A DNA stretch of 64,000 nucleotides from Stanieria sp. NIES-3757 (GTDB lineage: Bacteria; Cyanobacteriota; Cyanobacteriia; Cyanobacteriales; Xenococcaceae). The stretch covers positions 2,108,001 to 2,172,000 of the forward strand of contig AP017375.1 of assembly GCA_002355455.1 (NCBI GenBank), in the 5' to 3' direction. Shown here piece after piece: positions 1 through 64,000 of the stretch (positions within the stretch are counted from its first letter, which is position 1; every line of letters begins with the position of its first letter). The translations under genes and the position numbers were made by a program. The notes under the pieces are model-generated. The model worked only from the letters and a program-made list of their open reading frames with translations. It was not told the origin of the DNA and made no database searches.

Positions 1-876
1 TTCAGGTAATTCTTCAACAGTAGTTAGGATATTTTCTAAATCTTCAGTTAAAGCGTTAATAACTAAAGTATTTGGCACGGAAGTTGCTACAGCTACTTCA
101 CTCTCTGATTCAAGTGTAATCAGACTATCTGTCTCGATAACTCTGCTTTCTTGCTCTTGGAGATAGCAGTCTCTTTGATTTCGTAAAAGAGAGATAATTT
201 CTTTAGTAAACAGTAAAGATTCTAAAGTCGGTGATTCAGCAAGGACAGAGGGTAAAGGTGCAACAGTTTCGACTAACCAAGATAAGTTGAGAGTTTCGCC
301 TAAAAAAGTGCATTCATCAACAAAATTTGCCAAACACTGCTGAATTACAATTTCTGGTGCATCTTCAGGTAGTTCTTCAACATTAATAAAACAAGCTTCT
401 AAGTCTTGAGTTAAAGCTTTATCAATAAAAGTACTATTATCCTGTTGTTTTGGTGTAGTTTCGTTAGCAGAAACCGAAAATTTTCCTAGAGCCTCCAGAG
501 CAGCAATAAGATTACTATCAGCAAGAACATCATCAACTGTCCGCGCTTGAGTCAACACAAAAGCTATTTCATTAATCGCACTTTCAACTAACCTCCAAGC
601 AGAGTCAATTTCTTCGATCTGATTTTGTTGAATGCCTTGCAAAACATCTTCTAATTTATGTGCCAATTCTTGCAGGCTAGGTAAAGCTGCTAACCCTGCA
701 CCACCTTTGAGAGAATGAGCAGCCCGCAAAATAGAAGTAAAATCAGGAGAGCCGTAACGATTTTCAAATCCTTCGGTTAAAGCTTGCAGATATTCAGGCG
801 CATCTTCATCGAGAAAACATTGACGGGCTTCTTGGGTAATAGCTGCAAGAATAGCTGGATCTAGCTGGGAACTCAT
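1..876 (-). CDS. CheA-type histidine kinase, N-terminal part (cut by window edge)
   Basis: The first 292 codons of a large protein whose C-terminus lies beyond the window. The start ATG is the complement of 874-876. Residues of about 25-100 form an Hpt domain with the phosphoacceptor motif AAHSLKGGAGLAAL. An acidic, low-complexity region follows, containing two similar ELPE-containing stretches that may be a degenerate second Hpt-like repeat. This layout is typical of the hybrid CheA proteins of cyanobacterial Pix/Pil/Hmp systems (PixL, PilL, HmpE), which have kinase, CheW and REC domains downstream. It is the last gene of a five-gene minus-strand cluster and lies 143 bp after the MCP gene. 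The kinase role is inferred from the Hpt motif and the neighbours, since the catalytic domain is outside the window. Confidence 0.85.
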   Translation of the reverse strand, partial: MSSQLDPAILAAITQEARQCFLDEDAPEYLQALTEGFENRYGSPDFTSILRAAHSLKGGAGLAALPSLQELAHKLEDVLQGIQQNQIEEIDSAWRLVESAINEIAFVLTQARTVDDVLADSNLIAALEALGKFSVSANETTPKQQDNSTFIDKALTQDLEACFINVEELPEDAPEIVIQQCLANFVDECTFLGETLNLSWLVETVAPLPSVLAESPTLESLLFTKEIISLLRNQRDCYLQEQESRVIETDSLITLESESEVAVATSVPNTLVINALTEDLENILTTVEELPE

Positions 877-930
877 AGTTAAGATAAATTTTAAATTAAA
901 TTAAACTTGTTAAATTACTTTTGGTGCAGA

Positions 931-997
931 GGGGCAAAAGGTGCAGCAGGAGAATTTATGAACGGAACAATAATGCTAACTTTCTCCTTTTTGCCCC
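931..997. repeat. Imperfect inverted repeat between MCP and CheA genes
   Basis: GGGGCAA (931-937) pairs with TTGCCCC (991-997), and GGAGAA near 948-954 pairs with TTCTCC near 982-987. The resulting stem-loop sits in the 143 bp gap inside the chemotaxis operon. It may be a small dispersed repeat or an attenuator that lowers cheA expression; no clear T-run was seen. Confidence 0.4.
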
Positions 998-1019
998 ATC
1001 TCCTCTTCGTCCTAGGCAA

Positions 1020-3404
1020 CTAAGACTGCAAGCGGAACTGAGCTACTGAAGACTGGAGAGTTTCAGCTTCTTTGACAAGATTGCGGAGAGATTCTACTAC
1101 TTCTTGGGCTTCGAGTGAGGTACTTTTAGCAATAGTTGCAACCCCTGCCATTTTTTCGTTTATTAGTTGCGATGTACTGGTCTGAGCTTGGGTATTAGTT
1201 GAAATCGATTGAAGATATTGGTCAATTTGTTCGCTAGTACTTGCTAAGACTTGAAGAGTTTGTTTAGTCTTGCGGACTAATTCTGTCCCTGTGACTACTT
1301 CGGTTGTACCTACTTCCATCGCCTGAAGTACTTCAGCAGTTTCTTGTTGAATATTACCTACTAACTGTTGAATGTCTTTGGTCGCTTCTGTCACTCGGTC
1401 AGCTAGACGACGGACTTCATCCGCTACAATTCGGAAACCTTCACCATGTTCCCCTGCACGAGCAGCCTCAATTGAAGCATTAAACGCTAACAGGTTGGTT
1501 TTTTCGGAAATACCTGAAATAATTTCGACGATTTGAGAAATTTCTTGGGACGATTCGGCTAATTGCTTTACTTTTTTAGCTGTATTAGCTACCGTATTCC
1601 GTATTTTTTCAATACTTTCTACGGTTTTATCCATGGTTGTATCACCTTTGTGAGCTTTGTTTAAGGCCATTCTTGCTACCTTAGCTGCTTCTTGAGCCGA
1701 ACTTGCCACGTCTTGAATAGAGTTATTAATATTAGCAATATTTTCTAACGCCTGATTGATTTCTTCTGCTTGATTAACAGCAGCCCAAGATAATTGATTT
1801 ACCGAAGTTTCTCCTGCCTGAGATAATTCGTTAACTTCATTTGATACTGATTGTACTTGTAATACCAGCCCTCTTAATTTACGAATTGTGGCGTTAAAAG
1901 CGTCGGCGATTGAGCCTACTGCACCTTCTGTCAGTTTAGCCTCAATAGTTAAGTCCCCTTTCTGCGCGCCTTCTATATCTAGGAGAAGGTTGATTACTTC
2001 TTGTTGTAAGCGTTCTTTTTCTTGCTTTTGTTTCTTGGCTTCAATTTCTTGTTTATTCAAGAAGCTTTCAAGCTGTTGAGCCATGGTGTTAATATTTGAA
2101 CCCAGTTCAGCCAATTCATCAGTTCCTTGAGTTTCCAGACGAGTATCTAATTTTCCTTCACCCAGTTTTTGAACAGCAGTAGTAAATTTGAGGATAGGAA
2201 GAGTACCTTGATAGGCAAGCCAGGTAGAAATCGCTGCTACTAGTAAAACTGTCATACCCGTTCCAATCGTCAAGGCTAGAAGTAATTGTTTTTGAGGCGC
2301 AAAAGCGACTGCTTCATCAATTCCAACTACAGAACTCCAATTTAAATCTGGTAATCCCTCTAGGGAAGGAAAAGGAGTATAAGAAACCAATTGCTTCGCA
2401 TTATCAACTTGGTCGGTAGTAAAAATAGTACCTGTTTGTTTGGAATTAACTAGAGTATCAATTCCAGGAAAATCTTCTACTAGCTTGCGTCCTACCTGCT
2501 CTTTTTCAGAGGCAATAAAGAAATTCCCGTTAGCATCAACTAAATGATATTCTTCCTGATTAGCACCAAAATTTTTAATTACTTCTTCTACGTTCTGAAT
2601 TGGCATTCTTGAACGCACTACGCCAATCATTTGCTTGCTTTCTTTATCGATAATTGGTGAAGCAATGTGAATCACCATCTCTTCGGAAGAATCAGAAATT
2701 TCTGGTTGACTAATATATATTTTTTTAGTTTTAATTACTTCTTGAAAATATTTTCGCTCTTTGCTATTACCTATTTTTGGTCCTTTGGATTGTACTAGGA
2801 CATCGCCATTAAGGTCGAAAGAAGCAATACTGTCATAAGTAGGATAACTAGCTAAATAGTTATTAACAATTGATTCTTTTTCTGCCTGGCTGGTAGAATT
2901 TCTGATGATTGGATTAATTAAGTAACCTTGCTTGGCAATAATCTGAATATCTGTATGTCGCTCTTTCATAAAACGATTAAGTTTATCAGCTATTGCTATA
3001 GCACTGGCTTGTTCGGTTTGAGTAATTTGTTGGTTGAGAGATTGCCAGCCTAAGTAATAAGCAATGGCTCCAATTCCAATTACAGGAACGGTACTAATAG
3101 TCAAAGCAAATAAAGTAACTTTCCATCTTAAGGAAATTTTATTCCAGAAAAAATCATCCTTAGAAGTTTCTGATTGAACTGCTTCTTCGGTAGTAGCTTC
3201 GGTTTTAGATTGGGTAAGATTAGCTAAAGCTTTTTGGGCAACTGCACCATAAGTACCATTCCCATCAAGTTCTAATACTTCTTGATATATTGCGATCGCT
3301 TTATCTGTTTCTCCTGCTTTTTCTAAATTATTTGCTTCAAGAATTTTGCCAACTAAATTACTATAATCATCTGCGATAGATTGATTTTGCTGTTGCTCAG
3401 ACAT
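1020..3404 (-). CDS. Methyl-accepting chemotaxis protein with TPR-like N-terminus and Cache sensor
   Basis: A 794-residue membrane chemoreceptor. Residues of about 15-65 resemble one TPR-like unit (a [14 protein letters not shown] stretch). A first membrane segment lies near 96-120 and a periplasmic Cache-like sensor spans about 125-370. A second membrane segment near 378-402 is followed by HAMP and a long signalling coiled coil. The hairpin tip is the invariant [19 protein letters not shown] region followed by [12 protein letters not shown]. Synechocystis PixJ carries GAF photoreceptor domains; this one has a Cache-like domain instead, so it more likely senses a small ligand, as in the PilJ/HmpD type. 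It lies 30 bp after the CheW gene. The ligand is unknown. Confidence 0.93.
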
Positions 3405-3434
3405 TGCTCTTCCTCTTTAATAGTAAAAGTTTAA

Positions 3435-3911
3435 TTAGGCTGTAAGAAGTTCTGATTTTTGATAAAATACTTTGAATAATTGTTCGATATCTAATAAATA
3501 AAATAAAACGTCATTTGCTTCAAATTGGCTACTGAATGAATTGCTAAATTGAGATTTTGTTTGAGTAGATAATACTGACAAATTTTCTGTTTGCATTGAA
3601 ACTACTCCTTCCAATCTTTTTACAGTCAAAGCTACTTTTTTAGTAATTCCTTCAACTTTATGGTTTAAAACTACTGCGGTCATTTTTTCTATAGAATTAA
3701 CCTGAAAAGAATCTATTTGTAAAAATTTTTCCGTATCTAAAACCCAAAGTAAATTTCCTCGGTAATTAGTTACACCATACCAAAACTGAGCAATTCCAGG
3801 AATAGTAGCCATTTCTGTTTGTTCAAGCTTAATTACAGTTTCGACATCTGTTAATGGCAAAGCTACTTTCCAAGATGTTGAGAGGCTAACGCTGAAATAA
3901 TTTTGAATCAT
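3435..3911 (-). CDS. CheW-like coupling protein (PixI/PilI/HmpC type)
   Basis: A single CheW domain of 158 residues that should bridge the MCP and the CheA kinase. CheW-like features include the IPGIAQFWYGVTNYRGNLLW stretch in the first half and a hydrophobic C-terminal LLDIEQLF. It starts at ATG, complement of 3909-3911, follows the CheY gene by 98 bp and precedes the MCP gene by 30 bp, so it is probably co-transcribed with both. Assignment to a specific Pix, Pil or Hmp set cannot be made from sequence alone. Confidence 0.85.
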   Translation of the reverse strand: MIQNYFSVSLSTSWKVALPLTDVETVIKLEQTEMATIPGIAQFWYGVTNYRGNLLWVLDTEKFLQIDSFQVNSIEKMTAVVLNHKVEGITKKVALTVKRLEGVVSMQTENLSVLSTQTKSQFSNSFSSQFEANDVLFYLLDIEQLFKVFYQKSELLTA

Positions 3912-4009
3912 TAAACTTCTGCTGAAATTTTATAAGCAGCAGGACGCATCTTAAATAATGAATTAAAACCAATCAAGTTTAAGATTAACGTCCTACTAAA
4001 ATTGCAATC

Positions 4010-4375
4010 TTAATGAGCGTATTGTGTTACTTTTTCAATTAATTCTTGAGGAACATATGGTTTAGTAATATATTCATTTCCTCCTTGACGTAAAGCCCAA
4101 AAACGGTCAAAATCTTCAGACTTAGAACTACAAAATAAAATGGGAGTTTGAGCTAAATTTTCTTGAGAACGAATTTTTCGACACAAATCCAAACCACTTT
4201 CTCCAGGCATAATAATATCGAGCAAGATTAAATTAGGAGGCTCATTATTTTCTAACCAGTTCCAGCCATCCTCGGCATTTTTGGTAACAACTACATTAAA
4301 TCCTGCATGAGATAATAAAGCTGAAATCATTTGTCTTTCAGACTGAGTATCTTCTACTACTAATATCGTTTTCAT
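4010..4375 (-). CDS. CheY-like single-domain response regulator (PixH/PilH/HmpB type)
   Basis: A stand-alone receiver domain of 121 residues. The acidic pocket is visible as VVEDTQ near the N-terminus, the phosphoacceptor Asp lies in LILLDIIMPGESG, and a conserved Lys lies in YITKPYVPQEL. The ATG at 4375 was preferred over the TTG one codon upstream because it gives the usual MKTILVVED start. It is the second gene of the chemotaxis cluster, 85 bp after the PatA-like gene. It probably receives phosphate from the CheA-like kinase and acts on type IV pilus motors or as a phosphate sink. Confidence 0.9.
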   Translation of the reverse strand: MKTILVVEDTQSERQMISALLSHAGFNVVVTKNAEDGWNWLENNEPPNLILLDIIMPGESGLDLCRKIRSQENLAQTPILFCSSKSEDFDRFWALRQGGNEYITKPYVPQELIEKVTQYAH

Positions 4376-4460
4376 CAAAATTTTTTCCTGAAATTAACTT
4401 TACTTTTTCTCAAATATATAATTCCCTAAACTTGCATTAAAATAACAATAAATAACTCGA

Positions 4461-5702
4461 TTAAACCGAAGTCACTGGTAATGACAGTTCTTGAACTAGT
4501 GCTATTAATTGATCTGGTTGGAAAGGTTTAGTCAAATAATTTGTTGCACCAACGAATTTCGCTCTCATGCGATCGATAATCCCATCTCTTCCTGTTAACA
4601 TAATGATAGGAATATCCTCAAACTTCTGAGAACGGCGTAACATACTGCACAAATCATAGCCATTAATATCTGGCATATTAATATCCATTAAAATCAAGAC
4701 AGGTTGTTGACGAGATAAACCTCTAAGAGCATTAGCAGATTCCGTAATTCCAATCACTTCATAACCTACCGACTCAAGAATCATTTTTACTTGTTTTTGT
4801 ACGGTATTACTATCATCAATACAAGCAATTAGGGGACGCTGAGAAATAGTAACCTCTAATGGTTTTTGTTGATTTATTTGATGTTCAATTTTTACATTAT
4901 TTAACTGAGAAGCATTATTGGTATTGGGAGCGAAAAATTGTTCTTTTTCTACTGTTTTAGTTGCTATCTCTTGCCAGGGTAAAATTTCGATTAGTTTCTC
5001 TTTAATGAATGGTTGTAAAAGTTGAATTAAATGTAATGGTTCTATTTTAAGTTTGACAGATAATTGGTAAAGAGAATTTTTCTGTAGTAACAAATCAACA
5101 ATTGTAGATAACTTTACAATTTTAATCAAATAATTTTGTTCACTATTTTCGGCATTTTTTTTCCAAATTTTATAAAAATTAAACGTATTTTTGCCATTTA
5201 AATAGAGCCGATTAAAGGGTGAATCACAATAATCAAATACCTCTTGCCATCCTAAAATAACTTGTTTGGCTTTGGTTGCTAAATCTAACCAAGAAAAATT
5301 AGTAATAGCCTCACTAATTAATTGATTATTGATAACTTCAACTTCTGCTTGTTTAAAACTTAAAACTTGAACTAAAGCTTCTTGACTACAGTTTAGTAAT
5401 AATTGTTTTAATTCTGATTGAGGTAAATTATGTTCAACAAAATAATTGCATAATTGTTGATATTCTAAATCTTTACTGGTTAATTCTGGAGGATTTAAGT
5501 TGGGTTGAAATTGCTGCCATAAATAACTTAATCTTTCCGATTGTCCAGTTGTACTTGTAGCATATTGTAATTCTCCGTTATCTAAATAAAGCTGCCAGTT
5601 AATCGAACGGTCTTTGGGTTGAGAAACTACTAGACAACCAGACCATTGTCTTTCAGAAGCTTTTTTTAAGATCTGAAAAGTATTCGCAAGATTAGAAGTC
5701 AT
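4461..5702 (-). CDS. PatA-type response regulator (PATAN/DUF4388 plus REC; PixG/PilG/HmpA-like)
   Basis: A 413-residue protein. The N-terminal ~65 residues (FQILKKASERQWSGCLVV and following) look like the PATAN/DUF4388 domain of PatA proteins. A helical middle region follows, then a C-terminal receiver with IACIDDSNTVQKQVK, phosphoacceptor Asp in LILMDINMPDINGYD, and the Lys of TNYLTKPF. PatA-type regulators head Pix, Pil and Hmp operons and are thought to pass CheA phosphate signals to the pilus extension ATPase. As first gene of the minus-strand operon it should lie next to the promoter; the intergenic DNA to the divergent cbiA gene is about 100 bp. Confidence 0.9.
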   Translation of the reverse strand: MTSNLANTFQILKKASERQWSGCLVVSQPKDRSINWQLYLDNGELQYATSTTGQSERLSYLWQQFQPNLNPPELTSKDLEYQQLCNYFVEHNLPQSELKQLLLNCSQEALVQVLSFKQAEVEVINNQLISEAITNFSWLDLATKAKQVILGWQEVFDYCDSPFNRLYLNGKNTFNFYKIWKKNAENSEQNYLIKIVKLSTIVDLLLQKNSLYQLSVKLKIEPLHLIQLLQPFIKEKLIEILPWQEIATKTVEKEQFFAPNTNNASQLNNVKIEHQINQQKPLEVTISQRPLIACIDDSNTVQKQVKMILESVGYEVIGITESANALRGLSRQQPVLILMDINMPDINGYDLCSMLRRSQKFEDIPIIMLTGRDGIIDRMRAKFVGATNYLTKPFQPDQLIALVQELSLPVTSV

Positions 5703-5802
5703 GGATGCTTATCAAAATTACTGATTCGATATTTAGAAGATTTAACTTCCAAATATATAATTCCCAAAAACCCGATCAAATTACCTTAAACAAAAAAGTT
5801 TT

Positions 5803-7197
5803 ATGACTGTACTGATAGCTGGCGATCGCTCTGGAGTGGGAAAAACAACAATTACTTTGGCTATACTTGCCTATTTATCCGAACAAGGCAAAAAAATTCA
5901 AGCTTTTAAAGTCGGACCTGACTATATAGATCCCATGTTTCATCAAGCAGTTACAGATAAACCTTCGCGCAATCTCGATCCGATTTTAACTTCAGAAACC
6001 TATGTTCAATCTTGTTTTACTCGTCACTGCCAGGATGCAGATTATGTCGTAGTTGAAGGAGTGATGGGTTTATTTGATGGTATTACCTTTAGAGAAGTTC
6101 CCAGGAAAATCTCCACCGAGGGGAGATTGGTTCTTAATGATTATGGTAGTACTGCACATATCGCCAGATTGTTAGACTTACCTATACTATTAGTGTTAGA
6201 TTGTTCGCGTTTATCAACTTCGATCGCAGCAATAGTTCATGGTTATCGCACTCTCGATCCGAAACTTAAAATAGCGGGAGTAATTTTAAATCGAGTTGCA
6301 AGCGATCGCCATTTAGAATTATTAGAACAAGCTTTAACGGCAATTGCCATGCCAATTTTAGGAGTTTTGAGGAGACAAGACCAAATTACTATTCCTGACC
6401 GACATTTAGGTTTAATTCCCACTGAAGAACTTCAACAATTCAAGATAATTTGTCAGAAATTAGTCGACCTTGCTAAAAACAGCTTTAAATGGAAATACTT
6501 ATTACCGTTACTCTCCCCCTCTCCCTGTCTCCCCGTCTCCTCCTCTCCCCCTTCCCTCTATCCTGAAATCAGAATTGCCGTAGCACGCGATCGCGCTTTT
6601 AACTTCTATTACCAAGACAATTTCGATATTTTGACTCAATTTGGTGCAGAGTTAGTTTTTTGGAGTCCTCTAGAAGATGAACAATTACCAAAAGATATTC
6701 AAGGTTTTTATTTTGGTGGTGGTTTTCCTGAAATTTTTGCCGAACAATTAGCAGCTAATCAATTCATTCTTACTCAAGTCTATCAAGCAATTAAATCTGG
6801 TCTGCCTACCTATGCCGAATGTGGTGGTTTGATGTATTTGTGTCAGCAATTGATTGATTTTGCAGGAAAATCTTGGCAAATGGTCGGGATAATTCCTTCT
6901 AATACACTGATGAGCGCTCGCCTTACTCTAGGATATCGTCAAGCCACAGCCAAACAAAATAGTTTTTTGATCGCTAAAAACCAAACTATTCGAGGACATG
7001 AATTTCATCGTTCTCAAATTACTTCCTCTTCTCTTGAACCCCTTTGGCAAATTCAAGGCTATCATTCTCAACCTCAAATAATAATGGAAGGCTGGAACAT
7101 CTTTCAACTTCACGCTTCCTATCTTCATCTCCATTTCGGTGAAAATCAATTTCTGGCACAAAATTTTATTCAGTGTTGCTCAAATCAAAAGAATTAG
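5803..7197 (+). CDS. cbiA: Cobyrinate a,c-diamide synthase
   Basis: Amidates the a and c side chains of cobyrinate with glutamine and ATP in cobalamin synthesis. The N-terminal half is a dethiobiotin-synthetase-like ATPase with P-loop AGDRSGVGKTT and the substrate motif GPDYIDPMFH. The C-terminal half is a class I glutamine amidotransferase with nucleophile Cys at about residue 340 in PTYAECGGLMYL. At 464 residues the length is normal for the family. Oddly, residues of about 236-252 joining the two domains are encoded by a pyrimidine-rich tract (6511-6559) that gives a Ser/Pro/Leu-rich linker and resembles intergenic low-complexity repeats of cyanobacteria. It is divergent from the chemotaxis operon. 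Confidence 0.95.
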   Translation: MTVLIAGDRSGVGKTTITLAILAYLSEQGKKIQAFKVGPDYIDPMFHQAVTDKPSRNLDPILTSETYVQSCFTRHCQDADYVVVEGVMGLFDGITFREVPRKISTEGRLVLNDYGSTAHIARLLDLPILLVLDCSRLSTSIAAIVHGYRTLDPKLKIAGVILNRVASDRHLELLEQALTAIAMPILGVLRRQDQITIPDRHLGLIPTEELQQFKIICQKLVDLAKNSFKWKYLLPLLSPSPCLPVSSSPPSLYPEIRIAVARDRAFNFYYQDNFDILTQFGAELVFWSPLEDEQLPKDIQGFYFGGGFPEIFAEQLAANQFILTQVYQAIKSGLPTYAECGGLMYLCQQLIDFAGKSWQMVGIIPSNTLMSARLTLGYRQATAKQNSFLIAKNQTIRGHEFHRSQITSSSLEPLWQIQGYHSQPQIIMEGWNIFQLHASYLHLHFGENQFLAQNFIQCCSNQKN

Positions 7198-7247
7198 CTA
7201 GGATAAACATCAGTAAGTCATTCATCAACAAATACCGCTTAGGGACA

Positions 7248-7433
7248 AAAGGAGGTGATGCCCATGATCGATAGTAGTAGTAAGATAATGGGTCTCCTAG
7301 TTGAAGATAGCCGGCTGTGTGCCGGGGCTGTTCTCTAGCAGTCGCTTAAATCCTCTACGGAGGTTAATTTATAGCAATGCTGCTGGAGTTCCTTCCGGCA
7401 GTCTGGTTTCAACTAGAAGATCCTAGCTAGACC
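7248..7433 (+). ncRNA. Putative structured RNA or leader element upstream of the porin gene
   Basis: The region between cbiA and the porin is richer in GC than other spacers and highly foldable on the plus strand. The stems seen are:
- CCGGC 7311-7315 with GCCGG 7321-7325
- CCTC 7352-7355 with GAGG 7360-7363
- eight pairs between 7380-7387 and 7394-7401
- a long-range closing helix: CTAGTTGAA 7297-7305 with TTCAACTAG 7408-7416, plus GGTCT 7291-7295 with AGACC 7429-7433
A competing hairpin pairs AGGAG 7250-7254 and GCCCAT 7260-7265 with ATGGGT 7288-7293 and CTCCT 7294-7298. That hairpin would hide the ribosome site and excludes the long helix. No known riboswitch, 6S, tmRNA, SRP or RNase P signature was recognised. 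The ends are uncertain, and 7434-7530 may belong to it. Confidence 0.55.
7264..7338 (+). CDS. 24-residue small ORF with perfect Shine-Dalgarno (possible leader peptide)
   Basis: ATG at 7264 and TAG at 7336-7338. The start is preceded by AAAGGAGGTGAT (7248-7259), a 12-base match to the 16S rRNA 3' end complement, with ideal spacing of about 8 bases. A second in-frame ATG lies at 7258. The peptide begins MIDSSSKIMGLLVED and ends CAGAVL. Because the ORF runs through the RNA stems, translation and folding would affect each other, as expected for a leader peptide. It could instead be a genuine small protein, or the Shine-Dalgarno match could serve another purpose. No homologue is recalled. Confidence 0.45.
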   Translation: MIDSSSKIMGLLVEDSRLCAGAVL

Positions 7434-7717
7434 GCTCTCACAATTAGGCACTAAAGGTAATTCAGTTTCTCGCTGGTTACTTTAAAGAGTCTTCGGTGGG
7501 GGCGGATAGTTTTTTAGGGGTTATTTAGTAAAATAGCTTTTCATAGTTAACCTTTTTCAAAAAAGCTGTGATTTGTTCCAGGCTAAAACCAGAAAAATTA
7601 TTGGCATACAACTACGCTACATATATTTTTTGTATCTTAAAATATAGATAAATAGAACGTTATGTGGTAAAGAAAACAACGCTCTATTTAAATATCGACA
7701 CGAGGTGTGAGAAATAA

Positions 7718-9319
7718 ATGATAAAACTAGGCGTGTGGTCTTGGTTGGTTAATCCAGCCTATCTTGCTGTTGCTATTTTAGTCCCATCTACTGCCAATGC
7801 AACAGAAATTCCTTCAGATCAAATTACTAAAGAAAATCAAGTATTAAATCAGTTAGAAATCTATTCTCAAGAAAGTCAAAGAGACTCTCTTAAACAAGTT
7901 ACCAACGTCAATCAGTTGCGAGATGTTTCTCCTACAGATTGGGCTTATGAAGCACTACGTAGCTTAGTAGATCGATATGGTTGTATTGCTGGATATCCCA
8001 ATCAAACCTTTAGAGGCAATCAACCCTTATCTCGTTACGAATTTGCTGCTGGTTTAAATAGCTGTTTAAATCAAATCGAACGTTTAATTGCTTCATCTGA
8101 ATCTGTGATGAGAGAAGATCTCGAAACTCTCTCCAGATTAACCGAAGAATTCCAAAGTGAACTAGCTACTTTAGGCGGAAGAGTAGACGATTTAGAAAGC
8201 CGTACTGCTTTCTTAGAAGATCATCAATTTTCTACTACTACTAAATTATCAGGAGAAGTAATTTTTGCTGTCACTGACTCCTTTGGGGACAACGATGACA
8301 ATCAAACAGTTTTAGGCGATCGCTTCCGTTTAACTTTTGATACTAGCTTTACTGGAAAAGACAAATTAGTCACTCGTTTAGCTGGAGGTAATTTAGATAA
8401 TTTATTTGGTCCTACTAGTACTCAAACCTTTAACCTCAACAACGACGAAGATAATTCTAATAACGTCAGTGTTGATTGGTTAGCCTATTACTTTCCAATT
8501 GAATTAGGCGAAAAAACTCAATTAGATGTTTATACTGCTGCTTTTGGTGGTATTCACAGCGATTACGTTCCTACCCTCAACCCTTACTTTGAAGACTACG
8601 ATGGTGGTAATGGTGCCTTATCTACCTTTGCTTCCGAAAGTCCAATTTATCGCATCGGTGCAGGTGCAGGTGCTGGCGTAAGTTTCAAATTTGGTTTGTT
8701 AGATAATATTGTTGGCCCTAGTACCTTAACTGTAGGCTACTTAGCTGGAGAAGCAGCAGATCCTTCAGAAGGGGCGGGTTTATTTAACGGAGATTTTGGT
8801 GCTTTAGCCCAACTTAATATTGCTCTAACTGATTCTATTAACCTAGGTGCTACTTACGTCAGAGGTTATAACGATGGTACGCCCACCTTTGGCAATATTG
8901 TCGGTACTACCTTGGCTAATTTAGATGGAGTTCAAAAAACTACCAATACCTTTGGCGCAGAAGCTACTTGGAAAGTTTCCGATAGAATTAACTTGAGTAG
9001 TTACTTTGCTTATCAAGATGTCAACGTTAAGGAAGCTGATATCGATGATGGGGAAGTCTGGACTTGGGGTGCTGGTATTGCTCTACCTGATTTTGGTAAA
9101 GAAGGCAACGTTTTGGGAATCTTTGCTGGTACACCACCTTATTTAGGTGATGCTGCAAGTAATAAAACTCCAATCCATGTAGAAGCTTTCTATAAATATC
9201 AAGTCAACGATAATATCTCCATTACTCCTGGTGTGATTTGGCTACAAAATGCCGACCAAGGAATTAACGATGAAGATGATAGATTTATTGGTACCTTGAG
9301 AACTACTTTTACTTTCTAA
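7718..9319 (+). CDS. SLH-domain outer membrane porin (OprB/iron-uptake porin family)
   Basis: A 533-residue outer membrane protein of the cyanobacterial slr1841 type. It has a signal peptide ending near STANA, then one SLH domain at about residues 65-125 (SPTDWAYEALRSLVDRYGC, RYEFAAGLNSCL) that should bind periplasmic polysaccharide. A short coiled coil (EEFQSELATLGGRVDDLE) follows. The rest is a beta-barrel of alternating aromatic and polar strands ending in RTTFTF, with the terminal Phe expected of Bam substrates. It allows diffusion of ions or small solutes; the substrate cannot be told from sequence. Upstream lies the structured RNA candidate, and a strong terminator follows. Confidence 0.92.
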   Translation: MIKLGVWSWLVNPAYLAVAILVPSTANATEIPSDQITKENQVLNQLEIYSQESQRDSLKQVTNVNQLRDVSPTDWAYEALRSLVDRYGCIAGYPNQTFRGNQPLSRYEFAAGLNSCLNQIERLIASSESVMREDLETLSRLTEEFQSELATLGGRVDDLESRTAFLEDHQFSTTTKLSGEVIFAVTDSFGDNDDNQTVLGDRFRLTFDTSFTGKDKLVTRLAGGNLDNLFGPTSTQTFNLNNDEDNSNNVSVDWLAYYFPIELGEKTQLDVYTAAFGGIHSDYVPTLNPYFEDYDGGNGALSTFASESPIYRIGAGAGAGVSFKFGLLDNIVGPSTLTVGYLAGEAADPSEGAGLFNGDFGALAQLNIALTDSINLGATYVRGYNDGTPTFGNIVGTTLANLDGVQKTTNTFGAEATWKVSDRINLSSYFAYQDVNVKEADIDDGEVWTWGAGIALPDFGKEGNVLGIFAGTPPYLGDAASNKTPIHVEAFYKYQVNDNISITPGVIWLQNADQGINDEDDRFIGTLRTTFTF

Positions 9320-9351
9320 ATTTAATTTCGGGTAACTAAATCATAACCTCG

Positions 9352-9378
9352 CCTCGCCTCAAAGGGTGAGGTTTTTTT
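9352..9378 (+). terminator. Rho-independent terminator of the porin gene
   Basis: Stem CCTCGCC (9352-9358) with GGTGAGG (9365-9371), one G-T pair, followed by seven T residues at 9372-9378. It lies 33 bp after the porin stop. Confidence 0.85.
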
Positions 9379-9468
9379 GATTAGAAACGAGCAAATAGGA
9401 AACAGGAAGTTATCGCCGTCAACATTGCGATCAAGATAAAGTGAAATTAAAGTTATTGAGATCTGGTT

Positions 9469-10992
9469 GTGGAACAATCTTTACTTCAACAAGGAAAAGA
9501 AAAAGCTCGTCAACAAGACTATCAAGGTGCGATCGCAGATTTTGATGAAGTGATTCGACTTAATCCCTATTTAGCAGAGGCTTATTTTCGTCGAGGATTG
9601 GCTTATGATTGTCTAGCTAATTTCCATCAGGCGGTTTTTGATTATACTGAGGCTATTTCACGGGGTTATCGACTGGCGGATGTTTACTATGCTCGTGCTT
9701 TAGTTCGTTTTCAGTTACAGAATTTTATAGGAGCAAAAGAAGACGTTGAAGCTGCAATTTTAGCTAATCGTAAGTATGCTTCTGCTTATTTCCTTAAAGG
9801 CAAGATTGAGCAGAAAATGGCAATGAAAGAATTAGCAATTACTAGTTTTAAACAAGCTGCTAATTTATATTTGGAAGCCAAAGATACTAATAATTGTCGA
9901 ATTTGTTTGGATAAAATTAAGCAATTACAATCTTCTGCCATCGAAGTTGCTTCACCTCAATCTTCATCTTCTAGTGTTTTACCTTCTCAAGAAGAAATGT
10001 TTACTCAGATTTTGCAAAAAGCAGAAGGAAATCCGATGAATGCGATTGAAGATTTAAATTGGGTGATTAAAGCAGATGCTCAAGATGCTAGAGCTTATTG
10101 TTGTCGAGGCATTATCAAAAGTAAAATTGGTGACCGCCAAGGAGCGATCGCCGATCTTAATCAAGCTTTACAAATCGATCCTCAACAACTAATTGCCTGT
10201 CGTCATCGTGGACAACTACGGTATCAATTAGGAGATATTGTTGGTGCGTTAGCTGATTTTGAGCAAGCTTTAACTATCAATCCCCAAGATGAAGTCAGTT
10301 ATATCGGACGAGGTAATGTCCGCAGTGCCATGGGTAATTATGAAGGTGCGATTGAAGATTTTGCTCAAGCGATCGCAATTAACCCAGATAATCCTCACGT
10401 CTATGTCAGTCGCGCTCAAGCTTATGCTCATCAAGAAGAAATAGCCAAAGCGATCGCTGATTGGCAAACCGCAGCTAGTAAATTTGTCTTGAAAGCAGAT
10501 TGGCAAAATTATCAAAAGACATTGGCTAGTTTGCAAAAATTCAACTCAGCTAGTTCTCAACCTCAGCGAGCAAATTCGCGCAATTTTGCTTTTTTAGAAA
10601 CTTTTGCACCAGAATTACTGAATTTAGCGACTTTAGCCGAACAATACTATCTCAGCGATCCAGTTACTTGTGTAATTACCATCAAACAATTTGGAGAATT
10701 ACTCGCTCAATCTGTAGTTAATAAAGTTCAACTGTATTCTCTGGCTAGTGAGTCTCAATCAGAATTGCTTAGTCGTCTTGTCTATTCAGGTGTTCTCTCT
10801 CAAAACATCTACCATCTTTTTAACGAAATCGAACGCATGGGACAACAAGCAACCTATCATCATCTTGGAGATCGCTTCAGTGCTTTAAAACAACTCCAAG
10901 CTGCCCGCGAAATAAGTGTTTGGTTTTATCGTAATTTTGGTGGTGATCCGCATTTTCAACCAGAACCTTTTATTCCTCCAGATCGTTTCTGA
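9469..10992 (+). CDS. Tetratricopeptide repeat protein
   Basis: A 507-residue protein starting at GTG 9469 (MEQSLLQQG). At least three TPR units lie at the N-terminus (KARQQDYQGAIADFDEVIRL, PYLAEAYFRRGLAY) and three or more at about 190-330 (GDRQGAIADLNQALQIDP, GDIVGALADFEQALTINP, GNYEGAIEDFAQAIAINP). A Ser/Gln-rich linker separates the two blocks. The C-terminal ~140 residues are helical without TPR pattern and are not recognised. No signal peptide is evident, so it is probably a cytoplasmic scaffold. Partners are unknown. Confidence 0.88.
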   Translation: MEQSLLQQGKEKARQQDYQGAIADFDEVIRLNPYLAEAYFRRGLAYDCLANFHQAVFDYTEAISRGYRLADVYYARALVRFQLQNFIGAKEDVEAAILANRKYASAYFLKGKIEQKMAMKELAITSFKQAANLYLEAKDTNNCRICLDKIKQLQSSAIEVASPQSSSSSVLPSQEEMFTQILQKAEGNPMNAIEDLNWVIKADAQDARAYCCRGIIKSKIGDRQGAIADLNQALQIDPQQLIACRHRGQLRYQLGDIVGALADFEQALTINPQDEVSYIGRGNVRSAMGNYEGAIEDFAQAIAINPDNPHVYVSRAQAYAHQEEIAKAIADWQTAASKFVLKADWQNYQKTLASLQKFNSASSQPQRANSRNFAFLETFAPELLNLATLAEQYYLSDPVTCVITIKQFGELLAQSVVNKVQLYSLASESQSELLSRLVYSGVLSQNIYHLFNEIERMGQQATYHHLGDRFSALKQLQAAREISVWFYRNFGGDPHFQPEPFIPPDRF

Positions 10993-11076
10993 TGAGCTAA
11001 AAATTAGGATTTTTTATTGGTTAAAGTGACACATCAGGTAATAATGAGAACAGGTTGATTAATAAAGATCTTAGAC

Positions 11077-12051
11077 ATGGTACAGACGGACGAAAAATTA
11101 GTAGAGCAGGAACAAACACCTGTATTTAACGAAGTCGAAACCCGCTCTGTTGTCTCACGACGGAGTACCTTCGACCTAAACAGTTATCTGAAACAGCAAA
11201 AAATCTTGGTTGAACAAGCTTTAGATAGCTCTCTCCCTATTAATCAGCCAGCAAAGATTTATGAAGCAATGCGCTATTCTCTTCTGGCGGGCGGTAAGCG
11301 GTTGCGTCCCATTCTTTGTTTAGCTACTTGCGAACTGACAGGCGGTAGCAATGAGATGGCGATTCCTACCGCTTGTGCTTTAGAGATGATTCACACCATG
11401 TCTTTGATTCATGATGATTTACCTGCTATGGATAATGACGATTATCGTCGGGGTAAATTGACTAATCATAAAGTTTACGGCGAAGATATTGCAATTCTCG
11501 CTGGAGATGGACTACTTGCTTATGCTTTTGAATACGTAGCTACTCAAACTAAAAACGTACCAGCAGAACGCATTGTTAAGGTAATCGCTCGTTTGGGTAG
11601 AACTGTAGGTGCAGAAGGTTTAGTCGGTGGTCAAGTTTTAGACTTAGAATCTGAAGGCAAAAGCGATATTTCCGCCGAGACACTTACCTTTATTCACACT
11701 CATAAAACTGGTGCTTTGTTAGAAGCTTCGGTTGTATCTGGGGCAATTCTGTCAGGAGCGTCAGAAGAAGATTTAGCAAGATTATCCAAGTATGCTCAAA
11801 ATATCGGGCTAGCCTTTCAAATTATCGATGATATCCTCGATATTACAGCTACGGATGAACAATTAGGCAAAACTGCTGGTAAAGATTTACAAGCGCAAAA
11901 AGCAACCTATCCTAGTTTATGGGGAATCGAAAAATCTCAACATCAAGCTGAAAAATTAATTAATGAAGCTATCACCCAATTAGACCCTTACGGAAACAAA
12001 GCTGAACCTTTAGAAGCGATCGCACGATTTATTGTTACCCGCAACCATTAA
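11077..12051 (+). CDS. crtE: Geranylgeranyl diphosphate synthase
   Basis: A trans-prenyltransferase of 324 residues that makes the C20 precursor of carotenoids, phytol and related tails. Substrate motifs are clear: GGKRLRP near the N-terminus, first Asp-rich motif [13 protein letters not shown] followed by RRGK, GGQVLDL in the middle, and second Asp-rich motif [10 protein letters not shown]. The N-terminal ~35 residues before the helical core are a charged extension common in cyanobacterial homologues. It is followed after 55 bp by the PAP2-related gene, a pairing often seen in cyanobacteria, so the two are probably co-transcribed. Confidence 0.95.
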
Positions 12052-12106
12052 AATTACTATTGATTAAGATTACTACTGATGTTGTTGAGGCAATAAGAAA
12101 TAAATC

Positions 12107-12562
12107 ATGCAGGAAGTGACTGACATTTTTCATAATCAGATTCTTTTGGTTGCTATCCTGGCTTGTTTTACGGCTCAAGGATTTAAACTGATTATTGAAT
12201 TAATTAGAAATCGTAAAGTTAATTTCCGTTATTTGGTAACGACAGGAGGAATGCCAAGCGCGCATTCTGCTTTGGTTGGGGCTTTGGCAACCAGCATTGG
12301 CAAAACTATGGGATGGTCTTCTCCAGAATTTGCGATCGCTTGTCTGTTTGCGGTGATTGTGATGTATGATGCAGCAGGAGTTCGCCAAGCAGCAGGGAAA
12401 CAAGCGAAACTTCTTAATCAAATTGTGGATGAAATTTTTCAAGAAGGTCACAATGTCAATGAAGAACGGTTAAAAGAACTGCTCGGACATACACCTTTTC
12501 AAGTTTTAGTAGGTTTAATTTTAGGAATTAGTATTTCTATACTATCTTTTCGAGGAATGTGA
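12107..12562 (+). CDS. Divergent PAP2-family membrane protein (DUF212)
   Basis: A 151-residue membrane protein with about four helices. The signature GGMPSAHSALVGAL near residue 45 matches the PSGHS-type phosphatase motif of acid phosphatase/vanadium haloperoxidase-related proteins, and KQAKLLNQIVDEI is also typical of DUF212. Its place directly after crtE suggests a role in isoprenoid diphosphate metabolism, for instance dephosphorylating prenyl diphosphates, but this is inference from context. It converges on the downstream methyltransferase gene. Confidence 0.88.
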   Translation: MQEVTDIFHNQILLVAILACFTAQGFKLIIELIRNRKVNFRYLVTTGGMPSAHSALVGALATSIGKTMGWSSPEFAIACLFAVIVMYDAAGVRQAAGKQAKLLNQIVDEIFQEGHNVNEERLKELLGHTPFQVLVGLILGISISILSFRGM

Positions 12563-12616
12563 TCAAGTTTGAGGATTTTTAAAACTGCTAAGAATTGATG
12601 ATTGATTCAAATTGAG

Positions 12617-13447
12617 CTAAATTTTACAAGCAACTTGGCAGGCAGAAAGATAAGAAACTTGAAGATTATCACCACAATTATTGATTATTTTTTCTCTCAA
12701 TCCTTGAAATAAATTATTTTTAATTTGGGGTTCTAAATTTAAATAAGGTGACATCGTATTTAGAAGAGTTAAATAATCATCAATGCTGTAATTAGCTTCG
12801 CAAGGAAACTGTTGGGTTACTAATTCGCCAAATTTGCCTGAATTAAGGACATGATCGGCAAATATATTTAAATATTTTTGATTTTTTTTTCCATCATATT
12901 TAAACAATGATGGTGCATATTGTTGATAAACTTTTGCTAATAACTGAGAAATTTTCTTAGAAGGTTCAGGATTCATATTCCATAACAAAATTAAATAACC
13001 ATTTCGGATCAGGGTTTTATTTGCCTTATCGTAGCTAATTTCTGGAGGAAGCCAATGCCAAGAATTAGCTGCTAAAACTGCATCGAATTTGTCAGGTATG
13101 AGTTCCCATTCTTCAATGGAAGTGTTGATAATTTCTACCTGGGGATAATTGCGACAATTATGTTTTGCTAGGTGAAAAAAATCTGGATTAGGTTCAAGAC
13201 ATACCATGGAAAAACCTAGTTTAGCAAAGGCTACAGTTGCATTACCAGGGCCACAGCCTATTTCTAAAATTTTAGTTGTTTCAGGATTGAGATGGGCTAA
13301 TTTTATGGCACTAGTGATTATTTCCTGACTATAACGAGGTCTAGCTTGATTGTAAGCTTCTGCTACTGATGAATACCAATTCTTTCTTTGTTTAAGGTTT
13401 TCTTTGGTAAATTCTAAAAACCAGGGATTTAGATGATTTTCAGTCAT
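12617..13447 (-). CDS. Class I SAM-dependent methyltransferase
   Basis: About 276 residues from ATG at 13447; an upstream TTG at 13483 would add 12 residues and is less likely. The SAM-binding motif I is KILEIGCGPGNATVAF, followed by an acidic loop (VCLEPNPDF) and FDAVLAANSWHWLPPE. These features are typical of UbiE/Coq5-like or trans-aconitate-type methyltransferases acting on small molecules. The substrate is not evident. It is encoded opposite the crtE pair and the tyrS pair and is probably monocistronic. Confidence 0.85.
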   Translation of the reverse strand: MTENHLNPWFLEFTKENLKQRKNWYSSVAEAYNQARPRYSQEIITSAIKLAHLNPETTKILEIGCGPGNATVAFAKLGFSMVCLEPNPDFFHLAKHNCRNYPQVEIINTSIEEWELIPDKFDAVLAANSWHWLPPEISYDKANKTLIRNGYLILLWNMNPEPSKKISQLLAKVYQQYAPSLFKYDGKKNQKYLNIFADHVLNSGKFGELVTQQFPCEANYSIDDYLTLLNTMSPYLNLEPQIKNNLFQGLREKIINNCGDNLQVSYLSACQVACKI

Positions 13448-13630
13448 TGATTGTTTTTGCAGTATAGTTATTCGCTGTTTCAATTACAATTTTTGCGATT
13501 AGACAGGGAATAGGGAATAGGGAAAAATATTTCTAGTTTAAGATAGCTTTTTGTTTCCCTGCTTTACAATCCTTATCCTCTACTTAGATAATAGTCAGGC
13601 TGCAATAATTAATCTAATCGTAAATCAGTC

Positions 13631-14857
13631 ATGTCTGCTTCAGTTTCAGAGTCAAATTTTGAATGGTTATCACGGGGAACAAGTGAAATTTTTCCTAATC
13701 AACCCAATTCTGAGGATGCGGATGAAAATTTGATTCAACGCATTCTGAAAAGCGATCGCCCTTTACGGATTAAACTAGGAATAGATCCGACGGGTACAGA
13801 TATTCATCTTGGTCATAGTATCCCATTTCGCAAGTTACGGGCATTTCAAGATGCGGGTCATACCGCAGTAGTAATTATTGGGGATTTTACCGCTCAAATT
13901 GGCGATCCGACAGGAAAATCTGAGGTTCGTCGTCAGCTTACTACCGAAGAAGTCAAACAAAATGCCCAAACTTATTTAGAACAACTCCGTCCGATTTTAG
14001 ATTTTGATACGCCTGGTAGATTGGAAATTCGCTACAACTCAGAATGGTTGGGTAAGTTAAATCTGGCTCAAATTCAGGAATTACTAGCTACCATGACTGT
14101 AGGACAAATGTTGGCTAAAGAAGGTTTTGCCGAACGTTACAGCCAAGAAAAACCGATTTTCCTGCACGAATTCCTCTATCCTTTAATGCAGGGTTATGAC
14201 TCGGTAGCGATAGAAGCAGATGTAGAGTTAGGAGGAACTGATCAAAAGTTTAATATTGCAGTAGGGCGAGATTTACAGAGACATTTTGGGAAAAGAACTC
14301 AATTTGGTTTATTATTGCCGATTTTGTTGGGAACTGATGGAACGCAAAAGATGTCTAAGTCTCTTAATAATTATGTAGGATTAAGAGAAGATGCGCTTTC
14401 GATGTATTCTAAGTTAGAAAAAACGCCTGATAATCTTTTAAAAGATTACTTTGAATTACTCACTAATTTAGATTTAAATCAATTACCAGACAATCCTAGA
14501 GAATGCCAAAAGCTGTTAGCAATTGAAGTAGTATCTCAATTTCATGGCAAGGAAGCAGCTAAAGATGCCCAAAAAACGGCAGAACAAATTGTTTTACAAG
14601 GTAATACTGCAACAGGCGACAGCGTACCAGAATATTCTCTCTCTCAAGTAGAATTTCCTGCCAAATTATTTTATATTTTGGGTGCCAGTGGTTTGTGTCA
14701 GAGTAGTGGTGAAGGGAGAAGGCAAATTCAAGGTGGTGCGGTTCGCTTAGAAGGAGATCGCATTTCGGATGTTAATCTGACTTTCAATTCTGCTGAAGAA
14801 TTAACAGGGAAAGTTTTACAAGTAGGCAAGAAAAAATTTATTCGCTTAATTGATTAA
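13631..14857 (+). CDS. tyrS: Tyrosyl-tRNA synthetase
   Basis: A class Ic aminoacyl-tRNA synthetase of 408 residues charging tRNA-Tyr. The HIGH-like motif is [11 protein letters not shown] and the KMSKS loop is [10 protein letters not shown]. The C-terminal ~65 residues form an S4-like RNA-binding domain ([19 protein letters not shown]). Start ATG 13631 gives [16 protein letters not shown]; the TyrZ-like architecture suits cyanobacteria. It is followed by pyrF after about 60 bp. Confidence 0.96.
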
Positions 14858-14918
14858 ATTGAGGCAGAAGGCAGAAGGTATTGGTGTTGATTGAAATTTA
14901 TTGTTACGTGTAGATCTA

Positions 14919-15611
14919 ATGACTAACAACAAAATTATTGTTCCTTTAGATGTTTCTAATTTAGCAGACGCGATCGCTATTGTGGAAAAACTACCCCAGG
15001 TTAGCTTTTGGAAAGTTGGGTTAGAACTATTTGTCGCAACGGGTAGTGATATCTTAAAGTTTTTAAAAGATCAACAAAAACAAATTTTCCTCGATCTCAA
15101 ATTCCATGATATTCCCAATACAGTAGCAGGTGCTTGTCGTTCGGCAAGTCAATATGAAGTAGATTTATTAACTCTCCATGCCACTGCTGGCAAAAAAGCT
15201 TTACAAGCTGCTGTTGAAGCAATTAGTACGGCAGAAAAACCACCGAAATTATTGGCGATTACAGTCTTAACTAGTCTTAGTTCCAGAGAATTGGCTTTTG
15301 AGCTTAAAATACCTTTAGAATTACCAGAATACGCCTTAAAAATGGCAATTTTAGCCCAAGAATCAGGAATAGACGGTGCAGTATGTTCTCCTCAAGAAGT
15401 TTCCCAATTACGGGAAGTTTGTGGCAAGGATTTTTTGTTAGTATGCCCTGGAGTACGTCCCAATTGGGCGAAAGCAGGAGATCAAAGTCGGGTAATGACT
15501 CCTTCAGAAGCAATTAAAGCTGGTGCAGATTATTTAGTCATTGGTCGTCCAATTACCGCTGCTGAGAACCCAGTGGAAGCTTGGGAGAAAATTTGCGCTG
15601 AAATAAAATAA
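14919..15611 (+). CDS. pyrF: Orotidine 5'-phosphate decarboxylase
   Basis: Converts OMP to UMP, the last step of de novo pyrimidine synthesis. The ~230-residue TIM barrel shows IVPLDVSNL with the first catalytic Asp, the [11 protein letters not shown] catalytic loop, and the phosphate loop LVCPGVRP followed by [14 protein letters not shown] 14919 was chosen over TTG 14901 because [12 protein letters not shown] fits the family N-terminus. No strong Shine-Dalgarno precedes either. It lies close behind tyrS. Confidence 0.95.
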
Positions 15612-15767
15612 GGGGATAAAAAATTAAAAGTCTAAAGTAGAGACATAAGATGTTAGATCAGGTTCGTTTCAACGATTAAATGTTATGGATGACGGGGAGA
15701 GGAGGAGTTATCATCCAAACTTAATATTCCGTCTGTACAAAAATTAATATGTTAATTAATTTTTTTA

Positions 15768-16313
15768 ATGCTAAATAATCGATGTTTGGCTATATTTACC
15801 CTTGTTTTTGCACTATTAATTCCGAATAAATTGGTAAATAGTCAGTCAACAATCAATACCAATAATAGTTGTCCTGCTGACATTAAAACTCTAACTTCTT
15901 TATTATTAAGAGATTTACCCAATTATGCTAATCGGGTTATTCAAACTACTCAAAATTTAAATCAAGCAGCAGGAATTGAAACTTATATTATTACGGCAGG
16001 AAAAGCAGAATATGAACCACTAAATTTACCTCAGCTTCAATACGATCCGATTACTTCAGACTCACCAGAACAAGTCTTTTTTACTGTTTTAGAAAGACAA
16101 TATTCAAACAATCAAAGATTAGAAAGACAAACATTTCACTGGTTGTTTTTAACTCCTAGTGATGAGGGTTGGTATATGGTAACCATGTATTCCCGTTTTG
16201 GTAGTTCTGGGCAAAACAATCTTCCCACACCACCCCAAGAAAGTAGTAATGGTATCATTGGGCAAGCGGTAAATAGGTGGTTACGCGATTGTCGTGGAGG
16301 TTCAATTTCTTAG
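15768..16313 (+). CDS. Secreted protein of unknown function
   Basis: A 181-residue protein with a clear signal peptide (basic NNR, hydrophobic LAIFTLVFALLI, possible cleavage after VNS). The mature part contains CPADIKTLTSLLLRDLPNYA near its start and a second Cys in LRDCRGG at the end, so a disulfide between the two is possible. The pattern recalls small periplasmic proteins conserved in cyanobacteria, but no function is recognised. It lies between pyrF and the IS element. Confidence 0.75.
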   Translation: MLNNRCLAIFTLVFALLIPNKLVNSQSTINTNNSCPADIKTLTSLLLRDLPNYANRVIQTTQNLNQAAGIETYIITAGKAEYEPLNLPQLQYDPITSDSPEQVFFTVLERQYSNNQRLERQTFHWLFLTPSDEGWYMVTMYSRFGSSGQNNLPTPPQESSNGIIGQAVNRWLRDCRGGSIS

Positions 16314-16412
16314 TTAATAAAAAATTGCAATCTTTTGTTTTATGTTGAAAAAATTATTAAATAAACCTACTATTTAACATCAACAAAAAGACCCGAAAAT
16401 AATACTTTTGGC

Positions 16413-17474
16413 CTAAGTACAGGACAAAAATTTTAGGGAGAAAAGAAACTCGTTTTGTTTCAAGTCTAAATCAGTAACAATAGAGCGTAAATGATCAAGA
16501 CCATAACGGAAAATGCTCTTTGCTAGTCTTCCATGTTTTTTTATTTTAATTGGGTAATTTTGGTGCAACCACTCTCCTGTTTTGACAGCCCAACACAGAG
16601 CTAAAGCCATCAAAGCCAACAATTTACTCAATCGTTCAGAATTATTGAAGTGAGTCGATTCTAGACAAAACCCTCTGGTCTTAAACATTCCAAACAAGGT
16701 TTCAATACCCCATCGCTGTCCATAGTCAGAAATTGCTGTGTTACAAAAGTCGGGAGTAATCACAATTAGTAACTCACCATTATCCAGACGCAAAGCAGAA
16801 ACATAAACCTTACGTCCCCAAACCAGTTTTTTTCCCGATAAAACTTGAGTCTGTCCAGGTTGGAGATGAGCAAAGATAATTGATGCTCTGAGTTCTTTTC
16901 GTCCCTCATTAATGCGATCGCTTGCTCTAATTCTCAATCTAAATCGAATTGTTGGTTCAATCAAAAGATACGAGAGCCAAGGCTTGCCAATAAATTCGCG
17001 GTCGCCAGTAAGATAAGCTACCTTCACATCGGGGAATATAGAGCAAAAACGCTCAAGTAAGTCCATTCTTTCGTCGCTATTAGAATTTCCTTTCTTCTCA
17101 AGCATTTCCCAAACTAGAGGGTATGCAACGCCATTATGTACCACTCCCAAGAGGAGAACATTGAATCGTTTCTCTCCGAAAGACCATTCAGTACGATCTA
17201 TACTCAGAACCCAAGGTTGAGGTATGTTCATCAATATAACGATTGCTTTGGCAAGAACGACATAATCTAAATCGAAATTACGGAAGAACCGTTGTAGCCT
17301 TTTATAATTGGATTCTGTTTTCGCGTTACTCCTGAAACCAGTTGCCAGCTCTGCTAGGTTAATTGTCTTTACTCTTAGTAATGCTATGAGAAACAAAGCT
17401 AGAAAATTTAGCCTTGCGCCATGCCACCCTAAAAGCGGTTTCAAGGTTCGTCGTAGTAAGATAATCTGATTCAT
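16413..17474 (-). mobile_element. IS4-family transposase (insertion sequence)
   Basis: A complete 353-residue DDE transposase. The IS4-type features are the first Asp in LSIDRTEWSFG, the second Asp in YLTGDREFIGKPW, and the C-terminal YREK-like signature RWGIETLFGMFKTRGF with the catalytic Glu. The start ATG is the complement of 17472-17474. The element ends could not be fixed. An AGACnnGAAAA similarity between 16389-16399 and the complement of 17513-17523 may be part of the terminal repeats, but no target duplication was found. The start lies only 26 bp from the stop of the reverse transcriptase gene, so the element probably interrupted it. The reading frame is intact, so it may be active. 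Confidence 0.88.
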
Positions 17475-17500
17475 AGGGTTTGGTTTGAGTGTGGTTACTT

Positions 17501-18541
17501 TTAATCAAACCCTTTTCTTGTCTTCTTTTGCAAGCTTCTGTTTAATTTTTTGTCCCGTACAGAGTGATTAACCTTATTAACATCTTTAGGTTCATCGAGG
17601 AGTTCAAAAATCTTAAAAGCCCAGTATTCATAAAATTCATCACGAGAATAGAAAGGTTCTACCTTACTAGAATTTATATTTAGATTTATTTTGAATAGTT
17701 CTTTTGAAGCCTCAAAGAGAATTTCATAAGCAATATCTTCACTTTGAGCCATAATAATTTGATCGTCAGAATATCTGAGATAGCAAGCACCATACTTGTC
17801 ACACTCAGCCTTCATAAAAGCATCATAGTTCTGCAAATAAAAATTAGCTAAAATGCGAGAGCAATCACCAACTTCATCTTGAGGTATTCCTACAGATTTT
17901 AGTGAATATCTCTCAAATCTTCTATTCCAATTTCTAAGAAAGTGGAATAGTAAATCAATAGTAAAAGCATCTTTTGAAGTAGTAGCTAATCTAATTTTAT
18001 TTTCTAGAATATTAAGATTAATAGTGTCATAAAAATTGGCAATGTCAAATTTTAGGAAAAAAGAGTAAGTTAGTTTTTGGCTGTAGAGATAAGCGCGTTT
18101 TTGAAACTCTTTCCAATTTTCTGACCATTTAAATTGATTGTAACTATTTGGTGGAATAGGAGATAGAGGAGTCAATTCTTCTAATTCTTCTTCTTCTCTT
18201 TGCCTTATAGGATTTCCTAAGCTCCATCCTCCAAATGTTCCATCAACTCGGTTAATTGCGATTGCTTGTTCCAACTGTTTGATACAGAAATAATAAGTAC
18301 AATTTTCCCGTGAATCAAAAACTGGTACTATTCGTGATACGCAATTGTGCTTGTCAAAAACTACATACTCACGAGGTAGCCCTGGATAATAGTGTTTATT
18401 GATAATGTCATTATGTAACTTTTCAAGCGTTTCTAGTTTCTTAGGCTTCTTACCTGATGGATGTGGAACTAAAGTTTCATTGCAGATTTTATTCCAAAAT
18501 TTACCAGCAAAAAGTTCAAGAAATTCAGTCTTATTAATCAT
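17501..18541 (-). CDS. Reverse transcriptase, probably UG/defence-associated type, 3' end likely lost to the IS
   Basis: 346 residues from ATG 18541; an upstream TTG at 18559 is possible. RT motifs are visible: FFLKFDIANFYDTIN (first catalytic Asp), GIPQ followed by CSRILANFYLQNYD, and the active-site box YLRYSDDQIIMA with YSDD where many RTs have YADD or YVDD. No maturase or endonuclease domain is seen, so a group II intron protein is unlikely. The SRILA motif resembles Abi/UG reverse transcriptases used in phage defence. The ORF ends in a Lys/Arg-rich tail 26 bp from the transposase start, so the last codons are probably IS sequence. Class and activity remain inference. Confidence 0.75.
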   Translation of the reverse strand: MINKTEFLELFAGKFWNKICNETLVPHPSGKKPKKLETLEKLHNDIINKHYYPGLPREYVVFDKHNCVSRIVPVFDSRENCTYYFCIKQLEQAIAINRVDGTFGGWSLGNPIRQREEEELEELTPLSPIPPNSYNQFKWSENWKEFQKRAYLYSQKLTYSFFLKFDIANFYDTINLNILENKIRLATTSKDAFTIDLLFHFLRNWNRRFERYSLKSVGIPQDEVGDCSRILANFYLQNYDAFMKAECDKYGACYLRYSDDQIIMAQSEDIAYEILFEASKELFKINLNINSSKVEPFYSRDEFYEYWAFKIFELLDEPKDVNKVNHSVRDKKLNRSLQKKTRKGFD

Positions 18542-18785
18542 GTAACTTCGATAAATCAAACTCTTGCTTGCAGTCCAACAATAAAAATAAAAGGTTTTGA
18601 TTATTAAGCTATCAACAATATCAATATAGCCTCTATTTTTTGAAAATTTAATTTTATATATCTTTTTTCTGTTACGTAAGGAAATTTGATGAATTTTCGT
18701 TATTTCATCCTGCTAAAAATTAAGTTTTTTACCTCCCTAACAAAATAGAGATAGTATCTAAAGTTGCAATCAAAGTTCCTATTTA

Positions 18786-18799
18786 GCCATTACAATGGC
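18786..18799. promoter_or_regulatory. Small palindrome upstream of chaC
   Basis: GCCATT at 18786-18791 and AATGGC at 18794-18799 form a perfect inverted repeat with a two-base centre, 26 bp before the chaC ATG. It could be an operator half-site pair or chance; no regulator is known. Confidence 0.25.
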
Positions 18800-18825
18800 A
18801 TCATTTATGTTGTTTGATTTCATCT

Positions 18826-19488
18826 ATGGGATTGACTCGCGCCGATCTTAAATCTCAACTTTTACAAAAAATTCTAACTACATCAGCTTTAGATTTACCG
18901 ATCCTAACTGAAGACCAGTTAAAGCGATCAATTCAGGAAATTTTGCAACAAAAACCAGACGTTTCTGAAGTGTGGGTATTTGGTTATGGTTCTTTGATTT
19001 GGAATCCTTGTCTGCAATACGAAAATCGCTGTGTTGGTAAAATTTATGGCTGGCATCGACATTTTTGTTTATGGACACCGATAGGACGTGGTACACCAGA
19101 AAATCCTGGGTTAGTTTTAGGTTTAGAACGGGGTGGTAGCTGTCAAGGAGTTGCTTATTCCATCGCTGCTGAACATCTTGAACAAGAATTATTGTTATTA
19201 TGGCGACGAGAAATGGTGGCAGATTCTTATATCCCTCGTTGGGTAAAAGTATTTTTCGGACAACAAGTAATTAATGCGATCGCTTTTACAATTAATCCTA
19301 ACACTCCAATCTATGCTAAAAATTTATCTACAGAAATAATTGTTGAGTGTCTTGCTACTGCTAAGGGACAATTGGGTTCTGCTTCTGAATATCTTCACCA
19401 AACTATTGAGGGTTTACGTGCTGCTGAGATTAAGGATAAGCATTTATTTCATCTTCACAGGGAAGTAGCTCTCAAACAATTATCTTAA
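18826..19488 (+). CDS. Gamma-glutamylcyclotransferase, ChaC-like
   Basis: About 220 residues from ATG 18826; the TTG at 18814 is a less likely start. The signature VWVFGYGSLIWNP is the substrate-binding loop of ChaC/GGCT proteins, followed by GLVLGLERGG and the expected acidic residue region REMVADSY. ChaC enzymes split glutathione into 5-oxoproline and Cys-Gly in the cytoplasm. A helical N-terminal extension of about 45 residues precedes the core. It is divergent from the RT/IS island and probably monocistronic. Confidence 0.88.
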   Translation: MGLTRADLKSQLLQKILTTSALDLPILTEDQLKRSIQEILQQKPDVSEVWVFGYGSLIWNPCLQYENRCVGKIYGWHRHFCLWTPIGRGTPENPGLVLGLERGGSCQGVAYSIAAEHLEQELLLLWRREMVADSYIPRWVKVFFGQQVINAIAFTINPNTPIYAKNLSTEIIVECLATAKGQLGSASEYLHQTIEGLRAAEIKDKHLFHLHREVALKQLS

Positions 19489-19555
19489 TGATCTTCAAAA
19501 GCTGATGATTACAATATCAGCAACTTCAAATCTGAGGCGGATCCAAAAAAGCTAG

Positions 19556-19669
19556 TTAAACTGATTGTTTACGATTAGGTAAAATCCACCAAAGAATTGG
19601 GGAGAGAATTAAACAAGCTAGAGAAATTACCAAGATGATTGACAATGCTTGACTAAGTTCGACTGTCAT
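19556..19669 (-). CDS. 37-residue single-span membrane peptide
   Basis: Start ATG at 19669, stop complement of 19556-19558. It is preceded by a strong ribosome site (AGGAGGA, about 7 bases from the ATG). The peptide has a short polar N-terminus (MTVELSQ), one hydrophobic span (ALSIILVISLACLILSPI), then LWWILPNRKQSV. Size and layout match the low-molecular-weight subunits of photosystems, cytochrome b6f or NDH-1, but it does not match any I can recall. It lies alone in the spacer between chaC and the FGGY kinase. Confidence 0.6.
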   Translation of the reverse strand: MTVELSQALSIILVISLACLILSPILWWILPNRKQSV

Positions 19670-19831
19670 AAATCTTTCCTCCTGCGATTAAACTTCCTAT
19701 TGAAGAGATTTTTACTCTATCTCTATCGTAGCTGGATTGAGCTACAATGTATTTTTTGTTACAGAAAAAATTAATATCTTCATAGTCAACAACATCGATA
19801 TTTTGAGAATAGTTGTTTAGACAAAAGATTA

Positions 19832-21073
19832 ATGAACTATTATTTAGGAATTGATTTTGGTACTTCTGGTGCTAGAGGAATTGTTATTGATCGAGAAAAA
19901 ATTATTCTGCTAACAGTACAGTATTCTTTTGAGTCAAAAAAAAATTTAGCCTTGAGTTGGCAAACAGCCTTATATTCATTAATTGAACAAATTCCTCTTC
20001 CCATCCGTCAATCAATTAAAGCGATCGCAATTAATGGAACTTCCGCTACAGTATTATTATGCGATGCTCATGGTTATCCTGTCGACGAACCAATTTTATA
20101 CAATGATGGACGAGGAGTTACAGTTTTAGAAACAATCAAAAAGCTTACTAACGACAATCAAATTGCGGTAAGTGCTACTTCAAGTCTGGCAAAATTAATC
20201 TGGTGGTCTAAACAAACTGTCTTTACTGAAGCTAAATATTTTTTACATCAAGCTGATTGGTTAGCTTTTTTAATACACGGAAGATTAGGAATTAGCGATT
20301 ATCATAACGCTTTAAAATTAGGTTACGATGTCGAACGACTGTGCTATCCCGATTGGCTACAAAATTTGCCTTTTAGTAATTTATTACCCCAAATATTAGC
20401 TCCTGGAACAATAATTGACTCCGTTACTCCAAATATTTGCGATCGCTTTAGTTTATCTCCTGATTGTTTAGTTTGTACAGGTACAACCGATAGTATTGCT
20501 GCTTTTCTAGCTAGTGGTGCCAGTCAACCAGGAGAAGCCGTAACTTCTCTTGGTTCTACTTTAGTTTTAAAATTACTTAGTACAACTAAAATCGATGATG
20601 CTTCATCAGGAATTTATAGCCATCGACTAGGAAACTTATGGTTAACTGGCGGTGCTTCCAATACAGGAGGTGCTGTGTTAAGACACTTCTTTAGCGATGA
20701 AGAACTAATTAATCTTTCTGAACAAATCGATCCCCAACAACCAAGCCTTTTAGAATATTATCCTTTATTGAGCAAAGGCGATCGCTTTCCGATTAACGAT
20801 CCAAATCTAGAACCCAAACTAGAACCTCGTCCTAGCAATCCAGTAGATTTTTTACATGGATTATTAGAAAGTATGGCAAGAATAGAAGCTCTTGGCTATC
20901 AAAAATTACAACAATTAGGTGCAGACAAATTAACTCAAGTATATACGGCAGGAGGAGGCGCAAAAAATTCAACTTGGAGTACAATTCGTCAACGCTACTT
21001 ACAAGTACCAGTAACTTCAGCCATCAATACAGAAGCTGCTTATGGTACGGCATTACTCACACTTAATCATTAA
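19832..21073 (+). CDS. FGGY-family carbohydrate kinase (D-ribulose/xylulose kinase-like)
   Basis: 413 residues with an intact ATPase fold: phosphate-1 motif YLGIDFGTSGARGIVI, catalytic region VDEPILYNDGRG, GTTDSIAAFLASGA and the adenosine motif TAGGGAKNSTW. It is shorter than classical xylulokinases (~480-500) and resembles the compact cyanobacterial/plant sugar kinases shown to prefer D-ribulose. The likely reaction is ATP-dependent phosphorylation of a free ketopentose for return to the Calvin cycle. It has no obvious operon partner. Confidence 0.87.
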   Translation: MNYYLGIDFGTSGARGIVIDREKIILLTVQYSFESKKNLALSWQTALYSLIEQIPLPIRQSIKAIAINGTSATVLLCDAHGYPVDEPILYNDGRGVTVLETIKKLTNDNQIAVSATSSLAKLIWWSKQTVFTEAKYFLHQADWLAFLIHGRLGISDYHNALKLGYDVERLCYPDWLQNLPFSNLLPQILAPGTIIDSVTPNICDRFSLSPDCLVCTGTTDSIAAFLASGASQPGEAVTSLGSTLVLKLLSTTKIDDASSGIYSHRLGNLWLTGGASNTGGAVLRHFFSDEELINLSEQIDPQQPSLLEYYPLLSKGDRFPINDPNLEPKLEPRPSNPVDFLHGLLESMARIEALGYQKLQQLGADKLTQVYTAGGGAKNSTWSTIRQRYLQVPVTSAINTEAAYGTALLTLNH

Positions 21074-21116
21074 GCTAGATTATCAGAAAAGCGATCGCTT
21101 TATGCCAATATTCCAC

Positions 21117-21255
21117 TCAATATTGCTGTTCAAAGTCAATTAATATTTGCTTAATTTCTTCTGCGGAAATATTTTCACGTTCTGATTTTGAATAAATAGT
21201 TAATAATATTTATGACAAAGTAATTATTGTTCCTATCCCGATCAATATAAGCACA
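21117..21255 (-). pseudogene. Remnant of a RelE/HigB-type toxin gene
   Basis: On the minus strand, 21117-21209 reads LLTIYSKSERENISAEEI and continues to a stop at 21117-21119, like the C-terminus of RelE/HigB-family mRNA interferases. Immediately upstream a TAA interrupts this frame. The adjacent frame (to about 21255) reads YIDRDRNNNYFVI, like the preceding strand of the same fold. The gene is therefore frame-shifted and lacks its 5' part. No antitoxin was found. It marks former accessory DNA between the kinase and HEAT genes. Confidence 0.5.
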
Positions 21256-21301
21256 TAATTTTTTTTACTGAATAAATAAAATATAAATTCAATTTCTTGA
21301 C

Positions 21302-22189
21302 TTAATTCCAATCATCTGATTCTAATTTCTTCTCTAGTTGATTAATAGCTAACTTAATTATTTGTTGAATAGCTGCTTCTGATTCCTGATCTAAAGCAGT
21401 TTGTAATAGTTCTAAAACAGAAGGATCTCCTATTTTCATCAAAGCTAAAGCTGCTGCTTTGCGACTTTCCCCTTCCTGGTGCTGCAATAATTCAAGTAAA
21501 TCGGGAATTGCTGATTGCTCGGCTAAATTACCTAACGCTGATGCTGCTTCACTTCTGACATTACTAGCAGAATCTCGTAAAGAATTGATTAATAAATTTA
21601 AAGCCCGTTCTTCTCGTTGTTCTTCTGCTACTTTTGCGATCGCGCCTACTACCGCAGCACGTACTGCTGCTGAATCAGAATTAAATGCTTGATACAATTG
21701 TTCTCTGGCTTTAGTACCAATAAAAGCTAATGCCCAAGCTGCATGACCTTTAATCGTTTCAGTACTTTCTGGTGACGCTAAAATATCAATCAATGGTGGT
21801 ATTGATGCTTCCCCTGTTTGAGCTAATGCACCAACTGCCGAACCTCTGACCACCACATCATCATCTTTTAAAACCGCATCAATTAGGGTAGGAATAGCCG
21901 TAGGATCTGCAATTAAATTTAAGGTTTTAGCTGCTGCTCGACGTACTACAGGATTGGGATGATGAGCTAATGCCTCTTGTAAGAAAGGAGTAGCTGGTTT
22001 ACCAACTACACCCAAAGCTTCCGCAAAACCAAGTCTAACCAAACCTCGTGGATCTCCCATACATTCAACCATTTGTTTAATGAGTTGATGATCGTTAATA
22101 TCAAAAGTCTTGAGGTCTAATTGTTGATTGACTTTTTTCAGCAGAGCATCAGTTTCTATTTCAGATAATTGAGTTACGGGATTACTCAT
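21302..22189 (-). CDS. HEAT-repeat protein (PBS-lyase-like, NblB-related)
   Basis: A 295-residue all-helical solenoid of about seven HEAT/PBS-lyase repeats, for example DPRGLVRLGFAEALGVVGKP, NPVVRRAAAKTLNLIADP, DVVVRGSAVGALAQTG and ASNVRSEAASALGNLAEQ. The DPRGLVRLGFAEALG start resembles NblB-like proteins, which help release bilins during phycobilisome breakdown; related CpcE/F and PecE/F proteins attach bilins. Without adjacent phycobilisome genes the function is inferred only from the family. It starts at ATG, complement of 22187-22189, and is followed by the M23 peptidase gene on the opposite side of a short spacer. Confidence 0.8.
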   Translation of the reverse strand: MSNPVTQLSEIETDALLKKVNQQLDLKTFDINDHQLIKQMVECMGDPRGLVRLGFAEALGVVGKPATPFLQEALAHHPNPVVRRAAAKTLNLIADPTAIPTLIDAVLKDDDVVVRGSAVGALAQTGEASIPPLIDILASPESTETIKGHAAWALAFIGTKAREQLYQAFNSDSAAVRAAVVGAIAKVAEEQREERALNLLINSLRDSASNVRSEAASALGNLAEQSAIPDLLELLQHQEGESRKAAALALMKIGDPSVLELLQTALDQESEAAIQQIIKLAINQLEKKLESDDWN

Positions 22190-22272
22190 CAGACCTACAC
22201 CAATCTAAACAAGCTAGATTGTAAAATGAAATGATTTCATTTCCTACTTTCTCTGTCGCAACTTCATGTTTC

Positions 22273-22893
22273 TTATGCCTGTTGCTTAAACATCTCTTTT
22301 AAAACTAAAGCAGGATCGATATAATTCCCGTTGTATTTTAAAGCCCAATGTAAATGAGGGCCTGTAGTACGTCCAGTCATACCCACACGCCCAATTCTTG
22401 AGCCTACAGGTACTTCCTGACCTTGCCAAATCTGTAATCCACCATTGCGGTCAATTAAATAACTTCCTTTCGCTCCCGTTTCCACATGACCTTCCAAATG
22501 ACAGTAAGCGTGTTGCCAAGGTCCTGATTGCACGATTACAGAAGTACCACAAGCGGTGTGGTCGGATACTTGAATTATTTTACCAGTCCACCAGTTTCTG
22601 ACATAACTACCGATAGGAGCAGCCATATCTAAACCATTGTGAAACTGTCGTTGACCATCAACAGGAGAAAGTCGATAACCGAAAGCAGAAGTATAAGATT
22701 GAAAGTTTTCTACTGGAAAAGAACCGTATCGCCAGGCAGTCTCAGCAACTTCAATAGGTTCTGAGGGTAGGTTTGGAGGGTTAGTTGCTTGGGTTGGCTG
22801 TTGATTTAGGTTACCTAATCCCAAACAAATTAATAAAGCAAATAAAGCCAGTAAGATCGAGCGATACCACTTAAACTTTAAGAAATCGGTCAT
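22273..22893 (-). CDS. M23-family metallopeptidase (LytM/NlpD-like)
   Basis: 206 residues from ATG 22893; the TTG at 22905 is less likely. An N-terminal membrane anchor or signal (WYRSILLALFALLICLGLG) is followed by a Pro/Thr-rich linker and a LytM domain. Zinc ligands are visible in FHNGLDMAAPIGSY and TGPHLHWAL, with the catalytic His in AYCHLEGHVE. It should cleave peptidoglycan cross-bridges in the periplasm or, if divergent, act as an amidase activator. All expected catalytic residues appear present. Confidence 0.9.
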   Translation of the reverse strand: MTDFLKFKWYRSILLALFALLICLGLGNLNQQPTQATNPPNLPSEPIEVAETAWRYGSFPVENFQSYTSAFGYRLSPVDGQRQFHNGLDMAAPIGSYVRNWWTGKIIQVSDHTACGTSVIVQSGPWQHAYCHLEGHVETGAKGSYLIDRNGGLQIWQGQEVPVGSRIGRVGMTGRTTGPHLHWALKYNGNYIDPALVLKEMFKQQA

Positions 22894-22905
22894 TAGTGTT
22901 GCCAA

Positions 22906-23216
22906 GTAGAGTTAGTTGAAAGTTTTCTCAATAACAATCAACTGGTAATAGTCATACTAAATTCATTCAGAGTAATGTAAAGATTTAGGGAATACAACTG
23001 CCCTTCTAGTAATTTGTTCGTAAAAATTAGCAGATACTTAAATTAATATAAACATTAGTCAATAATCTCTCCTAATATACAATCTAATTATCCGATCGGC
23101 AAGGAAAGAAATAGGTAATAACACCAAGAGAAATTATGTCTATGGTGAAGAGTTTTGTTAAAATTCTTGAATAATTACTTAATTACCCAATAATTTGGTA
23201 GCAATACCAGCAAATT
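22906..23216. other. Divergent promoter spacer, no gene seen
   Basis: 311 bp of AT-rich DNA between the M23 peptidase and a small membrane protein gene transcribed away from it. No ORF, repeat or structured RNA was seen; it presumably holds the two promoters. Confidence 0.5.
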
Positions 23217-23597
23217 ATGCTTAATGAAATCTTGCCCTTTGATTTTCAGATCGATACAGCAGCGATCGCTGCTGCTTGTCTGTGGTCATTGGCTCTTTAT
23301 CTCAGTTTTGCTTCTATCAAAGATTGGATTACTGACCAATTAACACGATGGTTTAATTTTGCCGAACGTTTTTTGTATACTTCTGTAGAAGAATTTGAAG
23401 CTACTCGTACTGCTAGAGAATCCCAAAATGCTTTCTACGCTTCGGTATTTAGTATTTTTCCTTTTCTGGTGGCAGGATTTTTCTGTAATTGGGGATTAGA
23501 ATTTAGTCTAGGATTAAGTTGGTCGTTTAGCTTGGGTATTATGGCTTGTATAGGTTGCGGTGTCTATATCTTAGGACATAGAGATGGTCAAGCTTAA
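23217..23597 (+). CDS. Small membrane protein of unknown function
   Basis: 126 residues with three hydrophobic segments, at about 15-35, 78-98 and 103-120. The acidic/amphipathic middle part FLYTSVEEFEATRTARESQN probably lies on one membrane face. No catalytic motif is visible. It is followed by hisB after 33 bp, so the two may be co-transcribed, although no functional link is evident. It resembles conserved cyanobacterial hypothetical proteins. Confidence 0.7.
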   Translation: MLNEILPFDFQIDTAAIAAACLWSLALYLSFASIKDWITDQLTRWFNFAERFLYTSVEEFEATRTARESQNAFYASVFSIFPFLVAGFFCNWGLEFSLGLSWSFSLGIMACIGCGVYILGHRDGQA

Positions 23598-23630
23598 GTA
23601 TTTAAATTAATTAATGAGGTTTTTGAAACA

Positions 23631-24272
23631 ATGCAAGTTAGTCAGCGTCCTGTTATCGATGAGCAATCAGAAGTTTTATTTCCTTCCCGTACCGCTTCAG
23701 TGAAACGGACAACTAAAGAAACTGATGTCGCAGTGAAGTTAAATTTAGATGGTCAAGGAAAATGTCAGGTTGATACAGGAGTACCTTTTCTGGATCATAT
23801 GTTGCATCAAATTGCTTCTCACGGTCTAATCGATTTAGAAATCAAAGCTACAGGCGACATTGAAATTGATGACCACCATACTAATGAAGATGTAGGTATT
23901 ACTTTAGGTCAAGCTTTGACTCAAGCTTTAAGCGATCGCAAGGGAATCGTTCGTTTTGGTCATTTTATCGCTCCTTTGGATGAAGCTTTGATTCAGGTGG
24001 CGTTAGATTTTTCTGGTCGACCTCATCTCAGTTATGGTTTAACTATCCCCACCGAAAGAGTAGGTACTTATGATACTCAACTAGTGAGAGAATTCTTTGT
24101 TGCTATAGTTAATCATGGACAAATGACTCTTCATCTTCGTCAACTAGACGGAATCAATTCTCATCACATTATTGAGGCTGCTTTTAAAGCTTTTGCTCGT
24201 TCTTTGAGGATGGCCGTAGAAATAGACCCTAGGCGTGCAGGTGCTATTCCTAGCTCGAAAGGAGTTTTATAA
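23631..24272 (+). CDS. hisB: Imidazoleglycerol-phosphate dehydratase
   Basis: Histidine synthesis step converting IGP to imidazole-acetol phosphate. The 213-residue protein carries both metal-binding motifs, [15 protein letters not shown] and [15 protein letters not shown] in the first half and [15 protein letters not shown] in the second, plus [13 protein letters not shown] at the C-terminus. It is a stand-alone dehydratase without the HisB phosphatase fusion of enterobacteria. The 20-residue N-terminal extension before [10 protein letters not shown] is typical of cyanobacteria. Confidence 0.96.
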
Positions 24273-24340
24273 AACCGCAGAAAAAGTAGAAAAAAAGCGT
24301 TACGATCTTTTTAAAGAAAAATAAACTTTTGTAAAGAACT

Positions 24341-24946
24341 TTGACTGCAAATCTTAAACCCCAAAATCTCTTACCTAGAGCTACTAAATGGCATTCTCTC
24401 CAACCTATTTGGCAGGGAGGAGAAGAAATGGTCAAACAAGGACTGCCTCACAGTCAACTAGCCCCTACTTGGCAGATTTTATTATTGGGAGATGGTTCTC
24501 CAACTCGTCACCTAAAACTACTAACTGGAGAACCAACTGAAGTTGATGTGATTGATATGTCCTTAATTGAGACTGATGACGATGGCGCACCTGAAGGCAT
24601 TATTGCAATATCAGAACCTCGACTACGAAGACAGGTTTGGTTACGTACTGCCTCTGGTCAAAGATTAGCTTATGCAGCTTCTTGGTGGGATGCAAATCAT
24701 GTTGATGAGTATTTACAAAATCGCTCTCTACCAATTTGGGAAAGTCTTTCTCGTTTACATACTGAGTTGTATCGGGATGTCCAAGGAATATATTACGGTC
24801 ACTGTCGAGCGTTAGAACTGGCTTTTGGAGAAAAAGGACCTTTTTGGGGTCGTCATTACTTATTTTGGCATGATCGTAAACCTTTAACTTTAATTTATGA
24901 AGTATTTTCTCCTTATTTAGCTAAATATCTAGGAGAAACACATTAA
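24341..24946 (+). CDS. Chorismate lyase (DUF98 family)
   Basis: Converts chorismate to 4-hydroxybenzoate plus pyruvate, the first committed step of cyanobacterial plastoquinone synthesis. Typical features are the ILLLGDGSPTRHLKLLTGEP core, RRQVWLRTASGQRLAYAASW and the ending GRHYLFWHDRKPL. The TTG at 24341 gives 201 residues and keeps the conserved WHSLQPIWQGGEE N-terminus. ATG 24428 has a good ribosome site (GGGAGGAG) but would remove it. The longer form is preferred with moderate certainty. It follows hisB by 68 bp. Confidence 0.85.
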   Translation: MTANLKPQNLLPRATKWHSLQPIWQGGEEMVKQGLPHSQLAPTWQILLLGDGSPTRHLKLLTGEPTEVDVIDMSLIETDDDGAPEGIIAISEPRLRRQVWLRTASGQRLAYAASWWDANHVDEYLQNRSLPIWESLSRLHTELYRDVQGIYYGHCRALELAFGEKGPFWGRHYLFWHDRKPLTLIYEVFSPYLAKYLGETH

Positions 24947-24995
24947 CAAAATTTAGTTTGGCTCTTGACCACAGGACATTTGATTTGATTGATAA

Positions 24996-25295
24996 CTAGG
25001 ACAACAGACTTAATTGCTTAATTTGAGCTTCTTTGAGCATAAAAGTGTTGACTAATAAACAATCAATCATTTCACGAATGTATTTTTCAGTTCTGAGACG
25101 CAATTCTAAAGAATTATAGGGCAGTTTATTTTGGGTTAATTGTTGAACTTTAGTAATTGTATAAAGAAGCAACCGATAGTAAATTTGTGGTTGTTTGAAA
25201 TAAAAGTAATATCCAGAAAAATAAATACTTTCTAAAGTATTATCTAATTCTTCTCTGGCGACTTTAATAATCAAAGCTAAATTGGGTTGATTCAT
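24996..25295 (-). CDS. Hypothetical protein, 99 residues
   Basis: A helix-rich protein with several Tyr-rich stretches (YFSGYYFYF, QIYYRLLLY). No signal peptide or known motif is seen. It lies 14 bp after the 163-residue hypothetical gene on the same strand, so the two should form one transcript. The function is not recognised. Confidence 0.65.
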   Translation of the reverse strand: MNQPNLALIIKVAREELDNTLESIYFSGYYFYFKQPQIYYRLLLYTITKVQQLTQNKLPYNSLELRLRTEKYIREMIDCLLVNTFMLKEAQIKQLSLLS

Positions 25296-25309
25296 TTATC
25301 CCTCGATGC

Positions 25310-25801
25310 TTAGATAAAATTTGGTGGTTGGAGCAGTAAAAATTCTTCTTTCATTAAATTAAATAATTTATTTTGGCTTTCTGTTAGTTCGGGATGAGCG
25401 TTTGAACATAACTGTTTAACTACGTAAGGACAACCCAATAATTGAGTACCATTGTAAAATTGAAAATCTTGACCAATGATAAATCCTTGCTTTTCAAGAA
25501 TAATTTTGGTCATTTGTTGTGCTATTTCAACTAAATCAATTTCGGGTAATAAATAATCACGATTTTGTAAAATCCATCGACAACTTTGTTCATCTGTTAG
25601 TGATATTTGTTCGATAGCAGATTTAAAAATACTTTCAATATCAAGCGGGCTAGCTAAATAAACTAAAAAATTTTTTAAGTGTACGATTAACGCTTGGTTT
25701 TGAGATTTTAAAATATGAACAGACAAATCAATATATAATTGATAGTCATCTTTGTAGCTAGGATTCAATTTAAAAAAAGGATAATCACTAATAACAGCCA
25801 T
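25310..25801 (-). CDS. Hypothetical protein, 163 residues
   Basis: A soluble, mostly helical protein. It contains DEQSCRWILQNRDYLLPEID and a central IGQDFQFYNGTQLLG segment and has no transmembrane span. It starts at ATG, complement of 25799-25801, and forms a two-gene unit with the 99-residue protein downstream. Neither shows a catalytic signature. The pair could encode interacting partners, which is inference from spacing only. Confidence 0.65.
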   Translation of the reverse strand: MAVISDYPFFKLNPSYKDDYQLYIDLSVHILKSQNQALIVHLKNFLVYLASPLDIESIFKSAIEQISLTDEQSCRWILQNRDYLLPEIDLVEIAQQMTKIILEKQGFIIGQDFQFYNGTQLLGCPYVVKQLCSNAHPELTESQNKLFNLMKEEFLLLQPPNFI

Positions 25802-25993
25802 GGCTGCTTTCTTAAATTACTGATACTTTATAAATTACAGAGAAATTGTGAGAATTTTGTGTTTTTTATCCCCTTTCACTGTAAAAGCTTAATATTTATC
25901 CCTGGCAGTAGATGAAGCAAAAAGAAATAAAGTAATCTACTTTACTTCAAGCTACTCGACTAAAATAAGTATGATTTTTAGTTTCAATAAATT

Positions 25994-26938
25994 TTATTGT
26001 GTTACTCCAAAATCACTATGAATATTTTTATATTCTTGATATGTAATTCCTAATAAACCTGCCAGAGTACCAAGACCACGATAAATGTATAGTAAAGAGT
26101 TAACGCGAGCATGTTGTCCTTGAATCAGAGCAGGAATAAATTTAAGTAATCCGATCGCAATTAAGGCAATTCCTTTAACTCCTCTGATCGACTGTACCAT
26201 AAAAGAAGGATACAATTCTTTTTCTACAATACTTTGGGTTCCCCAGGTGCGATAACCACGTTGTAGAATCCATTCAGAAGTAGTACGAGAAGAAGGAATC
26301 CAATCATAAACTATTGCTTCATCTGCCCAAACAATTTTAGCTCCTGTTTGATGAAGTCTCATAAACAAATGAGAATCTTCTCCGCCACTAATTGCAAAAC
26401 GGTCATCAAAAACTGGATTAAGTTGTTGTAAGATTTTGGCACGAACTAGGACATTGTTAGTAAAAGCTACGTGTCTTTGCTCTCCAGTTTGGAATCTAGG
26501 CCAATTAAAGAATTTTCCTTTAACTACCCATTCAGGTACGTCCTCTGCTTGGAAATAGGGTAACACTGGACCAGTTACTACATCAGCATCATATTGTTGT
26601 TGAGTTAACAATAGTTTTTCCAACCATAGAGGTTCAGGTACTTCGTCATCATCAATCATGACAATATAATCAGAGTTTTTTGAAGTTAAGGCGATCGATT
26701 TATTTCGAGCATAAGTGATTCCACGCTTAATTTCTATACCTGTTATTAAACGCCAGCGAAATTGAGGTTTAATTTCTTGAGCAATTTTTTCTGCTATTCC
26801 AGCGTTATCATTATCAATTACAATTACTTCAAGATAGAGATTTTCAAGCTTTTCAAAAGCTAATTGATTCAAACCTTCAAGTAACCGCTTTAAACCTTCA
26901 GGACGTTTGTAAGTAATTATACAAATAGCTACCAGCAT
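25994..26938 (-). CDS. Family 2 glycosyltransferase
   Basis: About 314 residues from ATG 26938, preferred over a TTG at 26989 because [16 protein letters not shown] is the normal GT2 start. The nucleotide-sugar site is [15 protein letters not shown] with a DxD-type motif, and [12 protein letters not shown] gives the acceptor-site acidic residues. The C-terminal ~90 residues include a hydrophobic stretch ([16 protein letters not shown]) that may attach it to the membrane. It probably elongates an exopolysaccharide or lipid-linked glycan; the sugar is unknown. It is divergent from another GT2 gene. Confidence 0.88.
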
Positions 26939-27027
26939 ATTTTTGTGAAAATTGTCGTAATTATTTATAAAGAAGAAATGAAGACACAACTCAAGGATTG
27001 TATTAATCTTAGGAGATTGATAAAGTA

Positions 27028-28245
27028 ATGTTGCAAACAGCGAATAAGTTAGTATTTATGATACAGGTATTAAATATAGCTTTATTTATTGGCATTATAT
27101 TTTTTTTAATAATTCCTTCTGTTGTTTTATTAATCGAGTGCATTGCTTCTTTATTTGCTCGAAAAGATCGCTTCAAAAAAACAAATTTAGCTCATCCCAG
27201 AACAGTAGTTTTGGTTCCTGCCCATAATGAAGCTGAACAGATCGAATCTGTTCTCCAAAAAGTTTTAGCCCAATTAAATACGCAAGATCGATTAGTTGTC
27301 ATTGCGGATAATTGTCACGATGAGACAGCAGCTTTAGCCAGAAGTACTGGAGCTAAAGTAATAGAGCGGTTCAATCAAGAACAACGTGGCAAAGGATATG
27401 CCTTAGACTACGGTCTTAAATTTATTGAAAACGATCCTCCTGAAGTTGTGGTCATCCTTGATGCTGATTGTCAAATTGAACCAGGCACAATTGCTAGTAT
27501 TACCCGTTTGGCTCACGATTCAGGAAGACCAGTACAAGCAACTTATTTAATGGATCAACCAGATCATCCTAGCCTGAAAGATAGAATTTCTATGTTTTCT
27601 CTGACAGTGAAAAATCTGGTTCGTCTCAAAGGTTTAAATCGTTTGGGATGGCATTCTTTGTTAACTGGGTCAGGAATGGCTTTCCCTTGGTCAGTAATTA
27701 GTAAAGTTTCTTTAGCTGGTAGTAAAACCACTGATGATATGCAGTTAACTGTCGATTTGGTAATCGCTGGAGATAGTCCAATTTTTTGTCAAGAAGCCTT
27801 AGTGACAGGAAGACTGATGAAAAATAAACACGCTCAAAGTCAAAGAATGCGCTGGGAACATGGTCATATCGAAATGATTTTAGTCGAAGTACCTCGATTG
27901 CTCAAAGAATTTATCAAACAAAGACGTATTGAGCTATTAGTTTTGGCTTTAGATATATTTGTACCACCTTTATCTTTATTGGTAATGATGGGGTTAATAG
28001 CTACAATGATTTGTTATCTAGCTGTGACAATCGGTGCTTCACTTTTACCTGCTGCGATCGCATCAATTGCTGGTTGTTTTATTGTAGTTGGGGTTTTACT
28101 CGCTTGGTGGCAATATGGTCGGAACAATTTGTCTTTATTAAGTTTGATCGCTATTCCTTTTTATGTGTTGAGTAAAATTCCTATTTATCTAAAGTTTGTG
28201 GTTCAACCTCAAAGTCGATGGTTACGGACTGAAAGAGATGGATAA
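27028..28245 (+). CDS. Membrane-bound family 2 glycosyltransferase (cellulose-synthase-like)
   Basis: 405 residues. One N-terminal span ([18 protein letters not shown]) is followed by a GT-A domain with [15 protein letters not shown], the DxD-like [13 protein letters not shown], the acceptor base in [12 protein letters not shown] and a QxxRW-type motif, QRMRWEHGH. Two or more C-terminal spans follow. The QxxRW motif suggests a processive or polyprenyl-linked synthase. The substrate cannot be read. It faces the other GT2 gene across about 90 bp, which suggests a small glycan locus. Confidence 0.87.
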
Positions 28246-28264
28246 TGGAACTTTTGTCTAAGGC

Positions 28265-28345
28265 TTCAAGAGTCTGTTTTTAAATCAATTTGTGCTTGAC
28301 CGATTTAAGAAACACTCGGTCAGCTATTATCCCCAGACTCTCGAA
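28265..28345 (+). repeat. Nested inverted repeats downstream of the GT2 gene
   Basis: An outer stem pairs TTCAAGAGTCTG (28265-28276) with CAGACTCTCGAA (28334-28345), with one mismatch in twelve. Inside it, TTGACCGA (28296-28303) pairs with TCGGTCA (28316-28322). The element sits between the GT2 stop and the thioredoxin-like gene and may be a structured 3' end or a leader for the latter. No T-run follows. Confidence 0.5.
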
Positions 28346-28414
28346 ATTAAATATTTGAGCTTAATTTATTTACTTAAAATTAACTTTTTTAATCAATTTT
28401 ACTGAGAAAAAATT

Positions 28415-28729
28415 ATGAGTTTAGCTGTCATTAAATTTTCTTCTGAAGATTGCGGTATTTGTCATAAAATGTCGTTTTACGATCAAAAAGTAGCAACCGA
28501 ATTAAATCTAGATTTTATTGATGTGAAAATGCAAGATACTACTACTTATCGGAAGTATCGCAATATTTTATTGGCTCAATATCCTAAAAAAGAAGGTATG
28601 GGATGGCCTACTTATATTATTTGTGATTCGCCTGAAGGAGATTTCAAAATTTTGGGTGAAGTCAAAGGTGGTCATCCTAAAGGAGAATTTCGTAATCTTT
28701 TACAAGAAATAATTAAGCAAGTAAATTAA
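28415..28729 (+). CDS. Thioredoxin-like protein
   Basis: 104 residues with a thioredoxin-like layout: IKFSSEDCGICHKM gives a redox-active CGIC, followed by DFIDVKMQDTTT and GWPTYIICDSPEG, which supplies a cis-Pro-type turn. It lacks a signal peptide and should be cytoplasmic. CGIC differs from the canonical CGPC, which is common in cyanobacterial specialised thioredoxins. It starts at ATG 28415, and a hairpin terminator follows the stop. Confidence 0.8.
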   Translation: MSLAVIKFSSEDCGICHKMSFYDQKVATELNLDFIDVKMQDTTTYRKYRNILLAQYPKKEGMGWPTYIICDSPEGDFKILGEVKGGHPKGEFRNLLQEIIKQVN

Positions 28730-28768
28730 TTATTCTTTTGCTTAATTATTTTTAAATAAATAAAAGTC

Positions 28769-28822
28769 AAAAGCCTTGTCCTGAATAATGAGTATTGGGT
28801 TTGACTTAAGGGCAGGCTTTTT
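28769..28822 (+). terminator. Likely terminator of the thioredoxin-like gene
   Basis: AAAAGCCTTGTCC (28769-28781) pairs with GGGCAGGCTTTTT (28810-28822) with a small bulge, ending in a T-run. It lies about 40 bp after the stop. Confidence 0.65.
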
Positions 28823-29155
28823 GAAGAAATTAAAGGTCAAAAGTTATTAAAACGGATCTTTTTATTAAGTTCGTACACAACTGTAAACACTGAACTATTC
28901 GCTTTTGATGATGCACACACGCCTAAGTAAAGCTTAAATCGCAACGATCTCAGCTTTGTCTAGTTATTGTCGTGAAAACATTTAAAAACAATCGAGTTAT
29001 TTTAATTTTTAATAAACATCTAGCTAAAATTGCTGATAACTCAACAGTAAAAATACCTAAAATATTTCAGCAGTTTCAGAAATTTAAGCAATTATACTGA
29101 AGAAATTTAATTTTATCCTTTGCAACATAAGTGTGAAGAGAAACGATATTGAACA

Positions 29156-29299
29156 ATGATTAATACACAGCTATCTTGGCTTATTCCTTTATTAGGAAGT
29201 CTTTATTTACTAAGTATCCATCTGATGCTGTTATTGGGACAAAATACTGAATTTAAACAAATTTTTCCTGAATTACTTGAAAAATTGACTCGTGATTAA
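29156..29299 (+). CDS. 47-residue possible membrane peptide
   Basis: ATG 29156 to TAA 29297-29299. The N-terminal half is one hydrophobic span (WLIPLLGSLYLLSIHLMLLL), followed by a charged tail ending in EKLTRD. The ribosome site is weak (AAGAG about 15 bases upstream). It lies in a 790 bp gap between the thioredoxin-like and lipoprotein genes. The amphipathic tail and clean span argue for a real peptide, but there is no homology evidence. Confidence 0.4.
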   Translation: MINTQLSWLIPLLGSLYLLSIHLMLLLGQNTEFKQIFPELLEKLTRD

Positions 29300-29351
29300 C
29301 CCTTAACAAAAAGTTTAAAACTATTTTCAAGAGTTTTTAGCAATTAAAAAT

Positions 29352-29426
29352 TTAGTCAGCGGTACACCGCCGTTCAACTGCTGTGCCTGCTGCCATCGGT
29401 GTTTCTCGGTCAATTACTACAATTTC
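29352..29426 (-). pseudogene. Short coding-like remnant
   Basis: The minus strand reads EIVVIDRETPMAAGTAVERR followed by CTAD and a stop at 29352-29354, bounded upstream by an in-frame TAA. Local GC is higher than in the flanks. It looks like the C-terminal end of a lost gene, but the family is not recognised. Confidence 0.25.
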
Positions 29427-29434
29427 TTAAACAA

Positions 29435-29468
29435 TCAAAGCGATCGCATATATACGCGATCGCTTTGA
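29435..29468. repeat. Hairpin built from two HIP1 octamers
   Basis: A perfect 13-base inverted repeat, TCAAAGCGATCGC at 29435-29447 and GCGATCGCTTTGA at 29456-29468, separated by eight bases. Both arms contain the HIP1 octamer. It lies 53 bp beyond the 3' end of the lipoprotein gene and may act as a bidirectional terminator or be a duplicated HIP1 unit. Confidence 0.6.
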
Positions 29469-29520
29469 GCTTCTAGATTACTTTATTAGAAAGTATTTGT
29501 ACTAATAATCAACCCTCAAT

Positions 29521-30390
29521 TTATCTTCTTCTTCTACCAAAACTAGCAGTTGGTCTACGACTACTCCGACCACTACCAAAACTACTTGAAGGTTTAGACT
29601 GTCTATACTTAGATTGACCAGAGGAACGGAGGTCACTTGAACCAAAACCAGAACCAGTAGCACGACTATTACTAGGATTAGGTCTGGTGATGGTATTTCT
29701 AGTTTTACTGGTATAAGTATTTCTAAGCGAACCTGTAGTCCTTAAAGTTTGACGGTTTTTAACTACTGCTGGAGGGGTATTGTAGCGTTCTTGATAGCGA
29801 TTAATAGCTTGATTATAGCTACTACCATAACCACCAAAACCAGTTAAATATCCTCCTGGTTGATATACAGGTGGTACATAATATTGGGGTCTAAATAATA
29901 AACTACCTAATGCTTGTCCTGCTAAAGCACCAGCAAAAGGAGTCCAAAAATTAGATTCTCTTCTGACGATAACCGTTTGTTGTTGACCAGTGTTAGGATC
30001 GGTTCTAGTTTCAGTGACGTTATGAACATATTCAATTTTGAAGTCTTCAGTTAAATACATAACTGATTGATTATTTTCTACCTGAAGATAAGTTTTTTCC
30101 CCATTCTTAATCGCTTCATCACTTAAACGTGCCATCTGTAGGTTAGCAGTTTGGAAGACTGGAGGTGTCCCTGGTGGGGTATTTAGTAACATTAAACTAT
30201 ATTGCCCATCAACATCGTTATAAGTAGCCTGTTGTACGGGATACTTACCATCAGCAATGGAAGTCGGGGCAGAAGAAACGTTATTATTAAAACTTGGTTG
30301 GTTAGATTGAACAGTTGAAGAACTACCACAAGCAACTGTAGTCCAACTTAAAGTTAGACACATCAATAAAATTAAAACTTTGCGCCACAT
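29521..30390 (-). CDS. Putative lipoprotein with basic, Ser/Gly-rich C-terminus
   Basis: 289 residues. The lipobox-like end of the signal peptide is LSWTTVACGSSS, so it is probably lipidated at the Cys. The middle contains a conserved-looking globular part and a glycine zipper-like FAGALAGQALGSLLF. The C-terminal ~80 residues are low in complexity and rich in Ser, Arg, Thr and Gly, ending RRPTASFGRRRR. The function is unknown; a membrane or cell-wall contact through the basic tail is inference. It lies 166 bp after the MotA/ZorA-like gene on the same strand. Confidence 0.75.
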   Translation of the reverse strand: MWRKVLILLMCLTLSWTTVACGSSSTVQSNQPSFNNNVSSAPTSIADGKYPVQQATYNDVDGQYSLMLLNTPPGTPPVFQTANLQMARLSDEAIKNGEKTYLQVENNQSVMYLTEDFKIEYVHNVTETRTDPNTGQQQTVIVRRESNFWTPFAGALAGQALGSLLFRPQYYVPPVYQPGGYLTGFGGYGSSYNQAINRYQERYNTPPAVVKNRQTLRTTGSLRNTYTSKTRNTITRPNPSNSRATGSGFGSSDLRSSGQSKYRQSKPSSSFGSGRSSRRPTASFGRRRR

Positions 30391-30556
30391 AAAGCTAAAT
30401 AGATTACTTATGTTATTAACTGCTATGATTGTAAAACTTTCCAGACAATTAAGATTTACGGTAATTACACCTGCAAAATGAGCTACAGATGAGCATCTTT
30501 GGCTGAAATGATTTATAGAAATCCTAAATTATACCGTTTATTAAAATTTAAAATAT

Positions 30557-31663
30557 TTAGCCCAATTTAGTTTGCATTTGCTCAATTAATCTAGCTAACT
30601 CCATTTGAATTTCTTTTAAACCTACTTGTTCGATATTATTTCTATGTTGAGAAAGTTCGACTAAATTACTATATTTTTGATTAATATTACTAATTTCAGT
30701 ACTTACTTCTAAAAGCTTGCGGGCGACTTTTTGCATTCCATCTAGACTATGTTCAAAAGCTTGGGTAGATTTTTGTAATACTAAAGAAGATTGAGAAAAT
30801 TGATTTTGTGCGATCGCAAGATTATTGGTTGCAGAAGATAGTTTTTCAGGAAATCTACTTTGGTCTAAAATATTGGCAGCTTGCTCGAAAGTACTAGCAC
30901 TATTTTCGATTCTAGAAAAAGCATTAACTACTGCTTGTTCGATAGTATTTCCCAGTTGATGAAGCATCCTACCAAAATCTTGATTAAATCTTTCCATTGC
31001 TTCAACTAAAGGAGGCATTGGTTGAAGTTGAGGTAAATAAATATTATCTAAATAATCTTCTAAAGAATGAATTAAGTTTGTTTTAACTAAACTCGTATTC
31101 CAACTAAGATTAATTACAGTTAACAAAGAACTAAAAGCAACCGCAATTAAACTAGTAAGAAAAGCAATTCCCATCCCTTGTAAAGGTTGATTTAATTCTG
31201 CTACCAAACTTCTCATATCTGCTAGATCGACTTGAGTAATAGTTTGACTGAGATTAGATAAATTAATAGTAATTCCTAAAAATGTTCCGAGTAACCCAAA
31301 AGCTAAGAGTAAATTTGGTAAAACACGGGTAAAATTATCTGTTTTTTCACAATTGAGTGTCAATCCTAAACAATTAAACTGTTCTTGGCTATATACACCT
31401 TCAATAATAGCTGTAGTATTAATTTGTTCTCGGTCTAAATTAATTTCCTGACATCTTTTTTCTAGCTTGTTAATAATTTTAGGCTCTAACTCCAATTGAA
31501 ATCCAGCTAATAATTTTCTACTACTTTTAGTTAATCTTCCTAAATGTTGATAAAGACAATAGCGTACAATAATTGCTGTGATCGCTGGTAAAATAACTAA
31601 CACAACTGATAGAAAAACTAAATAAGGAGGAAGTAGAGCGATCGCGCTAAATATTTGTTGCAT
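30557..31663 (-). CDS. MotA/TolQ/ExbB-like (ZorA-like) membrane channel protein
   Basis: About 368 residues from ATG 31663; the TTG at 31705 is unlikely. An N-terminal span (LPPYLVFLSVVLVILPAITA) is followed by a cytoplasmic segment. Next comes the MotA/ExbB-type core LLLAFGLLGTFLGITINL and GMGIAFLTSLIAVAFSSLL. The C-terminal ~150 residues are a long coiled coil or helical tail (EQAANILDQSRFPEKLSSAT and onward). The layout resembles proton-channel stators with a cytoplasmic tail, such as ZorA. No MotB/ExbD/ZorB partner is adjacent, so the driven process is unknown. Confidence 0.7.
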   Translation of the reverse strand: MQQIFSAIALLPPYLVFLSVVLVILPAITAIIVRYCLYQHLGRLTKSSRKLLAGFQLELEPKIINKLEKRCQEINLDREQINTTAIIEGVYSQEQFNCLGLTLNCEKTDNFTRVLPNLLLAFGLLGTFLGITINLSNLSQTITQVDLADMRSLVAELNQPLQGMGIAFLTSLIAVAFSSLLTVINLSWNTSLVKTNLIHSLEDYLDNIYLPQLQPMPPLVEAMERFNQDFGRMLHQLGNTIEQAVVNAFSRIENSASTFEQAANILDQSRFPEKLSSATNNLAIAQNQFSQSSLVLQKSTQAFEHSLDGMQKVARKLLEVSTEISNINQKYSNLVELSQHRNNIEQVGLKEIQMELARLIEQMQTKLG

Positions 31664-31814
31664 AATCTTAATATATATTGGGTTATTTTCAGGAAATTTT
31701 ACCAAACAAGCCTGTCTATCAACTCTTCAGTTTAACGATTTTGACAGTTGGCAACCATCATTTTGATAGATTTTAAGATTTTAACCAGATTTGATAAATT
31801 TATTTTTTAAAATT

Positions 31815-32624
31815 ATGACAACTTCAATTTATACTTATTCTATTCCTCAAATTCCTAATGTTAGTTTAGTCGCCTTTTATCACAATAAGCCATCTCAATT
31901 AACTAATTTAATTAACACAGTTATTAATTGTCTTAATAAATTTTTGAATAATAAATCCCATTTTACTAATTACCAAATTGAACAAATACACGGAACGATT
32001 ATTGGTTGTGAAGGGCTATCAACTCAATTAGGAATTATTAATAAATGGTTTTACGAATATAGACAAGAAATTCGTTACTTAAATTTATCTGCTTGGCTTA
32101 ATTATCTTCAAAATCAAGTAAGATTTCCAATAGTAATTCGCTTTGGTGGTTATCAATCAGAGGTTGATTATCACTTTTTAAGTCGCAACCAACATCCTTC
32201 AATTCGCACTTTCCAAGTTCAATCCTTGGAAGAAGAAAAATTTATTCCTGTATTAATTGGTTGGTCTTTTGTCGAACCTAAAATTACTCTCGAAATAGAC
32301 AATATTCGTCGTCAAGCCCAACAGTTTAATTTATTACATAAATACCATCAAATACCAGATAGTATTGATAATGATTTTTACTTCCGACTAGGAACAATTA
32401 CAGGTAAACTATCAATTGAAGAAATTGCTTTAGTAGAACAAGAAATTAGAGAGATTTTGCAATCTCAACCTCCTGTTTATGTCTCGATCAATCAAAATGA
32501 TTTAGCTTTTGTTAGATATCAAGATTTAGCTCTGCCTCTAGAAACTACAGAAATATTACCTTTAACAGAAGCGACGGAGGCAAAACTTCAACAACTTTAC
32601 CCAAACTCTGCCACAGCTAAATAA
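31815..32624 (+). CDS. Hypothetical protein with possible 2H-phosphoesterase-like fold
   Basis: 269 residues from ATG 31815; the TTG at 31791 is unlikely. An HGT motif occurs in EQIHGTIIGCEG, like the first His motif of 2H/LigT phosphoesterases. The expected second HxT is replaced by VYVSINQNDLAFVRY in a similar late position. The protein is soluble and divergent from the MotA-like gene across about 150 bp. A catalytic role is therefore doubtful; it may be an inactive member or an unrelated fold. No family is firmly recognised. Confidence 0.55.
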   Translation: MTTSIYTYSIPQIPNVSLVAFYHNKPSQLTNLINTVINCLNKFLNNKSHFTNYQIEQIHGTIIGCEGLSTQLGIINKWFYEYRQEIRYLNLSAWLNYLQNQVRFPIVIRFGGYQSEVDYHFLSRNQHPSIRTFQVQSLEEEKFIPVLIGWSFVEPKITLEIDNIRRQAQQFNLLHKYHQIPDSIDNDFYFRLGTITGKLSIEEIALVEQEIREILQSQPPVYVSINQNDLAFVRYQDLALPLETTEILPLTEATEAKLQQLYPNSATAK

Positions 32625-32798
32625 AGGATCGGCTACTAAAGCGACAAATAAAGAGATAAACAATACTTTCTAATTACCAAACGATTGATTAAAGCAGTTA
32701 GCCAATTAAAACCAAGCAATAATTAACGCTAATTCGATTTCGATCTAATAGCGATCGCCTGAAATTAATCTTCCCTTGGGTTGAAAAAATCAGATAAA

Positions 32799-34538
32799 TT
32801 AATAATGACTACCAGATTTACGATGTTGAATTGCCGTAATGCCATGATTCTCTAATACTTCACCGCGATCAATTACAGCATAAATTAAAGTGCAATCTCC
32901 TGATTCCATTCGACTTTGAACGGTACATTCTAAATAAGCTAAAGCCTCTTCGAGGATTAAACAACCGTTGCTAGCAGTTTTAGTAGTTAAATTGTCAAAA
33001 GAATTACTACTTTGATAGGAAAAGTTTCTTCTGACATTTTTGCCTTCATTGAGAATATTCAGCACAAACTTATCGCCTGGATTTCTAATTAAATCGGCAT
33101 TTTGTTCTTTGGCAACCGCAATCATTAAACCAGGAGGATTAAAAGTTGCTTGAGATACCCAAGAAGTTAGCACACCGCTATGTTGGTTATTATGAAAGGT
33201 GGTTAAGACACAGAGAGAACCAACAATTCTGCCGACTGCTTGTTCAGTGCGATCGATTTGAGTTTCTGTAACAGCTTGTTTAGGAGTGCGTAATTTTTTA
33301 GTTTTTTTCAGTTTTTGGGTAAATTCTCTTCCTGCTGCTTCGCATTCTTCTAAAATAGTAGCGGTGGGACTAAAACGGACACGAATTGGTTCAAAACCTA
33401 AACTATAGTGAGCATCTCTTAGTTTATTTTCTAACACATCGATCGCTTCACCACTCCAACCATAAGAACCAAACACCCCTGCTAATTTAGTTTTGGCTGC
33501 GTTAGCAAGGATAATTCCTAAAGCAGTTTGAATTTGAGTTGGTGCATGACCTCCTAAAGTAGGCGAACCAATGATAAAACCATCACAAGTTTGAATTGCT
33601 TGGGTAATTTCTTCAGTAGAAGCGAGTTCACAGTTAATTGATTCTACCGCTACTCCAGATTGTACCAATCCCTGTGCGATCGCATTAGCCATAGTTGCAG
33701 TATTACCATAAGCAGAGGCATACAGAAGAACCACTTTTAATTCTTGGGCTTTTTGCTGCTGACACCACTGACGATAATCATAGCTAAAGCGACTGAGGCT
33801 GTATTTAATTAATGAACCGTGAGCAGGAGCATATATTTTATTAGGAAAAGTCGTAAATTTGTCTAAAGCAGTTTCTAATTGTTTGGTTTGGGAAGCATGA
33901 AGACAATCAAAATAGAAACGACGGTCTTGGTCTAGTTGTTTCCAGTTATCATCAAAAATGGATTCGTCGCACAAATGTGAGCCAAAGAATTTATCAGTGT
34001 AGAGGATTTTACTTTGAGGATCGTAAGTACACAAGCCATCTACCCAGCGAGGAGTAGGAACACTAATAAATTGTAGTTGATGTTCTTGTCCTAAGTCTAA
34101 AGTATCACCATCTCTAACTACTTGAATGCGAGCTTGCCATTCGGGAAAAGTCAAGGTTGCTTTGAGGGCATTAACTGCTGGTTTAGAACAGATTATTTTC
34201 GCCTGGGGTGCTTTTCCTGCTAATACTTGTACCGTTGCCAAGCGGTTGGGATTGACGTGCTGTAGGATGATGTAATCTAATTTTTGCCAGTCGAGATGAT
34301 TTTCTAAGGTTTCTAAATAAATTTGAGTAAAAGATTGTCCTGGTGGATCGATTAAAGCAATTTTATCGGCTTGAATAAGATAAGAATTTGAGGTTGTGCC
34401 TTTTTGACGAGAATATTCCACTTCAAATTTTAATCTCTCCCAAGTACGCGATCGCAATACTTGAGTATTTGTGCTAATTGTTGCTACTTGAACGTCTCTT
34501 TTTTTAGTTGATGTTGGTTTAATAGTTGCTTGTACCAT
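32799..34538 (-). CDS. flv2: A-type diflavin flavodiiron protein Flv2
   Basis: 579 residues: a metallo-beta-lactamase-like domain (about 30-260), a flavodoxin domain (about 265-410; LLYASAYGNTATMANAIAQG) and a C-terminal flavin reductase domain (about 430-579). The diiron ligand motif is degraded to HVNPNR where active proteins have HxExDH, matching the non-canonical Flv1/Flv2 subgroup. With Flv4 it should form a heterodimer that takes electrons at the acceptor side of photosystem II. It is third in an operon after the sll0218-like gene, the same order as flv4-sll0218-flv2 of Synechocystis. Confidence 0.92.
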   Translation of the reverse strand: MVQATIKPTSTKKRDVQVATISTNTQVLRSRTWERLKFEVEYSRQKGTTSNSYLIQADKIALIDPPGQSFTQIYLETLENHLDWQKLDYIILQHVNPNRLATVQVLAGKAPQAKIICSKPAVNALKATLTFPEWQARIQVVRDGDTLDLGQEHQLQFISVPTPRWVDGLCTYDPQSKILYTDKFFGSHLCDESIFDDNWKQLDQDRRFYFDCLHASQTKQLETALDKFTTFPNKIYAPAHGSLIKYSLSRFSYDYRQWCQQQKAQELKVVLLYASAYGNTATMANAIAQGLVQSGVAVESINCELASTEEITQAIQTCDGFIIGSPTLGGHAPTQIQTALGIILANAAKTKLAGVFGSYGWSGEAIDVLENKLRDAHYSLGFEPIRVRFSPTATILEECEAAGREFTQKLKKTKKLRTPKQAVTETQIDRTEQAVGRIVGSLCVLTTFHNNQHSGVLTSWVSQATFNPPGLMIAVAKEQNADLIRNPGDKFVLNILNEGKNVRRNFSYQSSNSFDNLTTKTASNGCLILEEALAYLECTVQSRMESGDCTLIYAVIDRGEVLENHGITAIQHRKSGSHY

Positions 34539-34607
34539 GATTGTTAGTTGTTAATAGTTGATTGTTAATTGTTTGTCCACAGATGAACACAGATCAACGC
34601 AGATGAT

Positions 34608-35144
34608 TTATCGATGTGAGTTGTTTGTTAGTTGGTTTGTGATGGAAGAATTACCGTTTAATGCTTGTTTTTTGTATCTTTGAGATACTTTTTGCTCTGG
34701 ATCGATGCCTTCAAAGGTAGGCGGTAGCCAAACTCTGACTACTAACAAGATTGCTAACACTAATAAAAAAGAACAAGTTGCTAATACCTGACTCCAAGGT
34801 GTTTCTAAAATTCCTTTGACAATAATTTCTCTTAAAACTGAAACAATAGAAACCTCTACGGCGACTCCAATAGATACTCGATGTTCTTGTAAGTAAATGA
34901 TTAATAAACGAAATAATTCAACTAAAATCAGCAAAAACAGAATATCTGCGGTAACGTCAGTAAAATTTAAAGGCGGTAGCAGAGAAATAAACATCTCTCG
35001 CAACTGAATCGCCATAAAGCTAAATAAACCAATACAAAGAGAGACAATAATCAAGTCTTGGATAAATTCCAAAGCTCTAACTACTCCACTGCTATTGAGT
35101 AGTTTGTACCAGGGAGTTGATGAGTTATCAATAAGTTTCTGCAT
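34608..35144 (-). CDS. Sll0218-like membrane protein of the flv4-flv2 operon (PsiE-like)
   Basis: 178 residues with four hydrophobic segments (LIIVSLCIGLFSFMAI, ADILFLLILVELFRLLIIYL, a weak third and LLVLAILLVVRVWL). The layout matches the phosphate-starvation-inducible E-like family. In Synechocystis the equivalent protein lies between flv4 and flv2 and stabilises photosystem II in high light and low CO2. The order here is identical: 112 bp after flv4 and 69 bp before flv2. No other role is suggested by the sequence. Confidence 0.88.
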   Translation of the reverse strand: MQKLIDNSSTPWYKLLNSSGVVRALEFIQDLIIVSLCIGLFSFMAIQLREMFISLLPPLNFTDVTADILFLLILVELFRLLIIYLQEHRVSIGVAVEVSIVSVLREIIVKGILETPWSQVLATCSFLLVLAILLVVRVWLPPTFEGIDPEQKVSQRYKKQALNGNSSITNQLTNNSHR

Positions 35145-35256
35145 TAGAAAAAGAGGAAAGAGGGATCGCGGATAAAAACAAATTAAGTCAATTGATTAGT
35201 TTCTAATTTGCTGATTAAGCAAAGCTAAAAGTTAATAACTAACAGCTAATAGCTAA

Positions 35257-36987
35257 TTAATAATGATTACCTACTTTGCGATGATGAACGGCAGTCAGGG
35301 CATCTAGTTTGGCGACTCTGCCAGCTTGCACGGTACTATAAACAATCCAGTGATCGCTACATTCCATTCTGTTAATCACTTCGCATTCAAGATACGCTAA
35401 AGATTCAGCAATGATCGGTGAACCATTATTAGCCGGTACGGTTTTGATGCCTTCAAAGCGATCGCCACCAGGAGGAAAACGTTTGAGGAAATGTTTAATT
35501 AAGCCCTGATAATTACCTTCTTCTAAAACATTCAACACGAAACGATCGCCGATGTGTAAGAATGATTCAATTGCCCGATCTTTGGCAACAGCGATCGCAA
35601 TTCCCAAGGGAGATAAACTAGCTTGAGTTACCCAAGAAGCAACCATTGCACTGGAAATCTCACCTTTTTTGGCAGTGATGATATATAAACCGTTGCTGAT
35701 TCTGCCCAAAGCTTTTTCTAAGCTGTTATCAATAGCTTTAATTTGTTTGACAGTGCGATCGCGGGTTAACCATTGTCCTAAATCTGTACCAGCTTCATCG
35801 CAGACTTGATTAATAATTTGATTAAAAGATTCTTTGACTAAAATGGGCGGAAAAGCTTCGATTAAACCAATTTCTTGAAACTTATTGCGTAAAGGATAAA
35901 TGGGTTCGTCTTCTCCTCCACCAGATTCAAATAGTGCGATCGCTTGTTTACTATGGGCTGCTGCTAGGATAGTACTGAGAATAGCATGGACTTCTTTGTC
36001 TGATTGGGGAGGCATCCCGATGACTAAACCTGCTGCTTGCGAGACTAATTCTCTTACTTCTTGAGGTTCGGTGTCGTTCCAATCGACTAATTCTACTGCT
36101 ACTCCTGTTTTTGTAATCCCGTGTGCGATCGCTCTGGCGAGATAATCGCTATAACCATAGTCTTCGGAATAAAACAGCGCGACTAGAGTTTCAGTTTTGG
36201 TTTGTGCCTGACTCCATTGCTGATAGCGATCAACTAATTCGGCACGATGGTATTGTAGTAAAGGGCCATGTCCTGTCGCGATCGTTCCTAATTCTAATTT
36301 ACCCATCCGTTTGATCGCAGCTAAAACCGAACGGGCATTGGGTTTCATTAGACAGTCATAGTAATATTCAAAGTCTGCCTCGATTAGTTCCAAATCCTCA
36401 TCATAAGTAGGTTCATCGCAATAATGCATCCCAAAGGCATCGCAAGTATATAAAACCTGAGTTTTGTAATCGTAGGTAAAAATCGTATCGGGCCAGTGTA
36501 AATTAGGAGCAGAAACAAATTCTAATAGATGCCCGTTACCCAAATCCAAGAGATCGCCATTTTTAACAATCTGATGTTTAAAAGGCTGATGCACCATGTT
36601 TTCTAAAAACTGAATTGCTACCTTCGCACCGACTACCGTAACTTGAGGTGCTAATGCCAAAACATCCTTAACCAAACCACTATGATCGGGTTCGGTATGA
36701 CTGATAATTAGATAATCAAGTTGAGATGGATCGATTAAACCTGAAAGTAATTCAAGATAAAGTTGACGAAACTTTTGATGAGAAGTATCAACTAAAGCTA
36801 ATTTTTCCCCTTGAATGATAAAAGAATTGTAGGTTGTACCATTTTGTAAGCCAAATTCAATATCAAAGCGATCGCGATCCCAATCTAGACAACGAATTGC
36901 AGTAGTTTCCGGCGCAATCTCGACAGTTTGTAGAGTCAGTCTACCAGTAGATTTAGCTGTTTGATGAATATCTGTGAGTGCAACCAT
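35257..36987 (-). CDS. flv4: A-type diflavin flavodiiron protein Flv4
   Basis: 576 residues with the same three domains as flv2: beta-lactamase-like, flavodoxin (VALFYSEDYGYSDYLARAI) and flavin reductase. The diiron motif is canonical, HTEPDHSG, with a later FGMHYCDE and a TGHGPLL ligand region, as in Flv3/Flv4. It should reduce an acceptor with NAD(P)H or photosystem II electrons as a partner of Flv2. It is first gene of the operon, with a good ribosome site (AAGGAG) 8-9 bases before the ATG at 36987. Confidence 0.92.
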   Translation of the reverse strand: MVALTDIHQTAKSTGRLTLQTVEIAPETTAIRCLDWDRDRFDIEFGLQNGTTYNSFIIQGEKLALVDTSHQKFRQLYLELLSGLIDPSQLDYLIISHTEPDHSGLVKDVLALAPQVTVVGAKVAIQFLENMVHQPFKHQIVKNGDLLDLGNGHLLEFVSAPNLHWPDTIFTYDYKTQVLYTCDAFGMHYCDEPTYDEDLELIEADFEYYYDCLMKPNARSVLAAIKRMGKLELGTIATGHGPLLQYHRAELVDRYQQWSQAQTKTETLVALFYSEDYGYSDYLARAIAHGITKTGVAVELVDWNDTEPQEVRELVSQAAGLVIGMPPQSDKEVHAILSTILAAAHSKQAIALFESGGGEDEPIYPLRNKFQEIGLIEAFPPILVKESFNQIINQVCDEAGTDLGQWLTRDRTVKQIKAIDNSLEKALGRISNGLYIITAKKGEISSAMVASWVTQASLSPLGIAIAVAKDRAIESFLHIGDRFVLNVLEEGNYQGLIKHFLKRFPPGGDRFEGIKTVPANNGSPIIAESLAYLECEVINRMECSDHWIVYSTVQAGRVAKLDALTAVHHRKVGNHY

Positions 36988-37205
36988 GATTAACTCCTTA
37001 GAAAGTACTTTAAATTTCTTAAGGTTTCTTCTTTTATAGTTACGTGCAACTCACGGCTTTGTAAAATGCTTATTTTTTACTACATTGATTAGTTGTGCTT
37101 ATTAGTCATAGATTTAAGTGAATAAAAATCAATCAAACTATATACCAAAACCAATCAAAATTGATATGAATCCATGTTGATTAATTCTATTTAAACTAAA
37201 ATCTC

Positions 37206-38387
37206 TTAACTTCTAGAAAGACGCTGCACTGCTTGACCACCTAACAGACGATCTGCTTCGATTAATAAATTAGGAATAGTCTCTGCATGAGGACTATTTT
37301 TTAAACAAGGTTGCAAATTAAATTCTTTGACGCGATCGGCTTTTGCACCAGGAAACCAATGTCCACCATTACCCAAGAGGTTATATCGCATCTTGGCATA
37401 TTCCATCATGTCATAGGCTATGGCTAAATTTCTCAACCATAAGATTACGGGAATATTAATCTTACCTGGTGTTTCTTCATAGCTAGGTAAACCCACATTC
37501 CAAGTACGTACCCATTCCAATCCCAAAGTTTCTACCGCAGCTTGTTCAAGCCGTTCTACAATCGGTGGTAAGATTGTTTCTGCTTGGTCTAACAAAGATA
37601 GTACTTTGAGATGTTCTTCAAAATCTGATGGTCTAGCAGCCCCTAAACTAAGAGTATGAACTTGAGGATGAGATAAACAGAATAAATCGTTAAATACCAT
37701 CGGACTTAGAGGTTGACAGAGTTGTACTAATTTCGGAGGCGGATCGTAGAGTTTACCACCTTTATCAGAAGGACTGATAATAAATACCCCCATATCTTGA
37801 CGTTGCGCTGCTTCGATAGCTTTCCAATTATTTTGATTGATATAGTACCAGTGAAGATTTACATAATCAAATTGTCCTGTTTCAATAGTTTTGATGATAA
37901 TTTCTGTCGAACCGTGAGTAGAGAAACCAATAAATTTTACTTTGCCTTCTGCTTGCAGTTTTCTCGCTTCATCTAAACATCCTCCTGGGCGAAGACTCTG
38001 TTGAAACGTTTCTTCGTCATTGATACCATGAAGTCCTAGTAAATCAACATATTCTAATTGCAAAAATTTGAGAGATTGATGAAATTGTCGACGAAATTCT
38101 TTTGGATCTGCTTTGGGAGATATTTTAGTTTGAACTATTAATTTTTCACGCGGTAATTTGGGAAGAATTCTACCTAGTTGCATTTCCGAACTACCATAAC
38201 CTCTAGCAGTTTCGATATGATTAATTCCAACATCAAAGGAACGACTAATAGTTGCTTCAAGGTTGCGTTGGTTATCTCCAGGTATTTGCCATTGAGGTAA
38301 ATCTTGCCATTTGTATTGATATCTCATGCCTCCACAGGAAAATACAGGCATTTGTAATTCTGTTCGTCCAAACCGTCGATACTGCAT
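37206..38387 (-). CDS. Aldo/keto reductase family oxidoreductase
   Basis: 393 residues from ATG 38387, chosen over TTG 38399 because MQYRRFGRTELQM is the family start. Catalytic positions are visible as ETARGYGSSE (Tyr, with Glu where Asp is usual), LIVQTKISPK (Lys) and LLGLHGIND (His). A long C-terminal extension ends in LLGNGGHWFPGAKADRV, a feature of the larger cyanobacterial reductases of this class. No Fe-S cysteine cluster is seen. The substrate is unknown. It faces the 0.78 kb AT-rich gap. Confidence 0.88.
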   Translation of the reverse strand: MQYRRFGRTELQMPVFSCGGMRYQYKWQDLPQWQIPGDNQRNLEATISRSFDVGINHIETARGYGSSEMQLGRILPKLPREKLIVQTKISPKADPKEFRRQFHQSLKFLQLEYVDLLGLHGINDEETFQQSLRPGGCLDEARKLQAEGKVKFIGFSTHGSTEIIIKTIETGQFDYVNLHWYYINQNNWKAIEAAQRQDMGVFIISPSDKGGKLYDPPPKLVQLCQPLSPMVFNDLFCLSHPQVHTLSLGAARPSDFEEHLKVLSLLDQAETILPPIVERLEQAAVETLGLEWVRTWNVGLPSYEETPGKINIPVILWLRNLAIAYDMMEYAKMRYNLLGNGGHWFPGAKADRVKEFNLQPCLKNSPHAETIPNLLIEADRLLGGQAVQRLSRS

Positions 38388-39163
38388 CTTTGAAATCAAT
38401 AAAAAAAATTAATTTTAGGCAATGTTTTTAGTTTAATTGATTTTTATTTAAAAATAAGAGTATCAAGCAATTTTTATCAAACAAATGCTTAATTAAGAAT
38501 AGAAAAATTTTAAAGAATTAAATTATGTACAAAATATAAAAACATAACACTTTATAATTTATCGTAGAAATTAAACAATGATTTAAAGCAATTGGTTTAG
38601 ATTTTTTTCTGGCTATTAAAAAATAATATTACTTAGTTTAAATTGCTTTTTTTTGTTCAATAAAAATACTGTTAATGATTAAACATTGTTTTTTTTTTAT
38701 AATTTGATAAATTATTTATTTTTAATTGTTAATTATAATTATGTTAAATAAATAAAAAAATATTCATAAAATAATCTCATTAATTATCTCTAGAAAGTAA
38801 AAACTATTTTTTCTAAATTAAATGTGATTTTGATTGTAACAAAAGCAACCTAGATACACTGAATTTCATTTTATTGACAATCACTATAAATCTACTTATC
38901 ATTTCTATTTAAATTATTTATAACAAAATTATTATCTACTGAGTTTATTACTAGTTAAACAGTTTATAAATTTAGTTATCTGCTCAATCATTGCTTGTTA
39001 TCACTATTCTCTTGATTTAAATATTGTCAAGAAATCTCGACAAAAATATCTAGCAACGATTTAAAAAATCTGTAAATATCGCTACAATCAAAAAAGATTT
39101 TTAGCCATCCAAATAAAGATAAAGACCTTAGCAACAATTTTTAAACAAGAGGATTCAGCTACA
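38388..39163. other. 776 bp extremely AT-rich gap without genes
   Basis: This divergent spacer between the aldo/keto reductase and GNAT genes is almost entirely A and T, with many T- and A-runs. No ORF above about 40 codons or RNA structure of note was seen; AAGCAATT near 38586 and AATTGCTTTTTTTT near 38642 form a distant weak inverted repeat. It could hold several promoters or be a bent or nucleoid-protein-bound region. Confidence 0.4.
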
Positions 39164-39634
39164 ATGGATTGCAGCCACATTCAATTTTCTGTAGACAAAT
39201 CAAGAGTAGACTATCAACAACTTATAAATTTATTTACGATGGCTGCTTTTTGGGCGCGAGAAAGGAGTATAGAGGATTTAGAAATTGCGATCGCAAATAG
39301 CGATCCTGTTGTTACAATTTGGGATCAAAGCAAGTTAATTGGTTTTTCGAGAGCTACTTCTGATGGCATCTATCGGGCAGGAATTTGGGATGTAGTTGTT
39401 CATCCAGATTATCGTGGTATGGGTTTGGGGCGCAAGTTAGTCGAAACTGTCATCTCCCATCCGAAAGTTAATAAAGTAGAAAGAGTTTATTTAACTACTA
39501 CTCATCAACAAAGTTTTTACGAACGCATTGGTTTTAAACGTAACGATACTACGACAATGGTACTGTACAATACTAATCCAATGGATTCGATCGCTTTACT
39601 CGAACACCAAACTCAAGAAATAACAGTGAGTTAA
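39164..39634 (+). CDS. GNAT acetyltransferase (Ycf52/SNAT-like)
   Basis: 156 residues forming one GNAT fold. The acetyl-CoA binding loop is DVVVHPDYRGMGLGRKLVE, followed by RVYLTTTHQQSFYERIGF. These match the cyanobacterial and plastid Ycf52 group, members of which acetylate arylalkylamines such as serotonin in some organisms; the natural substrate here is unknown. It starts at ATG 39164 after an A-rich leader. Its stop overlaps by 4 bp the end of the convergent DUF1350 gene. Confidence 0.85.
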   Translation: MDCSHIQFSVDKSRVDYQQLINLFTMAAFWARERSIEDLEIAIANSDPVVTIWDQSKLIGFSRATSDGIYRAGIWDVVVHPDYRGMGLGRKLVETVISHPKVNKVERVYLTTTHQQSFYERIGFKRNDTTTMVLYNTNPMDSIALLEHQTQEITVS

Positions 39635-40431
39635 ACTAGGGAAAAAGGATTCAACCAACGCAAAATCTCTTGGTTTAGGCGGGATAAATCACGAGAAAAT
39701 CCTTGCTTAAACCATTGCCCAAAGGCATCAAAGGGAGTAAAAATATCTCCAGCTTGCCAGTTAATTTCTTGGGAAAGAGGAGTTAAATGATTGCCTGGCA
39801 GAGTTAAAGTAGCAATCATCTCAGGAAAGCGTTGTTGTAAAACAGGTTCTAAGGTAATAGTTTGATCGATGGTGTCGTTATTAAATCTGATCAGAAGATT
39901 ACGACGAATATTGTAGTTACTGGCAATTAACTCACTTGTTTCGGTAGGAGAAGGGCTAAATTCGACATTTAAAGCAGGATTAACATTCAAACTCAGAGTC
40001 AGAGTATTATTAAATTGCTCTAAAAAAGGAATAGCACGACTGGCAGGATAATTATTGAAAGAAATCAGAATATTACCAGCCCTTTCGACTTCATACAAAC
40101 TCCCAATTAGTAGATGTAGTTTACAACCCATACTATGTCCGATGCCGTAAATAGGAAGATAACCTTTTTTGAGCAGATTATTCCTTTGTAAACGGTCTAA
40201 AATTGTCTCAAAACGGTTGAGAACATCTCTTGCGATCGCAAGATGATCTAAAGTATTTAGAAAGGGAGTAGCGATAATAGCAAATCCCGCTTGTCCTAAT
40301 TGTTGCAGAAGAGAACGATAGGTTACTTGGGGGGCAGTAGCTACAAACGCACCCCCTAAAAAATGAACAATCCCAATTGGTTTAATGGTAGGTATATAAA
40401 CCCAACTCCCAGAAATTTCTTGCCACTCCAT
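39631..40431 (-). CDS. DUF1350 family protein (alpha/beta-hydrolase-like)
   Basis: 266 residues. The N-terminus MEWQEISGSWVYIP and the stretch GIVHFLGGAFVATAPQVTYR followed by ATPFLNTLDHLAIA are typical of cyanobacterial and plastid DUF1350. A nucleophile-elbow-like GIGHSMGCKLHLLIG suggests an alpha/beta-hydrolase fold with Ser. Family function is not established. It overlaps the 3' end of the GNAT gene by 4 bp on the opposite strand. Confidence 0.87.
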   Translation of the reverse strand: MEWQEISGSWVYIPTIKPIGIVHFLGGAFVATAPQVTYRSLLQQLGQAGFAIIATPFLNTLDHLAIARDVLNRFETILDRLQRNNLLKKGYLPIYGIGHSMGCKLHLLIGSLYEVERAGNILISFNNYPASRAIPFLEQFNNTLTLSLNVNPALNVEFSPSPTETSELIASNYNIRRNLLIRFNNDTIDQTITLEPVLQQRFPEMIATLTLPGNHLTPLSQEINWQAGDIFTPFDAFGQWFKQGFSRDLSRLNQEILRWLNPFSLV

Positions 40432-40456
40432 TTTTCAGTTATCAGTTATCAGTAGG

Positions 40457-40477
40457 GGGCAAGGCAGTACCTTGCCC
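40457..40477. repeat. REP-like palindrome, family A copy 1
   Basis: A perfect stem of GGGCAAGG (40457-40464) and CCTTGCCC (40470-40477) with a five-base loop. It is flanked by tandem CAGTTATCAGT copies and has a related copy near 58640. It lies in the 3' region beyond the start of the DUF1350 gene. Confidence 0.65.
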
Positions 40478-40548
40478 GTACAGTTATCAGTGTAAAACGT
40501 TTAATAGACTTCTTGCATAAGTCGCCAAAACCTTGGCTGAATTGAAGC

Positions 40549-40585
40549 AGGAGGCAAAAGGTCTAAGGCAAAAGGTCTAATAAGA
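40549..40585. repeat. Short tandem repeat of GGCAAAAGGTCTAA
   Basis: Two near-identical 14-base copies in a row between the DUF1350 and membrane-fusion genes. Similar runs occur in cyanobacterial spacers; nothing else is seen in 40478-40870 apart from possible promoters. Confidence 0.45.
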
Positions 40586-40879
40586 ATGAGATTGATTTGA
40601 ACATTTTGGTAACACTATAATTATTCTTCACCTTTTTACCTCTGCACTTTTGTCGTAATTAATTTAAATTAATCCTCAAATAAACTGGTTAAAATCCGTT
40701 GATGTTACGAAAAGATTTTATTCAGATGTTTTTTGCTATCGAATCTATACAATAAAGACTAAGAAAAACAAGCCTCAAAGTTTTACCTTAAATTATTTAT
40801 TTTTGTTTCTCCAAGTAGCTATGTTTACTCAGATTGGAGAAATCAAATCAATTTGGCTCAAATTTATAGGATTCACAAC

Positions 40880-43800
40880 ATGAAAAACGAGCAACCGCAA
40901 TTAGATTTAACTGCGTTTCCTTTGATTATTCAAACCTTGCTGCCTGAACTTATAACTGCATTAATTTTGGTATTAGTAAGAACAAATACGATTGGGTTAA
41001 CAAACAACTGTCTAATATTTTTGGCGATCGCATTTATAATTAGGTTAGTTTGGAATAGTGCGATTTTAATTCATGGTTTAGGACACACAATCGCGATCGC
41101 AATTATTGATTCTAAAACCTCTGCTTTGAGTCTTAGTAATATTCTTGAACATAGAAGTATTAGAGACTTTTTGAAATCTCTGCTTCCTTTTCAACCTATC
41201 TTTATTCCTTGGCTAAATCAAACAACTTCTCTATGGTTGGAATCAGGAAAGATTACTCCTTGGCGGATTAGGCTTAAAGCAATGGGTGGGATTGCTTTGA
41301 ATTCTTTAGTGGTTGGGGTTGTTTGGGATTATTTCTTCAAAAATCAGATTAATTTGAGTTTTATAAATTTATTTTTAATTCAAGCTTTTATTCACGCCAA
41401 TTTGATCGTTATTATTACCTCTATTTCCGATTGGGAAGCTTTTGTAACAGGAGTAGCTGAGTGTTTCTATTGCGGTAATTTTGGTTTTTTGGGGCAAAGA
41501 AATCCTAATGATAGTCAGCTTTTACCCGAAAGAGTAGTAAAAATGTTTTATCAAATGGGGCATGAAACGGAAATTCGAGGCGAACAAGCTGGAGGAGGAT
41601 TAGTTATTGCTCGAAACCCAGAGAATCAAGTTGTTTTTGTTGGCAAAAAAGTAGTTAACAAGAAAAGAGAAAATTTAACTCAATCGATGGAAACAGTCTT
41701 TGCACCAGTCAGACAAAAGGCAATAGCTCAAGGTATCAAGCCTTTAGAATCATCGACAATGGGAGTGTGGCACTATCGTTTTGCTACTAGTAGTCCTCCC
41801 GCAATTATCGAAACTCATTGGCATGAATGGATGAGTGCTAGAACTGTTAAGGTTTGGCAATTAATAGAGAGAAAATGGGTTTTTCAGCCAAAAAACGTTA
41901 ATCATCGCATTACTCACAACGGGGATTTTGATGCTTGGATTTTGTTTGGAAAAACAGTAGAAAATCAGGAGTTAGGTTGGTGGCTAGAACGAGTTTTGCA
42001 GACTCCCAATCGTACCAAAGGAGATTCTCCCAAAATTGCGGGCATGATGGATTTATTAATTACCCAAGGAATGTGGGATGCTTCAGTTCGACTAGCTTAT
42101 CAATTTGTAATTGCCGAATCGATTGAGTCAGCTTTTGGAGACAAACAACCTGCTGCTAAAGCACCTAATACCGCTCCTTCTCCTCAAACCATAGCTAACT
42201 GGGCAAATTTCTTTGAGCAAATTTTCTTTGTTCATAAAAATCTTTTTGTTGACTCTGATGCGCTTTCCAACCCCAAGAATCTTAGTCTACTTGAAAATGA
42301 TATCTTACTGGCACTGAATCAAGACAATGCTATCAGCAATTGGTCGGAGGAAAGCAAAATCGCCTTTGTCAGAACTGCCATTCAAGCATTTTTTTACAAT
42401 GATTTATATCGTGCCACCAGAACTTTTATGTCCAGGGCAAAAGGTAGTTTTGGTTTAGTCACCGTTTCTACTCTAGAACCAGAACGATTAGTTTTAAGTG
42501 CCAAAGGACAACCAATTTCAGTTGGGTTTAATTGGCAAGAAAAATATTTAGTCTATGCTTCCGAACCTGCTGCGGTTGATGCGGTTTTATTAGGTAAATC
42601 TCACTGCGATCGCTTAGACTTAGATCAAACGACAGGAGAAGTTGCTTTAGTTACTGCTAATAGTATTGTCGTTTACTCCATGAACCAAGGGCGAGAGTTA
42701 ATTTCTTCAGAACTTGACTCGCGCTGGAACTCGATGGAAGATCATCCCTATCGACAATATTTGCAAACCCCTCAATTTGACACCAAAGATCCCGTTGCTA
42801 GTGATATTGAGGCAATTCCCCAGGTACTGAAAGAAATAGAAACCACCTGGCAAAATCCTGCTTCTCTTAATCGTCAAAGTGCAGATTATTTGGTTCATCT
42901 CTTGAGTGAAAAAGCCCAACGCTTTGAGCAAAAACGACGAAAGATGTTTCAAGCTGGGTTAATTAGTCAGGTTAGGCAAATGCCAGCCGTAGATTTATTA
43001 ATTACTGGAGTAGAAAATAGTTTGTGGTTGGGAGAAAAATTTGCTGAAGATTTAAAAATTATTTTTCCCTACTTAAACGTCAAAGCTATTTCTGCCAATC
43101 AAGTTTTACAGGATTTAAATCAGGACTATAGTAGTTTACATCTAGGCAAAAATTCTTTAGTCCTAGCCATTACTCAATCTGGTCAAACCTTTCCTACAGT
43201 ACAAGCTATTAATGCCTTTGATCGCTTATGCAGTGAAGGGATTATTGGGGAACTATTTATTTTAACGGGTGAATTAGGTAGTTTCCTAGACTCAATAGAA
43301 GGAAATGATGGAGTTACGGCAGTCTCACAATCAAGACTAACCTATACTGCTAATCGTCAGAGGATTTTTATCAATTGTAGCGGACGCAGAACCGCTGAAA
43401 CAGCAACTGTAACTGTGGTTGCAGCCGAGCAAACTTTAACTGAGTTGTGGTTGTATCTAGCTAAAAGACTGAGACATAATTTTCCTGATTTCCATGCCTT
43501 TGGCATGACTTTAACAGAAGAAAGTCTGGAGATTCTAGAAAAAATGAAACAGGACTTTCTTGACAAAAATGTAATGCAAATTACTGGAACTACTGGTACA
43601 GGAGAAACGATTAAATCTTCAATCAAACAAACTTTAATTAAAAATGGTCGTCACTGGGCAAATCATATTACCGAAATGCCTCTAGCTTGGGCAATTCATG
43701 CCTTGTACATTTTAATCACTGTAGGCTGGGCAATTCCTTTTGGTTACACCATTCCCCTTGCCAAAACCTTATTAAGGCTAGTTATCTTAGCAGCTAATTT

Positions 43801-44617
43801 ACCCCCAGATTGGTTTCTACTCAAGCTAATTACACCTGTGGTGACTCTGGCAGATATTGGCATTTATATCTTTGGTGCTTGGTTATGGACGTTGGGACTT
43901 CGTTATTTCCAAGGTAGACAACTATTAGCTAGGATTGGCAAAAGAACTTTAGTTATCGGTGATGTATTTTGGGTAAATCAATTATTAAAATCCTATGTCA
44001 GTAAATTGTTTGCCCTTAGCTATGGAATTGCCTCTTTAGAAGTACACGGCGCAGATCCAAAAGATCACTTGCTACACGATTTTGCCCACCGAGTAGTCCG
44101 AGGTACTTTGATCTTTTTAGGCATACCTGATGGCAGAAGAGGAGAAAAACAACAACAGGATGAAAACGCTGTAACTCTAGCTGGTAAACAAGCTAGTGGA
44201 GTCAGACACATGAATGTAGGCCCTGAAATTATGGCAATTGGACATAATCCCAAAATCAGTCAACAAGGTTTTCAGCACGCAATTATTTTGCCGAGTAACG
44301 ATGATTCTTTATACTTAAAAAATCAAGATGATCCAGAACAACAAGCTGCGATCGCTCTATTGCGAGAATCTTGTTTTGGAGCTTTAGAAAGATTAATAGC
44401 AAGTTATGTCTTGTTCTGGGCATTAGCTAAAAAAGTAGCTTCTCTTCCTCTACTCAAATATCAATATTGGAAATCTCAAAGCCGAACCAAAATTATGACT
44501 ACGGCTGCACCAATCCCAGGAGTAGACCCGAAAAAATATAATCAGGGCGTTAATTTAACCCAAAAAACTCAAAAGTCCCAGAATACACCCAAAAAACAGC
44601 CAAATATCAAATCTTAG
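40880..44617 (+). CDS. Large membrane fusion: degenerate M50-like domain, GATase2-like domain, SIS domain, extra spans
   Basis: 1245 residues from ATG 40880; the TTG at 40853 is less likely. Residue numbers count from this ATG.
- About 15-190: five or six spans with HGLGH at 65-69, like the M50 site-2 protease motif HExxH but lacking the Glu, and KAMGGIALNSL where M50 has an AGPxxN loop.
- Cys198 starts CGNFGFLG, then RGEQAGGGLVIAR, WHYRFAT and THNGDFDAW, the order of class II glutamine amidotransferase motifs of GlmS.
- About 705-830: a SIS domain with LAITQSGQTFPT.
- More spans at about 920-1020 and a long C-terminus.
The GlmS isomerase C-terminal Lys motif was not seen. It may be a sensor or membrane-bound sugar enzyme; the function is unknown. 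Confidence 0.75.
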   Translation: MKNEQPQLDLTAFPLIIQTLLPELITALILVLVRTNTIGLTNNCLIFLAIAFIIRLVWNSAILIHGLGHTIAIAIIDSKTSALSLSNILEHRSIRDFLKSLLPFQPIFIPWLNQTTSLWLESGKITPWRIRLKAMGGIALNSLVVGVVWDYFFKNQINLSFINLFLIQAFIHANLIVIITSISDWEAFVTGVAECFYCGNFGFLGQRNPNDSQLLPERVVKMFYQMGHETEIRGEQAGGGLVIARNPENQVVFVGKKVVNKKRENLTQSMETVFAPVRQKAIAQGIKPLESSTMGVWHYRFATSSPPAIIETHWHEWMSARTVKVWQLIERKWVFQPKNVNHRITHNGDFDAWILFGKTVENQELGWWLERVLQTPNRTKGDSPKIAGMMDLLITQGMWDASVRLAYQFVIAESIESAFGDKQPAAKAPNTAPSPQTIANWANFFEQIFFVHKNLFVDSDALSNPKNLSLLENDILLALNQDNAISNWSEESKIAFVRTAIQAFFYNDLYRATRTFMSRAKGSFGLVTVSTLEPERLVLSAKGQPISVGFNWQEKYLVYASEPAAVDAVLLGKSHCDRLDLDQTTGEVALVTANSIVVYSMNQGRELISSELDSRWNSMEDHPYRQYLQTPQFDTKDPVASDIEAIPQVLKEIETTWQNPASLNRQSADYLVHLLSEKAQRFEQKRRKMFQAGLISQVRQMPAVDLLITGVENSLWLGEKFAEDLKIIFPYLNVKAISANQVLQDLNQDYSSLHLGKNSLVLAITQSGQTFPTVQAINAFDRLCSEGIIGELFILTGELGSFLDSIEGNDGVTAVSQSRLTYTANRQRIFINCSGRRTAETATVTVVAAEQTLTELWLYLAKRLRHNFPDFHAFGMTLTEESLEILEKMKQDFLDKNVMQITGTTGTGETIKSSIKQTLIKNGRHWANHITEMPLAWAIHALYILITVGWAIPFGYTIPLAKTLLRLVILAANLPPDWFLLKLITPVVTLADIGIYIFGAWLWTLGLRYFQGRQLLARIGKRTLVIGDVFWVNQLLKSYVSKLFALSYGIASLEVHGADPKDHLLHDFAHRVVRGTLIFLGIPDGRRGEKQQQDENAVTLAGKQASGVRHMNVGPEIMAIGHNPKISQQGFQHAIILPSNDDSLYLKNQDDPEQQAAIALLRESCFGALERLIASYVLFWALAKKVASLPLLKYQYWKSQSRTKIMTTAAPIPGVDPKKYNQGVNLTQKTQKSQNTPKKQPNIKS

Positions 44618-44640
44618 AACTCAAGTTAGTTAATAAGTAG

Positions 44641-44660
44641 GGGCGAACCGCAATTCGCCC
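44641..44660. repeat. REP-like palindrome, family B
   Basis: GGGCGAA (44641-44647) and TTCGCCC (44654-44660) with a six-base loop, in the 47 bp between the convergent fusion gene and PaaK-like gene. It may serve both genes as a terminator. Confidence 0.6.
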
Positions 44661-44664
44661 TGAC

Positions 44665-46173
44665 TCAAGAACGAGTATAACGATGCTTGACTCCAGCAGG
44701 AAAATAATTAGGCTCACAAAAAGGGAGAAGCGCAACTTGTGGTAATTGAGATTGTGGAGGTACATAGTTAGCAAACTCACTATTGAGACGAAGTAACTGA
44801 GTATAGACCGCAAAAGCGATCGCATTTTCCATGTTTTCGTTGGCTTTAATATTGGGAGCTAGTTCGACTATGATTGAAAGATAGCGGTTTTGATCTTCAT
44901 TTTCTTTAACTTCCATCACAAATTTCCCAGTCACCCAATCTCTAATTCCTGGTTGTTCTAAGCCTACGTGAATATTCTCAGGATAAATATTGGCACCGTA
45001 ATAGGAAATCGTAAAAGCAGAACGACCAAAAATATACACAAAAGGTAAAGAATAATTTCCTCGTTCGGATTGGGATTGTAATTTTGCTACAGGATCGAAC
45101 CCTTGTTGTCGCAGAAATTGCAACATTTCTTGGTAGCTAATAATTCCCCCTGTATCGGAAATATGATAGCGAATTAAAGGGATACCATTATTTCCAGAAA
45201 AAAGTAAAGTATCGTTGTGGGTTTCAAAATATCTACTTGTCGGATCGAATTGGACTAAAGTAGGCAGACGAGATTCTCCAAACAGAGTTTTAGCCTCAGT
45301 AGGGTTTTGAGCAAAAAAACGACGAATACAAATGCTCAAAGGTGTTTCGTTACCTAATACTCCTGCGTCTGCTGTTCCATATAAAGAAGCAAAATCAAAA
45401 CAAGGATTAGTTGAACCTATTCTTTCGGCAATTAAACTACGCCACTCTTCGCTAAATACTTCCCCAGCCATCACTAGTTTCAAAGAGTATTCATGCCATT
45501 TAATTCCTTCAGCAATGCCACTATCGATTATATCTTTCAGAAAAGGAGGATAACCTAATAAAACAACCTGATCGAACAGCGGTGATAATTTTTTAATTAC
45601 CCGAAAAATTTCAGTTTTATTATTACCTGGGGTAACCACCGTAATGGGATAACCTTTAGCTGCCAGATGACGACAGCAATTAGTAGTGTACATTCCCCCT
45701 ACCCAAGTCCCAAGACTAAAACAAACAACAGCTAAAGTGCTGCGAGTATCAGCTTGGAAACTATCATGAAAAATTTGTTCAAACCTGGTAGTAATTTGAA
45801 ATTCATCACTCAAAAAACGAGGCCAAAAAGTTGATTCTCCCGTCGAACCAGAAGAAACAGCAATGGTATCACATTGTTCTAATAATCCTTGGCGACATAG
45901 TTCTGAGAGAGGATATTTTTTAATGTAGTTCTCTTTAGTTACCAAAGGCAGATTTTGAAAATCAGCTAAGGTTTGAATTGATTGAGGCTCGATTTGATGT
46001 TCTTGGAGGAAGGCTTGATAAGCAGGTACAGTATTCGCTACTTCGTGAAATAACTCTAAAATTTTATTGCCAGCATCGCTTTGAAGAGATTGTTGAATTT
46101 GCTCTTCTAAAGGAGTGTTGAGAAAGGTTTGCCAAGCGTATTGCGATCGCTTTTTTTGAGATTCTGAAATCAT
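44665..46173 (-). CDS. Phenylacetate-CoA ligase-like adenylate-forming enzyme (PaaK-like)
   Basis: 502 residues. The phosphate-binding motif is TIAVSSGSTGESTFWP, followed by ASLYGTADAGVLGNET, LIRYHISDTGGII and the hinge-like GRSAFTISYYGANIYP. These are features of the PaaK branch of acyl-adenylating enzymes, which activate carboxylic acids with ATP. The C-terminal subdomain is present but the acid substrate cannot be read. It lies convergent with the fusion protein gene; any link to it is speculative. Confidence 0.85.
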   Translation of the reverse strand: MISESQKKRSQYAWQTFLNTPLEEQIQQSLQSDAGNKILELFHEVANTVPAYQAFLQEHQIEPQSIQTLADFQNLPLVTKENYIKKYPLSELCRQGLLEQCDTIAVSSGSTGESTFWPRFLSDEFQITTRFEQIFHDSFQADTRSTLAVVCFSLGTWVGGMYTTNCCRHLAAKGYPITVVTPGNNKTEIFRVIKKLSPLFDQVVLLGYPPFLKDIIDSGIAEGIKWHEYSLKLVMAGEVFSEEWRSLIAERIGSTNPCFDFASLYGTADAGVLGNETPLSICIRRFFAQNPTEAKTLFGESRLPTLVQFDPTSRYFETHNDTLLFSGNNGIPLIRYHISDTGGIISYQEMLQFLRQQGFDPVAKLQSQSERGNYSLPFVYIFGRSAFTISYYGANIYPENIHVGLEQPGIRDWVTGKFVMEVKENEDQNRYLSIIVELAPNIKANENMENAIAFAVYTQLLRLNSEFANYVPPQSQLPQVALLPFCEPNYFPAGVKHRYTRS

Positions 46174-46370
46174 AATGAAACTCTTATAAAAGATATTTTT
46201 TAGTTGTGGGACTTTTCAACATCTATTGTGCTGCTAATATCTTTATCAAGGGAAATTTTTTTAGATTGATTTATATATAGCGATTTTTTATCTTCGTTTG
46301 GAAAGCTAAAAGCTTATAGCTAATAGCTTTTGTAGAGATATCTTATCGAATCTAAATTTTTTAGCACGCT

Positions 46371-46751
46371 CTAACTTAGAATAACTATACCCGCTTGTTG
46401 CATATAACTTAATAACCAATTAGCAGCAGTAGCACGACGGGTTTGTCTTGGTCCAAATTCTCCAATTTTATAACCTTGAAAACCTAACTTTTCTTTCAAT
46501 AATTGTTTATTTTCTTTGGGAATTGAACGAGTTAGCTTAACTGTCGGGGGGCGATTGGCGATAAAATCTGGTGGTTCGGGATATTCTTCTCTCCAATCAT
46601 TAGCTACATTATTTGCATCCCAAGTTTGAGTAGTTGAATTGTAACAATAACCGAGATAATGCCAAACTAATTGATTAACAGTAGCATCATCAAGCTCTTC
46701 TTTAAGAATTGCCCAGATTGTATCTGTATTTAACGGTGGTAGATTGCACAT
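46371..46751 (-). CDS. DUF1823-like protein
   Basis: 126 residues from ATG 46751; the TTG two codons upstream is less likely. The start MCNLPPLNTDTIWAILKEEL and VNQLVWHYLGYCYN resemble the cyanobacterial DUF1823 family, and a basic GPRQTRRATAANWLLSYM ends the protein. It is soluble and without catalytic motifs; the family function is unknown. It stands alone between the PaaK-like gene and the hybrid kinase. Confidence 0.75.
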   Translation of the reverse strand: MCNLPPLNTDTIWAILKEELDDATVNQLVWHYLGYCYNSTTQTWDANNVANDWREEYPEPPDFIANRPPTVKLTRSIPKENKQLLKEKLGFQGYKIGEFGPRQTRRATAANWLLSYMQQAGIVILS

Positions 46752-47003
46752 AATCAATTGCTTTTAGGCAACTAAAGATAACTATGATATATATTTCTAA
46801 TTAATTTGAATTTAGTTGAATCAGACAAGTTCGCAACTAACTAATGCTTCTAAAAAACTTAGAGGCATTATTCTCAGCAATTTTAGCCAAGAAATAAAAA
46901 AAATAAAAATAAATTTTGCGCTCCGAGAATTTTTTTTGGGCAATCTAAGATAGAGAAGATTATTTTCTCCGTATTTTGATGTCCATCTGTTAAATAGAGG
47001 AAG

Positions 47004-49895
47004 ATGAAAGTTTTTAAAACAACCACATCTCCAGAAAAGCAAATTACTCAAGCATCCCATCGGTTTAAAGGATTACCTCTACGTTTAATTTTAGTTTTAC
47101 CGTTTGTAACGCAGATTGTCGGTGCAGTAGGATTGGTAGGTTATCTTTCCTTCAAAAATGGACAACAAGCAGTTAACGATCTAGGAGATCGTTTAACCGA
47201 CAAAAGCATTAATTTAGTTTCCGAACGACTGGATAATTATCTAGCAACTCCACAAAAACTCAATCAAACTAATCTTGATGCGATCGCTCTTGGCTTGTTG
47301 GACTTAGAAGATTTTAAAACGTCAGGACATTACTTTTGGAAACAATTACAAGCGTATCCAGATATCACTTTCATTTCTTATGTACTGAACACAGGAGAAT
47401 ATGCTGGTGCAGGAAGATTTTTAGATGGACAGGGAGTGACTATAGACGAACTTTCCCCCGCTACTAAGTGGAAATCCTACACTTATGCTACAGATAGTAA
47501 AGGCGATCGCACTAAAGTAATCGCAGTATACGATAACTACAAGCCTTTGGAAGAACCAGCCCACCAAGAAACAGTTAAAGCAGGTAAAACAATCTGGGGT
47601 TCTGTATACAATTGGGATGATGCGCCTGAATTTATTTCAGTTGGGATCAATAGTCCTATCTATGACGAAAAACACCAGTTAGTTGGCAGTCTTGGCATCG
47701 ATATACTGTTATCTAGTATTAGCGAGTTCTTACAACAATTAGAAATTAGCCCCACTGCCAAAACTTTTATTATCGAACGCGATGGGTTATTAATTGGTAG
47801 CTCTAGTACTGAAAAACCTTTTACCTTAGTTAATGGTATAGCTACCAGACTAAATGCTATAAATAGCTCTGATGAGCAAATTCAAACTACAGCTAAATAT
47901 TTACAACAAAAATTTGGTAACTTTCAAGCAATTAAAGACGAACAAAAACTGAGTTTTGAATTACAAGGCGATCGTCAGTTTGTTCGAGTTACTCCCTGGC
48001 GAGATCAATACGGTTTGGATTGGTTAGTAGTCACTACTATTCCTGAATCAGACTTTATGGCGCAGATTGATGCCAACACTCAGACAACTATTATCCTCTG
48101 TTTTTTGGCATTAATAATAGCTATTGGTTTAGGATTAATTACCTCTCGTTGGATTATTCAACCGATCCTGCGACTAGGTAAAGCATCGGTTGCGATCGCT
48201 CAAGGAGATTTAAACCAACAAGTCGAAGTTAGAGGCATCATTGAATTAGGGGTTTTATCCGACTCTTTTAATGAAATGGCGCAACAACTCCAAGCCTCTT
48301 TTAATAATTTAGCTCGCAAAAATCAAGAAGTTATCCAAGTCAATCAAGAGTTAGACCGAGCAAATCAAGAGCTAGCTCAAGCTAACGATAAACTGGAAAT
48401 CAGAGTAGAACAAAGAACCGCCGAACTACAACAAGCTAAAAATGTAGCAGAACTTGCCAATCGTGCTAAAAGCGAATTTTTAGCTAATATGAGTCACGAA
48501 CTTCGCACACCTCTCAATGCGATCCTCGGTTTTACACAACTGATGAATCGTGAAACATCTCTGACTAAAAAACAACAAGAGAATCTCGGTATTATCAATC
48601 GTAGTGGCGAACACTTACTTTCTTTAATCAATGATGTTCTAGATTTAGCCAAAATCGAGTCGGGACAAATGACTCTCTATCCTACCGATTTTGATTTATA
48701 TACTCTTTTAAATCTAATCGAAGAAATGTTAGCCCTTAAAGCTGAATCTAAAGGTTTACAGCTTATTTTTGAACGTAGCAAAGATTTGCCTCGATATATC
48801 AAAACCGACGACAAAAAACTCCGTCAAGTTTTAATTAATTTATTAGGAAATGCGATCAAGTTTACTGACGAAGGTAGTGTAACCTTAAGAGTGTCATCAG
48901 TCATTAGTCATTCGTTACTAGAAAGAAACCACACAGAACAAAAAACAAATGACAAAGAACAAATGACAATTCACTTTGAAGTCGAAGATACTGGTGCAGG
49001 TATTGCTCCTGAAGAAATTGACAATTTATTTGAAGCTTTCGTACAGACAGAAACAGGTAAACAATTGCAACAAGGAACAGGTTTGGGTTTACCAATTAGT
49101 AAAAAGTTTGTCGAATTGATGGGCGGGGAGATTAGTGTTAGTTCCCAAGTAGGTAAAGGAACTATCTTTAAATTTAATATTCAAGTTTTGCTTAGTGAAG
49201 CCAACAGAATTGAAAATAAAAAACAAACTCGAAGGGTAATTGCTCTCGAACCGAATCAACCAGAATATCGTATTTTGATCGTAGACGATCGCTGGGAAAA
49301 TCGCCGACTGCTGGTTAAGTTATTACAACCAATCGGGTTTCAAGTTCAAGAAGCAGCTAACGGACAAGAAGCTGTGGAAAATTGGGAAAGTTGGCAACCC
49401 CATCTGATTTGGATGGATATGAGAATGCCAATTATGAATGGTTATGAAGCTACTCAACAAATTAAATCTCATCTTAAAGGACAAGCTACGGCAATTATTG
49501 CTCTAACCGCCAGTACTCTTGAAGAAGAAAAAGCAGTTGTTATCTCTGCTGGTTGTGATGATTTTGTCCGCAAACCTTTTCGGGAAGAGGTAATTTTTGA
49601 AAAGATGGCTCAATATTTGGGAGTTAAATATATCTATGAAAATCTTGACTCTGAAAAAGATTCCGAATTAGAAGCTCTTGATAAATTAACCGCCGAAGCT
49701 TTAGCAATTATGTCTGATGAATGGTTAGAGGAACTTGTTGAAGCTGCTGCCTTAATTAATAATCAATTAATTGCTCAATTATTAGCAGAAATACCCCAAC
49801 AACATCAAAATTTAGCTAAAGCTATTCAAAAACAAGTAGATGATTTTGATTTCGACCGCATTATGAATCTCGCTCAAGAAGCTGTCAATTTATGA
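47004..49895 (+). CDS. Hybrid sensor histidine kinase (Cache-HAMP-HisKA-HATPase-REC)
   Basis: 963 residues. Spans lie near 24-50 and 360-382, flanking a periplasmic dCache-like sensor (50-350). HAMP (376-430), a coiled coil (430-485), HisKA with phospho-His at about 498 in [10 protein letters not shown], HATPase (595-730; NAIKF, EDTGAGI, GTGLGL) and a REC domain with Asp near 805 in [11 protein letters not shown] follow. A helical C-terminal tail of about 90 residues ends the protein. The HATPase domain carries an unusual ~25-residue insert (631-655) encoded by repeat-like DNA. Its stop overlaps the start of the next gene by 4 bp, so the two are translationally coupled. Confidence 0.93.
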
Positions 49896-51727
49896 ATAAT
49901 AGTGAGTTAAATTCTTGTTTTGGCAATATTTTAATAGTTGATGATATTCCTGATAATTTAAGAGTTTTGTCTACATCTTTAAGCGAGCGGGGTTATCAAG
50001 TTCGTTGTGCTAAAAATGGTGCAATGGCATTAATTACAGCTAAAAAAAACCCACCTGATTTAATTCTGCTAGATATCAAAATGCCAGATTTGGATGGCTA
50101 TGAAGTTTGTGAGAAATTAAAAGCAGATCAATTAACCCACGAAATTCCGATTATTTTCTTGAGTGCTTTTGATGGTGTGGTGGACAAAGTAAAAGCTTTT
50201 GCTGTTGGTGGTGTCGATTATATTACTAAACCTTTTCAAATTGAAGAAGTTCTAGCTCGCATTCAGCATCAATTAGCTTTACAAGCAGCTAAAGCAGAAA
50301 TTTCTCTCTTAAATACCCAATTAGAACAAAAAGTTCAACAAAGAACTACACAATTAGAACAAGTTATTAATAAACTAAATCAAGAAATTGCTCAACACAA
50401 ACAAACACAACAACTATTGTTAGCTCAGGCTTTACATGACGCTCTAACTGGTTTACCTAATCGTACTTTGTTTATGGAGCATCTGCAAAAAGCTCTACAA
50501 CGGAGTTACAGAAATCAAGATTATTTGTTTGCCGTCTTGTTTATTGACCTCGATCGCTTCAAAATTATTAATGATAGTTGGGGACACGCAGTAGGCGATC
50601 AACTTTTAATTGCGATCGCAGGAATTTTAAAACAATGCTCTCGTGAGGTAGATACGGTTGCTCGATTGAGTGGAGATGAGTTTACTATTCTCCTAGAAGA
50701 TTTACAGGATTTTCAAGATGCGGTCGCGATCGCCGAAAGAGTATTAGATCAACTTACTTCTCCGATTCATTTACAAGAGCGTAAAGTTTTTTCTGGTGCT
50801 AGCATTGGCATTGTTTTAGGTTCGACACATTATCAAAATGGGATCGAGTTATTACGGGATGCCGATATTGCAATGTATCGAGCTAAAGCTCTAGGAAAAG
50901 GGCGTTATGCTGTCTTCGATCAAGAAATGTATGCTCAAACAATTCATCTCTCCCAATTAGAGACAGATTTGCGGTTGGCTATCGAACGTCAAGAATTTTT
51001 ACTTAATTATCAACCAATTGTCTCTTTAAAAACCCTTCAAATCAAAGGTTTTGAAGTATTGTTACGCTGGCAACATCCCCAAACTGGTTTAATTGCTCCT
51101 GGTGATTTTATTGCGATCGCTGAAGATACAGGTTTAATTGTACCGATTGGTGAATGGGTGTTATACGAAGCTTGTCGACAGTTACATACTTGGCAAAGCA
51201 AATTTCCTCATGCTTCGTCTCTGCATCTAAGTGTCAATCTTTCCAGTAGACAAATTCAACAATTTGATTTTGTCGAAAAACTAGCCCAAATTTTAACTGA
51301 GACTGGCTTAAATGGGGAAAATCTGCGCTTAGAACTTACTGAAACCATGTTAATGGATCGCGGAGAAAAAACCATCGAACTTCTTACCCAAATCAAACAG
51401 CAAAACATTCAACTAAGTATTGATGATTTTGGTACAGGTTACTCATCCCTTAGTTATTTACATCGCTTTCCCATTGACACTCTTAAAATCGATCGCTCTT
51501 TTGTTAGTCTGATCAATGCGGAAGGAGAGAATTGCGAAATCGTCAAAACAATTATTACTCTAGCTCATTCTCTAGGCATGAAAGCGATCGCAGAAGGGGT
51601 AGAAATGCCTCATCAAGTAACTCATCTGAGTAGATTAGGTTGTGAAGCAGCGCAAGGATATTTCTTTTCTAAACCTCTCAATTTACAGTTAGCTGAATCA
51701 ATTATTGCCACCAATCCCCAATGGTAA
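49892..51727 (+). CDS. Response regulator REC-GGDEF-EAL
   Basis: 611 residues. Receiver with Asp in [17 protein letters not shown]; a coiled-coil linker; GGDEF domain with active-site variant SGDEF in [11 protein letters not shown] and DGLPNRTLF-type start; EAL domain whose signature is EVL (GFEVLLRW) with [16 protein letters not shown] and EGVE preserved. It can plausibly make and break cyclic-di-GMP, with activity set by phosphorylation from the adjacent kinase. ATG at 49892 overlaps the kinase stop (ATGA), so coupled translation is likely. Whether synthesis or breakdown dominates is not readable. Confidence 0.92.
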
Positions 51728-51774
51728 GCTGTTAAGTAGTTAAGTGAATTTATTGGTTGACGGAGATTGGGAAA

Positions 51775-51810
51775 GAATTTATATAGTATTTTGACTTTTG
51801 ACTTTTGACT
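51775..51810. repeat. Short tandem repeat of TTTTGAC
   Basis: Three to four copies of TTTTGAC in a row just before the DMT transporter start. It resembles the common cyanobacterial spacer repeats; no role is known. Confidence 0.5.
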
Positions 51811-51821
51811 TTTAATTTACA

Positions 51822-52712
51822 ATGCAGCCTAAATCTTGGCAGGTAGGAATTGTTTTATCGATTGGTGTTGTTGCAGTTTCTACCGCAGCAATTTTGATTC
51901 GCCTGACAATGGCAGCAGCAGCAACTAATAGTGTTGGTTTTAGTCTTTTTATTGCTGCATCTCGTTTAATTATCTCTGCGGTAATCTTAATTCCTACTTG
52001 GCATAGCTTTAAAAATTATCAAGTTACCAATAAAGCCTTAATTTTCGCGATCGCTGCTGGAATTTGTTTGGCTTTACATTTTGCGACTTGGATTACTTCG
52101 TTAGCTTTTACTTCCATCGCTGCTTCTACTGCTTTAGTAACCACTAATCCAATTTGGGTAGCTATCTTATCGCAAGTTTGGTTAAAAGAAAAACTGAGTA
52201 AATACACTATCATTGCAATCTTAATTGCCTTAACAGGAGGTATAATTATCGCCCTGGCTGATTATGACTCTACCGAACTTACTAATCCTATTTTGGGAGA
52301 TATTTTAGCTCTAATTGGGGCTTGGATGGCTAGTTTATATTTATTATTTGGTTTACAAGCACAAAGACAAGGCTTAAATATCAGTAATTATATTGCCGTC
52401 TCTTATTCCACCGCAGCTTTAATTTTATTTCCTTTACCGCTACTCTTCGGAGTTAACTATTTTGATTATCCGAGTAAAGTTTATTTTTATATCTTATTAA
52501 TGGCAATTATTGCCCAATTAATTGGTCATACTACCTTTAACTGGGCAATCACATGGATTTCTCCTACTTTTGTCACTTTAAGTATTTTATTTGAACCAAT
52601 TGGCTCTAGTTTGTTAGGATATTTCCTCTTTGCTGAAACACCTGCCAATTTAGTCATTGTCGGAGGATTAGTACTTTTATTAGGAGTTGCTTTAGCAATT
52701 ATTAGTAAATAG
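51822..52712 (+). CDS. EamA/DMT superfamily transporter
   Basis: 296 residues with about ten hydrophobic spans in two EamA repeats; the first contains ALVTTNPIWVAILSQVWLKE and the second APIxGS-type SILFEPIGSSLLGYFLF. The family exports amino acids, metabolites or sugars; the substrate here is unknown. It starts at ATG 51822 after a TTTTGAC tandem tract. Confidence 0.88.
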   Translation: MQPKSWQVGIVLSIGVVAVSTAAILIRLTMAAAATNSVGFSLFIAASRLIISAVILIPTWHSFKNYQVTNKALIFAIAAGICLALHFATWITSLAFTSIAASTALVTTNPIWVAILSQVWLKEKLSKYTIIAILIALTGGIIIALADYDSTELTNPILGDILALIGAWMASLYLLFGLQAQRQGLNISNYIAVSYSTAALILFPLPLLFGVNYFDYPSKVYFYILLMAIIAQLIGHTTFNWAITWISPTFVTLSILFEPIGSSLLGYFLFAETPANLVIVGGLVLLLGVALAIISK

Positions 52713-52813
52713 TGTTTTTTAAAACACTTAACAAAATATAGGAAATATCAAGATTTATTCTGACAATCTTCTGGCAAACTAACCTGTAACTAGAACTGTG
52801 AGGGAATAAGCTA

Positions 52814-53728
52814 ATGGGAATTGTGATTAGCACAGTAAATATGAAAGGCGGAGTAGGTAAAACTACTCTGACTGTAAATCTTGCAACTTGTTTAGCCAAA
52901 AATCATGGCAAGCGAGTTTTAGTATTAGATTTAGATTCGCAAATTAGTGCAACTTTAAGTCTAATTTCTCCCCATGATTTTGCCAAAATGCGGAAAAAAA
53001 GACGCACTTTAAGTTATTTAATCGATCAGGTAATTAGTCCTAATCCTTGGAGTAAACTTGAAATTCAAGACCTTATTTATGGCAATATTTGTAACATTGA
53101 AGGTTTGGAATTATTACCAGGAGATATTGAGCTTTATGATGAGTATCTAGTCTCGGAAATGTTACATAAAAAAGCTTTGGAAGAGGATGAACAAGAGTTT
53201 GAAAAAATATGGGATAATTTTGAGAGAATTTTGATTAAACAAATCGTTGATCAAGTGATTGATGATTACGATTTTATTATTATGGACTGCGCCCCTGGGT
53301 ATAATTTACTAACTCGTAGCGGTATTGCTGCTAGTAATTATTACTTACTTCCCGCTCGTCCTGAACCTCTTTCTTTGGTGGGTATTCAACTATTAGAAAG
53401 AAGAATTGCGAAACTAAAAGAAAGTCATCAAAATATCGAACCACTAAATATCAATTTGCTAGGGATTGTTTTTGTTCTCTCGGCAGGAGGATTAATGGGT
53501 AGATATTACAAACAAGTAATGAAAAGAGTTAAAGATGACTATTATCCTTCTCAATTATTTTCTAACTCTATTCCTATGGATGTTAATGTTGCTAAAGCTG
53601 TAGATTTATTCACACCCGCAGTAATAGCTATGCCTAATTCTGTTGGTTCTAAAGCTTTTGTCAAATTAACCGAAGAATTGATCGAAAAAGTTAAAGTTGG
53701 TAACACAGAATTAATGGCTGTACATTAA
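52814..53728 (+). CDS. ParA-family ATPase
   Basis: 304 residues. Deviant Walker A is MKGGVGKTTLTVNLA, with LVLDLDSQ and the Walker B-like FIIMDCAPGYNLLT. It resembles chromosome, plasmid and carboxysome or phycobilisome-positioning ParAs, but no parB or positioning partner is adjacent. The next gene begins 4 bp after its stop, so co-expression with the PEP-synthase-like protein is likely. A conserved pairing would be unexpected for a partition protein. Confidence 0.9.
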   Translation: MGIVISTVNMKGGVGKTTLTVNLATCLAKNHGKRVLVLDLDSQISATLSLISPHDFAKMRKKRRTLSYLIDQVISPNPWSKLEIQDLIYGNICNIEGLELLPGDIELYDEYLVSEMLHKKALEEDEQEFEKIWDNFERILIKQIVDQVIDDYDFIIMDCAPGYNLLTRSGIAASNYYLLPARPEPLSLVGIQLLERRIAKLKESHQNIEPLNINLLGIVFVLSAGGLMGRYYKQVMKRVKDDYYPSQLFSNSIPMDVNVAKAVDLFTPAVIAMPNSVGSKAFVKLTEELIEKVKVGNTELMAVH

Positions 53729-53732
53729 AGTA

Positions 53733-56042
53733 GTGAAACATCTTTATTGGCTCTCACAAATCAATCCGTCAGAGCAATCTTTAGTAGGAGAAAAAGTATT
53801 TATTTTGAGTCAGCTTTTACAGCATGGCTATCCTATTTTGCCTGGTTATGTGATTGGTACGCCAATATTAAAAGAGTTTCTGGAAAATTTTAATGACGCT
53901 CAATCACTGATTGCTAATTTACCTAATTCTTCTTTACATTTAAATGTAGATAATTATTTGGTGCTTCAGTCAGTTGCGCAAAAAAGTCGTCAAATTATTC
54001 TAGAAACTCCTTTTCCTGATCGATGGCAAGCAGAAATTTTTGCAGCAGCAACCAAATTAAATACCCAAACTTTGATTGTTCGCCCCTCTTTAGTAGTATC
54101 TCATCATTACCAACGGATGATGACAGGCTTATGGCGATCGCATTGTTGTTGGTGTCAACCAGAAGCTTTAACTCAGACAATCAAAAAAGTTTGGGCAGAT
54201 TTATTTGGAGCAAAAAGTTTGTTTTATTGGCAAAAACTGGGAATTGACCTAGAAAAACTTAATTTAGCTGTTTTAATTCAACCTTTATATAATGCCAAAG
54301 CTTCAGGTATTGTCGAATTAAAGTCGGATCGGTTATTTATTTCGGCTACTTCTGGTTTGGGACATAGTCTTCTGCGAGGAGAAATACAACCAGATTATTA
54401 TGAAATAGATCGTCAAACTTCAGCCATTATTAATGGCAAGTTAGGCAGTAAAACTCTGGCTTATCGTCTCCCAGATACCAAAGAAGCAGCAGGAGAAAAT
54501 TGTTTAGAAGTTTATCTGACTAGCGAAACAGAACAAGAACAATTTGCTTTAGATGACGATGCTTTAACTCGTTTAATTGAATTAATTAAAGATTTAGCCC
54601 AAAAGAGAAGGCATATTAATTATTTAGAATGGACTTTACTTCAAAATACTACTGATAAATATTATTTTACTCAATTAAATTATTTTTCCACTTCTTCTTG
54701 GCAAAGTACTAATCAACCCTTACTAACAGGAGTAGCTGCTGCTTCAGGAATAGTTAAAGCAACTGTTCAGGTTAATCCCAATTCTTTACTGTCTGCTGAA
54801 CAAATCAAGCCAGGTAGTATTGTTGTTCTCAAAGAGCTTGCGCCTCATCAAATTGCTTTATTACAACAAATTGGTGGCATTGTTACCGAACAAGGCGGTA
54901 TTACCAGTCATGGAGCGATTTTAGCTAGAGAATTAGGTATTCCTGCCATTGTAGGGGTTGCCCAGGCTACTCAACTCTTGCAAACAGGAGACAAAATTTT
55001 ACTGAACGGTAATACTGGCAAGATTTATAGATTATCACCAGAGGAAAAAATGATGATGAATAGTTGGGATCGAGAGGAGACAAAAACTCAAATTAAATCA
55101 AAATGGCAGAATAGCGATCGCTATAGTTCAAACGAGAGTTTAGTACTGAATGCTTATCCAATCGCTACTCAACTGATGGTTAATCTAAGTCAAGCTAATT
55201 TGGTTGATAGTGCTGCTAATTTACCTGTTGATGGAGTTGGTTTAATTCGTGCTGAGTTGATGCTGGCAGATTTAATTACCTCGGATGATTTTCTAGATCC
55301 AGCCTTATCTTCAAATTTATTAGGCGAGATTATCAATCGTTTAAGTCAGTTTGTGGCTAAATTTGCTCCTAGACCAGTATTTTATCGTTCCTTGGATTAT
55401 TGTTTTGGGGCAGAAAAAACAAGGAGTAATCCGATTGTAGGTAAAAGAGGAACCTACAGTTATCTTTCTGATTCGAGCTTGTTTAAATTAGAATTGTCTG
55501 CTTTAGCACAATTGTATTTGGAAGGCTATACTAACTGCCATCTAATTTTACCTTTTGTGCGTAGTGTTGCCGAAGTTCGTTATTGCCGTCGTCTGATCGA
55601 GGAAGTTGGTTTGACTAGACAACCAGATTTTCAACTGTGGATGATGGCAGAAATCCCTTCAGTGATTTTTTTGATTGAAGAATACGTACAAGCAGGAATA
55701 CAAGGAATCGCAATTGGTACTAATGATCTAACCCAACTCCTGTTAGGGATAGACCGAGAACAACCAGAGTTTGCTACTAGTGGATTAACTGCCAATCACC
55801 CTGCCGTGTCAAAAGCGATCGCACAAATTATTAAAGCTGCACAACTAGCTGGTATTCCTTGTTCAATTTGTGGTCAAGCTCCCGTCCAATATCCCCACCT
55901 AATCGACCAGTTGATTCGATGGGGTATCACGACTATTTCTGTTGAACCAGAAGCGGTGATTTCTACTTATAATGCGATCGCTCGTGCCGAACATCGTTTA
56001 TGTTTAGAGGTGGCTCGTCAATCTTTACCAACTACTATTTAA
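53733..56042 (+). CDS. Divergent PEP synthase-like protein
   Basis: 769 residues from GTG 53733. The phosphohistidine domain is clear: QGGITSHGAILARELGIPAIVG with the His. The C-terminal TIM-barrel domain has GVGLIRAELML, LPFVRSVAEVR, IAIGTNDLTQLLLGIDR and the Cys of SICGQAP. The N-terminal ATP-grasp part is weakly conserved: the usual RSSATAED is RPSLVVSHHYQ here, so ATP use is doubtful. It may be a specialised or partly inactive relative of PpsA rather than the main enzyme. It is coupled to the upstream parA. Confidence 0.8.
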   Translation: MKHLYWLSQINPSEQSLVGEKVFILSQLLQHGYPILPGYVIGTPILKEFLENFNDAQSLIANLPNSSLHLNVDNYLVLQSVAQKSRQIILETPFPDRWQAEIFAAATKLNTQTLIVRPSLVVSHHYQRMMTGLWRSHCCWCQPEALTQTIKKVWADLFGAKSLFYWQKLGIDLEKLNLAVLIQPLYNAKASGIVELKSDRLFISATSGLGHSLLRGEIQPDYYEIDRQTSAIINGKLGSKTLAYRLPDTKEAAGENCLEVYLTSETEQEQFALDDDALTRLIELIKDLAQKRRHINYLEWTLLQNTTDKYYFTQLNYFSTSSWQSTNQPLLTGVAAASGIVKATVQVNPNSLLSAEQIKPGSIVVLKELAPHQIALLQQIGGIVTEQGGITSHGAILARELGIPAIVGVAQATQLLQTGDKILLNGNTGKIYRLSPEEKMMMNSWDREETKTQIKSKWQNSDRYSSNESLVLNAYPIATQLMVNLSQANLVDSAANLPVDGVGLIRAELMLADLITSDDFLDPALSSNLLGEIINRLSQFVAKFAPRPVFYRSLDYCFGAEKTRSNPIVGKRGTYSYLSDSSLFKLELSALAQLYLEGYTNCHLILPFVRSVAEVRYCRRLIEEVGLTRQPDFQLWMMAEIPSVIFLIEEYVQAGIQGIAIGTNDLTQLLLGIDREQPEFATSGLTANHPAVSKAIAQIIKAAQLAGIPCSICGQAPVQYPHLIDQLIRWGITTISVEPEAVISTYNAIARAEHRLCLEVARQSLPTTI

Positions 56043-56453
56043 AATTTGATGTTAATCGAGATCAAATGAAAGTCGCATAATGGTTGCTATGACTCATCAA
56101 TGACAGACGTGTTCCCCGTTTTAAAATTTTTCTGCTTAAAAAATTTAGTCACAATTGAACAAAAATAATTTAACTCTTGATTTCCTAAATTCCCTCTTTG
56201 CTTGAGTTTGGCTCGATATCAATTTGAGTAAATCCAGGCACTATAAAACTTTTGACATAGAAAACCCTATAACTTTCGTTAGAGGGATTAATCGCTTTTT
56301 ATAGATAGTCTAAATCTAGGTTCGGAAAAGCCAAGCGGTTGAAAATCAATCTAAGACTTTGAGCCGATTTTGTTTCTGAGTAGTCTTGATGACTAGTTAA
56401 TGAAACGCCGAAACTGAAAAAAATTATTGAAAATGAACGAATAAAGGCTTATT
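56043..56453. other. 411 bp spacer with weak inverted repeats
   Basis: No ORF is supported. AACCCT and AGGGATT near 56262-56289 and AAGACT and AGTCTT near 56353-56387 are weak potential stems. A promoter for the downstream secreted protein is likely here. Confidence 0.35.
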
Positions 56454-56807
56454 ATGCTCAATTTAATTCCTAAAGCAATTGGTAGCGTCAGTTCTCTATT
56501 AAAAAGAGTCCAAGTAAAAAGTTTTCTTGCTACTGTCTTTGTAGGATTAATTTTACTGACAAGTGGTTTTAATGGTGCAAGCAGCAACCAAGCTGCGAAT
56601 AATATTAGTAGTAAGGTATTTGAATCTAATTCTGAAAGACCTACTACAACAAGAGAATGGTATCAAAAAGCTCGCGAAACTGAAGACGCTCCAGGTGAAA
56701 GACTTTCAGAGATTGGCAAAGAGTCAGCACAAGCTATAAAAGAATTTGGTAAATTGTATCCAGATACTGCTGAAAGAACTGCTCCCGACGCTTTAAAAGA
56801 TAGCTAA
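56454..56807 (+). CDS. Small secreted or membrane-anchored protein
   Basis: 117 residues. A hydrophobic signal or anchor (FLATVFVGLILLTSGF) is followed by a polar, helix-rich region with REWYQKARETEDAPGERLSE and AIKEFGKLYPDTAERTAPD. It resembles small cyanobacterial stress- or low-temperature-associated proteins, but no firm family assignment is possible. A strong terminator follows 26 bp after the stop. Confidence 0.7.
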   Translation: MLNLIPKAIGSVSSLLKRVQVKSFLATVFVGLILLTSGFNGASSNQAANNISSKVFESNSERPTTTREWYQKARETEDAPGERLSEIGKESAQAIKEFGKLYPDTAERTAPDALKDS

Positions 56808-56833
56808 AAGACAACAAAAATCCAAAAACATCA

Positions 56834-56861
56834 AGGGACAATTAATTGTCCCTAATTTTTT
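56834..56861 (+). terminator. Rho-independent terminator
   Basis: A perfect palindrome AGGGACAATT (56834-56843) and AATTGTCCCT (56844-56853), followed by a T-run at 56856-56861, just after the secreted protein gene. Confidence 0.85.
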
Positions 56862-56998
56862 GCTCTAAAAATTATCTTAAAAAAAAAGAATGCTACAGAT
56901 AGTGTGATTTTATTTAAACATTTAGGCTAATAGCCAATAGCTAAGAGCTAAAAGCTAAAAAACGAGTCTAATTACAGGAAATATTTAAGTTTTTAAGA

Positions 56999-57604
56999 TT
57001 ACAAAGGTAAAATTTCTTTTTGATTTACCATACTATTTTGTTTTTCTTGATTTGGTTTAATTTCTATCCTCATTTGGCTGAGTTTTTCATATAGTTTTTG
57101 ATTGTTTTTAATTGACCACCAATCATAAAGAAAAATTTCTACTGGTCGCCACATAGCTACCCAGCCAATAATTACTAATCCTTCTTGAAAAATATGAGTT
57201 AGTGGTCCACTTGCTAGCCAATTTACCAATTCTGTAGTACTAATACAAGCAAATAAAAACACGAGTCCAACTATTAAAGAAGTGCGACCTTGCCGTAGAA
57301 TTGTCCGCAATTCTTTTTCAGAATTTTGTTTTCTGTAATCAAAGTAATGATGGATGGCTTCAGGTAAAATTTGTTTGGCTTCGTCTTGTTTTTCTGGAGG
57401 AAGATAAAAAATTAGCTTGAGTGGTGTATTGATTGAAAATTCTCTTAGCGACTGAACAATATAATTTTCAACCTCATCATCTAAATCTTTTTCGATAAAA
57501 GGAGAAGGGTCAAAAGAATTGAATAGTTGGCTAATACTACTCAGCTTCACCTCTACTAAATAAGTCTTACCTTCATTTTTGTAATAAGAGCTTAGTTTGT
57601 TCAT
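56999..57604 (-). CDS. Hypothetical membrane protein
   Basis: 201 residues. The N-terminal half is soluble with FSINTPLKLIFYLPPEKQDE and KQILPEAIHHYFDYRKQNSE. Two spans lie at about 110-160 (SLIVGLVFLFACISTTELVNW and IFQEGLVIIGWVAMWRP). A basic C-terminus follows. No catalytic signature is seen and the function is unknown. It is the last gene of a minus-strand run whose next upstream gene is transaldolase. Confidence 0.65.
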   Translation of the reverse strand: MNKLSSYYKNEGKTYLVEVKLSSISQLFNSFDPSPFIEKDLDDEVENYIVQSLREFSINTPLKLIFYLPPEKQDEAKQILPEAIHHYFDYRKQNSEKELRTILRQGRTSLIVGLVFLFACISTTELVNWLASGPLTHIFQEGLVIIGWVAMWRPVEIFLYDWWSIKNNQKLYEKLSQMRIEIKPNQEKQNSMVNQKEILPL

Positions 57605-57625
57605 GAAAGTTTGATTCAGTGACCA

Positions 57626-57653
57626 GTAGAGACGTAACTTGTGACATCTCTAC
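57626..57653. repeat. REP-like inverted repeat, family C copy 1
   Basis: GTAGAGA (57626-57632) and TCTCTAC (57647-57653) flank a related but imperfect core. It resembles the perfect palindrome at 59258-59277 and lies upstream of the hypothetical membrane gene. Confidence 0.55.
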
Positions 57654-57735
57654 AGTTATCAGTTAACTATTATCAACAAAAATCAAAGTATTAACTTTAC
57701 TTTCTAGCTATGAAAATGCTGCATAATTGAAGCTT

Positions 57736-58368
57736 TTAAAGAATTCCTTGACCATTTTGATTAAATTCTGCCACGGTTTGATTAGATAATTCGTGATTAG
57801 TCATTGCTTGGAGAATTGCTAAAGGGATAGTAAGATGATGCGCACCTGCTTGTAGTGTTGCTGCTGCTTCTTCGGGAGATTTGAGACTAGCAGCCAAAAT
57901 TTCTGTTTTGCTACCTGCTAGGATAGCTGCCATATCTCGCACTAAAGCTAAACCATCTCCTAAAAGTCGAGTAGCACGGTTAACATAAGCGATCGCATAT
58001 TTTGCTCCTGCTGCTGCTGCTACTGCTGCTTGTGCTGGACTATAGATTGCTGTGACAGAACAATTAATTTCTTTTGATAAATAAGCAGTTACTTGAAATC
58101 CTAATTCAGTTGCAGGAATTTTTAAAACAGTTTTTTTTCCAATTATTTCTCTTGCTTTTTTTCCTTCTGCTACCATACTTTTAAAATCCGTAGCACAAAG
58201 TTGATAATATAATTCCCCAGGGCTAATTTTTGCTAGTTTGGTTAAAGTTTCGCTTGGAGATAAATCACTTTTTGCTAGTAAAGTTGGATTGGTTGTAATA
58301 CCTTTAATCCATCCCATTTTTACTGCTATTTCTGCTTCTTGAATAATCGCTGAATCTAAATAAATCAT
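57736..58368 (-). CDS. Transaldolase, short TalC/FSA type
   Basis: 210 residues. The catalytic Lys lies in KTVLKIPATELG, the N-terminal KGITTNPTLLAKS is typical, and the end is GILQ-like. At this size it belongs to the compact fructose-6-phosphate aldolase/transaldolase group rather than the ~320-residue TalA/B type. It interconverts sugar phosphates of the pentose phosphate and Calvin network. It starts at ATG, complement of 58366-58368. Confidence 0.9.
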   Translation of the reverse strand: MIYLDSAIIQEAEIAVKMGWIKGITTNPTLLAKSDLSPSETLTKLAKISPGELYYQLCATDFKSMVAEGKKAREIIGKKTVLKIPATELGFQVTAYLSKEINCSVTAIYSPAQAAVAAAAGAKYAIAYVNRATRLLGDGLALVRDMAAILAGSKTEILAASLKSPEEAAATLQAGAHHLTIPLAILQAMTNHELSNQTVAEFNQNGQGIL

Positions 58369-58390
58369 TGTGGTATTTATTGGATTAAAG

Positions 58391-58588
58391 TTAACTCAAA
58401 TTATTAAATTTGTAAATGGCTAAAAAAGAAATTAACCACAAGCATAAATAAAAATAAGCAACTTTAATTTTAAAAGAATTAGGTCGCTTTTTCCAAATAA
58501 TTATATTAATAACAAAAGCAATTGGAGACAATAAGAAGATTAGCAAGTCAATAATCAATAAATAATGATTATTTAAAAATAGATTCAT
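58391..58588 (-). CDS. 65-residue membrane peptide
   Basis: Two hydrophobic segments (LLIIDLLIFLLSPIAFVI and AYFYLCLWLISFLAIY) separated by the basic loop IIWKKRPNSFKIK. It lies 22 bp upstream of transaldolase on the same strand and could be co-transcribed. No homology is recognised; codon use is AT-rich and consistent with the neighbours. Confidence 0.5.
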   Translation of the reverse strand: MNLFLNNHYLLIIDLLIFLLSPIAFVINIIIWKKRPNSFKIKVAYFYLCLWLISFLAIYKFNNLS

Positions 58589-58635
58589 TTAAATAATATT
58601 TGTATAAAAAAAATTACAATTGGCTGGTAGATAGT

Positions 58636-58657
58636 GTACGGGCAAGGCAGTGCCTTG
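58636..58657. repeat. REP-like palindrome, family A copy 2
   Basis: CAAGGCA and TGCCTTG with a one-base centre inside GTACGGGCAAGG, closely related to 40457-40477. It lies between the 65-residue ORF and the DUF456 gene. Confidence 0.6.
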
Positions 58658-58661
58658 ATCC

Positions 58662-59201
58662 CTAATTAAATCCTACGGGAGGCCAAGTACTAACCACAAA
58701 AATAATTACTGCTAAAGCTGCTAATAAAGCTTCAATTACATTACCAATAATCGAGCCAATTACAATACCTAAACTTACCTTAAAAGCTTGTTGAAATCTT
58801 GCGTTAGATTCTAAATCACTACGATAAAGAAACTCACCAATAAATGCTCCCAAAATTGCGCCAAAGAGAAGACCAATTAAGGGCCCTCCAAAAGGTAAAG
58901 CTGGTAAAAAACCTAAAAAACCTAATACCATTCCCGCGATCGCGCCATATTGACCCCATTTACTCGCACCAACTTGTTTAGCCCCTAAATAAAGAGCTAA
59001 ATATTCAATTCCTGCACTGAGAATTAAAACAATAAATATTAAAATTAGAGGCAATCCCACACCAGTAAATTTTGTGGCTACGCTCCAAATTAAAATACCA
59101 ATTAAAATTAGACTACTACCAGGAAGACCGGGAATAATTGCACCAATTACTCCCAAAATCATCAAACCAAGTACCAGCCAATAAATTAAAGTAATATCCA
59201 T
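58662..59201 (-). CDS. DUF456 family membrane protein
   Basis: 179 residues with five hydrophobic spans. Glycine-rich segments such as GVIGAIIPGLPGSSLILIGI and GPLIGLLFGAILGAFIGEFL are hallmarks of DUF456. Family function is not established. It starts at ATG, complement of 59199-59201, and lies downstream of the M48 protease gene with a family C palindrome in the 89 bp gap. Confidence 0.88.
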   Translation of the reverse strand: MDITLIYWLVLGLMILGVIGAIIPGLPGSSLILIGILIWSVATKFTGVGLPLILIFIVLILSAGIEYLALYLGAKQVGASKWGQYGAIAGMVLGFLGFLPALPFGGPLIGLLFGAILGAFIGEFLYRSDLESNARFQQAFKVSLGIVIGSIIGNVIEALLAALAVIIFVVSTWPPVGFN

Positions 59202-59257
59202 ATTAATTTACCCTTTATTTTTTCAAACAAATTAATCACTCAAAAAGATAACTGTAC

Positions 59258-59277
59258 AGACGTAACATGTTACGTCT
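59258..59277. repeat. REP-like perfect palindrome, family C copy 2
   Basis: AGACGTAACA (59258-59267) followed directly by its complement TGTTACGTCT (59268-59277). A related imperfect copy lies at 57626-57653. It sits just after the M48 gene. Confidence 0.65.
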
Positions 59278-59290
59278 CTATTGGTAACTG

Positions 59291-60139
59291 TTAAAGCCGA
59301 GAACCAACAATTTGAGCAAATTTTTGTTGACCCTCTTCTAATTCGGCAGGAATACCATTAGGAAAATTTTCTTGAATGATTGCCTCAAGTCGTTCTGTTC
59401 GATTACCTGGATTAGGATGAGTACTGAAAAATTCTGGTGGTTGTTGTCCGTTTTTAGAAGAGGCGAGAATTTGCATTAATTCTACAATGCCTTGAGGGTT
59501 ATAACCTGCTTCTGTCATAAAACGAAAACCCAAGCGATCGCTTTCTAACTCGTCTTCTCGCCCATATTTTAAATTAACCATTTGATTAACAGCTTGAGCT
59601 AAAATAGCAGTCTGTCTAGCACCTTCAGGAGTATCGCTAGCAGCAATACCAACTGCATTTACTAAAGCAGCCCCTAATTGTTGTTTAGCAAGATGTTCTG
59701 CCCCGTGTCTCGCTACTACATGAGCAATTTCGTGTCCCAACACTCCTGCTAACTGTGCCTCCGAATTTAATCGACTCAACAAAGCAACCGTAATAAATAC
59801 CTGTCCTCCAGGTAAGGCAAAAGCGTTAATCGTTTGAGTATCTCTTAACAAATGAAATTCAAAGGGATAAGGAGATTGATTGACTGATGATTGTTCGACT
59901 ATGCGATTGCCTACTTCGTCTACATAAGCTTGCAGAGTTTGATCAGGATACAAACCATTGTATTTTGCAGCCATCTCTTGACGAGACTGTAATCCAATTA
60001 CTACTTCTTGACGAGGAGAAAGTTGAAGTCTCTGTTTTTCCCCTGTAATAGGATTTTCTGTTACATTAACAAAATAATTAAACAAGGCAAAAATTGAAAA
60101 TAATAAACCAATACTGAGACGAACTAATAGACTACTCAC
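59291..60139 (-). CDS. M48-family metalloprotease
   Basis: 282 residues starting at GTG 60139. After an N-terminal membrane segment (LLVRLSIGLLFSIFALFNYF), the zinc site is GVLGHEIAHVVARHGAEH, with the third ligand in GREDELESDRLGFRF. HExxH and the downstream Glu are intact. Such proteases, related to HtpX, BepA and Oma1, degrade misfolded membrane or envelope proteins. It probably works in the periplasm as judged from the N-terminal anchor. Confidence 0.92.
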   Translation of the reverse strand: MSSLLVRLSIGLLFSIFALFNYFVNVTENPITGEKQRLQLSPRQEVVIGLQSRQEMAAKYNGLYPDQTLQAYVDEVGNRIVEQSSVNQSPYPFEFHLLRDTQTINAFALPGGQVFITVALLSRLNSEAQLAGVLGHEIAHVVARHGAEHLAKQQLGAALVNAVGIAASDTPEGARQTAILAQAVNQMVNLKYGREDELESDRLGFRFMTEAGYNPQGIVELMQILASSKNGQQPPEFFSTHPNPGNRTERLEAIIQENFPNGIPAELEEGQQKFAQIVGSRL

Positions 60140-60336
60140 TGATTACTTGCTCCAATTAGACTGTGAAAGGATAGTATCATGACAAAAAATTACCTTTTTT
60201 AGCCTTTTAAATAATTTCATTAAGTCGCCGAGAATGATGTAGTATGCTAGGGATGTAGAGATTTTTAAACTAACAGCTAAAAACTGCTAACTGTATATTA
60301 ATAAATAGGTTTAGAATTAACCCCTTTTTCTCTTGT

Positions 60337-60804
60337 ATGAATAGTATCTTTGTCTTTCGTTGGTATTCTTTACTTTTAGGCGCTGCTTTGCTTGTAATGA
60401 AGCTCACAGCTTTACCAGTGAATGCACAAGTTAAACTTTATAATCCCATTAATCTCGCTTCACAGAAAGAAATTGCCGATACTTTAACGGAACAAGATAT
60501 TCCTACTGGAGAAGGAGGTTTTGCTAGAGATTATACTGTTAATCTTAAAGCAGGAGATCAAGTGGCGATTGACTTAATTTCTGAAGATTTTGATACGATG
60601 GTGATGTTGATCGCATCTGATGGTTCTACTGTGGCCGAAAACGATGATGGCCCTGATGGGTCGACTAATTCTTTGTTGTTTTCGCGCATTAATGAAGACG
60701 GTCAATATATCGTTCGTGTCCGTGCTTTTGGTGAAACTAGTGGTGGAAAATTTAATTTGAAACTAACTCGTTTAAGAGCAGAAAAAACGGAACAAGCTCA
60801 ATAA
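60337..60804 (+). CDS. Secreted PPC-domain protein
   Basis: 155 residues: a signal peptide (LLLGAALLVMKLTALPVNA) and one bacterial pre-peptidase C-terminal (PPC)-type beta-sandwich (YTVNLKAGDQVAIDLISEDF, MVMLIASDGSTVAENDDGPD, GQYIVRVRAFGE). PPC domains usually accompany secreted peptidases, but here the domain stands alone, so it may be a binding or structural module. It is divergent from the M48 gene. Confidence 0.88.
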   Translation: MNSIFVFRWYSLLLGAALLVMKLTALPVNAQVKLYNPINLASQKEIADTLTEQDIPTGEGGFARDYTVNLKAGDQVAIDLISEDFDTMVMLIASDGSTVAENDDGPDGSTNSLLFSRINEDGQYIVRVRAFGETSGGKFNLKLTRLRAEKTEQAQ

Positions 60805-60978
60805 TTTTAGTTCTAATAATTTGAGATATTTTGTAGAGTAATCTCGAACAGAAAGTTTTGTGGTCGCAACAGCGAATTTTTTAATTAAAATTAGCAATAA
60901 ATATCTTTTGCGTCGACCTCAATATTCAGTGGGCGATCAATAAATTTGCCCACCTGTTTAATTTTGTTTAAATGGAAA

Positions 60979-61200
60979 TTACTCTGGATTAGACTTTAAG
61001 CGATAATCACGATCTATCCAACAAAGAGGAAGATTTTCACCAGAGGGAAAGACTAAATCTTCTTTAGCAAAAGATTCTTCTGGTTGTTCGTTTTGACCAT
61101 CTTGTAATTTTCCTTTAACGCTCTCATGAGTTGGACTAAATAAATCATCTAGTTCTAAAACTTTGAGCAGACTACCAGATTGTTTCTCTTTTAAAAACAT
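60979..61200 (-). CDS. Small conserved-looking protein, 73 residues
   Basis: A soluble acidic peptide with LLKVLELDDLF near its start and a conserved-looking LVFPSGENLPLCWIDRDYRL near its end. It starts at ATG, complement of 61198-61200, with AAGGA two bases upstream. It resembles short cyanobacterial hypotheticals with the same LCW/Asp-Tyr end, but I cannot name the family. It lies downstream of the ketosynthase fragment. Confidence 0.6.
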   Translation of the reverse strand: MFLKEKQSGSLLKVLELDDLFSPTHESVKGKLQDGQNEQPEESFAKEDLVFPSGENLPLCWIDRDYRLKSNPE

Positions 61201-61401
61201 GAATAAATCCTTAATGAGGTTAATACTGTTAATTAGCTGACTCGGTGACTATGGCGAGGTTTGGCTTAACTAACTTCCTCATAGTATTGTCAGGTTGAGC
61301 TAATTTTCATCCCACGAAAGATTTATAATTGTCTAGCGTTAAGTAGCTCCACTTAATTAAACATCAAACGTATAAGAATGTTCTAACTATAATGCGTAAT
61401 G

Positions 61402-61539
61402 CTATACATCCCATCGCGACTTAGGTACTTCTGTAATTGCATCTCTACCCTCCCGCAACAAATGCCAAAAAGCTTGCGGATTCTTTGCGTCAGGAAAACG
61501 ACAGCCAATACCAACGATCGCGATCGCATCTTGTGTCAT
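61402..61539 (-). pseudogene. Orphan N-terminal fragment of a polyketide ketosynthase
   Basis: A 45-codon ORF (ATG 61539, TAG 61402-61404) reading MTQDAIAIVGIGCRFPDAKN and ending DAITEVPKSRWDV. This is the diagnostic N-terminus of a type I PKS/fatty-acid ketosynthase, which should run ~420 residues further to the active-site Cys; here it stops at once. The 200 bp beyond contain no more ketosynthase. It is therefore the remnant of a lost megasynthase, or possibly a short conserved ORF. Confidence 0.75.
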
Positions 61540-61638
61540 AATAGGTAACAATCTGACTTGTACTTGCTTTTGCTCAGAATAAATATACTAGCTACAACTT
61601 TTAATCGAGGTACAAGCGATTGTCAACAGATTTAACTT

Positions 61639-62418
61639 TTATAAAAGAAGCCTCAGCATTAAAGAACCAAGTCCACCAATAAATTTACCAAAATTAGAAG
61701 TTCCTTGATTTTTTTTGGCGTTTTCTGCTTCTAATGTTTGAATTAACTCCATTTTATGGAGAAAATCTTGACTTGTCTGATAGCCAAGTTTATTATCTTG
61801 TTTTTGAAATAAATTAGCAGCTATTTCAGTCTTTTCTTTGGCTTTAACTTGATTATCAAAACCATACTCAATCAATCCTATCCCCAAATAAGCGGGCGCG
61901 AATTCGGGATTGATATTGATTGCCCGATTATAGTGTTCTACCGCAGCACGATAATTTCCTCTTTCTGTCTCTCTTACCGCCCAACGATAAAATAGTTCTG
62001 GTGTTCCTGCGGTTTCCGAAATTCCTTTTGCCCCTTCGATATGGGCAGTAGTCAAATCGACATCAGTAAGATTAGTATTGGTTAAATAAGTATTCCTTAA
62101 ATCTGTTCCTGCTAAATTAGCCCCTGTCAAATTAGCCCCTGTCAAATTAGCACCATATAAAGAAGCTCCTGTTAAATTAGCACCGCTTAAATCAATTCCA
62201 GCAAGATTAGCCTGACTGAGATTAGCGTTGACTAAATTAGCACCGCTTAAATTTCCTCCTGATAAATCAGCCATGACTAAACCAGAATTGGTTAAATCAC
62301 ATTGAGAACAATTTTTAGTAGCTAATAATTGATTAAGCTCGGATAAATTTTCTGCTTGAGTGGAAATACTGAAAGAAATAATGCTGAGAGTAGTCGCGGT
62401 GAATAGAAGATTTTTCAT
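61639..62418 (-). CDS. Pentapeptide-repeat plus TPR protein
   Basis: 259 residues with a signal peptide (NLLFTATTLSIISFSISTQA). About 15 A(D/N)LXX pentapeptides at about 45-130 (SGANLVNANLSQANLAGIDL) form a right-handed beta-helix. One or two TPR units follow (RAAVEHYNRAININPEFAPA). The DNA shows repeated 15-base units near 62110-62145. It is probably periplasmic and may be a protein-interaction scaffold; no enzymatic role is visible. Confidence 0.88.
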   Translation of the reverse strand: MKNLLFTATTLSIISFSISTQAENLSELNQLLATKNCSQCDLTNSGLVMADLSGGNLSGANLVNANLSQANLAGIDLSGANLTGASLYGANLTGANLTGANLAGTDLRNTYLTNTNLTDVDLTTAHIEGAKGISETAGTPELFYRWAVRETERGNYRAAVEHYNRAININPEFAPAYLGIGLIEYGFDNQVKAKEKTEIAANLFQKQDNKLGYQTSQDFLHKMELIQTLEAENAKKNQGTSNFGKFIGGLGSLMLRLLL

Positions 62419-62771
62419 AATCTTTACTATAGCTTTGGCAAAGATTCCGCTATTTTAGCCTCTTGTTTTAAAATCGCCAGGTAAACTTGTATTTAACAAT
62501 CTCATTTAATTAATAAAATCATATTTGTACTTGGTAAACATAATTGATAAAATTAGTTTTTAATTAAAGACAATCCACAGTTTAAAAATTAATTTACCAA
62601 AGCAATTAGTTAAATTTTTTACGCCAATCCAAAATAACCAAGTAATTTCTTTTTATTCCCAATAATTCTTCTAAAAATAACAATTAAATCTATTTAATTA
62701 ATAAAAATTAACTTTTATTGACATCAATCAAATTCAGAACATACTGGTAATAAAAATCAGTAAAAAAAACC
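62419..62771. other. 353 bp AT-rich spacer, no gene seen
   Basis: Divergent spacer between the pentapeptide protein and the AIM24-family gene. No ORF, repeat or RNA structure was recognised; it presumably holds both promoters. Confidence 0.45.
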
Positions 62772-63482
62772 GTGCAGTGTGATATTAAATATAAACCAGC
62801 ATTTGCTGCTATCTTCCTTACCCTCGAACCAGGAGAAAGCATTACTGCCGAAGCAGGAGCAATGGTAAGTATGGACAGCAGAATAACCTTAAAAACAGAA
62901 TTTTCTGGTAGTTTTATTCCTGCTTTAATGAAGAAATTTTTTGGTCGAGAATCTTTATTTGTTAATGTTTTTAGTAACCAAACTAGACAACCTTTAAACT
63001 TAGTTTTAACTCAATCTGCGATAGGAGATATTGAAGTAATAGAACTAAAAGGTCAAGAAATTTGTTTTCAACCATCCGCATATATCGCCCATACTCCAGG
63101 GGTAAAAATCGGCGTTCGTTGGGCAGGTTTTGCTAGTTGGTTTGCAGGAGAAGGATTATTTAAATTGAAGTTAGCAGGAAAAGGACGTGTCTTTTTTGGC
63201 GCATACGGTGGAATTACCAAAAAAACTATTTCTGGAGATTTTATTGTCGATAATAGTCATTTAGTCGCCTACGAACCAGGAATTAAAATGAATATTCGAC
63301 TTTCTGGTGGTTTGATTGGTTCGATAACTTCGGGAGAGGGGTTAGTTAACCGCTTATCAGGCTATGGAGATATTTATCTCCAATCTCGCAGTATCAATGG
63401 ATTAGCTGGCTTTTTAACTCCCAAAATCCTGAAATTTAAGTCTAATGGACAAAGACTATCTCAAACAATCAATTTTAGTTGA
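62772..63482 (+). CDS. AIM24/TIGR00266-family protein
   Basis: 236 residues from GTG 62772. LTLEPGESITAEAGAMVSMD and the Gly-rich ISGDFIVDNSHLVAYEPG are signatures of the AIM24 (DUF124) beta-barrel family, named after a mitochondrial protein. Bacterial members form rings, often in tandem paralogues; a biochemical role is not established. The second paralogue starts 14 bp later, so they should be co-transcribed. Confidence 0.9.
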   Translation: MQCDIKYKPAFAAIFLTLEPGESITAEAGAMVSMDSRITLKTEFSGSFIPALMKKFFGRESLFVNVFSNQTRQPLNLVLTQSAIGDIEVIELKGQEICFQPSAYIAHTPGVKIGVRWAGFASWFAGEGLFKLKLAGKGRVFFGAYGGITKKTISGDFIVDNSHLVAYEPGIKMNIRLSGGLIGSITSGEGLVNRLSGYGDIYLQSRSINGLAGFLTPKILKFKSNGQRLSQTINFS

Positions 63483-63496
63483 GGGATTTCTGAACC

Positions 63497-64000
63497 ATGA
63501 AAGTTGAACTTTTACATCAACCTGATAGTGCAGTAGCCCGTGTCATTCTTAATCATGGAGAAGAATTAATTGCCCAAGCAGGGGCGATGATTGCTATGAG
63601 TGACTCCATTCAAACTAGTACCACTCTACGACAAGGAAAAGGAGGCGGTATTTTAGGTGGTTTGAAACGAATGGTTGCAGGTGAATCTTTATTTTTAAGT
63701 GTGTTTCGTTCTTTTAGAGATGATAATGAAGTGTGGTTAGCCCCAAAATTGATTGGGGATTTATTAGTTTATGAAATGACGGGACAAGATTTAGTTGTGC
63801 AAGCAACTTCTTATCTAGCTTGTAGTTCCCAAGTAAATATTGATTTAGGTTTTCAGGGATTAAAATCAGTTTTTTCTGGCGAATCAATTTTCTGGCTGAC
63901 TATTTCTGGTTATGGGATGGCGTTGCTTACTTCTTTTGGCGGTATCTATGAAATAGAAGTTGATGGAGATTATATTGTTGATACGGGACACATTGTCGCT
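63497..64000 (+). CDS. AIM24/TIGR00266-family protein, second paralogue (cut by window edge)
   Basis: ATG 63497; the first 168 codons are within the window and the C-terminus is outside. LNHGEELIAQAGAMIAMS and SGESIFWLTISGYG match the preceding paralogue, while the N-terminus MKVELLHQPDSAVARV differs. Cyanobacterial AIM24 genes often occur as two or three copies in a row, so a third may follow outside the window. Confidence 0.88.
   Translation, partial: MKVELLHQPDSAVARVILNHGEELIAQAGAMIAMSDSIQTSTTLRQGKGGGILGGLKRMVAGESLFLSVFRSFRDDNEVWLAPKLIGDLLVYEMTGQDLVVQATSYLACSSQVNIDLGFQGLKSVFSGESIFWLTISGYGMALLTSFGGIYEIEVDGDYIVDTGHIVA

Follow-up and report, generated by a model that had tools for sequence, protein, structure and literature searches.

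In the 5.46-Mb genome of Stanieria sp. NIES-3757 the spacer between cbiA and an SLH-OprB porin gene carries a unit that resembles an RNA gene. It was analysed within a 64,000-nt stretch of the forward strand (AP017375.1, positions 2,108,001 to 2,172,000), which is called the window below and whose numbering is used throughout. The features concerned are listed here.

5803..7197, + strand: cbiA, the upstream neighbour (Pfam CbiA and GATase_3)
7176..7204, + strand: candidate promoter TTGCTC – 17 nt – TAGGAT, with TTGCTC lying within the 3′ end of cbiA (suggested by a family alignment)
7234..7245, + strand: conserved leader ACCGCTTAGGGA, usually CCGTTTAGGGA (homologue alignments)
7248..7259, + strand: perfect 12-base Shine–Dalgarno (SD) or anti-16S match (genome comparison)
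7251..7297, + strand: start-site hairpin (fold A), 7251-7254 and 7260-7265 with 7288-7297 (conservation and predicted fold)
7264..7338, + strand: 24-codon ORF MIDSSSKIMGLLVEDSRLCAGAVL, stop TAG (translation and homologue comparison)
7290..7423, + strand: rod (fold B) (predicted fold; covariation in three inner helices)
7427..7515, + strand: extended terminator CUA-GA-CCGCUCUCAC ... GUGGGGGCGG-A-UAG-U6 (motif fit across 226 loci)
7718..9319, + strand: SLH-OprB porin, the downstream neighbour (Pfam OprB and SLH)

The rod has a base of 7290-7295 paired with 7418-7423, then a helix of 7297-7305 with 7408-7416 and further helices running inward to about 7330/7393. The initial annotation had delimited an element at 7248-7433; this lies inside a larger unit, with the terminator extending to about 7515 and the possible promoter at 7176-7204. 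The 12-base match that it had noticed was verified, as AAAGGAGGTGAT at 7248-7259 is complementary to the 16S rRNA 3′ end of the same genome (GGATCACCTCCTTT). This match occurs three times in the genome, in the spacer and antisense to the two 16S 3′ ends, and is therefore the sole perfect 12-base anti-16S match apart from the 16S complements. The ORF that follows runs, as annotated, from ATG at 7264 to TAG at 7336-7338 (24 aa). The leader motif (C)CGTTTAGGGA directly 5′ of the SD is widely conserved, lies outside both folds and may be a binding site. Separately, a pyrimidine-rich, repeat-like tract (ctctccccctctccctgtctcc...) was seen at 6511-6559, in frame within the cbiA ORF. Comparison with the families of Rfam 15 gave no match above the gathering threshold anywhere in the 64-kb window and nothing plausible below it, in agreement with the earlier statement that no known RNA family is present. 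The spacer element is best read as the local copy of an RNA of about 300 nt that is transcribed independently and found cyanobacteria-wide. This RNA is real, old and functional as RNA, and it behaves as a dual-function or leader-type RNA.

Rod, start hairpin and predicted exclusive pairing

The strand that carries these features folds better than all 200 of its dinucleotide shuffles (z −2.95), and the opposite strand folds less well relative to its own (z −2.06, 7 of 200 as good). Covariation was scored in an alignment (A1) of 78 homologues, obtained by removing 12 near-duplicates from the 90 excised rods; three loci with peptides ending CAEAVL (L008, L010 and L014) are absent from the later counts and L083 was excluded as it has no recognisable rod end. 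Across the rod and the start hairpin 97.8% of the cells in A1 are paired. Thirteen pairs show changes on both sides, amounting to 126 such cells, as against 7.0 pairs and 35.1 cells in shuffled controls, none of which (0/500) reached either observed value, and no more than 6 pairs and 14 cells when the partners were slid by 1–3 columns. All of these double changes sit in three inner rod helices. Within the 78 sequences of A1 there is none in the start hairpin and none in the rod base GGGUC/GACCC, so that within this alignment the evidence for the two competing helices is their conservation, with 98.7% of cells paired for the four GCCC/GGGU pairs of the start hairpin and 94.5% for the rod base. 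Compensatory change in homologues, which the initial annotation had named as the check on its folds, was thus found for the three inner helices of the rod and not for the two helices that compete.

The fold of the rod also differs in part from the one first drawn. A long-range helix is possible between 7290-7305 and 7408-7423; 7429-7433, which had been assigned to it, are not used, the best partner of the rod base being 7418-7423 and 7427-7431 forming part of the extended terminator. Where three local hairpins had been proposed inside this helix, the prediction is a single interrupted rod with a variable tip. The 6S RNA (RF00013) is likewise a long interrupted rod conserved in cyanobacteria, but identity with it was rejected as RF00013 gives no match here and a separate 6S gene lies at C1:3743950-3744133.

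The fold that buries the SD, by pairing 7251-7254 and 7260-7265 with 7288-7297, proved possible as described. It shares bases 7290-7297 with the long-range helix, which is possible too, and GGGUC (7290-7294) has one partner in the start hairpin and another in the rod base but can take up only one of them at a time. The Gloeobacter-like copies, which lie outside A1, bear on this exclusivity. For three of them (L246, L247 and L248) folding of the 5′ part is predicted to join GUGGU to ACCGC and CCGA to UYGG; when the full RNA is folded, the same CCGCA is predicted to pair with UGCGG in the rod. The fourth such copy, L249, has the same complementarity and a different predicted fold. Exclusivity is thus predicted to be retained in three of the four with non-canonical bases. 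Along the growing RNA of the window the predicted openness of the SD is 0.87 at 7275, falls to 0.16 at 7300 and stands at 0.60 at 7433, 0.25 at 7470, 0.75 at 7500 and 0.57 at 7516, the full transcript. Over 90 homologues the predicted mean is 0.63 before GGGUC and 0.37 after it, then 0.34 for a rod lacking its last 24 nt and 0.52 for the complete one (0.50 in the shuffled control); closing by more than 0.2 is predicted in 51 of the 90 and reopening in 36. The direction of these changes fits gating and their predicted size is moderate. Of the proposal of mutually exclusive folds around an SD and a small ORF, conservation and the Gloeobacter-like re-pairing speak for it, and the lack of double changes in A1 and the moderate predicted gating count against it; on the folding predictions it is probable that a choice between the two folds gates the start site of the ORF.

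The small open reading frame and its distribution

The ORF was compared in 200 loci (174 distinct ORF sequences, with some genomes counted twice because two collections were used). Of these loci 109 came from a pattern that needed ATG and GGGTC at any spacing of 15 to 30 bases and were filtered for a peptide of 20–27 aa whose C-terminus fits a loose motif; ORF start and length are therefore partly selected in them. The ORF has 23 codons in 170 loci and 24 in 30, the length changes being in frame, and ends in TAA (106), TAG (92) or TGA (2). The distance from ATG to GGGTC is 23, 26 or 32 nt, all equal modulo 3, in 199 of the 200, the one exception lacking GGGTC where it is expected. Among 89 pairs of close sequences, synonymous changes made up a share of 0.427 against 0.276 expected, giving omega of about 0.51 in frame 0 as compared with 1.3 and 2.2 in the other two frames. 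The constraint is located in the part of the ORF that lies in the rod (omega 0.46), where the 3′ half of the ORF doubles as the 5′ strand of the covarying structure, and the first codons give 0.95. Third positions in the rod part may vary for reasons of pairing, and the in-frame constraint could in part reflect this. In one locus (L091) the start codon is shifted and the peptide is still MPDSSKHKGHLVGVSRLWAGAVL. Translation of the small ORF is considered probable.

The same data bear on a rival reading, in which this is a structural RNA that engages the ribosome: the SD, the start codon and translation or mere docking would be what matters, and the peptide would be a by-product of the bases needed for the rod. 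The C-terminus of the peptide is missing or altered in families f34, f60 and f61, in group g90 of f58 and in two f55 genomes, which counts against a role for the peptide, and in the first four of these lineages the SD, start and short ORF persist. Non-coding stretches (GAGTTCCTTCCGGCAGTC and the terminator flanks) are as conserved as the ORF, and the first codons are free of constraint at the protein level. On the other side, stop and frame are retained throughout the 200 loci, the rod part shows the low omega given above and RLCAGA persists in the Gloeobacter-like copies. We regard this reading as unlikely, though to be taken seriously.

A DNA search matched 57 of 60 genomes, that of the window included, and across the class 271 of 388 Cyanobacteriia genomes (127 of 160 genera). 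A covariance model (R1) built from the 78 homologues found the RNA in 300 of the 388 genomes and 143 of the 160 genera, almost always as a single copy in a genome among the matches listed. In a sample of the phylum R1 matched 75 of 194 genomes, all of them the genome itself or from the same order or class; it gave no match in the six genomes of other classes listed from this sample, and another 99 unmatched genomes fall outside that listing. In the large class and phylum searches stricter filtering was applied, at the cost of weak matches; weak members were judged by eye. A pattern scan of named genomes yielded at least 115 stretches, the absence of a species from it being uninformative; L133, L139, L147, L173 and L196 were excluded for lack of a peptide and L128 as a Desulfobacteraceae record.

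Two divergent lineages extend the range. The Gloeobacter-like family f46 is matched at E 3e-13 to 3e-11 and keeps NSRLCAGA or close variants, and the marine-Synechococcus-like family f34 at about 1e-4, with a short ORF ending GLLIAENAG or GLLIAENVG. Homology of the f34 copies is supported by position, as psbD recurs upstream (one of 12 copies) and the porin downstream (four of 12, within the 3 kb examined). A 21-mer in the rod, GGGTCTGCTGATCGCGGAGAA, occurs without mismatch in 12 of the 19 f34 genomes searched (L286-L297, six genera), and the seven genomes without it are all of 1.6–1.9 Mb; this degree of conservation is well above that in other lineages. In L270-L273 and L083 (f14) the peptide end and the usual terminator are changed, and the SD, the start and a rod-like match remain.

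These properties recall ncl0160, an sRNA first seen in Synechocystis 6803 and described by Brenes-Alvarez et al. 2016 (PMC4734099) with 83 homologues among 89 genomes, a ribosome binding site (RBS), a translatable ORF of 23–25 aa, and a predicted structure; the survey omitted marine Prochlorococcus and Synechococcus. Both are widespread, structured cyanobacterial sRNAs with an RBS and a short ORF (here 23–24 aa, and shorter or altered in the divergent lineages) that starts mostly with ATG and in a few cases with GTG, both are found across most non-marine cyanobacteria (here the 300 genomes and 143 genera matched by R1), and in both the stops run TAA > TAG >> TGA (47, 34 and 2 of 83 in that paper). 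The RNA is very probably ncl0160; we infer this from the stated features rather than from sequence, because the main text of the paper gives no ncl0160 sequence. It follows that neither the RNA nor its ORF is new. The main-text passages on ncl0160 mention neither gating of the start nor counts of covariation, and name neither the psbD/porin order nor members from Gloeobacter-like or picocyanobacterial genomes. In the open main texts searched, no account was found of the covariation, of a gated start, of the extended terminator, of the Gloeobacter-like and picocyanobacterial members or of the psbD–porin order; ncl0160 was named in a single paper, no function for the RNA was found and the peptide strings did not occur.

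Transcript ends and neighbouring genes

The terminator ends in six T at 7510-7515 and in most copies has the form CUA-GA-CCGC...GCGG-A-UAG-U(n). Scored strictly, 182 of the 226 loci have such a terminator of their own, as do 14 of the 1526 windows used as control. A looser count of 191 of the 226 includes a few spurious stems, just as a few of the 35 misses have the motif with a weaker T run; in it the flanks are CTA/TAG in 167, CCA/TGG in 7 and CGA/TCG in 4, and since all three combinations occur the flanks change together. The copies of f14, f25, part of f8 and Pseudanabaena end in other hairpins, which is compatible with an independent transcript. The asymmetric GA/A internal loop, conserved between covarying flanks, is unusual for a plain terminator and may bind something.

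At the 5′ end the evidence is slighter. In L003, L004, L005 and L007 promoter sites match the consensus at 9 of 12 positions, 41–48 nt before the SD; the site in the window matches at 7 of 12 and is weak by consensus, and the RNA's own promoter was not reported by a consensus scan of the window. Sites at 9/12 or better precede the RNA in 65 of 200 homologues, as against 15% in shuffles, which is weak support. The porin has a promoter-like site at 7601-7629, but such sites number 3 against 1.9 in shuffles, i.e. there is no excess. An independent small RNA, one of the options offered by the initial annotation, is well supported by the terminator in most loci, the variable downstream genes and the probable match to ncl0160.

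The neighbouring genes were identified by Pfam on seven proteins, and five duplicate f34 loci were removed from the counts. Upstream lies psbD in 47 and cbiA in 32 of the 177 loci with more than 1 kb of upstream sequence. Downstream, a porin gene on the same strand is present in 131 of 239 loci, with none on the opposite strand, and in 83 of the 123 loci that have more than 3 kb of downstream sequence, so that the linkage is real; a pterin dehydratase gene is downstream in 87 of the 239. The order psbD – RNA – pterin-4a-carbinolamine dehydratase – SLH-OprB porin recurs in distant families (e.g. L264, L276 and L278) and looks ancestral.

Such linkage would be expected if the RNA were a leader acting in cis on the porin, with or without the pterin dehydratase, by read-through or processing, and in four loci of f34 the start of the porin frame is about 250–270 nt after GGGTC. 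Overall the distance from RNA to porin varies from about 250 to 1500 nt. In other copies the next gene is cysK, a dnaJ-like gene or one on the opposite strand, the first two often within the window's own family. To examine the specific proposal of an attenuation switch for the porin, an antiterminator was sought in the 195 homologues whose terminator could be located and none was found, the terminator stem having a predicted probability of 0.994 when the RNA is intact and 0.997 when the 5′ strand of the rod is covered. As the terminator is thus predicted either way and other genes are often downstream, a transcription attenuator of the porin is not supported; the terminator is predicted to take no part in the switch. 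A weaker cis link of the RNA to the porin is possible. Common ancestry can account for the gene order, and its persistence is suggestive of a link but no proof of one. On balance we consider a cis-acting leader improbable.

More improbable still is a plain mRNA for a 23–24-aa protein with structure serving stability and translation control only, for which the perfect SD, the in-frame length changes, the retained stop and an omega of about 0.5 would speak, and against which stand a 3′ strand and terminator conserved as strongly as the ORF and a peptide that is shortened or altered in several lineages and has no match in Pfam or NCBIfam.

A proposed gated, dual-function-type RNA

Our main reading, to which we give a probability of about 0.5, is that of an independently transcribed RNA of dual-function type, very probably ncl0160, whose ORF is gated by competing folds. 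During synthesis GGGUC and the ORF bases that follow would first shut the SD and the start codon in the hairpin. The 3′ strand of the rod, once made, would capture the same bases and so free the SD. Translation of the ORF by a ribosome would then open the rod from the 5′ side and end within it, and the RNA would switch back and forth between a folded state and one that carries a ribosome and leaves the 3′ strand free. The terminator, outside the switch, would end the RNA, and the output, whether peptide, freed RNA strand or both, would act in trans. The ORF, the rod, the competing pairings and the terminator are supported by comparing homologues; the order of folding, the translation and the trans-acting output we infer. 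The recurrent porin neighbour is not explained by this gated-ORF model.

The rnTrpL RNA of Sinorhizobium meliloti reportedly has a short ORF and competing RNA folds and is released as a small RNA; it is said to be an attenuator controlling its operon. A short ORF with competing folds is common to both RNAs, but no antiterminator was found for the cyanobacterial RNA in the 195 homologues, and the resemblance is no more than that. The leader peptide of rnTrpL, peTrpL, is reported to act in trans (PMC7298713). Dual-function RNAs of the SgrS, SR1 and RNAIII type, as described in PMC5126843 and PMC1242208, likewise join structure to a very short ORF; here, in contrast, the ORF and the structured strand overlap, and the likeness is one of description.

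In the divergent lineages examined, the constant features are the SD, the short ORF and the rod rather than the peptide. It is conceivable, and we put it forward tentatively as a rather doubtful extension, that the RNA is a translation gauge, in which ribosomes are recruited by the anti-16S match through the gated start and the rod is opened by translation of a short, partly interchangeable ORF. If this is true, the free 3′ strand of the gauge, or a protein that binds the rod, would report ribosome availability to other genes.

With the predicted gated start, the rod, the terminator and the psbD–porin context, an entry in a 2016 list of sRNAs becomes a model testable in standard laboratory strains, for a conserved RNA that has no Rfam entry despite its presence across the cyanobacteria. 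Its range from Gloeobacter-like to marine-Synechococcus-like lineages, together with the placing of ORF and rod on the same bases and the sole perfect 12-base SD of the genome, points to a role that is probably basic in oxygenic phototrophs.
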